From Nitrospira sp. (GTDB lineage: Bacteria; Nitrospirota; Nitrospiria; Nitrospirales; Nitrospiraceae), in the NCBI GenBank assembly GCA_005116965.1, contig SWDG01000027.1, positions 192,100 through 227,727 on the forward strand: DNA of 35,628 nucleotides, read 5' to 3'. Under the pieces are notes generated by a model, which saw only the letters and a list, made by a program, of their open reading frames with translations, had not been told where the DNA came from and searched no databases. Of this stretch, positions 1-35,628 are shown in pieces. How positions within the stretch are numbered: position 1 is the stretch's first letter; every line of letters begins with the position of its first letter. The translations under genes and the position numbers were made by a program.

Positions 1-1
1 G

Positions 2-496
2 TCCCGGCTCTACAACACCGTATTCCTGATTGATTCAGCAGGGGAAATCATCGGCAGACATCGTAAGATCAACGTGCTCAGCGACTCCCTGTCATGGTCG
101 AGTCCAGGAGACGTTGCCGTGCCAATCGAATGTGGTGGCATCAAAGTGGGGGTACTCGTCTGTGCCGATGTCTATACGCCGAATATCGCCCGGGCCATGA
201 AGTTTGAAGGTGCGCAGATGTTTGTCTCGCCGGCATCGTGGGGACCTGGTCTACATGGTCCAAATGGGGAATGGGAGCAACGGACTCATGAAACAGGGCT
301 CCCATTAATTGTCTGTAACCGAACCGGCGCAGAAAAGACCTTGGACTTCTGGAAGGCGCCAAGCTTGGTTGTGAAGGACTGGGTACGAGTACTCACGCAT
401 ACATCGGAGCGATCTGCGGTCCTCACGTTCGACTGGGATTTCGATCGCATGGTGTCGCGCTCTTCACGATACTCGATCGACTATATCCGGAATTAG
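2..496 (+). CDS. Carbon-nitrogen hydrolase (nitrilase superfamily), 5'-truncated by window edge
   Basis: The reading frame is open from the first bases of the window to a TAG at 494-496, so this is the C-terminal part of a longer protein. A GTG at 74 is not needed as a start, because coding similarity continues upstream of it (SRLYNTVFLIDSAGEIIG). Two parts of the nitrilase Glu-Lys-Cys triad are visible: the lysine in GRHRKINVL and the nucleophilic cysteine in VGVLVCADVY. The glutamate would lie upstream of the window. Members hydrolyse nitriles, amides or carbamoyl groups in the cytoplasm. The later segment FVSPASWGPG followed by a conserved VCNRTG fits the family core. The substrate cannot be told from this fragment. 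No clear terminator follows; about 125 nt separate it from the riboswitch. Confidence 0.8.
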   Translation, partial: SRLYNTVFLIDSAGEIIGRHRKINVLSDSLSWSSPGDVAVPIECGGIKVGVLVCADVYTPNIARAMKFEGAQMFVSPASWGPGLHGPNGEWEQRTHETGLPLIVCNRTGAEKTLDFWKAPSLVVKDWVRVLTHTSERSAVLTFDWDFDRMVSRSSRYSIDYIRN

Positions 497-622
497 CACA
501 CCGGCTGATTAGGATGATGGTGAGCCAGCAAGAGGAGTGGCCAAGGTAATCTGAGGTGAGCAGGATGAGAAGGCACCGCTCTCCTGCAGAAGTCGTCTGG
601 TGCAGAACAATCATTCGGGAGG

Positions 623-816
623 GATTCGTTAGGTCATACCGTCAGCGACGGGGAAGATGGTGCAACTCCATCACGGTGCCGCCACTGTAAGCGGGGAGTG
701 ACTCTGCCGGATGCCACTGTGTGCCTTGGCACATGGGAAGGCGCAGAGAAGCCATGAGCCGCAAGTCAGGAGACCCAGCTGCCGGGACGATAGACACCCT
801 TCGAGTCAAAGGGAGG
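623..816 (+). promoter_or_regulatory. Cobalamin (B12) riboswitch upstream of btuB
   Basis: The aptamer shows the conserved blocks of the cobalamin family in order: GGTGCAACTCCATC near 659-672, CCGCCACTGTAAGCGGGG at 679-695, GCCACTG followed by GGGAAGGCG (713-743), and the B12 box AGTCAGGAGACCC (about 764-776). A possible closing helix pairs 623-628 with 802-807. The Shine-Dalgarno GGGAGG (811-816) lies just after it, and CCCTT at 797-801 can pair with AAGGG at 809-813, covering the Shine-Dalgarno. This suggests control of translation. Known riboswitches of this class lower expression of B12 uptake and synthesis genes when adenosylcobalamin is plentiful. Here it would control btuB and probably the whole cob operon. 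Exact ends and the switching mechanism are inferred. Confidence 0.93.
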
Positions 817-821
817 TTTTC

Positions 822-2846
822 ATGTCGCGGTTTTGTGTTCCTCGTGTGTTGTATGTGTGTGCCCTTGTTCCATGGACCTTCGCGTGGGTCTATCCCACAT
901 CGGCTCAAGAAGTGGCGATGGCCGACCAACCGGAGCTCCACGCTCCGGATGTCGTCATCAGTGCAACCAAGACCGAAATCCCCGCCAAGCAAGTCACCAG
1001 CGCTGTGGAAGTGATTACCGGTGAAGACCTGCAGCAGCGAAAAATACGAACCGTTGCAGAAGCGCTTCGATGGGCATCGGGGCTGGCTGTTTTTCAAAGC
1101 GGAGGACTTGGAACAACAGTCGGCGTACGAATGCGTGGAGGAACACCACAGCAGACGCTTGTCTTGATTGATGGCGCGATCGTCAACAGTGCCACGGACG
1201 GAAGTTACGACTTCGCCAACTTGACGTCGGACAATATCGAACGGATCGAAATCTTGCGTGGGAGCCAGAGCATGCTTTGGGGATCAGATGCGATGGGCGG
1301 TGTGATCAATATCACGACAAAGCGTGGGCGAGAGAAACCCAACCTCTCCGGCTTTGTAGAGTATGGATCGTTTAACACCATTCGAGAAGGAGGCAGCCTG
1401 TCCGGTAAGAAAGGCCCCATTGATTTTTCTGGATCGATCACGCGTTTAGATACAGCCGGCTTTTCAGCCATCAACTATCGGCGTGGCGCGGCCGAGCGTG
1501 ATGGCTATCACAACTGGCAGGGGTCGGTTCGGCTGGGAGCGGACCTACCGAAGGATGGCCGGTTGGAATTTAGTTTTCGCTGGTTGGATGGCCTCGTGAA
1601 TTTCGACGGCTTTGGGTTTAATTCCACTACCTTCGCGTCAGATCCGGCTGATGTGTTTGGTGCCAGATCAAGAAATACTCAATACGTCTTTGCAGGAAAC
1701 TATGCCCAGCCGATTACAGCCTGGTGGTCACAGAAACTGACCCTGTCGCGGGCGACTGAGAATCTTGTCAGTAACGGCGGCGCAGTGGAACGTAATCTTG
1801 TGACCGGAACTACGGGACTGATCGGCTTCCCGTTCAAGTCTCAGATTGAAACAACCAGTAATCGGCTCGAATGGCAGCACAATATTCAAATTGGGAAACC
1901 GTTATCCTTAACGGCAGGGTATCAGTTTCGAGAACAAAGGGGAGACAATCGCGATCTCCTCACCAACACGACGACATTCGAGAACAGATCCGTCAGTAGC
2001 CATGCCGGGTTTGGAGAGGCGCAGTTGAATCTGTGGGACCGCGTGTTTGGTACGGCGGGCATTCGACAAGACGAGTACAACGTGTTTGGAAGTGCCACCA
2101 CCTACCGAGTCACAGGAGGATATCTCCATCGGGAAACTGGCACGAAACTACGAGGCAGTTATGCGACGGGATTTCGAGCTCCGACGATCAATGAACTATT
2201 TTTCCCTGGATTCGGCAACCCAAATTTGAAACCTGAAAAGAGCCAAGCGCTCGATGTGGCCATCGAACAGGCCTTGCCTCATGATCGAGGGAGCATCAGT
2301 GTCGGCTACTTTTGGACCCGCTACCGAAATCTGATCTTGTCGGTGTTTGATCCAGCCGAGTGTACGGCTCCTGGCTCGTTTGGATTTTGTGCACAGAACG
2401 TCGGGTTGGCCAAAGCGGAAGGTGTGGAAGTGAGCACCAAGTTGAAACTCTATCGCGATGGCCCTTGGATCAAGAATTTAGACCTGCGCATTCAATATAC
2501 GTACGCAGCGACGCGGGATATTAGCAGTGGATCGGATTCACGTCTTCCCAAGTGGCCGCTCCATCAAATTTCGACCGTCCTCAGTTATCAACCTATAGAA
2601 AGTGTACGAGCCAATCTGGAGGGGCGTTATGTCGGCGAACGGTTCGGCAATGTAGGGAATGGGAATCCGACCCCATCGTTTGTGGTCTGGAATCTGTCTG
2701 CGAGCTATGACGTGACGAAGTACATGCAGACCTATCTCCGTTTGGACAACATCTTCAATGAGAAATACGAAGAGACCCTGTTTTTTGGCACACCGATTCG
2801 GTCGATTTTCGGCGGCGTACGGATCAATTACGATCTGCCGCTCTAG
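822..2846 (+). CDS. btuB: TonB-dependent outer-membrane receptor, BtuB-like cobalamin/corrinoid transporter
   Basis: The 674-aa product has a signal peptide (MSRFCVPRVLYVCALVPWTF, cleavage likely after TSAQ), a plug domain (about residues 40-160, with VVISATKTE as a likely TonB-box region, LVLIDGAIVN and IERIEILRGS) and a long beta-barrel. It would carry corrinoids across the outer membrane using TonB energy. The frame is open upstream to 711, but that stretch is the B12 riboswitch. The start is set at ATG 822 because GGGAGG lies six bases before it and a signal peptide follows at once. Substrate assignment rests on the riboswitch and the cob genes that begin six bases after its stop codon. 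The last residue is Leu rather than the usual terminal Phe. Confidence 0.9.
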   Translation: MSRFCVPRVLYVCALVPWTFAWVYPTSAQEVAMADQPELHAPDVVISATKTEIPAKQVTSAVEVITGEDLQQRKIRTVAEALRWASGLAVFQSGGLGTTVGVRMRGGTPQQTLVLIDGAIVNSATDGSYDFANLTSDNIERIEILRGSQSMLWGSDAMGGVINITTKRGREKPNLSGFVEYGSFNTIREGGSLSGKKGPIDFSGSITRLDTAGFSAINYRRGAAERDGYHNWQGSVRLGADLPKDGRLEFSFRWLDGLVNFDGFGFNSTTFASDPADVFGARSRNTQYVFAGNYAQPITAWWSQKLTLSRATENLVSNGGAVERNLVTGTTGLIGFPFKSQIETTSNRLEWQHNIQIGKPLSLTAGYQFREQRGDNRDLLTNTTTFENRSVSSHAGFGEAQLNLWDRVFGTAGIRQDEYNVFGSATTYRVTGGYLHRETGTKLRGSYATGFRAPTINELFFPGFGNPNLKPEKSQALDVAIEQALPHDRGSISVGYFWTRYRNLILSVFDPAECTAPGSFGFCAQNVGLAKAEGVEVSTKLKLYRDGPWIKNLDLRIQYTYAATRDISSGSDSRLPKWPLHQISTVLSYQPIESVRANLEGRYVGERFGNVGNGNPTPSFVVWNLSASYDVTKYMQTYLRLDNIFNEKYEETLFFGTPIRSIFGGVRINYDLPL

Positions 2847-2852
2847 GATTGC

Positions 2853-4268
2853 ATGAAACAGTATCCACGATTGGTGATTGCCGGCACGCACAGTGGTGTC
2901 GGGAAAACGACAACGACCCTGGCGATTCTGGCGGCCCTGCGAGAGCGGGGCCGCCAGGTCCAGCCGTTCAAGGCGGGGCCAGACTTCATTGATCCAAGTC
3001 ATCATCGGGCGGCCACCGGCCGCCCGTCGCGAAATCTCGATGGATGGATGCTTGGGAAAGATCTGAACCGTTCGATCTTCACTCGTGTTGCGGCCGATGC
3101 GGATCTTTCCATTATCGAAGGCATGATGGGGCTGTTCGACGGCAGTTCACCGGTGAATGACATCGGCAGCACAGCGGAATTGGCCAAGCAGCTTGAGGCG
3201 CCAATTCTTTTGGTTGTCGATGGAAGCGCCATGGCTCGTTCTGCCGCAGCGATGGTGGCGGGCTATGCGCGTTTTGATCCTGCACTCCATGTGGCAGGAG
3301 TCCTATTCAATCGTGTTGGAAGTGATGGCCATTACCAGCTGTTGAAGGCGGCAGTGGAACAAGAGACAGCTGTGACTCCTGTCGGGTACTTGCGTCCGGA
3401 TGTTGCTCTGAGCATTCCCGATCGACATCTTGGGCTGGTCATGGCTATGGAACAAGGCGATGGTCAGCTTTATCATCGCTTGGCAAAGGCCGCAATGGAG
3501 ACAATAGATCTGGATCGTATTGAAGCCCTTGCCCATTCGTCCGGCACGTTGCCGGAAGCCATGTTTCCACCGGTGATCGAGAGTCCAGGCCGTACGATTC
3601 GAATCGGCGTGGCGCAGGACCGGGCGTTTTGTTTTTACTATCCGGACAATCTGGAATTGTTGGAAGCAGCCGGTGCTGAAATCATTACGTTTTCGCCTTT
3701 GCATGACGACTTACTGCCGGACGTCGAGATGCTCTATCTTGGTGGTGGTTATCCGGAATTGCATAGTGCGGCGCTAGCCGAGAATGTTGCCATGCGAGCG
3801 GTCGTCAAGCGGTTTGCCGAGCGAGGCGGCGTGATCTATGCGGAGTGTGGTGGGTTGATGTATCTCATGGAGTCTATCCGAGATTTCGACGGATGCTCGC
3901 ATGACATGGTCGGGATCTTTCCAGCCGAAACGGCCATGCAGAAACCAGGCCTCACGCTTGGATACAGAACCGTGGAATGTTCACGCCGCAGCATTCTCGG
4001 CGACGTTGGTGTCACGATACGAGGCCATGAGTTCCATTATTCCACGCTGGTTGCGAGGAGGCCGCTGCAGTATGCCTGTGCACTGCGTGATGCTGCAGGA
4101 CTCTCGAAGGGACAGGATGGACTCATGAAGAGCAACGTGCTGGCCCTCTATACCCATCTGCACTTTGCCAGTCAGCCAACAATCGCCGCCTCATTGGTCG
4201 GTTCGGCTCGTTGTGCAGCCAAGCCTGTATCGGTATCGGCATGGGATCCACCAGGAGCTGAACATTGA
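2853..4268 (+). CDS. cbiA: Cobyrinate a,c-diamide synthase (CbiA/CobB)
   Basis: This 471-aa enzyme uses ATP and glutamine to amidate the a and c side chains of cobyrinate or hydrogenobyrinate. The N-terminal half is a dethiobiotin-synthase-like ATPase with the P-loop GTHSGVGKTT (residues 11-20) and PFKAGPDFIDP. The C-terminal half is a class I glutamine amidotransferase with GGGYPELH, the nucleophile Cys332 in YAECGGLMYL, and a late His in EFHYS. Length is normal for the family. It follows btuB by six bases and its TGA overlaps the TTG start of the next small gene, so it is within one operon. Whether the in vivo substrate is the early-Co (CbiA) or late-Co (CobB) form cannot be told here, since the ring-forming genes are outside the window. 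Confidence 0.95.
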   Translation: MKQYPRLVIAGTHSGVGKTTTTLAILAALRERGRQVQPFKAGPDFIDPSHHRAATGRPSRNLDGWMLGKDLNRSIFTRVAADADLSIIEGMMGLFDGSSPVNDIGSTAELAKQLEAPILLVVDGSAMARSAAAMVAGYARFDPALHVAGVLFNRVGSDGHYQLLKAAVEQETAVTPVGYLRPDVALSIPDRHLGLVMAMEQGDGQLYHRLAKAAMETIDLDRIEALAHSSGTLPEAMFPPVIESPGRTIRIGVAQDRAFCFYYPDNLELLEAAGAEIITFSPLHDDLLPDVEMLYLGGGYPELHSAALAENVAMRAVVKRFAERGGVIYAECGGLMYLMESIRDFDGCSHDMVGIFPAETAMQKPGLTLGYRTVECSRRSILGDVGVTIRGHEFHYSTLVARRPLQYACALRDAAGLSKGQDGLMKSNVLALYTHLHFASQPTIAASLVGSARCAAKPVSVSAWDPPGAEH

Positions 4269-4498
4269 GAGGTCCAACTCAGAAGACCTGCGAGCGCTGC
4301 GGGCACGACTTCGAGTGTGGCGGATACCAGTGCTGGTGTGGCAAGCTCGGCATTACCGAGGCACAAATGGATTGGATCGCGGTGCGATATAAGGAGTGTC
4401 TCTGTTCCAACTGTTTAGTGAAAATCGCAGCCGGCGAGCTCGGGCCTCAGCCCGATTCGACCAGCAAGAAGCAGGGCGACCGAGCGAAGCAATCATGA
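4265..4498 (+). CDS. Small cysteine-rich CWC-family protein
   Basis: This 77-aa protein starts at TTG 4265, overlapping the cbiA stop by four bases, and its own TGA overlaps the bluB ATG. Such tight coupling at both ends argues that it is real. It has eight cysteines: TCERCGHDFEC near the N-terminus, QCWCGKL in the middle and CLCSNCL later. This matches the Cys-rich CWC family by pattern. A zinc or other metal site is likely. No enzymatic function is known for the family as far as I can tell. Its place between corrin amidation and lower-ligand synthesis suggests, by context only, a role linked to B12 or cobalt handling. The Lys/Gln-rich tail (about residues 62-77) looks disordered. Confidence 0.75.
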   Translation: MRGPTQKTCERCGHDFECGGYQCWCGKLGITEAQMDWIAVRYKECLCSNCLVKIAAGELGPQPDSTSKKQGDRAKQS

Positions 4499-5289
4499 GA
4501 ACCAAGAGCCGATTTTCAGACGCTGAGCGAGAGGCGGTCTATCGCGCGATTTTTGAACGGCGAGATGTGCGCCGGAATTTTCTGCGGACGCCGATTCCAG
4601 ATGCCGTGATGATGCGGCTGCTGACAGCGGCGCATCATGCGGGGTCGGTGGGATTCATGCAGCCGTGGGACTTTGTGGTCATCCGCAATCGGACGACGAA
4701 ACGCTCGGTGAAGGATCTCTTCATCGACGCTAATACCAAGGCGTTCGCCCGTTATACCGGCACTAAGGGAGCACTATATCGTGGATTGAAGCTGGAAGGG
4801 ATCGAAGAAGCGCCGATCAACCTATGCATTACATGCAGCCGGCGGCGTGGCGGATCAGCGGTGCTTGGCCGCTCTACGGTGCGCGCAACGGACTTGTACA
4901 GCACCTGTTGCGCCGTTCAGAATCTCTGGTTGGCCGCCAGAGCTGAGGGTATCGGTGTCGGGTGGGTCAGTATTCTGGATCACGAGGCGCTGAAGCGGGT
5001 GATCGGCGTACCCAAATCAGTGACGGTGCTCGCCTATCTCTGCCTCGGCTACGTGTCAAAATTTGAGAACCAGCCCGATTTAGAAGCAGCCGGGTGGCGG
5101 AGCCGGATTCCAGTCGATCGGTTAATTCACGATGAGTCCTGGGGCAATCGGATTCATGACAAGAGAGGGGATGAGGATGCGCATCACCAAGGTCTACACA
5201 AGAACAGGGGACGCGGGAAAAACCAGACTGGCCGGCGGACAACCGGTGTGGAAAGACAGTCTGCGGGTCGAAGCCTACGGCACGATTGA
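4495..5289 (+). CDS. bluB: 5,6-dimethylbenzimidazole synthase (BluB)
   Basis: BluB breaks down reduced FMN with oxygen to make 5,6-dimethylbenzimidazole, the lower ligand of B12. The protein is a flavin nitroreductase-fold enzyme. Visible blocks are the FMN-binding RRDVRRNFL near residue 22, the GSVGFMQPWDFVVI block near residue 50, and the DLYSTCCAVQNLWLAARAEG/IGVGWVSI region around 137-165. The start is ATG 4495, coupled by ATGA to the preceding stop; the frame is also open upstream to 4396 inside the CWC gene. At 264 aa it is longer than usual (about 220-230). The extra C-terminal residues overlap the start of the next gene by 113 nt in another frame and are basic and low in complexity. 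Confidence 0.92.
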   Translation: MRTKSRFSDAEREAVYRAIFERRDVRRNFLRTPIPDAVMMRLLTAAHHAGSVGFMQPWDFVVIRNRTTKRSVKDLFIDANTKAFARYTGTKGALYRGLKLEGIEEAPINLCITCSRRRGGSAVLGRSTVRATDLYSTCCAVQNLWLAARAEGIGVGWVSILDHEALKRVIGVPKSVTVLAYLCLGYVSKFENQPDLEAAGWRSRIPVDRLIHDESWGNRIHDKRGDEDAHHQGLHKNRGRGKNQTGRRTTGVERQSAGRSLRHD

Positions 5290-5773
5290 TGAGCTGAATG
5301 CGTCGATCGGTGTGGTACGGGTGATGAATGCCGATGTGGTGGATGAGTATTCAGCTGCCGCACAACTTGAAGACGAGCTACGCTGGGTGCAGAACAAATT
5401 ATTCGATGTGGGCAGCATTCTGGCGACGGCACCCGGACAAACGTTCAAAAATATGCCACAGGTTTCTGCGAGTAATGTCACACGTTTGGAAAAACTCATT
5501 GACCGGTGTCAGAAAGATCTGGAGCCGTTGAAAGAATTCATCTTGCCTGGAGGTGGAAAGGTTTCTGGGTTTCTGCATCAGGCTCGGACGGTTTGTCGCC
5601 GCGCCGAACGGTTGTGTGTGGCTCTCTCAAAAACGGAGCCGGTCGATTCGACGATCATCAAGTTCGTCAATCGGCTGAGTGATGCGTTGTTCGTGCTGGC
5701 TCGGTGGGTTTCCAAGACGCAGGGTGAGCCGGAATTCTTATGGGAACGCGATGTTGCCAAGAAAGCCGAGTAA
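5177..5773 (+). CDS. Cob(I)alamin adenosyltransferase, PduO/EutT-like (ATR) family
   Basis: The enzyme transfers the 5'-deoxyadenosyl group from ATP to cob(I)alamin or a corrinoid precursor. The 198-aa product shows the family hallmarks: ITKVYTRTGDAGKTRLAGG at the N-terminus (ATP-binding), VEAYGTIDELNASIG, the FILPGGGKVSGFLHQARTVCRRAE segment with the conserved Arg-rich helix, and KFVNRLSDALFVLAR near the end. The start ATG 5177 has GAGGGG six bases upstream and gives the usual N-terminus; in-frame ATGs at 5132, 5156 and 5171 are less likely. It lies between bluB and cobU with overlaps at both ends. The symbol is left blank because pduO, cobO and mmaB are all used for this family. Confidence 0.93.
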   Translation: MRITKVYTRTGDAGKTRLAGGQPVWKDSLRVEAYGTIDELNASIGVVRVMNADVVDEYSAAAQLEDELRWVQNKLFDVGSILATAPGQTFKNMPQVSASNVTRLEKLIDRCQKDLEPLKEFILPGGGKVSGFLHQARTVCRRAERLCVALSKTEPVDSTIIKFVNRLSDALFVLARWVSKTQGEPEFLWERDVAKKAE

Positions 5774-6311
5774 AGGCCGACCGACGCGACGAGCCAAAGG
5801 CCGTATTATTCTTGTGCTTGGTGGGGCGTCGTCTGGGAAAAGTGAGGCCGCACTCAAGTTAGCCGGATCACGAGAGCCGCGCGCATTCATTGCGACAGGG
5901 CAAGGGTTGGATGGCGAAATGGCAGCACGCATCGCTCAGCACCAGGCCACACGCTCGGCGGATTGGGCGACGGTTGAAGAGCCGCTCGAAGTGGAGGCCT
6001 GGTTCGCCAAGCAGGGACCTCGGTACCGGACGATTCTCTTCGATTGCGTGACATTGTGGTTGAGTAATCTGGTTGGAACCGGCCTCAAGGAATCGGTCAT
6101 TCTCACTCGAACTGGAACGCTCGTGCAAAGGATGCGGACTGCAGCGGCCAGGGTGGTCATCGTCAGTAATGAGTTGGGCCTCGGCCTGGTTCCGGCTGAG
6201 CCTGCGACACGAGCATTTCGTGATCTTGCCGGACGAGTGAATCAGCAGATTGCCGCCGGAGCGGATGAAGTGCATCTGGTCGTGAGTGGACTATCGCTTC
6301 GCTTGAAGTAA
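5751..6311 (+). CDS. cobU: Adenosylcobinamide kinase / adenosylcobinamide-phosphate guanylyltransferase
   Basis: This bifunctional enzyme phosphorylates adenosylcobinamide and then attaches GMP, giving AdoCbi-GDP for CobS. The 186-aa protein has the P-loop LGGASSGKSE (residues 23-32), a conserved His64 in IAQHQATR where the family carries its guanylylated histidine, FDCVTLWLSNLV, and the signature run VSNELGLGLVPAEPATRAFR. Start ATG 5751 lies inside the end of the adenosyltransferase gene (23-nt overlap) and yields a normal length; the longer frame to 5679 only reads the neighbour out of frame. Fourteen bases separate it from cobT. Confidence 0.95.
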   Translation: MLPRKPSKGRPTRRAKGRIILVLGGASSGKSEAALKLAGSREPRAFIATGQGLDGEMAARIAQHQATRSADWATVEEPLEVEAWFAKQGPRYRTILFDCVTLWLSNLVGTGLKESVILTRTGTLVQRMRTAAARVVIVSNELGLGLVPAEPATRAFRDLAGRVNQQIAAGADEVHLVVSGLSLRLK

Positions 6312-6325
6312 ATAGAGGAGCCATC

Positions 6326-7378
6326 ATGTCGATACAGGACCTGTGCCGTCGTATTCAGCCGGTCGATATTAGTCTACAGAAAAAAGCACAAGCCCGATTA
6401 GACCGCCTGACCAAACCACTCGGCAGTCTCGGGCGCCTGGAAGAATTGGCGGCGTCCTACGTCGCCATCACCGGCGAGCTGAAGCCCAATGTACCGCACG
6501 CGGTCGTCTTTACCTTTGCCGCTGATCATGGAGTCACTCTGGAAGGGGTGAGCGCCTATCCTCGGGAAGTCACGCCTCAAATGGTCTTGAATTTTCTGCG
6601 GGGTGGGGCTGGTGTGAATGTGTTGGCAAAGCATGCCGGCCTGGATGTGCGCGTGGTGGATATTGGCGTTGATTATGAGTTCGGCTCTGTGCCCGGTCTG
6701 ATTGCTCAAAAAGTTATGATGGGCACGAACAATCTGGCGGTGGAATCGGCAATGACACGTAGCCAAGCAGAGCAGGCTGTCATGATTGGAATCGAACTGG
6801 CGACCGAAGCCGTGCGAGAGGGGATCGGACTGATCGGCACCGGTGAAATGGGTATCGGCAATACGACACCCAGTGCCGCCATCACGGCGGTGATGACCGG
6901 TCGGCCTGTGGCAGACGTAACCGGACGTGGAACTGGCATCGACGAATCCAGTCGTCGGCATAAGATAGCAGTGATTGCGCGGGCGCTTGATCTGCATCGC
7001 CCCAATCCAGCAGACGCACTCGATGTTCTGGCGAAGGTCGGGGGCCTGGAAATCGCTGGATTGGCCGGACTGATACTTGGGGCGGCGGCAACCCGGGTGC
7101 CTGTCGTGCTGGATGGGTTCATCGCTGGGGCGGCGGCATTGATTGCCGTCGGGCTTCAGCCCTTGTGCCGCGAGTATCTCATCGCCTCCCATCGCTCGGT
7201 CGAGCAGGGCCATCGCGTGGTTTTGGACCATCTAAGTTTGCAGCCGCTGTTGGATCTAGACTTGCGTCTTGGCGAGGGTACGGGGGCCTGTTTGGGAATG
7301 GATCTGGTCTGTGCCGCGATCAAGATCTACACGGAGATGGCAACCTTCGACGAAGCAGGCGTGTCTGACAAGGTGTAA
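6326..7378 (+). CDS. cobT: Nicotinate-nucleotide--dimethylbenzimidazole phosphoribosyltransferase
   Basis: CobT activates the lower ligand by moving phosphoribose from nicotinate mononucleotide to DMB, giving alpha-ribazole phosphate. The 350-aa protein has family blocks LTKPLGSLGRLEELA, FAADHGVTLEGVSAYP, IGTGEMGIGNTTPSAA and, near the end, LGEGTGACLG. The glutamate in that last block is residue 317, the same number as the catalytic Glu of Salmonella CobT. The substrate DMB is made by BluB in the same operon. GGAG upstream of ATG 6326 serves as ribosome binding site. The gene ends two bases before cobS. Confidence 0.97.
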   Translation: MSIQDLCRRIQPVDISLQKKAQARLDRLTKPLGSLGRLEELAASYVAITGELKPNVPHAVVFTFAADHGVTLEGVSAYPREVTPQMVLNFLRGGAGVNVLAKHAGLDVRVVDIGVDYEFGSVPGLIAQKVMMGTNNLAVESAMTRSQAEQAVMIGIELATEAVREGIGLIGTGEMGIGNTTPSAAITAVMTGRPVADVTGRGTGIDESSRRHKIAVIARALDLHRPNPADALDVLAKVGGLEIAGLAGLILGAAATRVPVVLDGFIAGAAALIAVGLQPLCREYLIASHRSVEQGHRVVLDHLSLQPLLDLDLRLGEGTGACLGMDLVCAAIKIYTEMATFDEAGVSDKV

Positions 7379-7380
7379 CG

Positions 7381-8145
7381 ATGGGAACTGTGGCCCGTCC
7401 ATTTATCTTTGCCTGGCACTTTCTGACGACCATCCCCTTGAGCCGAACTCACCACGAGCCGACCGCACCGGAACTGGCGGCATCGATGGCCTGGTATCCC
7501 GTCATCGGTTTGCTGATCGGCGGCGGGCTCGTCGTGGCGGACGTTGGATTGACGGCGATTCTCTCGCCGGTCGTCGTGAATGTGCTGCTAATCGTGCTGT
7601 TGGTGCTGTTGACGCGGGGGCTTCATCAAGACGGGTTGGCTGACACCTTAGATGGATTGGCGGGAGGCCGTACACCGGTAGAACGGCTTACGATTATGCG
7701 CGATCCCCGTATCGGTGCGATCGGCGCAACAGGTCTCTTTCTCTCACTGATTCTCCGGTATGCTGGATTGATGGCGCTGCCGCTTGAGTTGCGGCTCCCC
7801 GCCGTACTCTGCATGCCGGCAATGGGACGTTGGGCAATGGTCATGCTGGCTTGGATTTCGCCCTATGCCAGATCCGAAGGAGGATTGGCAGCGCCGTTCC
7901 TCACTCATCTGTCGTGGCGGCACGTGGCCATATCCACGGTGGTCTTGACGATTGCTCTGGCAGGAGGCTTTGGGGTGGTTGGTGCATGTCTGATCCTCCT
8001 CGCTGGGGCTCCGATCGTACTCATTGGCTGGTCAGCTTGCCGTAGCTGGTTCGGTGGGATCACTGGGGATACGCTTGGAGCTATGAATGAAGTGATCGAA
8101 ATTCTCTTCTTGTTACTTGTTCCACTCTTGCTTCGGTTACCATGA
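7381..8145 (+). CDS. cobS: Adenosylcobinamide-GDP ribazoletransferase (cobalamin synthase)
   Basis: CobS joins AdoCbi-GDP and alpha-ribazole (phosphate) at the cytoplasmic membrane, the last assembly step. The 254-aa protein is strongly hydrophobic with several membrane segments, and it carries the Mg-binding motif GLHQDGLADTLDGLAGG (about residues 80-96) followed by MRDPRIGAIG, as in the CDP-alcohol-transferase-like CobS family. The N-terminal FAWHFLTTIPL is also typical. The ATG is two bases after the cobT stop, and the TGA overlaps the cbiB ATG (ATGA at 8142-8145), which indicates translational coupling. Confidence 0.96.
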   Translation: MGTVARPFIFAWHFLTTIPLSRTHHEPTAPELAASMAWYPVIGLLIGGGLVVADVGLTAILSPVVVNVLLIVLLVLLTRGLHQDGLADTLDGLAGGRTPVERLTIMRDPRIGAIGATGLFLSLILRYAGLMALPLELRLPAVLCMPAMGRWAMVMLAWISPYARSEGGLAAPFLTHLSWRHVAISTVVLTIALAGGFGVVGACLILLAGAPIVLIGWSACRSWFGGITGDTLGAMNEVIEILFLLLVPLLLRLP

Positions 8146-9098
8146 CCGGCGGCGAACTCCTTATCGCTTCAGCAATTGACGGGGTCTGTGGTGATCCCCG
8201 TGGGCTACCGCATCCAGTCCGTATGATGGGCCGGTGCATTACATGGCTCGATCACCGGGTCCGAACGATCTGTCGAAGTCACACCAGCCTGCGCGTTGCA
8301 GGCATCTGTCTGGCCGGAGGGTTGCCGGTTATGACCTATTGTCTCGGCGCTGTCATCATTCAAGAGGCCGAGCACTTCGCGGGGTGGCTGGGGTCGGCCC
8401 TGTCAATTGGATTGGCCTCGACTACCCTCGCCACACGAGACCTATGGGATCATGTCCGTGCGGTGGATGATCCGCTCCAAGCTGGTGATCTTCTTGCTGC
8501 CCGTGGAGCTGTGGCGATGATCGTGGGGCGGGACACAGCGGAGCTCTCCGAATCCGAAGTGGCCCGTGCGACGGTGGAAACGGTCGCAGAAAGTGTGTCA
8601 GACGGTGTGATTGCGCCGTTGTTGTATCTGGCGATCGGAGGTGCCCCATTGGCCTTGGCGTACAAGGCCGTCAATACATTGGATTCCATGATCGGCCATC
8701 GTGATGAGCGCTATGCCTATCTTGGCTGGGCATCAGCTCGGCTTGATGATCTGGTGAACTGGATTCCTGCCCGGCTTTCGGTAGTGCTGCTTCTCCTGGG
8801 TGCAGGTCTCATTACTCAACAGCTGGAACGGATTCGCAACGGATGGCGAGTGTTTCAGCGAGATGGAAGTCTCCACCCCAGTCCCAATAGTGGCAGGCCT
8901 GAAGCAGCGATGGCTGGGATTTTGGGGATAAGGTTGGGAGGCACTAACTTCTATGATGGAATTGCGCAAGACCGTCCTGTTCTTGGTGCGGAGGGACGGA
9001 GCGCAGAGCCAAGAGACATGACGTTGGCGGCAATCATCATGGTGGCAGCTTCGGTGCTGGGGGTCATTCTGGCGGTGGGGATCAAATGGCTCGTCTGA
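8142..9098 (+). CDS. cbiB: Adenosylcobinamide-phosphate synthase (CbiB/CobD-type)
   Basis: This membrane enzyme attaches (R)-1-amino-2-propanol O-2-phosphate to adenosylcobyric acid. The 318-aa protein has several hydrophobic segments and the conserved blocks DPRGLPHPVRMMG near the N-terminus, VGRDTAELSESEVARATVE in the middle, AYKAVNTLDSMIGHRDERY and HPSPNSGRPEAAMAG near residue 245. Length is usual for the family. It overlaps cobS by four bases and the next gene by 13 bases. Its substrate adenosylcobyric acid can come from CobQ or from CbiZ, both encoded downstream. Confidence 0.96.
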   Translation: MTGGELLIASAIDGVCGDPRGLPHPVRMMGRCITWLDHRVRTICRSHTSLRVAGICLAGGLPVMTYCLGAVIIQEAEHFAGWLGSALSIGLASTTLATRDLWDHVRAVDDPLQAGDLLAARGAVAMIVGRDTAELSESEVARATVETVAESVSDGVIAPLLYLAIGGAPLALAYKAVNTLDSMIGHRDERYAYLGWASARLDDLVNWIPARLSVVLLLLGAGLITQQLERIRNGWRVFQRDGSLHPSPNSGRPEAAMAGILGIRLGGTNFYDGIAQDRPVLGAEGRSAEPRDMTLAAIIMVAASVLGVILAVGIKWLV

Positions 9099-10201
9099 GG
9101 GCACGCGTGCATGGTGGGGATATCTACAGTGCCGCTCGAGAATTGGAACGTGATCCCACCGAGATTCTTGATTTCAGCGCCAGCATCAACCCACTAGGGC
9201 CCTCTCCACAAGTCTGGAAAACCATCACCGCGTCCAGACATCTGTTGAACCATTATCCAGATCCCAACTGTTGGGATCTGCGACAAGCATTGGCCACATT
9301 CTGGTGTATTGATCCGGAACAGATCGTAGTTGGTAACGGTTCCACAGAGTTGATTGAGGCGCTCCCTCGTGCACTGGGGATTCATCGGCTCCTTGTCGTT
9401 CAGCCCACCTTTTCCGAATATGCTGCAGCAATGGTGCGAGCCGGAGGACAGGCAACGGCGCTCTTTGCTGACCGAAGCGACCAGTATGCCATCCCAATCG
9501 ACCGTCTGTGCCATGTACTGGAAGCAGGCCGGCATAATGGTCGTTCTATCGATGGCGTCGTGCTCTGTCATCCCAACAGTCCAACGGGACAAGCCTCCTC
9601 AGCCGACGATGTTGCACGATTAGCAAAGGCTACCCGCCGGCGAGGGCTCTGGCTGGTGATCGACGAAGCATTTGCCGACTATTGTCCAGAGCGATCTGTC
9701 CTACCGCATGCAGCGTCCTGGCCTCATGTGGTTATCTTGCGCAGCATGACCAAATTCTATGCCCTGCCGGGACTGCGAGTAGGATATGCAGTGGCAACCC
9801 GTATCACCGCGCGACGACTACAACGGCAGCTACCGCCGTGGTCAGTGAGCGCAATGGGGCAAGTGGCTGCGCTCGCTGCGGTGAACGATGCGGCACATGC
9901 GCGCAAGAGTTTACGATTCATGGCGCACGAGCGTAAACGGTTGCGAGCATTGCTGGTGGCCTTACCCGGCTGCGTCGTGATGCCAACACACGCAAATTAC
10001 TTCCTTGTCGAATTGCCTCGCGGCTGGCATGCGCATGACATTACTGAAAAGTTGCGAAGGAGGTGCCTGTTGATTCGTGACTGTTCGTCTGTGCCTGGCA
10101 CAAACTTACGTTCCATACGACTCGCAGTGCGAACTGTACAGGACAATGACAAACTGATTCAGGCGTTATCACAACTACTACAGCAGCGCGTGTCGTCATG
10201 A
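9086..10201 (+). CDS. cobD: Threonine-phosphate decarboxylase (CobD/CobC-like, PLP aminotransferase fold)
   Basis: The 371-aa protein is a class I/II aminotransferase-fold enzyme. Lys223 in RSMTKFYALPGLRVGYA is the expected PLP Schiff-base lysine, and DFSASINPLGPSP near the N-terminus and VVLCHPNSPTGQ are typical of L-threonine-O-3-phosphate decarboxylases and the related histidinol-phosphate aminotransferases. The cob operon context and the N-terminal HGGDIYSAARE block favour the decarboxylase, which makes aminopropanol phosphate for CbiB just upstream. It starts inside the end of cbiB and its TGA overlaps the ATG of cbiZ. Naming differs between pathways (cobD in Salmonella, cobC in others). 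Confidence 0.92.
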   Translation: MARLRARVHGGDIYSAARELERDPTEILDFSASINPLGPSPQVWKTITASRHLLNHYPDPNCWDLRQALATFWCIDPEQIVVGNGSTELIEALPRALGIHRLLVVQPTFSEYAAAMVRAGGQATALFADRSDQYAIPIDRLCHVLEAGRHNGRSIDGVVLCHPNSPTGQASSADDVARLAKATRRRGLWLVIDEAFADYCPERSVLPHAASWPHVVILRSMTKFYALPGLRVGYAVATRITARRLQRQLPPWSVSAMGQVAALAAVNDAAHARKSLRFMAHERKRLRALLVALPGCVVMPTHANYFLVELPRGWHAHDITEKLRRRCLLIRDCSSVPGTNLRSIRLAVRTVQDNDKLIQALSQLLQQRVSS

Positions 10202-10917
10202 AGGATACATCTACACAAGTCCACACCAGCTACCGAGTGATGGGGCAGACATTGGTCATTGATCTTGGAGGTCGGAGACGTGTGCTTTCGTCTGCGCCAC
10301 AAGGGGGAGGCTTCACACTGGCTTCCTATCTCCTCAATCACCAGGTCGAGGCAAATCCCTCAGTGACCGGAGATCAGTCAAAAACCTTCACTGATCCTGC
10401 TCACTTTTTGCGAAAGGTGGCCTCCCGACTTGGCATCCGCGCACGCACCGTTGGACTCATGACGGCTGTACCGATGACACAGTTGGTGACGGCACGAGTT
10501 ACGTCGGGCGGGCTCTGGGTGGAATGTTTTGCGACGGTCGGTGTGACGAATGCCGTCCGGGCTGGAGAATGGCCACCGCAACGTTCTCATCCGGGCAAGC
10601 CCGGCACGATCAATCTCATTCTCATCACAAACGGGAGTCTCTCTCATGCCGCGATGGTTGGTGTCGTGCAAGTTGCCACCGAGGCCAAGACCGGTGTCTT
10701 GCGCGATCATGCGGTGCCGAGTAGTCATGGCGGCATGGCCGCTACCGGAACCGGTACGGATGCAGTTGTGATTGTATGTCAGCTGCGAGGACAGGGCCCA
10801 TCACACATCTACAGCGGAACTCATACAGTGATCGGAGCGCTTGTTGGGCGCGCAGTGGCCAACTGTATGACTCGAGGTTTAGCGAAAGCGAGGGCTTGGC
10901 GGGAGTCTCACCTGTGA
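10198..10917 (+). CDS. cbiZ: Adenosylcobinamide amidohydrolase
   Basis: CbiZ removes the aminopropanol side chain from adenosylcobinamide to give adenosylcobyric acid, which CbiB can use again. The 239-aa product has the family blocks RVLSSAPQGGG, GLMTAVPMTQ, FATVGVTNAVRAGE, PGTINLILITNGSLSHAAMV, ATEAKTGVLRDH, ATGTGTDAVVIVC and YSGTHTVIGALVGRAV in the usual order. ATG 10198 overlaps the cobD stop by four bases and the TGA overlaps the GTG start of cobQ. Having cbiZ beside cobU means two routes to use imported cobinamide, which fits a BtuB-type receptor at the operon head. Confidence 0.93.
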   Translation: MKDTSTQVHTSYRVMGQTLVIDLGGRRRVLSSAPQGGGFTLASYLLNHQVEANPSVTGDQSKTFTDPAHFLRKVASRLGIRARTVGLMTAVPMTQLVTARVTSGGLWVECFATVGVTNAVRAGEWPPQRSHPGKPGTINLILITNGSLSHAAMVGVVQVATEAKTGVLRDHAVPSSHGGMAATGTGTDAVVIVCQLRGQGPSHIYSGTHTVIGALVGRAVANCMTRGLAKARAWRESHL

Positions 10918-12443
10918 CGGCACGGGCACTGGCTGTACTCGGAACGGCATCGGACGTGGGGAAAAGTTTGGTCACGGTCGGGATCTGCCGATTGCTTCAC
11001 CGCACAGGTGTTCGCGTGGCCCCATTCAAGGCTCAAAACATGTCCTTGAATTCATTCGTCACGCCGGATGGGCTTGAGATCGGACGGGCGCAAGCACTGC
11101 AAGCCGAGGCCTGCGGACTTTCTCCACATGTTGATATGAATCCCATCCTCCTCAAGCCGGAATCCGATCGATGTTCTCAGGTCGTGGTTCTCGGTAGGGT
11201 GCTCGCCAAGCAAGAGGCTTCGGCATACTATGATGAGCGACCACGGCTCTGGTCGGTCGTGACAGACAGCTATGCACGGCTGTCGAGGCAGTATGACGTG
11301 ATGGTGATTGAGGGGGCGGGAAGTGCTGCCGAAGTCAATCTCCGAAAACGGGATTTGGTGAATTGGCCCGTCGTGGAATTCGCCGATGCTCAGGTTCTGC
11401 TGGTTGCTGATATCGAGCGAGGCGGGGTGTTTGCTCAAGTCGTCGGTACGTTGGATTTGTTGGAGCCGGTCGAACGTGCCAGGGTCTGCGGTATCATCAT
11501 TAATAAGTTTAGAGGCGATGCCACACTGTTTGCCGATGGGGTGGACTTCCTGGAGTCTCGGACTGGGATTCCCGTGTTGGGAGTTGTGCCCTTTCTTCGC
11601 GATCTGATGCTGGACCAAGAAGACAGTCTAGATCTGGCCAGGCACCAACAGACGAGTTTTACATCTGATCGCATCAATATTGCCGTCATTCTATTGCCTC
11701 ACATGAGCAACTTTACCGATTTCAACGCATTGGCGGCTGAAAAAGACGTGGCTTTGAGGTACGTCAGCACACCAAGCGCCCTTGTAGAGGCTGATAGTGT
11801 GATCATTCCCGGAAGTAAAAACACCTTGGCCGATTTATCCTACCTGAGAGAAAGGGGGTTTGCGGCTTTGCTCGACAATCATCTACAGGGTCGGCGGGAA
11901 CTGATCGGTATCTGTGGAGGCTATCAGATGCTCGGACGACGGATTACTGATCCTGATTGCGTTGAAGAGGGCGGAACCGGTTGCGGCTTGGGCTACTTGA
12001 ATACGGAGACCGTGCTCACGAAAAAGAAATATACCGCACAGGTAGAGGCCTACCCCACGGACTTTTTTCCAACCGGTCAAGGCTTGGTCCGAGGGTATCA
12101 GATTCATATGGGTGTCACGCGACGCGTGAACGAACGTCCATGTTTCAGACTTCGCCGTCATTCGGTCCTGAGTGAGGACGGTCCCCAGTCGTTCGCTGCG
12201 GACACAGAAGAGGTTGATGGAGCAATTCGGCACGACGGTCTTGTATGGGGAACGTACATCCATGGAGTGTTTGATGAGCCTGGTTTTCGTCGTGCCTGGC
12301 TCAATCGCGCCCGTGAGAGGAAAGGACTTCTACCTCTCGATAACCATACCTCGAAGTCGGTTACTGCTTGTTTGCAGGGTGAGATCGATCGGTGGGCTGA
12401 TCATTTATCCCGCAACGTCGATCTGTCTTGTCTTCTCCGATGA
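10914..12443 (+). CDS. cobQ: Cobyric acid synthase (CobQ/CbiP)
   Basis: CobQ amidates side chains b, d, e and g of adenosylcobyrinate diamide, using ATP and glutamine. The start is GTG 10914, which overlaps the cbiZ stop as GTGA and puts the P-loop LGTASDVGKS at residues 9-18; the frame is open to an ATG at 10776 but that region is cbiZ in another frame. The 509-aa protein has PFKAQNMSLNS, the GATase nucleophile Cys334 in GICGGYQMLG, GYQIHMGVT and GTYIHGVFDEPGFRRAWLN. Length and motifs are normal. It closes the operon; no obvious hairpin terminator with a T-run follows. Confidence 0.96.
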   Translation: MTARALAVLGTASDVGKSLVTVGICRLLHRTGVRVAPFKAQNMSLNSFVTPDGLEIGRAQALQAEACGLSPHVDMNPILLKPESDRCSQVVVLGRVLAKQEASAYYDERPRLWSVVTDSYARLSRQYDVMVIEGAGSAAEVNLRKRDLVNWPVVEFADAQVLLVADIERGGVFAQVVGTLDLLEPVERARVCGIIINKFRGDATLFADGVDFLESRTGIPVLGVVPFLRDLMLDQEDSLDLARHQQTSFTSDRINIAVILLPHMSNFTDFNALAAEKDVALRYVSTPSALVEADSVIIPGSKNTLADLSYLRERGFAALLDNHLQGRRELIGICGGYQMLGRRITDPDCVEEGGTGCGLGYLNTETVLTKKKYTAQVEAYPTDFFPTGQGLVRGYQIHMGVTRRVNERPCFRLRRHSVLSEDGPQSFAADTEEVDGAIRHDGLVWGTYIHGVFDEPGFRRAWLNRARERKGLLPLDNHTSKSVTACLQGEIDRWADHLSRNVDLSCLLR

Positions 12444-12941
12444 CATAGCCTTTCCAGCATTCGTCATCTTCATACTCAATACAGACTCGGGCCTTCGCAT
12501 CAACGTCCACCATACCTAACGAGGCTGTTGATATTCAGCGTTTTCTTGCCAACCAGCAACAAGTCGTTACACTCCATGAGAGCAGCATCAATCAGTCTTG
12601 AAGGGTAGGAAACGGCGCCTTTTGAGAAGGCTGTTTCTGTGCCGTAATCTTAGGAAGCGTGTCCTCTATCGTGAGATGAGAAGAAGCTGAAGGTTGTGGA
12701 CCGGTTCATTGGGGCACTCAAGCCAGAAACACATGTTTTCCCAAGACTGACAGCTAAGTTACTTTGTCAAAGCCGGATTATCGAATCACAAACACTGGGC
12801 CGGACGACTTTTAAGATGAAGGTGCCTCGCACATGCTCACTGATTATCGCCATCCCTAGGATGGCGATGCACGAGATTGGTGGCGATGACGATGCGTTGA
12901 GAACAGCATAAATCTTTCTTGAAAGAGAGAGGAAATGGTTT
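12444..12941 (+). other. Intergenic region without a supported gene
   Basis: About 500 bases separate cobQ from the chemosensory cluster. Short frames here (for example 12696-12911) have no recognisable protein and no good ribosome binding site. The region probably holds the cobQ 3' end and the promoter and leader of the che cluster. The only clear structure is the perfect hairpin at 12846-12868. I could not find a convincing sigma-70 or sigma-54 promoter. Confidence 0.6.
12846..12868. promoter_or_regulatory. Perfect 10-bp inverted repeat in the leader of the che cluster
   Basis: ATCGCCATCC (12846-12855) and GGATGGCGAT (12859-12868) are exact reverse complements around a three-base loop. No T-run follows, so it is not a standard terminator. 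It lies 74 bases before the CheY start codon and could be an operator, an RNA hairpin in the leader, or a weak transcription barrier for readthrough from cobQ. Confidence 0.5.
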
Positions 12942-13304
12942 ATGAGCAAAATCATGGTTGTCGATGACTCGTACGCGGAACTGCAACTGATCGAGTCGTA
13001 TCTGAAGGCTGCTCAGCACACCGTTGTCTCGTTCTCCAATGCCGATGGTTTAGAAGACAAGGTCGTCTCGGAAAAGCCAGACCTCATCGTCTTGGACGTG
13101 GTGATGCCAGGCCGAAATGGATTTCAGGCGTGCAGGGATCTAAAAACCGATGCTCGTTTCAAAAACATTCCGATCGTGCTCTGCACCTCCAAGGGGCAGG
13201 AAAGCGACAAGTTCTGGGGGCAGCAACAGGGGGCGAATGGACACGTGGTGAAACCCTTCAAATCAGAGGAGCTCTTGCATGCTGTGAAGCACGCACTGAG
13301 CTGA
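12942..13304 (+). CDS. CheY-like single-domain response regulator (PilG/PilH type)
   Basis: The 120-aa protein is a lone receiver domain with acidic pair Asp8-Asp9, phospho-acceptor Asp52 (VLDVVMPG), Thr82 and Lys104 (HVVKPF). The stretch TSKGQESDKFWGQQQGA is characteristic of the PilG/PilH receivers of Pil-Chp chemosensory systems, which act on type IV pili rather than flagella. The next genes (CheW, double-HAMP MCP, CheA with several Hpt domains) support that link. A GAGAGAGGA ribosome binding site precedes ATG 12942. The output partner, such as a pilus motor, is not in the window. Confidence 0.9.
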   Translation: MSKIMVVDDSYAELQLIESYLKAAQHTVVSFSNADGLEDKVVSEKPDLIVLDVVMPGRNGFQACRDLKTDARFKNIPIVLCTSKGQESDKFWGQQQGANGHVVKPFKSEELLHAVKHALS

Positions 13305-13335
13305 GAGAGCCGATACTGCGCGGGGTCTCGAAACG

Positions 13336-13866
13336 ATGATTCCCATAGGTGAGTTTCCGAAACTGCATTCAGACTCAGTCCCGGAAGAGGCGAAATCCAC
13401 CGAGTCTTTGAAGGTGTGTCTTGTCGCATTGGGAGACGAAACCTTCGCAATCGATTTACGCCAGGTTCGCGAGATCTTCGAACCCGAGTGGATCACGCCT
13501 GTACCTGGAATGCCTGCTGCGCTGGTCGGTATCACCAATCTACGCGGAACCATCATTCCCCTTGCAGATGTAAGAGCGACATTAGGCGTGTCCAGCTCCG
13601 TGATGCCGAAATATGCGGTGGTGATTCGTCATGGCACGCAACAGATCGGCATCCTGGTCCAAGAGGTTCCTGAAATTCGCACCATCCAATTGGATGATCT
13701 GGTCGCTCCCTCGACTCGTATTGCAGCCGAAAGACGTCCCATGATTTCTGCGTTCTTCAAAACCGAGAACAAACTGAGCGCGATATTAGAACTGTCTCGA
13801 CTATTGGCCTCCATAGAGGAAACAGCCGATGAGCAGAGACCATACCAGCAGAGTGTGAAACGATGA
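13336..13866 (+). CDS. CheW-like coupling protein (PilI-like)
   Basis: This 176-aa protein has one CheW domain (about residues 25-165): KVCLVALGDETFAIDLRQVREI, then PVPGMPAALVGITNLRGTIIPLADVR, the signature turn of CheW proteins. It would dock the chemoreceptor to the CheA kinase. It sits between the CheY-like gene and the MCP, the same order as pilH-pilI-pilJ. Spacing to its neighbours is short (31 and 48 nt), consistent with one transcript. Start ATG 13336 is the first in frame. Confidence 0.9.
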   Translation: MIPIGEFPKLHSDSVPEEAKSTESLKVCLVALGDETFAIDLRQVREIFEPEWITPVPGMPAALVGITNLRGTIIPLADVRATLGVSSSVMPKYAVVIRHGTQQIGILVQEVPEIRTIQLDDLVAPSTRIAAERRPMISAFFKTENKLSAILELSRLLASIEETADEQRPYQQSVKR

Positions 13867-13914
13867 TGCAAACACCGGTCTACTCTATCGTGAGTGGTGA
13901 GCAGGAGGAGCGTC

Positions 13915-15240
13915 ATGGCAAAGCTTAGGAAAGCATGGAAATGGTCGCCTCATGCATGGTTTAAAAACCTAAAGGCCCTGCACAAGATCTTTATAGGGTT
14001 CTCCATCATCATTGTCGGCATGATGGCCATTGGTTTGATCGGTCTGATGGGCCTCCGCCAGCTGCAAGGCCAGCTGAGTTCCATTTATGACGAATCAACA
14101 GTGGGGGTTTCGCATGTCGCGGTGAGCAGTACCAACCTCAGTCTCTATCACAATGCGTTGTTGAGCGTTGTGGACCAAAGACAAAAAGGTGATTTCGACG
14201 AGGCCATCATTCCTCTCGCTGAATTGAAGAAGCGCACCCTGGCGCCGCTTGAGACGTATCGGCCTTCCGCCACACACGAGACAGTGGATGGCCGTCGAGA
14301 CGGGCAAGAGTTGGACGTCCTCATTTTTACATTGAAAGAATACTTCGCATCGGCTGAAAGCGCACTGGGAGCATTGAATGATAGCTTTGACTCCTCGCTC
14401 ACGGATGAACAAAAACAGTCGATGAGGGAACTGGGGGCTATGGTGTTGTCCACTGAGGTGGCGTTGTGGCACGGGAGATCGGCCTGGCGCTTCCAAGGGG
14501 TGGCGCAGCTCATTCGGGACTTGGCAAGCGAATTAAATGATAACGGGCAGAGCATGGCTATTCACCTTACTAAGGTCATGCTCGGCGCAGCAGCCGTGGC
14601 ACTCTTTTTGGCCATTACGATTGGATATTTTCTCGCACGCAGCATTGTGAGAGACATCATTCATGTGGCCGATGTTGCGACACAAGCTGCCGCGGGAAAT
14701 TTGCTGGCCCGCGCCAGACTGGAAAGCGACGATGAAGTCGGACATATGGCCAAGGCGTTCAATATCATGTTGGATCGAATCACAGCTCTGGTCTCGACGG
14801 AAGAAGAGCGTGACAGGATGCAAAAACAACTAGTGCAGTTTCTTGTGTTGGTATCCGATGTCGGAAAAGGAGATTTGACCAAACGCGGGGAAGTCACGGC
14901 CGATATGTTTGGAAATCTGGCAGACGGATTCAATCTCATGATTCAGCGCTTTTCACAGTTGATGAAACACGTTCGCCAGGCAGCCGAACGTGTCAATAGC
15001 TCGGCGAGTAAGTTGCGGGACAATGCGGGCCAGATGGCTGGAACCGCCAGGCACCAAGCCGACGAATCGATCAAAGCACTCAGCGCGGTGGAACAGCTGG
15101 CGTCCTCAATGCGCCAAGTGACGGAGACCGCAGGAGCCTCGTCCGACGCAGCTCGCCAAGTCCTCAAGGCCACTGAGGATGGTCGGCTCGCGGTGCAAGA
15201 AACTGTCCATGACATGCAGCGCATTCAATTGGCCGTTTAA
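13915..15240 (+). CDS. Methyl-accepting chemotaxis protein (PilJ-like), N-terminal part up to an in-frame stop
   Basis: Translation from ATG 13915 (AGGAGG six bases upstream) gives 441 aa before TAA at 15238-15240. It has TM1 (about residues 25-47), a periplasmic helical sensor resembling a four-helix bundle, TM2 (about 222-243), a HAMP domain, a second HAMP-like segment (LVSDVGKGDLTKRGEV), and the first helix of the cytoplasmic signalling domain. The stop is in the middle of that helix. The same frame reopens at once and encodes the rest (15244-15804). CAA to TAA would be a single-base change, and a glutamine there would fit the helix. So this is either a nonsense mutation or a sequence error. 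If the stop is real, the product lacks the kinase-control tip and cannot signal normally. Confidence 0.85.
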   Translation: MAKLRKAWKWSPHAWFKNLKALHKIFIGFSIIIVGMMAIGLIGLMGLRQLQGQLSSIYDESTVGVSHVAVSSTNLSLYHNALLSVVDQRQKGDFDEAIIPLAELKKRTLAPLETYRPSATHETVDGRRDGQELDVLIFTLKEYFASAESALGALNDSFDSSLTDEQKQSMRELGAMVLSTEVALWHGRSAWRFQGVAQLIRDLASELNDNGQSMAIHLTKVMLGAAAVALFLAITIGYFLARSIVRDIIHVADVATQAAAGNLLARARLESDDEVGHMAKAFNIMLDRITALVSTEEERDRMQKQLVQFLVLVSDVGKGDLTKRGEVTADMFGNLADGFNLMIQRFSQLMKHVRQAAERVNSSASKLRDNAGQMAGTARHQADESIKALSAVEQLASSMRQVTETAGASSDAARQVLKATEDGRLAVQETVHDMQRIQLAV

Positions 15241-15243
15241 CGG

Positions 15244-15804
15244 ATGTCAAAGCAGATCAAAGCGCTCGGCGATCGTTCATTGGAAATTTCTCAAATCGTC
15301 TCGACAATCAGAGATATTGCCAATCAGACCAATTTGCTAGCCCTCAACGCTGCGATCGAGGCCGCCGGTGCCGGTGAGGCTGGAGCGCGCTTCGGGGTTG
15401 TCGCCGATCAAGTGCGGAAGCTCGCGGAAAGCTCGACACAGGCGACACGTGAGATCGCGGACCTGGTGAAAGTCATCCAGGGCGAAACGCAACACGCGGT
15501 CGTTGCCATGGAACATGAAACTCAGGCAGTCGAGGCCGGATCGGCCTCAGCCTTGCGTACAGGCGATGTGTTTAAGGACATTTCGACGATTGCGCAACGG
15601 TCGGCGGAACTTGCGCAAAGCATTGCGGCGGCAGCGGCAGACCAAACGGTCTCGACCGATCAAGTCGGTCGGTCGATCAAGGACTTTACCGGAGGTGCTG
15701 TGGCCACGCAAAAGGCCACCGATTCGGCTCGTGCGACGGTCGAAGATATGGTGACGCTGGCTGAAGGTCTGACGACGTCAGTGTCGCAGTTTAAACTGGC
15801 CTGA
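15244..15804 (+). CDS. MCP signalling domain, C-terminal part separated by an in-frame stop
   Basis: This 186-aa segment is in the same frame as the gene before it and begins two codons after that stop. It contains the MCP hairpin tip, [20 protein letters not shown], where receptors touch CheA and CheW, then the returning helix to FKLA at the end. No ribosome binding site is seen before its first ATG, so it is most likely the tail of the same receptor rather than a separate gene. Without the stop, the receptor would be 629 aa, normal for a PilJ-like protein. Confidence 0.85.
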
Positions 15805-15857
15805 GCATCTCCCTCATCCGCTGAATGAGGAAAGCCTTCTGGTGTAGCGAGGGACCG

Positions 15858-18800
15858 ATGAGCTCGGAGTTTGACAGGCAGAACCTCATCAGCATCTTTG
15901 TGCTAGAAGCATCGGATGGGTTGGATGCCCTGACCAAAGCTTTGCATCCTTCCGATGGGGGAATTCCTAGCCCTCAGGAACTTACCGACCAATACATTAT
16001 CGCCCACCGTATTTGCGGAGCGGCTGCCCTGTATGGCTTCAGTGGAGTCGCTCAGCTCGCTGAACATATGGAAACACTCCTTGAGCAGGTGACGCCAACT
16101 CCGATGGCTCAATGGGATCAAACCGTTGACCTGATGCGGAACATTACGCAGAGTCTTCAGGGAATCGTTCGAGCTATTGGGCAAGACGGCGCTGAGGATG
16201 TAGAGGCCGTAGCCCGTTGTTGGACCTTAATCAAGCAACGCGAAGAAGTAATAAGCAACGCGACAGCATCCCTGTCCTCTGTGACAACAGCCAATGAGAA
16301 TTACGTACTTCCTGAACTTGATGCCGAAATCTTATCCTACTTCATTCCTGAAGCTCAGGAGTATCTCAGTACGATAGATGAGTTGATTCTCGCGCTTCGA
16401 TCGAAGCGCGATGCGGAAGACTCGATCTATCGGCTCTTTCGTGCGGCACACACCTTGAAGGGGTCGGCTTATACCGTGGGCTACCAAGTCATAGGAGATG
16501 TCGTTCGTCCGATGGAAGATTACATGGTCGAGGTGCACGAAAAGCGCTTTTCTCTCAGCCCTGACGTTCTTGACCTGATGGCGAAGGCTGCGGAATTGAT
16601 CCGGCTTATTCTCCAACGTGAACCAACGAACCTGCCGAAACTCCAGCAGGATATACCCCTTCTTCTCAATCGTCTCACCCTGATGTCTGAAGGTACGGCT
16701 ACCCAGCCTCCACCGGCGACTCACTCCTACGGCACCCAGATGCCTAGTTCGCATTCCGTCCAGTCTGAGCCCGTTGTTAACCTAGAGGCCCCAATCGCAC
16801 ATTTATCCGATTGGTACGTCATTCCAGATTTGGATCCAGAAGTGCTCTCCTACTTTATCCCTGAGGCGCAAGAATATCTTGAGCTGCTGGAAGCCAATCT
16901 TCTACGATTAGATAGAGACCCGCACAACCAGGAATTGATCAATCAGCTCTTTAGAAGCGCACATACCTTGAAAGGATCCGCGTATACCGTTGGATTTCAG
17001 TCTATCGGCGACCTCGTTCATCATATCGAGGACTTCATGGGAGCGGTGCGAGACGGTAGCCTCCGTGTGTTGCCGGGGCATACAGATCTCATACTTCGCG
17101 CCATCGATGTCGTACGAGTACTTATGCGCAGAGACCTCACCAATGTGGATGACACCAGGCATCGCTTCGATGCGGCGCGGACTGAACTGAGACGATTGGA
17201 TCAGGGAATCGCCAACGAGACGGCGCCGGCACATGCACTCCATGACACTACTAGTTCGACGATTACAAACCAGTCTGAAAGTGACGAGTCTCATCGGCAG
17301 GAAGAGGGCCTTCCAAACGAGAAATCAGGAGAGGAACGTGAGGTCATCCGTGTCAGTTATGTTCGACTCGAGCGACTGATGAACCTCGTTGGAGAACTTG
17401 TCATCGGACGAGGTCGATTGGAACAACGCCTGCGCGTCTTGGAGCAATTGTCACAGCAGGTCTTAACATTCAAGAGTCGTTTGCTGGATTCCGTCCAATC
17501 CTTTTCAGATAAGCACACCTTTACCTATCAGGAGGCACCGAGTAGTTCGACTACACCTGCTGGCCAAAGCATTCCCGCGTTCAGCGATTTTGGCAACCTT
17601 GAGTTGGACAAGTACGATGATTTCAATATTTTGGCTCGGCGTATCGGGGAAGTCACCGCCGATATCACTGAATCGATGTCGCAGCTGGATGAGTCCATCC
17701 AAAGAGCCCATGACGAGATGAGTCAACTGCAACAGTTGACGCTGGTGATGCGAGACGAAATCGCCCATGCCCGGATGGTGCCAATCGGGACACCCTTCAC
17801 CAGGTTTCGTCGAGCGGTCAGAGAAATCGCCAGAGCATCAAACAAGGAAGTGTCCTTGGTCACATCGGGCGAGCAGACCGAGGTAGATACTGGAATCGTG
17901 GAACGATTGGTGGATCCATTGGTACATTTGGTCAGGAATGCTGTCTATCACGGTATCGAGCCGGCGGCGGATCGAATCGCGAAGGGTAAACCGGCCGTCG
18001 GAACCGTCTACCTCCATGCGGCTCATCGTGGGAATTCAGTCATCATTGAGGTGGAAGACGATGGAGCAGGGTTGGATTTGGGGAAAATTCGAGCCAAAGC
18101 CGGCAAGATGGGAGGCGCGCAATTACGCCACGTCCAAACAATGTCGGATACGGACGTCCTGCAGTTGATTTTCATGCCAGGCTTTTCCACGGCCGACAAG
18201 GTGGGGGATCAAGCAGGCCGAGGCGTCGGACTCGATGTGGTCAAACAAGTGGTTGAAGGAATGAACGGGCATATCGATGTGGAATCTGAGCCCGGTATTG
18301 GCACCAAATTTACCTTACATCTTCCGCTCACCCTCCTGATCGCAACTGCGTTGCTCGTGCGAGTCGGCACTGAAAAATATGCGATTCCGCTCGCGAGCAT
18401 CCAGGAAGTCACGATGCCGACACCCTTCTCCATGCGCGAGGAAGGTAATCGCACAGTCTTACAAATCAACGAACAAATGATTGAAATACACTCTCTCCAT
18501 AACATCCTTCGTCGACAGCCGGGAGTTGTTGATTGGACCATGCCCGTGGTGATCGTTCGGACAGCGGGAACGACGATGGGATTAGCCGTCGATGAACTGT
18601 TGGGCCGCCAAGAAATCGTCATTAAGCGCCTTGGATCTCTGAGACCGTTGGAGCATTCATGTTTTGGCGGCGCGACTATCGATCCAGAAGGACGCGTTGT
18701 TCTTGTTCTCGATCCAAACCGGTTGACGACGAGAGAGCTTAAGGAATCGGTTGCCCACAATCTCTTTTTCAAAACCACGCCGCTGTCGAAACAGTCTCCA

Positions 18801-19214
18801 CCACAAGAGCAATTGTCGAATGAGCCGCAAGAGGCCCGCCTACTTTTGATAGACGATTCATTGAGCATTCGCAAGTTCGTAGGAAGGATGTTGGAGTTGG
18901 CCGGATATCCGTTTGATACGGCAGTTGACGGAGAAGATGGACTTCGAAAGGCATCAACGACTAATTATCGGATGATCCTCACCGATCTCGAAATGCCAAA
19001 GCTCAACGGATTTGAAGTAATACAAGCTCTCAGAAGCCGCCCGGAAACCAGACAAACGCCGGTGGTCGTCATGACGACGAGGGCGCGAGACAAGCATCGG
19101 CAGATGGCGATCAACCTTGGTGCTAATTCGTACATCGCCAAGCCAGTAGAAGAACGGATGTTGTTACAGGAGGTGGCACGATGGCTTGGAAAGGCTCCCG
19201 TGCTGCGCAAGTAA
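15858..19214 (+). CDS. CheA/ChpA-like hybrid histidine kinase with three Hpt-type domains, CheW and REC domains
   Basis: The start is ATG 15858 with GAGGGA upstream, giving 1118 aa. Domains in order: a degenerate Hpt-like domain around His50 (AHRICGAAALYGF, with Cys where Lys is usual); two canonical Hpt domains at His198 and His369 (both AHTLKGSAYTVG); dimerisation helices (LMNLVGELVIGRGRLEQRL, about 505-525); an ATPase domain with HLVRNAVYHGIEPA (about 690) and AGRGVGLDVVKQVVEG (about 785); a CheW regulatory domain (about 820-960); and a C-terminal receiver (about 992-1115) with phospho-acceptor Asp1043. Several Hpts plus a receiver are typical of ChpA in type IV pilus chemosensory systems. 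It would take its signal from the MCP upstream and phosphorylate the CheY-like proteins. Confidence 0.94.
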   Translation: MSSEFDRQNLISIFVLEASDGLDALTKALHPSDGGIPSPQELTDQYIIAHRICGAAALYGFSGVAQLAEHMETLLEQVTPTPMAQWDQTVDLMRNITQSLQGIVRAIGQDGAEDVEAVARCWTLIKQREEVISNATASLSSVTTANENYVLPELDAEILSYFIPEAQEYLSTIDELILALRSKRDAEDSIYRLFRAAHTLKGSAYTVGYQVIGDVVRPMEDYMVEVHEKRFSLSPDVLDLMAKAAELIRLILQREPTNLPKLQQDIPLLLNRLTLMSEGTATQPPPATHSYGTQMPSSHSVQSEPVVNLEAPIAHLSDWYVIPDLDPEVLSYFIPEAQEYLELLEANLLRLDRDPHNQELINQLFRSAHTLKGSAYTVGFQSIGDLVHHIEDFMGAVRDGSLRVLPGHTDLILRAIDVVRVLMRRDLTNVDDTRHRFDAARTELRRLDQGIANETAPAHALHDTTSSTITNQSESDESHRQEEGLPNEKSGEEREVIRVSYVRLERLMNLVGELVIGRGRLEQRLRVLEQLSQQVLTFKSRLLDSVQSFSDKHTFTYQEAPSSSTTPAGQSIPAFSDFGNLELDKYDDFNILARRIGEVTADITESMSQLDESIQRAHDEMSQLQQLTLVMRDEIAHARMVPIGTPFTRFRRAVREIARASNKEVSLVTSGEQTEVDTGIVERLVDPLVHLVRNAVYHGIEPAADRIAKGKPAVGTVYLHAAHRGNSVIIEVEDDGAGLDLGKIRAKAGKMGGAQLRHVQTMSDTDVLQLIFMPGFSTADKVGDQAGRGVGLDVVKQVVEGMNGHIDVESEPGIGTKFTLHLPLTLLIATALLVRVGTEKYAIPLASIQEVTMPTPFSMREEGNRTVLQINEQMIEIHSLHNILRRQPGVVDWTMPVVIVRTAGTTMGLAVDELLGRQEIVIKRLGSLRPLEHSCFGGATIDPEGRVVLVLDPNRLTTRELKESVAHNLFFKTTPLSKQSPPQEQLSNEPQEARLLLIDDSLSIRKFVGRMLELAGYPFDTAVDGEDGLRKASTTNYRMILTDLEMPKLNGFEVIQALRSRPETRQTPVVVMTTRARDKHRQMAINLGANSYIAKPVEERMLLQEVARWLGKAPVLRK

Positions 19215-19302
19215 CCTTGCGGAAATACTCGTATCGATTGACGAAATGAGGCTTGTTACAGAGAATGAGTAAAACGGTCTTGGCTTGGGCGTCCGGGAAC
19301 CA

Positions 19303-19815
19303 ATGACAGGAATTTCGTTGTCAGCTTCTCCATCACGATTTCTCATCGTGTTATTTGGCGGACGGTATCTTGCGTTGGATGCCGAGTCGATACAGGGAGT
19401 AGTGACGCTCGAAGAGGTTGGATCCCTTGACGATCCAACGATTCACGGTCTGGTGTATAAAGCCATCAATCTGGCTGATCGATTGAAGATATTGAATAAT
19501 CAAGGTTCAGCGCATAGTCGTATTGTGCTGCTTTCTGAGCGAGGCGTGCAGGGGAGCATTCGAGTCACCACGGTGCAGGGATGGCTAGAACTCCATCCCT
19601 CTCAAGTCCTGCCGCTTTCCGCGCAGTTTTGTGGACCAGAGCAACGTTGGTACCGGGGCATGATCCTATTCGAAAAAAGTATTGCGTTGGTGCTCAATAC
19701 AAGCTGGGTTCTTGATGAGCAGGTGGCGAGCGTAGAGGACAGTGGGGGACAAGGAAACATACCTCGACTCGTAGCGGCCCCGAAGATGTCCGTGAACAAT
19801 AGCCAGGTATGCTGA
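19303..19815 (+). CDS. CheW-like domain protein
   Basis: This 170-aa protein, taken from ATG 19303, has a divergent CheW fold: FLIVLFGGRYLALDAESIQGVV at the N-terminus, then HGLVYKAINLADRLKI where CheW proteins carry their NLRG-containing turn. The usual NLRG motif is degenerate, so binding partners may differ from the classical CheW. A TTG at 19285 in the same frame is a weaker start. It overlaps the next CheW-like gene by seven bases, suggesting coupled translation. Confidence 0.7.
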   Translation: MTGISLSASPSRFLIVLFGGRYLALDAESIQGVVTLEEVGSLDDPTIHGLVYKAINLADRLKILNNQGSAHSRIVLLSERGVQGSIRVTTVQGWLELHPSQVLPLSAQFCGPEQRWYRGMILFEKSIALVLNTSWVLDEQVASVEDSGGQGNIPRLVAAPKMSVNNSQVC

Positions 19816-20255
19816 GGACTGGCCAAAATCATCATCGGGGAACGGCGCGTCAATCATATCAGCTGTTGGTATTTTTCGTGGGGGGGAGGCGATTGGCGGT
19901 GAAGGCAGTGGATGTATCGGGCATTTTCCAGTGGACTGAACCTATTCCGGTCGCTGGTCAAACTCCCTTTATCACATCAGTCGTTCGCCAGGGGCAGACG
20001 GTGTTACCAGTATTTGATCTGGCCGCATCTCTTCGTCTTACTGTACAAGGGAGCAGTCCCTTGTGCCTGAGAGTGAAGCATTCTCTCGGAGAGATGGCAA
20101 TGTACATAGATGAAGAGATTCCAGTCCTTCATGCTTTGGACCCTGCCACGCTTCAACCATACCACGGCAAAGACTTGCCGTCCGACGGCAGTTATACCAA
20201 TGGCCTTGATGAGATCCCTATTCTCTCAGTGTCACAACTAGGGTTGAATGAGTAA
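19809..20255 (+). CDS. CheW-like domain protein, short and divergent
   Basis: The 148-aa product begins with YQLLVFFVGGRRLAVKAVDVSGIF, a CheW-type first strand pair, followed by FITSVVRQGQTVLPVFDLAASL, matching the CheW turn where G-x-x-x-P-V/I-x-D-L is usual. It starts within the end of the previous CheW-like gene. Two small divergent CheW proteins in tandem after CheA, in addition to the PilI-like one, may serve as alternative couplers. Function is inferred from fold and location only. Confidence 0.7.
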   Translation: MLRTGQNHHRGTARQSYQLLVFFVGGRRLAVKAVDVSGIFQWTEPIPVAGQTPFITSVVRQGQTVLPVFDLAASLRLTVQGSSPLCLRVKHSLGEMAMYIDEEIPVLHALDPATLQPYHGKDLPSDGSYTNGLDEIPILSVSQLGLNE

Positions 20256-20293
20256 TTATTACTTGTGTTCAGGGATGAGCGAAAGGTGCAGGC

Positions 20294-21265
20294 ATGCCGA
20301 AGATCTTAGTAGCCGATGACAGTATCGCAGTTCGTAAGGTGGCTGAACGACTATTGACTGAGGCTGGATTCGGCGTCACGCTTGCAGCAAACGGAGAGGA
20401 AGCGCTGGCCTATTTAGCAAAGGAACGACCGGATGTTGTCGTGTCCGATGTCATCATGCCGGATAAGAGTGGGTATGAAGTGTGTGCATTTGTCCGTGGA
20501 CACGCAACCCTCGCCTCGACGCCCGTACTGCTCATTTCTGGGATCGTGAACCACGAAGTGACCAAACAGGCTGAATCTTGTCGCGCGGATGGAGTATTGA
20601 AGAAACCCTTTCAAGGTACTTCCCTCAAGGATCGAGTCCTTGAGCTAATAGCAAAACGACAGGACGCAGCGCCAGCCTCCGCCGGTGGGCCCATTTCTGC
20701 CCCCGTAGCAGCCGTTGGTGAACCGACGATGCAGATGGCAACGCAACCGCTACAGGGACTGCACCAGGAGGTCCACAAACCTACAGAGATTGAAGAACAG
20801 TTACGGGCGGAACGGGCTCGCTCAGAAGAACTCGCCAAACGGCTGTCCGAGTCCTCGGAACACCTTGCCAGGGCCAAGACTAGTGAAGTGCAGTTGGCAG
20901 CCGAGCGCGCACGTCTCAACGAGCTTCAGGAGACACTCGCCAAGGTCGAGCAACAAGTATCAAGAATTCCCGAGCTAGAAGCAGCACTGAAAGCGGAACA
21001 GGCTCGCTCCGAAGAACTCACCAAACGGCTGTCCGAGTCCTCGGAACAGCTTGCCAGGGCTTGGTCGACTTGGTCTTCATCTTGGTCGACTTGGTCTTCA
21101 TCTTGGTCGACTTGGCTGCTTTCGACTTGCTGGCAGCAGCCACAGGCTTGGGCAATGCAGGCTTGGACTCCGTTTTCGACTCAGCGAGCCGTTGCTGGAC
21201 ATAGGCCGCCACGGTACCAACGGTACTCAAACCCGGAAGGTCTTGGTCTGGAATTTGGAGCTTGA
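20294..21265 (+). CDS. Response regulator with coiled-coil extension; C-terminal 68 residues are antisense of the acyl carrier gene
   Basis: Residues 1-120 form a receiver domain: Asp8-Asp9, phospho-acceptor Asp52 in VVSDVIMPDKSGYE, Ser82 and Lys104 (LKKPF). A Pro/Ala-rich linker follows, then a charged coiled coil (about 165-255) with a repeated unit RSEELAKRLSESSE. At 21060 the coding character stops abruptly. The remaining frame gives a Trp/Ser-rich tail (WSTWSSSWSTW and onwards) that is simply the complement of the acyl carrier gene on the other strand. The true 3' end is therefore missing, through deletion or misassembly. The intact protein probably had a longer coiled coil or an output domain. 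Confidence 0.8.
   Translation: MPKILVADDSIAVRKVAERLLTEAGFGVTLAANGEEALAYLAKERPDVVVSDVIMPDKSGYEVCAFVRGHATLASTPVLLISGIVNHEVTKQAESCRADGVLKKPFQGTSLKDRVLELIAKRQDAAPASAGGPISAPVAAVGEPTMQMATQPLQGLHQEVHKPTEIEEQLRAERARSEELAKRLSESSEHLARAKTSEVQLAAERARLNELQETLAKVEQQVSRIPELEAALKAEQARSEELTKRLSESSEQLARAWSTWSSSWSTWSSSWSTWLLSTCWQQPQAWAMQAWTPFSTQRAVAGHRPPRYQRYSNPEGLGLEFGA
20807..20874 (+). repeat. 68-bp direct repeat, copy A (coiled-coil unit)
   Basis: This segment and 20993-21060 are the same length and differ at only four bases by my count. They encode the heptad-like unit AERARSEELAKRLSESSEHLARA and its sister copy in the response regulator coiled coil. The recent-looking duplication implies the natural gene may carry more copies. 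Confidence 0.85.
20993..21060 (+). repeat. 68-bp direct repeat, copy B, ending at the abnormal junction
   Basis: This is the second copy of the coiled-coil unit. It ends with CTTGCCAGGGC exactly where sequence belonging to the convergent acyl carrier gene begins. After copy A the coding sequence continues normally (AAGACTAGTGAAGTGCAG), while after copy B it does not. Confidence 0.85.
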
Positions 21266-21431
21266 ATCGTTCCTCGATCTCGAACAGCAGTTCGATGATC
21301 GCTACCGAGTCGAGGCCGAGGTCATCACGAAGATGATGAGCTTCAGTAATCGATGCAGGGTCTCGTTTGAGATAGCTGGCCAAGGCCTGAATGATTTTAG
21401 CGATAACCGCGGGATCGATCCGTTCAGTCAT
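21018..21431 (-). CDS. Acyl carrier protein with Lys-rich C-terminal tail; extreme end abnormal
   Basis: The first ~85 residues are a standard acyl carrier domain: LGLDSVAIIELLFEIEERF with Ser42 as the phosphopantetheine site. AAGGAG lies upstream of the ATG on the minus strand. Most acyl carrier proteins end near residue 80. Here a tail rich in Lys, Ser, Thr and Ala follows (KPALPKPVAAASKSKAAK, then KTKSTKM repeats), like histone H1 or AlgP-type tails. The last 13 residues (PWQAVPRTRTAVW) are antisense of the response regulator repeat, so the real end is not present. It lies 79 bases downstream of fabF on the same strand, and the two would work together in fatty acid or related acyl chain elongation. 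Confidence 0.85.
   Translation of the reverse strand: MTERIDPAVIAKIIQALASYLKRDPASITEAHHLRDDLGLDSVAIIELLFEIEERFKLQIPDQDLPGLSTVGTVAAYVQQRLAESKTESKPALPKPVAAASKSKAAKSTKMKTKSTKMKTKSTKPWQAVPRTRTAVW
21061..21117. repeat. 21-bp tandem repeat, about 2.7 copies
   Basis: Two full units (21061-21081 and 21082-21102) and 15 bases of a third read TTGGTCGACTTGGTCTTCAT on the plus strand, plus one base. On the minus strand they encode the heptapeptide KTKSTKM in the Lys-rich tail of the acyl carrier protein. There is no spacer, so this is a coding minisatellite, not a CRISPR. Confidence 0.85.
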
Positions 21432-21510
21432 TATAGGTGCTCCTTCAAGTGGAATGAGGCTCCTCGCATGTGACGGCTGCGACGGGACTCTCGATATCGT
21501 TCAACCGTTG

Positions 21511-22767
21511 TTATGCCACAAATTTCTTAAAGACGACCGTGGCATTGTTACTGCCGAATCCGAAGGCGTTCAAGAGGGCGTACCGAATCTTTCGTTCTTG
21601 GACGGCACGTGTGATTCCATCCAAACGGCAGGCTGGGTCCGGTTCCTCGTAGTTCGCCGTGGGATGGATTTGCCCGGTATGGATTGAAAGAGTCGTGGCC
21701 ACTGCGCCGATCGCCCCAGCTGCCCCCAAGGTATGGCCGATGAGCGATTTTGTGGCACTGATGGCAATTTTGTCTGCGCGACTCTTAAATAGACTCCTGA
21801 CCGCTTTGGTCTCAACGGCATCGCCGATCGTCGTAGAAGTCGCGTGCGCGTTGATGTAGTCAACCTGATCCGGCCTGATCCCGGCCGAGTCGAGCCCGAT
21901 CTTCATGGTCGTGGCGATTTCCTGACCATCCTCCTGAGGGATGACCATGTGATAGGCTTCGCTGGTGGCCGCATAGCCGACCAGTTCAGCATAGACTCTC
22001 GCTTTCCGCTTCTTGGCATGCGCCCATGACTCGACCACTAATGTGGCAGCTCCCTCACCCATGACGAATCCGTCCCGGAGTCGATCAAAGGGGCGTGAGG
22101 CTCGCTCTGGAGCATCGTTAAACTCGCTGGAGAGGGCACGCAAGGAACAGAACCCGGCAAACACCAGAGGAGTAATGCTCGCGTCAGCTCCGACGGCAAT
22201 AATCACATCGGCCTGGCCGCTACGAATACTTTGCAGGGCTTGGCCAAGGGCATGAGCACTGGAGGAGCAAGCTGTCGAGATCGTAAGATTTGGGCCTTTG
22301 GCACCGTGTGCCATTGCGACGATACCCGACGCCGAATTGAGGGTGATCGTTGGAATAAAATTCGGGTGGACGCGATGCGGTCGTTGCGTTTTAAAGAGCT
22401 GTGAGATTTCACGCTCCCCCATCACCATCCCACCCATGCCAGCTCCGACAATGACACCGACGCGATGGGGAGCCTCCTTGGCCATATTCAAATCGGCATC
22501 GGCGAGTGCCTCTTTTGAGGAGACTAAGGCGAATTGCGCGTACCGATCCACGCGACTTGCCTGCATCGTTGTTAAATACTGTTCTGGTGAGAAATTGTGG
22601 ATCTGCCCGGCGACCCGCGAACGATAATCGGACATCGGAAACCATCCCAGGGAAGGGATTGCAGTAATCCCCGAGCGACCCGCAAGGGCTGACTTCCAGA
22701 ACTCACTGACGCCGATCCCGATGGGAGAAATCACCCCGAGACCGGTAATGACTACGCGCGAGGCCAT
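21511..22767 (-). CDS. fabF: Beta-ketoacyl-ACP synthase II
   Basis: This 418-aa condensing enzyme elongates acyl-ACP with malonyl-ACP. The Cys-His-His active site is complete: Cys167 in STACSSSAHAL, His308 in NAHATST, and His345 in KSLIGHTLGAAG. Length is normal. The ATG is preceded on the minus strand by a strong AAGGAGG. A TTGACT lies upstream at 22824-22829 (minus strand) but the matching -10 is poor, so a promoter is only possible. The next gene on this strand is an acyl carrier protein, its natural substrate carrier. A secondary-metabolite role cannot be excluded, but nothing else in the window supports one. Confidence 0.93.
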   Translation of the reverse strand: MASRVVITGLGVISPIGIGVSEFWKSALAGRSGITAIPSLGWFPMSDYRSRVAGQIHNFSPEQYLTTMQASRVDRYAQFALVSSKEALADADLNMAKEAPHRVGVIVGAGMGGMVMGEREISQLFKTQRPHRVHPNFIPTITLNSASGIVAMAHGAKGPNLTISTACSSSAHALGQALQSIRSGQADVIIAVGADASITPLVFAGFCSLRALSSEFNDAPERASRPFDRLRDGFVMGEGAATLVVESWAHAKKRKARVYAELVGYAATSEAYHMVIPQEDGQEIATTMKIGLDSAGIRPDQVDYINAHATSTTIGDAVETKAVRSLFKSRADKIAISATKSLIGHTLGAAGAIGAVATTLSIHTGQIHPTANYEEPDPACRLDGITRAVQERKIRYALLNAFGFGSNNATVVFKKFVA

Positions 22768-22844
22768 GTTTCCCCCTCCTTATGGGCGCACACGGCGCCT
22801 TACTTACCGGAAGACCGATGGACAGTCAACTAGGAAACCTCTCT

Positions 22845-23936
22845 TTAGTGCCTAACTTTTAGTAACAGATAGAGGCCAAAGCTGAGAAACAGCGTATTGG
22901 CCATCCAGCCGGCAAGCATGGGAGCCAACACTCCGCCTCGTCCGAGTGCGATGGCGACGGAGTGTGTCGTCCAGTAGCAGAACCCGACGATAAACGCTTG
23001 CCCAATACCCACGGCCATGTTGCCACCACGGACTCCGCTTCGGCGCAAACTCAGCGCAATGCCGACGAGCACCATCACAACTGTCACCAATGGGAATGCA
23101 ACACGACCGTAGTAGTCCGTCAAGAGACGGGCGAACGAGAAACCTTCGTGCCGAAAGCGTCCGAGGTAGTTTTGAATTTCTTGAAACGTCATCGTTTCCG
23201 AGTTCCCCACAACTGAGGAGGAGAAATCATCGGGAATCAATGGAATGCTGATCGCCTGTTCTGTGAACAACGTCAGCTCTACGGTCTCGTCCGATTGAAA
23301 GCGGCGATGCGTCCCGTTTAGCAGGGTCCAGCCTTGAGGTGTATAGCGGGCTTCAGCCGCTTCCGTAATCCGGTCAAGCGTAAACGGTGGACGAAAATAA
23401 AAGATTCGGACACCCCGAAGGGCTGTCCCTGCAACATCGATCTCATTGACTTCCATCAGGCCGTCCGCGCTGATGCGGGCCCAGGGCTGGGTGGCTTTGA
23501 CGGTGACTGGAGCCGGTCGTTGTTCGATCTGGACCGCACGGATCTCTTCGGCTTTTTCCGACGCGAGCGGAATGACGGTCGAGCTGAAGAGAAAGAGAAT
23601 CATAGCCATGCCGGTGGCAAACAGGAGAAAGGGCGACGTCATCCATAATAAGCTGATCCCACAGCTACGCATGGCGGTGATTTCATTACTGCGCGCAAAC
23701 AGACCAAGTGTCAACAAGGTCGCCACCAAGATCGCGAACGGAGCGACTTGGAAGGAAATAGCGGGAATTTTCAACGCGAAGTACGTGAGGATCGGAACGA
23801 TTCCCGATTCATAACGCAAGAACCGGCGGACCTTCTCGAAAAAGTCGATCACGAGATAGATGGTTACCAAACCGGAAAAGCACATCCCGAAGATTTTCGA
23901 GTATTCGCGGAGGATGTACCGGAAAAGAATCGTCAT
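22845..23936 (-). CDS. lptG: LPS export permease LptG (YjgQ family)
   Basis: From ATG 23936 the product is 363 aa, beginning MTILFRYILREYSKIF, the usual LptG-type N-terminus. Three hydrophobic segments occur early, followed by a periplasmic beta-jellyroll domain (about residues 135-260) and three further membrane segments (VAFPLVTVVMVLVGIALSL and two more). LptG pairs with LptF and the LptB ATPase to pull lipopolysaccharide from the inner membrane. The frame is open seven codons further upstream, but those codons belong to the lptF remnant. The gene looks intact, although its normal partner lptF directly upstream is broken. Confidence 0.9.
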   Translation of the reverse strand: MTILFRYILREYSKIFGMCFSGLVTIYLVIDFFEKVRRFLRYESGIVPILTYFALKIPAISFQVAPFAILVATLLTLGLFARSNEITAMRSCGISLLWMTSPFLLFATGMAMILFLFSSTVIPLASEKAEEIRAVQIEQRPAPVTVKATQPWARISADGLMEVNEIDVAGTALRGVRIFYFRPPFTLDRITEAAEARYTPQGWTLLNGTHRRFQSDETVELTLFTEQAISIPLIPDDFSSSVVGNSETMTFQEIQNYLGRFRHEGFSFARLLTDYYGRVAFPLVTVVMVLVGIALSLRRSGVRGGNMAVGIGQAFIVGFCYWTTHSVAIALGRGGVLAPMLAGWMANTLFLSFGLYLLLKVRH

Positions 23937-24123
23937 GCGATGGAAGCAGCATGGCAATCACTTTGAGGACTGCCCAGAACCCGACCCCCTTGGACACCAG
24001 CAGTTCAACAAGACGCAACAGCTCCCTCGTCAACATGACGAAGCAGAGCGCACCGAGACTGAGACCAAACGGAGAGAGCAGTTCCGTGAAGATGTAGCGA
24101 TCAAGCAGTGTTCGTAAGATCAC
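23809..24123 (-). pseudogene. lptF: lptF remnant: first ~62 codons fused out of frame into lptG
   Basis: From GTG 24123 the frame encodes ILRTLLDRYIFTELLSPFGL, then a first membrane helix and RLVELLVSKGVGFWAVLKVI, the normal N-terminus of LptF. After MLLPS (near 23940) homology ends. The following codons are lptG read in another frame, ending at 23809. LptF proteins are usually about 350-400 aa, so some 300 codons are missing. A good minus-strand promoter sits 29-57 bases upstream of the GTG, so the front of the gene is preserved. LptF is normally essential for LPS export, so either a second copy exists elsewhere or the gap is an assembly deletion. Confidence 0.8.
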
Positions 24124-24151
24124 AGAGTGTCTAGATGGGAGAAATTCGATC

Positions 24152-24180
24152 ACTATAGGGAAGTCCTGCTCGCCTGTAAA
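24152..24180 (-). promoter_or_regulatory. Sigma-70 promoter for the lptF-lptG strand
   Basis: On the minus strand TTTACA (24175-24180), a 17-base spacer, and TATAGT (24152-24157) each match five of six consensus bases. The start point would be near 24145, giving a short leader before GTG 24123. This supports that GTG as the lptF start rather than the longer open frame to 24261. Confidence 0.65.
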
Positions 24181-24212
24181 CTCAGGAGAAACTCTTCTCC
24201 GCGAAGATTCGC

Positions 24213-24241
24213 TTGACAGGTCCTGAAGCCTATGGTACATG
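24213..24241 (+). promoter_or_regulatory. Candidate promoter for the cold-shock gene
   Basis: A perfect TTGACA (24213-24218) is followed after 17 bases by TACATG (24236-24241), a weak -10. Transcription would begin near 24248 and leave a leader of about 168 nt before the GTG at 24416. Long leaders are known for cspA-type genes, where they act in temperature control. It is divergent from, and separated by about 30 bases from, the lptF promoter. Confidence 0.4.
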
Positions 24242-24415
24242 CAGCGCGACTTTCCATTCACACGATGGGTTCCGTGAGCGATGTATCACTCCTTCAGGTG
24301 CCCGTCCCTTCTTCTAGTCAAATTATTACCAAGTCCATTTTCCGTTTTAATGCAGGGCGATTGCGTGGGGCCGCTACGTAACCGGTCGTAGTTGTTGAAA
24401 AAAAGGAGGGCTTCT

Positions 24416-24634
24416 GTGAAGACAAAAGGCACGGTCAAGTGGTTCAACGATCGAAAAGGGTTTGGCTTTATCCGGCTGGATAGCGGAGAAGACGTCTTTG
24501 TCCACTACTCTGCATTACAAGGAGACGGCTTTAAGACCCTCAAGGAGGGTGAAAACGTTGAGTTTGAGATCGTGCAGGGAGCCAAGGGGCCTCAAGCGTC
24601 CAATGTGCTCAAGGCGGAGATCGCCGCATCGTAA
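24416..24634 (+). CDS. Cold-shock domain protein (CspA family)
   Basis: The 72-aa product is a single OB-fold cold-shock domain with RNP1 KGFGFI and RNP2 VFVHY and the typical N-terminus [16 protein letters not shown]. It binds single-stranded RNA/DNA and acts as an RNA chaperone. The start is GTG 24416, seven bases after AAGGAGG; the frame is open eight codons further upstream through the Shine-Dalgarno itself, so that part is leader. A strong terminator follows 34 bases after the stop, so it is probably transcribed alone. Confidence 0.95.
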
Positions 24635-24668
24635 GTTGTCACCTCTTCCGGTATGTGTTCGGGAGAAG

Positions 24669-24703
24669 AGCTGGTCCTCCAATCGGAGGACCAGCTTCTT
24701 TAC
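24669..24703 (+). terminator. Rho-independent terminator after the cold-shock gene
   Basis: AGCTGGTCCTCC (24669-24680) and GGAGGACCAGCT (24685-24696) form a perfect 12-bp stem with the four-base loop AATC, followed by TCTTTACT. The stem is GC-rich and the T-tract is short but present. Confidence 0.85.
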
Positions 24704-24801
24704 TCGAGTACTTGCTGCCTGATTCTTCCATTTCCTAGACAAAAATCCTTACGACTGTTAGCGTTTGAGCGTTTGATTGTTCTGATCGTGGAGGTATTGT
24801 T

Positions 24802-26928
24802 GTGCCCCCGGATCGAAGTCGAGTTCTCCAACAAGCGCAGCTCCTCGCGTCCCGCGGACAGTACGAAGCGGCCATAGCCGAATGGAAAAAACTGGCCGCA
24901 GATTCCCCCGCTGACGGCACCATTCATAATACAATCGGTGATTTGCAACTGAAACGAAACGCTTCAGGGGAAGCCGCTACTGCATTCTTGCAGGCGGCCT
25001 CGGCATTCCGAGCCGAAGGCGCGACCCTCAAGGCCATTGCCGCCTTTAAAAAAGTCCTGAAATACGATCCCGCTCGATATGAGGTCTATCGCCACCTTGG
25101 CGACTTGAATGTTGAACGTGGACTCATCAGCAGCGCGGTCCAGGACTATCTCACGCTGGGGAAGTACTACCTAAAAGAACGTCGCGGAAAAGACGCGCTC
25201 GAAGTGTACAAGAAGATCGTCCTCCACGATCCATCGAATCTCAATGCACAGCAGCGCGTCGCCGAACTCTGTGTCCAGGAAAACCAGCAAGATGAAGCGA
25301 CCACCGTGTATCTTCAGCTGGGCCGTGAGCGATCAGCGCAAGGGCGATACGATGAGGCCAAAGACGCGTATCTCGCCGTCCTCAGGATCGACCCTGCGAA
25401 CAACGAGGCAGCCCAATTCGTGGAGAGCCTGAAGAAAGGTGGAACCGGATCAACCAAGACGGTCAAACCAGGATCCACTGCACCGGTACAGAAACCGTCG
25501 GAACCGGTCGATCTTCTGGCTGAGGCCGTTCGTCGCATTGACGAAAAACAGTATGCCGGCGCAGAAGCGATTCTGAACCAAATGCTGACACGAGAACCAG
25601 GGAACCCCCAAGTCTGTCAACTCCTGGCTCGGTTGCACTTGCAACGCGGGGATGTTCAAGTGGCGCTGGGAGAATATCGTTTCTTAGCTGGGGCCGCGTT
25701 GCGAGCCCATGACCTCACACTTGCCGAATCGTTGATTCAGGAGTTCTTGTCCGCAGACCCGAACTCCGTTCCGTTACTGGAGCTGAAGGGAGAACTCCTC
25801 GAAGAAAAAGGCGATAGTGGGGAAGCTGCCATCCAGTATGCAAAAGCCATCGAAATCTTGCTTGAGCATCCAGAGCCCGGCATGGAAAGTTTGCATGAGG
25901 AGCTCTTCGAAAAAGTACGATCGCTATCCAGTGATGACGCGTTCGTGAATCGACTGACAACAAGGATGAAGGGAGGGGCCTCAGGCGAACAGAGTGACCC
26001 TGCTCAGACTGCCTCTCTTGTGAGCGCGCCGTTGAGCCACGTCGATTCCCTACCGACCGGTGGTGAATCATTGAGAGCTGATTCAGACAGTGTTCAGGCA
26101 GTCCGTCCACACGATCAGATGAAGGAAAACCAACAATTGCCGGTGGCGGGTGCGACGCTCGACGACGTCAACCCGGTTGGCAAGGACAGTGGATCGCAGA
26201 AAACTAGCATTGAGTCGAAAGCAGCTCCTCATGAACACGGTGTTCAGAACACATCGGTCACTACTTCGGCTGCGTCGAGTGCCAAAACGCCACCTGCTCC
26301 ACAGGTAGCAACAAAAGCGCCGGTGGTTTTACATCCGCCGCAAAACGAACCAGTGCCAGCTCCGGTGGTCGGGAAACCAGTCGCTGCACAAAAGAGCGAG
26401 GTGCGCAAAGCCGAAGTCGCGCAGGCACCTGTTCCGCAGCCGACCAAGCTCGTCTCAGTTCAGACATCTGTGGAATCAGCTGCTCCTAGTAAATCCACCG
26501 TAGTTCCACCACCAACCGTAAAGGAACCGATGGCGGCCCCCGACTACGAGACGCACTATGCACTAGGTGTTGCGTACAAGAACATGGGGTTGTATGAGGA
26601 AGCCAAGGAAGAATTCCACGTATCGATGAATAGCGACTCCTACTATCTTGATTCGGCGCTCATGACGGCGGTCTGTCTCAAGGAAATACATCATCACACG
26701 CAGGCGATTCTTGGATTGGAAACGGTCTTGGCTGATCCTCGTTGCCAAGGGGCTAAGGGGCAAGCCATTCGCTATGAGTTAGGGTTACTCTATGAAGCGG
26801 AGGAACAGTGGGAGAAGGCCGCTCACGCATTCGAGTCGATTCCTTCATTCCATGATGTTCCCCAGCGATTGGTGGCCTTGAAGGGGAAACAAGGAGGAGG
26901 GGAGGTTGGTTTTCGGTACGCCTCGTAG
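24802..26928 (+). CDS. Large tetratricopeptide-repeat protein with Pro/Ala-rich linker
   Basis: The 708-aa product starts at GTG 24802, seven bases after GGAGG. Residues about 5-215 are several TPR units (for example QYEAAIAEWKKLAADSPADG, GKDALEVYKKIVLHDPSN, GRYDEAKDAYLAVLRIDPAN). A second TPR block covers about 235-355. Residues about 395-580 are a low-complexity Pro/Ala/Val/Ser/Lys linker, and a last TPR-like block (THYALGVAYKNMGLYEEAK) lies at about 590-690. There is no signal peptide or membrane segment, so it is likely a cytoplasmic scaffold. The partner is unknown. FimV-like or motility scaffolds have similar architecture, and the nearby Pil-Chp cluster makes that worth considering, but no specific domain supports it. 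Confidence 0.85.
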   Translation: MPPDRSRVLQQAQLLASRGQYEAAIAEWKKLAADSPADGTIHNTIGDLQLKRNASGEAATAFLQAASAFRAEGATLKAIAAFKKVLKYDPARYEVYRHLGDLNVERGLISSAVQDYLTLGKYYLKERRGKDALEVYKKIVLHDPSNLNAQQRVAELCVQENQQDEATTVYLQLGRERSAQGRYDEAKDAYLAVLRIDPANNEAAQFVESLKKGGTGSTKTVKPGSTAPVQKPSEPVDLLAEAVRRIDEKQYAGAEAILNQMLTREPGNPQVCQLLARLHLQRGDVQVALGEYRFLAGAALRAHDLTLAESLIQEFLSADPNSVPLLELKGELLEEKGDSGEAAIQYAKAIEILLEHPEPGMESLHEELFEKVRSLSSDDAFVNRLTTRMKGGASGEQSDPAQTASLVSAPLSHVDSLPTGGESLRADSDSVQAVRPHDQMKENQQLPVAGATLDDVNPVGKDSGSQKTSIESKAAPHEHGVQNTSVTTSAASSAKTPPAPQVATKAPVVLHPPQNEPVPAPVVGKPVAAQKSEVRKAEVAQAPVPQPTKLVSVQTSVESAAPSKSTVVPPPTVKEPMAAPDYETHYALGVAYKNMGLYEEAKEEFHVSMNSDSYYLDSALMTAVCLKEIHHHTQAILGLETVLADPRCQGAKGQAIRYELGLLYEAEEQWEKAAHAFESIPSFHDVPQRLVALKGKQGGGEVGFRYAS

Positions 26929-26955
26929 GGTTCAATCCTCGTTCTCAATCACCAC

Positions 26956-27912
26956 TTAGTTCACTCGATTCGGCGCTGGCCGACCTCCCAACACGGCTGC
27001 AATATTGTCGAGGCAGAGGAGCCCCATCCGTACACGCGTCTCAAGTGTGGCCGATCCGAGGTGAGGAAGAAGAACCACAGTCGGCAGCGCGATCAAACCA
27101 GCAGAAACCATCGGTTCGTGCTCGTAGACATCCAGCCCAGCGCCCGCAATAGTGTGTGCCTCAAGCGCCGACACCAGCGCCACCTCATCGATCACCGGTC
27201 CGCGGGATGTGTTGATCAGGTAGGCGGTTGGCTTCATCAGGCTAAGCTCGCGTCGGCCGATCAGGTGATGAGTCGTATCGGTGAGAGGAACATGGAGGGA
27301 AAGAAAGTCGGATTTTTCCAGGACTGTATCGAGCGGGTGCCAGTCCCAGGTGAGGCCCGGTGGCGTGAGAACGGGGTGACGGCCGGCATAGATCACTGAC
27401 ATTCGAAATCCGGACGCTCGTTGCGCGACAGCCTGGCCAATGCGCCCCATGCCGACGATGCCCAGCGTTTTGCCAGAGACATCGGCACCCAACAGTTGGG
27501 TTGGCGTCCACCCAGGCCAGTCGCCGGTTCGGATCCAGGTGTCGCCCTTCACGATATGCCGTGCCAGCGCCAGTAATACCGCCCACGTCAAATCAGCCGT
27601 GGCATCGGTCAGCACATCCGGTGTATTCGCAACGATCATGCTGTGCTGGGTTGCGGCAGGCACGTCGATATTGTTGTAGCCGACTGCATAGTTGGCGATG
27701 ATTTTCAGTTTTGTTGCATGGGACAATAACGAGGCGTCGATGCGATCGGTCAAGGTACAGATGACGGCATCGGCCTCGGTGAACCTGCGACGCAACTCCT
27801 CTGCGGTCGGTGGACGATCGGCTGATTCAGTCAGTATGTGGTAGTGTCGCGGAATTGCGTCCATCACTGGCTGTGGCAAGAGGCGGGTGATATATAAGGT
27901 CGGGCGATCCAT
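26956..27912 (-). CDS. D-isomer-specific 2-hydroxyacid dehydrogenase (glyoxylate/hydroxypyruvate reductase type)
   Basis: From ATG 27912 the protein is 318 aa. It has the NAD(P) fold motif GMGRIG (residues 154-159) and the catalytic set Arg237 (NTSRGPVID), Glu266 (DVYEHEP) and His284 (LLPHLGSAT). Overall resemblance is highest to glyoxylate reductase/glycerate dehydrogenase proteins (NYAVGYNNIDVPAA). It would reduce glyoxylate or hydroxypyruvate. The frame is open 13 codons upstream from a TTG, but the ATG gives the usual N-terminus. It is divergent from a glycolate/lactate oxidase-type gene 87 bases away, consistent with a shared glycolate-glyoxylate role. Exact substrate is not certain. Confidence 0.9.
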   Translation of the reverse strand: MDRPTLYITRLLPQPVMDAIPRHYHILTESADRPPTAEELRRRFTEADAVICTLTDRIDASLLSHATKLKIIANYAVGYNNIDVPAATQHSMIVANTPDVLTDATADLTWAVLLALARHIVKGDTWIRTGDWPGWTPTQLLGADVSGKTLGIVGMGRIGQAVAQRASGFRMSVIYAGRHPVLTPPGLTWDWHPLDTVLEKSDFLSLHVPLTDTTHHLIGRRELSLMKPTAYLINTSRGPVIDEVALVSALEAHTIAGAGLDVYEHEPMVSAGLIALPTVVLLPHLGSATLETRVRMGLLCLDNIAAVLGGRPAPNRVN

Positions 27913-27999
27913 GAAGAAATCATTGTAGGAGAAATTGAACACAAAGGACAACGACTGAGGGTGTCCGAAGAATTCACCGAGTAGGAGACATCACGATCC

Positions 28000-30837
28000 A
28001 TGGCCACCTCTTCTCCATTGATCCAACCGACGAAGTCTCGTGCGGTTGGGAATGACCTTCGCACCCTGTTGGGATCGGAAAAAGTCAAAGACGATGGACC
28101 GACGCTCACCGCCTATGCGGTGGACGCCAGCATCTATCGTATTTCTCCACAGGCAGTCGTCCTCGTTGAGTCGGAAGATGACATTGCCACGACCATCGGC
28201 TATGCCCGGTCACGAGGAATTCCGCTGACCCCTCGGGCAGCCGGCACCAATCTCACTGGTTCGGCAATCGGTTCAGGGATCATCCTTGACGTCTCACGTC
28301 TTAATCGAATCCTTGAGCTGAATCGAGAGGAGAAATGGGCACGAGTCCAACCGGGAATCGTCCTGGCAGAATTGAACAAACAGCTCAGCTCTCACGGACT
28401 GATGTTTGGGCCAGACCCTTCAAGCGGTGACATGTGCAAACTGGGCGGCATGGTCGCCAACAATTCTTCAGGCCCCCATACGCTCCGCTACGGCTCGGTC
28501 AAAGACAATGTGCAGAACCTCCGGTTGTGCCTCACCTCATCCTCCTGGATTGAGGCGCAAGCCTATGCACTGACAGATCCAACGCTTGAACGTTTGCTCA
28601 CCATGGTGCCGGCCCTACGAGATCTCTTGGTGTTGACGCAGACCCACGCTGACCTCATCGCCGCGAAGCGACCAACTGTCAGCAAGAACAGCTGCGGGTA
28701 CAATCTCTTCGGGGTGGCCGATGGATTAGCACAGGGAGTTTTTGACTTACCCAAATTGTTCGTCGGCAGCGAAGGGACACTGGGTATCATGAGTGAAGCG
28801 ACGTTGAGGCTGGTGAACAGACCGACGTCCACACTCACGGCGCTGCTGCATTTCCAACACTTGGAAGAAGTGGGTGACGCGGTGCCGCAGATCCTGACGC
28901 TCCAGCCAAGTGCCTTGGAAGTCATGGATGCCAATACGCTCAACTTAATCGGACGGGCAAAGCATGGCATTCCCGCTGATGCGGCAGCGACCCTCTTGCT
29001 TGAGTTGGATGCCGATTCGATGGAGATCGATCTCCAAGAGCAGGCTGATGCCCTTCGTGCCATCTGTCGGCCCTACAAGCTGGCCTCGGAACCCACACTC
29101 GCATTCGATGCTGAACGAAGAGAACAACTTTGGAAGGCACGCAAGGCGTTGTACCCGACCCTCTATCGATTTGACCCGAAGAGGAAGCCGATCAATTTTA
29201 TCGACGATGTCGTCGTGCCGGCTGAACGCATCAGCGAGTTGATTCGCTATCTAGAGGACTTCTTTGGAGGCCAGCAGGTCCCGGTGGCCATCTTCGGCCA
29301 TATTGGAAACGGGAACGCGCACATCGTCCCATTGTTGGACGTGATCGATCGTGGCGATTTTGAAAAAATGGTGCAGGCCTACCAGGATGTCCATTCGACC
29401 GTGTTGAATCGATTCGGCGGATCGATTTGCGGCGAGCATGGCGACGGTCGCGTCCGGGCCGAGTTCGTCAAACGCATGTTCGGGGAGGAACTCTACGGCC
29501 TTTTTGTGCAGGTCAAGAACGCGTTCGATCCGGACAACATCCTGAACCCAGGGATCAAGCTGAGCGACGCGTCGTTTATAGACCATATCGACTACACCAG
29601 ACTCTCAAAATCCTGCGCCACCTGCGCGAAGTGCAATTCGGTCTGTCCGGTGTATGACGTCTTTCAGTCCGAGGACATGAGTGCGCGCGGCTGGTTCGAA
29701 ATTGTGACCGCCAAGGATTACAGTTATCTCAATTCCAAGCGGGTTGTGGAGGCCTGCCTCAACTGCAAATCGTGCCGGACGATCTGTCCCGCTGGCGTGG
29801 ATGTGTCAGACCTGATTCTTCAGAAGCGGGCAGAGCATCCCAACCGGTTGGCAGGCTGGATATTTCGACAGCAAGCAAAAGGACTCAACTTTGACGCATT
29901 CGTGCACGTGCTGGCGAGCACACAACGACTGTGGGACCGTCCTTTTGTGAGGAAGCTGTTGGAACGAATCACCGGGCCGATCATGAAGGCATTGGCTCCA
30001 ACCGCTCGCTTGCCACATGATCTTGTGTTACCGAAACTGGCTCGACGCCACTTGCGCGAGCGATATGCCCATGTAGCCACGAGAGAAATAGAGGAGTCGC
30101 CAACGCGGACCGTCGCCTATTTCCACGGTTGTGCGGCCAACTATTTTGATGATGGAGTCGGTGACGCCGTGATCGACGTCTTAAAGAAGCATGGGGTAGA
30201 GCCGGCCTTGCCTCCGCAACGTTGTTCAGGAACCCCAATTCAAACCTATGGGCATGTCAATCTGGTGCGCGATGGAGCCCGATTCAATCTCGGGTCATTC
30301 GCACCCTACGAAACCATCGTGACCGGCTGTGCCTCCTGCACGTTGATGCTGAAGGACTATCCCACGCTGTTCCCGGAAGGAGCGGAGCGGCAGCAGGCCG
30401 AATCATTGGCCAAGAAGGTCGTGCATATTTCAGAATTCGTCGCCCGCTCCTCGGAGCACCCTCCGATGGCCACTACTGGAGGAACAACGAAACGCGTCAC
30501 CTACCATTCATCCTGCCATCTGCGGGCAGCCGGGGTGACAAAGGAACCGCGACAAGTCCTATCGTCATTGCCAGGGGTCAATTTTGTCGAGATGCAGGAC
30601 GCCGATCGTTGTGCCGGAGGCGCAGGCACCTACGTGGTCAAAGACTATGACACGTCGAAGAAGATCTTTGACCGAAAAGCCCGTGCCATCAATCAGAGCG
30701 GCGCACACGTGGTCGCGACCAGTTGTCCAGCCTGTATGATTCAGCTGAAAAATGGATTAGGCGAAGACATCGAGGTCAAACACGTCGCCCAACTGCTTCA
30801 AGAGGCTTATCGAGCGGCCGAGGGCGAGAAGAGCTGA
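28000..30837 (+). CDS. FAD-linked oxidase fused to an Fe-S/CCG-domain subunit (GlcD-GlcF type; glycolate or D-lactate dehydrogenase)
   Basis: The 945-aa protein joins a GlcD-like FAD-binding domain (about residues 40-230, with PRAAGTNLTGSAIGSG and MVANNSSGPHTLRYGS), a FAD-oxidase C-terminal domain (about 265-520, with IFGHIGNGNAHIVPL and CGEHGDGRVRAEF), and a GlcF-like part. The latter has two 4Fe-4S motifs at Cys539/542/545/549 and Cys586/589/592/596, then two CCG-type domains (HGCAANYF ... TGCASCTLMLK and HSSCHLRAAG ... TSCPACMIQL). Such enzymes oxidise glycolate, D-lactate or another 2-hydroxy acid and pass electrons to the membrane quinone pool. No membrane anchor is visible. The divergent hydroxyacid reductase suggests glycolate/glyoxylate metabolism, by context. 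Confidence 0.93.
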   Translation: MATSSPLIQPTKSRAVGNDLRTLLGSEKVKDDGPTLTAYAVDASIYRISPQAVVLVESEDDIATTIGYARSRGIPLTPRAAGTNLTGSAIGSGIILDVSRLNRILELNREEKWARVQPGIVLAELNKQLSSHGLMFGPDPSSGDMCKLGGMVANNSSGPHTLRYGSVKDNVQNLRLCLTSSSWIEAQAYALTDPTLERLLTMVPALRDLLVLTQTHADLIAAKRPTVSKNSCGYNLFGVADGLAQGVFDLPKLFVGSEGTLGIMSEATLRLVNRPTSTLTALLHFQHLEEVGDAVPQILTLQPSALEVMDANTLNLIGRAKHGIPADAAATLLLELDADSMEIDLQEQADALRAICRPYKLASEPTLAFDAERREQLWKARKALYPTLYRFDPKRKPINFIDDVVVPAERISELIRYLEDFFGGQQVPVAIFGHIGNGNAHIVPLLDVIDRGDFEKMVQAYQDVHSTVLNRFGGSICGEHGDGRVRAEFVKRMFGEELYGLFVQVKNAFDPDNILNPGIKLSDASFIDHIDYTRLSKSCATCAKCNSVCPVYDVFQSEDMSARGWFEIVTAKDYSYLNSKRVVEACLNCKSCRTICPAGVDVSDLILQKRAEHPNRLAGWIFRQQAKGLNFDAFVHVLASTQRLWDRPFVRKLLERITGPIMKALAPTARLPHDLVLPKLARRHLRERYAHVATREIEESPTRTVAYFHGCAANYFDDGVGDAVIDVLKKHGVEPALPPQRCSGTPIQTYGHVNLVRDGARFNLGSFAPYETIVTGCASCTLMLKDYPTLFPEGAERQQAESLAKKVVHISEFVARSSEHPPMATTGGTTKRVTYHSSCHLRAAGVTKEPRQVLSSLPGVNFVEMQDADRCAGGAGTYVVKDYDTSKKIFDRKARAINQSGAHVVATSCPACMIQLKNGLGEDIEVKHVAQLLQEAYRAAEGEKS

Positions 30838-30862
30838 GTCACGCTCCTGGATCGTGTATAGT
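30834..30862 (+). promoter_or_regulatory. Candidate promoter for the MoaD/ThiS-like gene
   Basis: TATAGT at 30857-30862 matches five of six -10 bases. The spaced -35 (CTGAGT, 30834-30839) overlaps the stop codon of the oxidase and matches only three. Transcription would start near 30869, upstream of ATG 30914. Confidence 0.35.
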
Positions 30863-30913
30863 AGCCCGCATAAAGATGGGAATCATGTGGATTATAGGAC
30901 TGGTGAGTCGCTG

Positions 30914-31192
30914 ATGGTGTCGGTGCAGATTTTTGGCCAGACTTTACGTGCGGTCGTCGAGGAGAGCGAGCTCGAAGTGCCGGTCACCGGCCCGACCACC
31001 GTGAAGCAGCTGATTGAAGCACATCCCGCACAACTGGGCCCGTTGCGACGTTACATGACGAGCCGTGAGGCGCTCATTACGATCAACAAGAAGATCGGGT
31101 CGGAAGATTCACCGGTGCGCGACGGCGACGTCGTCAAACTGTCGTTCCAATCCCGCACGTCCTACGACGGCAACAGAGACATTCCTACCTGA
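30914..31192 (+). CDS. MoaD/ThiS-like ubiquitin-fold small protein lacking the C-terminal Gly-Gly
   Basis: The 92-aa product from ATG 30914 has a beta-grasp pattern: VQIFGQTLRAVVEESELEVP, then TVKQLIEAHPAQL, ALITINKKIGSED and VRDGDVVKLSF, which resembles MoaD/ThiS sulfur carriers in strand order. These carriers end in Gly-Gly, which is thiocarboxylated. Here the protein runs on to SRTSYDGNRDIPT with no Gly-Gly, so classical sulfur transfer is unlikely unless processed. The frame is open to 30854 upstream, but that lies over the candidate promoter. The function is unknown. Confidence 0.65.
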   Translation: MVSVQIFGQTLRAVVEESELEVPVTGPTTVKQLIEAHPAQLGPLRRYMTSREALITINKKIGSEDSPVRDGDVVKLSFQSRTSYDGNRDIPT

Positions 31193-31350
31193 TCAGTAGC
31201 TGCTCTGCAGACAGGTTCCCCATCTCGCTCCTCCAACAGGGGGTGGCTATCAGATGAGTGCCATGGCTAACACCGACCTCTGGTTTCCGATCACGAGACG
31301 TGGTTTCTTTGAACAGAATCAGTTAAGGTCCTGCGAGTCAAGCGATCACG

Positions 31351-32673
31351 ATGCACAGCACGACCAGCTGGATTCCAATTCCCCTCTATGCGCAAGTCCT
31401 TGTCGCCGTGCTCTGCGGTGCGACGCTGGGTATCCTGTTTGGCCAAGAGCCCTATCTGGGCGGCCTGCGTAACGAGCAGCTGGGGCAACTTGGGCTCTGG
31501 GTGGTCTGGATGCTCAAGACACTGGCCATCCCGCTCATCTTTTTTGCGATCCTCGACGCCCTTCTTCGCACCAGTATCCCCCTGAGCCAGGGGACCAAGC
31601 TGCTGGTCATCTGTCTCGTAAACGTCTCCGTCGCCATGGCCATCGGCCTGGCCATCATGAATCTCTGGCAACCGGGCTTGGCCTGGCTGGGGCACGTGGA
31701 TGAGCTGCTCCACCTCGTGCCTGGCTCCACACTCTCGTCGTCGGCGCTAGCCAACGTGCAGGCCGGGTCGCAAAGCCCGATCGAGTATCTGGCGTCCTAT
31801 ATTCCCCGCACCCTCACGAATCCCTTTTCGAGTAACAACATCATCGGCGTCGTTCTCCTCGCCCTGCTGCTTGGCGGCACCCTGCGATACCTGCATGGCC
31901 AGTTAGACCAGACGGGTGGATTTGTTGCCGTGGTCGCACGGGGTATTGAACGGATCTATGGTTGGCTCGTGCAGCTCCTTGAATGGATTATCCTGGCGGT
32001 CCCACTGGCCGTCTTCGGCGTCGTCGCACATGTCGTCGGCAAGTCCGGCGTGGGCGTCTTTTCCGTCCTCTGGATCTTTCTCGTGGCCATGCTCGCCGGC
32101 CTTGTGATCCATTCCCTTCTCTACTATCCGCTCGTCGCCTGGCTGGTGGGAAAAAAGTCACCGAAAACGTATCTGGGGCAGGGGGCCGATGCCATCATGA
32201 CGGCGGTCTCGTGTAATAGCAGCCTGGCCACCGTGCCCGTCACCCTCCGCTGTCTCGAACGGATGCAGGTCTCAGCGCAATCGGCGCGTCTCGCGGCCTG
32301 TGTCGGGACCAATCTCAATAACGACGGCATCACCCTGTACGAGGCGATGGCCGCGCTCTTTCTCGCGCAAGCGCTGGGCTATGATCTCCCGATGGCGAAA
32401 CAGGTCTTGATTGTCCTCGCGTCCATCATCGCCGGGGCCGGGGTCGCCGGCATACCGGAAGCGGGGTTGATTGTCTTGCCGCTGGTCTTGGCCGCCGCCG
32501 GGTTGCCCGATCAGGTCATCCTCGCCGCCATTCCCCTCATCATGACCGTGGACTGGATCATCGCCCGCGCCCGCTCCGGCGTGAACGTCATGAGCGACAT
32601 GCTCGTGGCCATCCTGCTCGACGTGGATAAGACGACACCAGCCAAGGAGTCTCATGCAGAGGCGAGGAGATAG
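31351..32673 (+). CDS. Dicarboxylate/amino acid:cation symporter (DAACS family)
   Basis: The 440-aa membrane protein has about eight hydrophobic helices and two re-entrant-loop motifs of the glutamate/dicarboxylate symporter family. These are SCNSSLATVPVTL (in place of the usual serine-rich SSSxATLP), GTNLNNDGITLYEAMAALFLAQ (usual G-x-x-x-N-x-D-G), and IIAGAGVAGIPEAGLIVLPLVL. It would import dicarboxylates, acidic amino acids or a related organic acid with Na+ or H+. The altered residues in both loops mean that substrate cannot be taken from DctA or GltP. The coding sequence appears richer in third-position C/G than its neighbours. Confidence 0.9.
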   Translation: MHSTTSWIPIPLYAQVLVAVLCGATLGILFGQEPYLGGLRNEQLGQLGLWVVWMLKTLAIPLIFFAILDALLRTSIPLSQGTKLLVICLVNVSVAMAIGLAIMNLWQPGLAWLGHVDELLHLVPGSTLSSSALANVQAGSQSPIEYLASYIPRTLTNPFSSNNIIGVVLLALLLGGTLRYLHGQLDQTGGFVAVVARGIERIYGWLVQLLEWIILAVPLAVFGVVAHVVGKSGVGVFSVLWIFLVAMLAGLVIHSLLYYPLVAWLVGKKSPKTYLGQGADAIMTAVSCNSSLATVPVTLRCLERMQVSAQSARLAACVGTNLNNDGITLYEAMAALFLAQALGYDLPMAKQVLIVLASIIAGAGVAGIPEAGLIVLPLVLAAAGLPDQVILAAIPLIMTVDWIIARARSGVNVMSDMLVAILLDVDKTTPAKESHAEARR

Positions 32674-32791
32674 AGAGACCGTAATTCCCAGGCAGAGAGG
32701 TGCTTTCTCAAGGGAAAACAGATAAGATCCAGACGCCTGAGGGGAGTTAAATTGGACTGCTCCCAAATATCTTTGCCTCAAACATGTCCCG

Positions 32792-33103
32792 ATGAAGACC
32801 ATTCGTGATTGTTTTGGCCGATTGATCAGACTCACAGACGAACGCATCGCACACATTCTCCAACATCCAGAAATGATTGAGATGGAGCCGGAGATTGCTC
32901 GTGTTCTCCAGGAGCCAGCTGAAGTGCGCCTTTCCCGTTCAGACAGCACGGTACAGCTCTTCTACGAGTACTACGCCAAGACACGTGTTGGTGGGAAATG
33001 GCTCTGTGCCGTGGTAAAGTATGCTGCAGAAGATGGATTTGTCGTGACCGCCTATCTGACAGACCAGATGAAACCGGGAGAGCGCCTATGGCCGAAAAAG
33101 TAA
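32792..33103 (+). CDS. Small PBECR-like (RelE/Barnase-type nuclease fold) protein, possible toxin
   Basis: The 103-aa protein shows a compact pattern: LTDERIAHILQHPEM, VLQEPAEVRLSRSD, LFYEYYAKTRVGGKWLCAVVKY and FVVTAYLTDQMKPGERLW. This resembles small nuclease-like domains of the phage-Barnase/EndoU/ColicinE5-D/RelE group, with a conserved His and Arg/Tyr residues. I place it there by pattern and am not certain of the family. It overlaps the following DUF2283 gene by 16 bases, a typical toxin-antitoxin layout. There is no good Shine-Dalgarno before ATG 32792. Confidence 0.6.
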   Translation: MKTIRDCFGRLIRLTDERIAHILQHPEMIEMEPEIARVLQEPAEVRLSRSDSTVQLFYEYYAKTRVGGKWLCAVVKYAAEDGFVVTAYLTDQMKPGERLWPKK

Positions 33104-33300
33104 AAGTCTGGTTTGATCTGGAAGCCGATTACCTGGAAGTTCAGTTTCGTGAGGCTCCGGGTTTCATGAGGCCTACGGCGCATGATGCCGTTATGGAGCG
33201 CGTAGATGAACAGGGGCGTGTCCTGGGCTTCAGCGTACTCGGCGTTAGCCGCTTTCCCAAAGACCATCCATTAGAAGCGGAACTCGTGGCTAGAGAATAA
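33088..33300 (+). CDS. DUF2283 family small protein, possible antitoxin partner
   Basis: The 70-aa product from ATG 33088 fits DUF2283: KVWFDLEADYLEVQF near the N-terminus, then MERVDEQGRVLGFSVLGVSRF. Members are small beta-rich proteins often found next to small nuclease-like genes. The 16-base overlap with the preceding gene indicates a joint transcript and coupled translation. The frame is open 30 codons upstream from 32998, but that only reads the first gene out of frame. No biochemical role is established to my knowledge. Confidence 0.75.
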   Translation: MAEKVKVWFDLEADYLEVQFREAPGFMRPTAHDAVMERVDEQGRVLGFSVLGVSRFPKDHPLEAELVARE

Positions 33301-33595
33301 GGCATCACCAGCCGACCAACAGGTTCCGAGCGGCCCTGATAGTCTACAACACGCTTTCTTCAACAGGTTCGGCTCGACCAGGCTCGCCGCAAGCAGGGCA
33401 GGCTCAGCCCTCAGCCTGTCTTTGAGCCCTTGGCCCTCCCCCTGCGAACTCAGTCCTCAGCACTTCTCAGAGAGGGGCGTGATTTCTCGTAGTGAAAGGG
33501 GTAAGCTGCGGCCCAGTCGTTGATTGGAAGCCTGGCTTCTCTGCGCGTTTCTCGGCAGAGCCAAGAAGTGAAGCCTGCGGGCCCTGGATCAATGT
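33301..33595. other. Non-coding stretch before the hsdS scrap
   Basis: No reading frame of coding character is seen. It contains short G+C-rich inverted pieces, such as CAGGCT...AGCCTG within 33391-33417 and GGCTCA...TGAGCC slightly further. They look like degenerate intergenic repeat debris and fit a site of past rearrangement. I see no terminator with a T-run. Confidence 0.45.
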
Positions 33596-33775
33596 ATGAT
33601 CGCAAGACCTGATTCTCAGGCTACTGTCGTTGAACAACAGCAAGCTGTGGCTGAAGTCGAGCGCCGCCTATCCGTCCTCGACGAACTCGAATCCGCCGTC
33701 CAAGCCAACCATGCCCGCGCTGAACGGCTGCGGCAGTCGATTCTTCAACGATCCTTTTCCAATGAACTAATTTAG
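33596..33775 (+). pseudogene. hsdS: C-terminal remnant of a type I restriction specificity subunit (hsdS)
   Basis: A 59-codon frame from ATG 33596 to TAG 33773 reads VVEQQQAVAEVERRLSVLDE, then LESAVQANHARAERLRQSIL and QRSFSNELI. This matches the conserved C-terminal coiled coil and end of HsdS proteins (EQxxIVAxVExxLSxxxxLE ... RAExLRQSILKxAFxGxL). HsdS is normally about 400 aa with two target recognition domains; here only the last ~50 residues remain. No methylase or restriction gene is in the window. Its stop is nine bases before the OLD nuclease start, so the locus likely once held a type I restriction operon containing that gene. Confidence 0.75.
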
Positions 33776-33784
33776 AGGGAATGC

Positions 33785-35494
33785 ATGAAGATCAGGGAAA
33801 TTGTTGTTCATAATTTTCGAGCCTTCAAAGATGCAACTCTATATGTGGAAGATTACGGCCTTCTCATTGGCGCAAACAATGCGGGGAAAAGTGCGGTTTT
33901 GGATGCTGTGCGAGCATTCTATGAGAAAGATATCAAGTTTGACGTCCAGCGAGACTTTCCAAAGTTTCCTACTGATGACAAAGAGTCCTGGATTGAGATC
34001 GAATATGAGATGACAAAGGATGAAGCAGAAACGATCCGTATCGAGTATCGACAAGCTGGTGGGCGGTTTCGCGTGCGAAGGGTCTTACACAGCGCGGACA
34101 AAGCTAACTTGCATCTCTATGCATACGAAGGCGGTGTCTTGTCAGCGAACCAGTTTTATGGAGAGGATAGTGTTGGAAAGGGGAAGCTTGGAGAGGTCGT
34201 CCACATCCCTGCGGTGACGAAACTTGAAGATATGACCAAATTTAGCGGGACGAGCCCGTTGCGAGACTTGGTCAATGCGATTTTCAAAAAACTGGTTAAA
34301 GGGAGCGAAGCATTTGCGAATTTTCAGTCTGCGGTCAATAAATTCGGGAAGGATATCCAAGCCGAGGAAACCTCTGACAAAAGGTCGCTACGTGGGCTGG
34401 AAGAGGATATAAACTCTGGCCTTAATGACTGGGAGGCGAAGTTTAAGCTGAGAGTAAGCCCGCTTTCCGAGACAGAAGTGGTCAAGTCCCTTCTGGACTA
34501 TGAGATTTATGATGAGGTGCTGAAGGCAAACCAAAGTGCTTCAAGCTACGGACATGGCTTTCAACGTCAACTGATCTATCGTCTCCTCAGAGTGTCAGCA
34601 GGTTACTCAGCCGGAAAATCACCGGCAAAGAAGAAAGACTTTTCTCCAGACTTTGTTCTGTTGCTGTTTGAAGAGCCAGAAGCGTTTTTGCATCCCCCTC
34701 AACAATCCCAACTGGACAGTGACTTGCGAAAGATTGCGATGGAGGAAGGGCGCCAGGTTCTTCTGTCGACTCATTCTCCCCAGTTCGTAAGCCATGCAAC
34801 CGAACATATACCAGGAATCGCCATGCTTCAGCGATGCAATGGGCAGAGTGTTATTGGCCAAATCAAGGTTGAGAGATTAAGCGAGCTCTTCGCCGAGAAT
34901 CAGGAAGTCAACAAGTTAGCAGCGGGATTAAAAAACTACGAAGCCGGATCCGATGAAAGTAAAATAGAAATGGAAGCGGTGAAGTATTTTCTGTGGTTGA
35001 ACCCCGAGCGGTGCGGAGTATTTTTTGCAAAGAGGACACTTGTAGTGGAGGGCCCTTCAGAGGTCGTGCTAATTAACTACCTCATTCACACAGGAAACAT
35101 TCGGACTCCGACAGGGGGTCTATTCGTCATAGATGCTTTGGGTAAATGTAATGTCCACCGATTCATGAATTTGCTTGGGGAACTCAAGATCGAGCATTCA
35201 GTGTTGCACGATCAAGATCCCAATAAGACCGGTGACGATAAGATATTCCATGAGAGGATGAACAAGCTGATTCAGGACAGCAAAAACATGTTCACTCAGA
35301 AGGTACATGTATTTGATGATGACCTGGAAGCCTTTCTGGGTGTCACTATGCCAGACAAGGAATATAGGAAACCCAGTCGTCTCTTGCTTGCTTTGAAAGA
35401 GTCACGGATCGATGGAGACCGAATTAAAGCATTATGCGAGCTAATTGAGAAATTGACAGGGGCATCAGTGGGCGCACCCGTTGCAATGAGTTAA
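33785..35494 (+). CDS. OLD-family ATP-dependent nuclease (AAA ATPase + TOPRIM)
   Basis: The 569-aa protein has an ABC/SMC-like ATPase with Walker A GANNAGKSAVLD (Lys35) and Walker B LLLFEEPEAFLHP (Glu296/Glu297), followed by QVLLSTHSPQFVS. A C-terminal TOPRIM domain follows, with LVVEGPSEVV (Glu422) and HDQDPN (Asp476, Asp478). OLD enzymes are nucleases tied to phage defence. AGAGGGA lies upstream of ATG 33785; the ATG four bases earlier is in another frame. Coding sequence looks more A/T-rich than the cob operon, hinting at transfer. It follows an hsdS scrap. No UvrD-like helicase follows within the window, so a Gabija pair is not shown. The last residues and the 134 bases after it show no other clear gene. 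Confidence 0.9.
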   Translation: MKIREIVVHNFRAFKDATLYVEDYGLLIGANNAGKSAVLDAVRAFYEKDIKFDVQRDFPKFPTDDKESWIEIEYEMTKDEAETIRIEYRQAGGRFRVRRVLHSADKANLHLYAYEGGVLSANQFYGEDSVGKGKLGEVVHIPAVTKLEDMTKFSGTSPLRDLVNAIFKKLVKGSEAFANFQSAVNKFGKDIQAEETSDKRSLRGLEEDINSGLNDWEAKFKLRVSPLSETEVVKSLLDYEIYDEVLKANQSASSYGHGFQRQLIYRLLRVSAGYSAGKSPAKKKDFSPDFVLLLFEEPEAFLHPPQQSQLDSDLRKIAMEEGRQVLLSTHSPQFVSHATEHIPGIAMLQRCNGQSVIGQIKVERLSELFAENQEVNKLAAGLKNYEAGSDESKIEMEAVKYFLWLNPERCGVFFAKRTLVVEGPSEVVLINYLIHTGNIRTPTGGLFVIDALGKCNVHRFMNLLGELKIEHSVLHDQDPNKTGDDKIFHERMNKLIQDSKNMFTQKVHVFDDDLEAFLGVTMPDKEYRKPSRLLLALKESRIDGDRIKALCELIEKLTGASVGAPVAMS

Positions 35495-35628
35495 GCAGAT
35501 GAGCCAACCTTCCCTGTTCAGAACGGAGATTTGGGGTCATGTCTTGCAATCAAACATAAAAAAACCTGGGACATTCTAAATTTCCTCATGGGCGGCGGTC
35601 CAATATCCCGCGTACCCCCTTCCTTCCG

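Follow-up and report, generated by a model that had tools for sequence, protein, structure and literature searches.

The window analysed here is a 35,628-nucleotide stretch of a 27-contig Nitrospira assembly (G000:C12:192100-227727; positions without a C12 prefix are those of the window). It contains a plus-strand open reading frame for a response regulator (RR) and a minus-strand frame for an acyl carrier protein (ACP), which overlap tail to tail and meet at 21060/21061. The features referred to below are as follows.

20294-21265, plus: RR open reading frame, 323 amino acids
20294-21060, plus: 5′ part of the RR gene, receiver domain and coiled coil (Pfam Response_reg, E 1.7e-22), residues 1-255 of the 460-amino-acid relatives
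20807-20874, plus: first copy of a 68-bp direct repeat, within a 186-bp (62-amino-acid) coiled-coil unit
20993-21060, plus: second copy of the 68-bp repeat; genuine RR sequence ends at its last base, and DNA matches from other genomes stop at 21060
21018-21431, minus: ACP open reading frame, 137 amino acids
21061-21431, minus: ACP gene lacking ~34 codons at its 3′ end (PP-binding, PF00550, E 4.8e-14)
21060-21115, minus: 21-bp tandem array (KSTKMKT units), 2.7 copies, where the ACP piece is cut
21061-21265, plus: RR frame left open by chance in ACP antisense, no true protein end; the RR of relatives continues differently
21018-21060, minus: ACP frame left open by chance in RR antisense; the ACP of relatives ends in KKKVATR and a stop, or similar
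21060/21061 (C12:213159/213160), no strand: blunt join of the RR and ACP pieces, almost certainly a misjoin; DNA across it occurs in 0 of 78 further Nitrospira genomes, and kilobases lie between the two sides in all relatives
23938/23939, no strand: a further blunt join within this piece, with ~910 bp missing and lptF reduced to its first ~62 codons
35628, no strand: right edge of the window; a 100-N gap begins directly after it, with the RR 3′ half beyond

These coordinates agree with the strand switch described in the original prediction, in which RR on the plus strand was set against ACP on the minus strand. Each frame had also been said to run some 40-200 nt into the antisense of the other without a stop of its own, and the measured extents beyond 21060 are indeed 205 nt for RR and 43 nt for ACP. 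Both frames end at chance stops within the other gene's antisense, and neither gene has an intact end at 21060/21061. Since antisense frames of such lengths are ordinary among the genes of this window (open for at least 205 nt in 13% and for at least 42 nt in 65%), the overlap is unremarkable read-through.

The 68-bp repeat and the 21-bp tandem repeat reported to flank the point do occur, and touch each other at 21060. The two 68-bp copies are 94% identical and form a portion of a genuine 186-bp (62-amino-acid) coiled-coil repeat in RR. This unit is variable in copy number, such that the protein has 398 or 460 residues among the closest relatives, a difference of exactly one 62-amino-acid unit. 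In the 21-bp array, a single unit is part of the ordinary ACP tail and the surplus copies adjoin the cut; the nearest relative, G071, has one KSTKMKT-type unit at this position, followed by diverged sequence.

The normal arrangement of the locus is apparent from relatives, closed genomes included, in which the order is RR(+), an HPt-like gene, an ExeA-like ATPase, an HD-domain gene, a small gene, lpxD(-), ACP(-) and fabF(-); the names HPt-like, ExeA-like and HD come from reading the sequences rather than from a family search. In close relatives the stretch from the HPt-like gene to lpxD occupies the ~5 kb between RR and ACP, both of which are intact, and this answers the question of what separates the two genes there. 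The RR protein served to retrieve 80 Nitrospira loci, of which 55 have the full order RR+ hpt+ lpxD- acp- fabF- and none contradicts it; the remainder are incomplete, many interrupted by contig ends, but compatible, so that all 80 agree with the normal order. A 360-bp query spanning the join was found in none of the 78 other genomes of the genus, and in close relatives its matches end at query base 160 (window position 21060) and resume at base 180 or beyond. A conserved RR/ACP overlap was looked for in the relatives and found in none. In one close relative, CG24B, a 100-N gap lies exactly at the expected place of lpxD and ACP (L081:13318-13417), and gene-absence calls for these two genes in that genome would likewise be artefacts.

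What should follow each of the two cuts is found at other places of this scaffold. The 3′ half of RR lies at C12:227828, directly past the right-hand 100-N gap, where the coiled coil resumes (LQETLAKIEQRVSRIPELEAALKLEQ...) and is followed by the HPt-like, ExeA-like ATPase and HD-domain genes. When aligned to the 460-amino-acid protein of two relatives (L078 and L080), the two RR pieces cover residues 1-255 and 273-460, leaving only 17 amino acids (51 bp) absent between them. The ACP tail (SPSTKKATSAKSV...KKKVTAR and stop; in full, SPSTKKATSAKSVMASKSKKISSGKSVKKKVTAR and stop) is found at C12:186400-186518. It adjoins lpxD, its neighbour in relatives, but is bluntly joined to tyrS, and together with lpxD it makes up a block at C12:184772-186518, left of the window.

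Other assemblies are also broken in the same RR gene, one of them (L088) with a 100-N gap inside it. In G071 (L176:11357-11463; G071:C31:174356-174462), RR breaks off after residue ~58, and ~105 bp of unrelated filler stand in place of the rest ahead of the HPt-like gene, apparently a further misassembly of this repeat-rich gene. As for ACP, the copies beside lpxD and fabF in Nitrospira (window 21061-21431; L078-L157) carry a long basic C-terminal tail (median ~62 amino acids, 25% Lys, <2% acidic). The tail resembles one of the histone-H1 type, here on a carrier protein, and this ACP may serve as a dedicated carrier for lipid A.

The window is bounded on each side by exactly 100 N (C12:192000-192099 and 227728-227827), and all nine N runs in the inspected 240 kb of C12 have this length. 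Comparison with relatives divides the region into blocks, of which E holds lpxD and the ACP tail, C the RR 5′ part, F the ACP 5′ part, fabF and beyond, and D the RR 3′ half, the HPt-like gene and beyond. The order in this assembly is A-N-E-B-N-C-F-N-D-G. One relative (G007) has A-B-C-D-E-F, as do G062 and the closed genome G023 over the portion of their sequence compared; C-D-E-F also occurs in closed N. moscoviensis (L126) and others, and the nearest relative, G071, has C-D-E-F-G at 95-98.5% identity. All the scrambled blocks retain their orientation. Close to the right edge, at 33785-35494, the window encodes a 569-amino-acid ATP-binding protein resembling OLD-family nucleases. The gene, possibly an accessory or defence gene, sits in ~3 kb of sequence that matched nothing in the close relatives used for comparison.

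The joins of this scaffold also break other genes. The sole tyrS of the assembly is split, with amino acids 1-39 in block A, amino acids ~141-419 in block B and block E between them; the region (C12:184557-187273, left of the window) contains a 100-N gap and the misplaced 1.75-kb block with lpxD and the ACP tail, and ~345 bp of the gene are missing. Because a cell without TyrRS is not viable, at least the tyrS scrambling must be an artefact, and the RR/ACP join is a member of the same set of joins. At the second blunt join in the window, 23938/23939, the ~910 bp are missing relative to all close relatives examined, which keep lptF, and this is probably another assembly loss. Protein searches, matching the remaining parts, found both tyrS and lptF in the assembly as partial genes only, and a DNA search of the same genome for the missing pieces, run without a positive control, found nothing.

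The junction at 21060/21061 is almost certainly a misassembly. Four things shown by the sequences point this way: how the blocks are ordered here compared with relatives, gene halves that complement each other, the gaps of N, and a join that is seen nowhere else. What a misjoin predicts was found: the broken ends lie elsewhere in the assembly as complementary pieces (RR residues 273-460 and the ACP tail), other scaffold joins break essential single-copy genes (tyrS split, lptF cut to ~62 codons), and close relatives and other assemblies lack the join (0/78, with 80/80 loci compatible). On this sequence evidence, the apparent feature at the RR/ACP collision is an assembly artefact and holds no new biology.

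In the real chromosome, RR(+) and ACP(-) would both be intact and ~5 kb apart. The cuts would have fallen inside the 186-bp coiled-coil repeat of RR and inside the Lys-rich 21-bp tandem repeat of ACP, and the RR 5′ piece would then have been joined directly to the ACP 5′ piece, while the displaced RR 3′ half and the lpxD-ACP-tail block stayed in the same scaffold, each adjoining a 100-N gap. Short-read assemblers break at repeats, and we infer that the contigs broke here on account of the repeats and that chimeric contigs E+B, C+F and D+G were afterwards put into the order of relatives by a reference-guided scaffolder, a combination that would give exactly the observed order. Nitrospira MAGs from rapid sand filters have been scaffolded with MeDuSa (PMC8751384), and the close relative G072 also has a 100-N gap. 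The original prediction of an assembler joining two repetitive ends is supported in this part; its further suggestion that the intervening DNA had collapsed is not, as that DNA is displaced within the same scaffold (C12:227828; C12:184772-186518).

Two observations stand against a misassembly. At these blunt joins the two sides share no more than 1-2 bp, so repeat collapse alone leaves the choice of joined ends unexplained; and short repeats, looked for at three other breakpoint regions, were found at none of them. The repeats at 21060 probably mark contig break sites, but they account for the two ends at this point and not for every join.

The strongest rival is a real rearrangement in the lineage, by illegitimate recombination, as originally proposed, or by deletion, that fused the genes tail to tail and truncated both. 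In its favour, direct repeats lie on both sides of the point, and by itself the RR-to-ACP join resembles a ~5.5-kb deletion. However, the supposedly deleted DNA is present elsewhere in C12 as complementary gene halves, the joins are blunt, the displaced blocks border 100-N gaps and no relative has the join. The shuffle also leaves the only tyrS split and ~345 bp short, which in our view makes a real rearrangement very unlikely. A local reshuffling real in this strain, with RR 5′ fused to ACP antisense and essential functions supplied from unassembled copies, seems to us just as improbable. Still harder to credit is a mixture in which several co-occurring Nitrospira strains were assembled into one sequence and one of those strains carries a deletion or rearrangement at this locus. 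With nearly all its relatives being MAGs, the genome probably derives from a metagenome, and sand-filter Nitrospira populations show microdiversity (PMC8751384); nevertheless, such a mixture still requires a strain in which RR and ACP are both broken, seen in no other assembly, and leaves the tyrS break unexplained. Finally, genuine convergent genes with a functional long antisense 3′ overlap, for which both frames being open across the point might speak, can be put aside as refuted by the relatives, none of which has the overlap and in which the HPt-like gene, lpxD and others separate RR and ACP in 55 of 80 loci, its length being ordinary for antisense frames in the window besides.

The misassembly matters only as a caution for annotation and comparative surveys. 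Pipelines would call a 323-amino-acid RR with a Trp-rich tail, a 137-amino-acid ACP, a truncated LptF and an apparent lack of an intact TyrRS, all of which stem from assembly joins, and the stretch is unfit for surveys of synteny or gene fusion.

In its features the region is like the chimeric contigs and misordered scaffolds known from MAGs, and nothing sets it apart from them: gene halves are displaced within the scaffold, the gaps are exactly 100 N, the breaks lie inside repeats and the joins are absent from every relative. Every gene of the conserved Nitrospira locus occurs in this assembly too, and DNA identity to the closest relatives is mostly 88-98%, but here the blocks are scrambled and RR, ACP, tyrS and lptF are cut at the joins.
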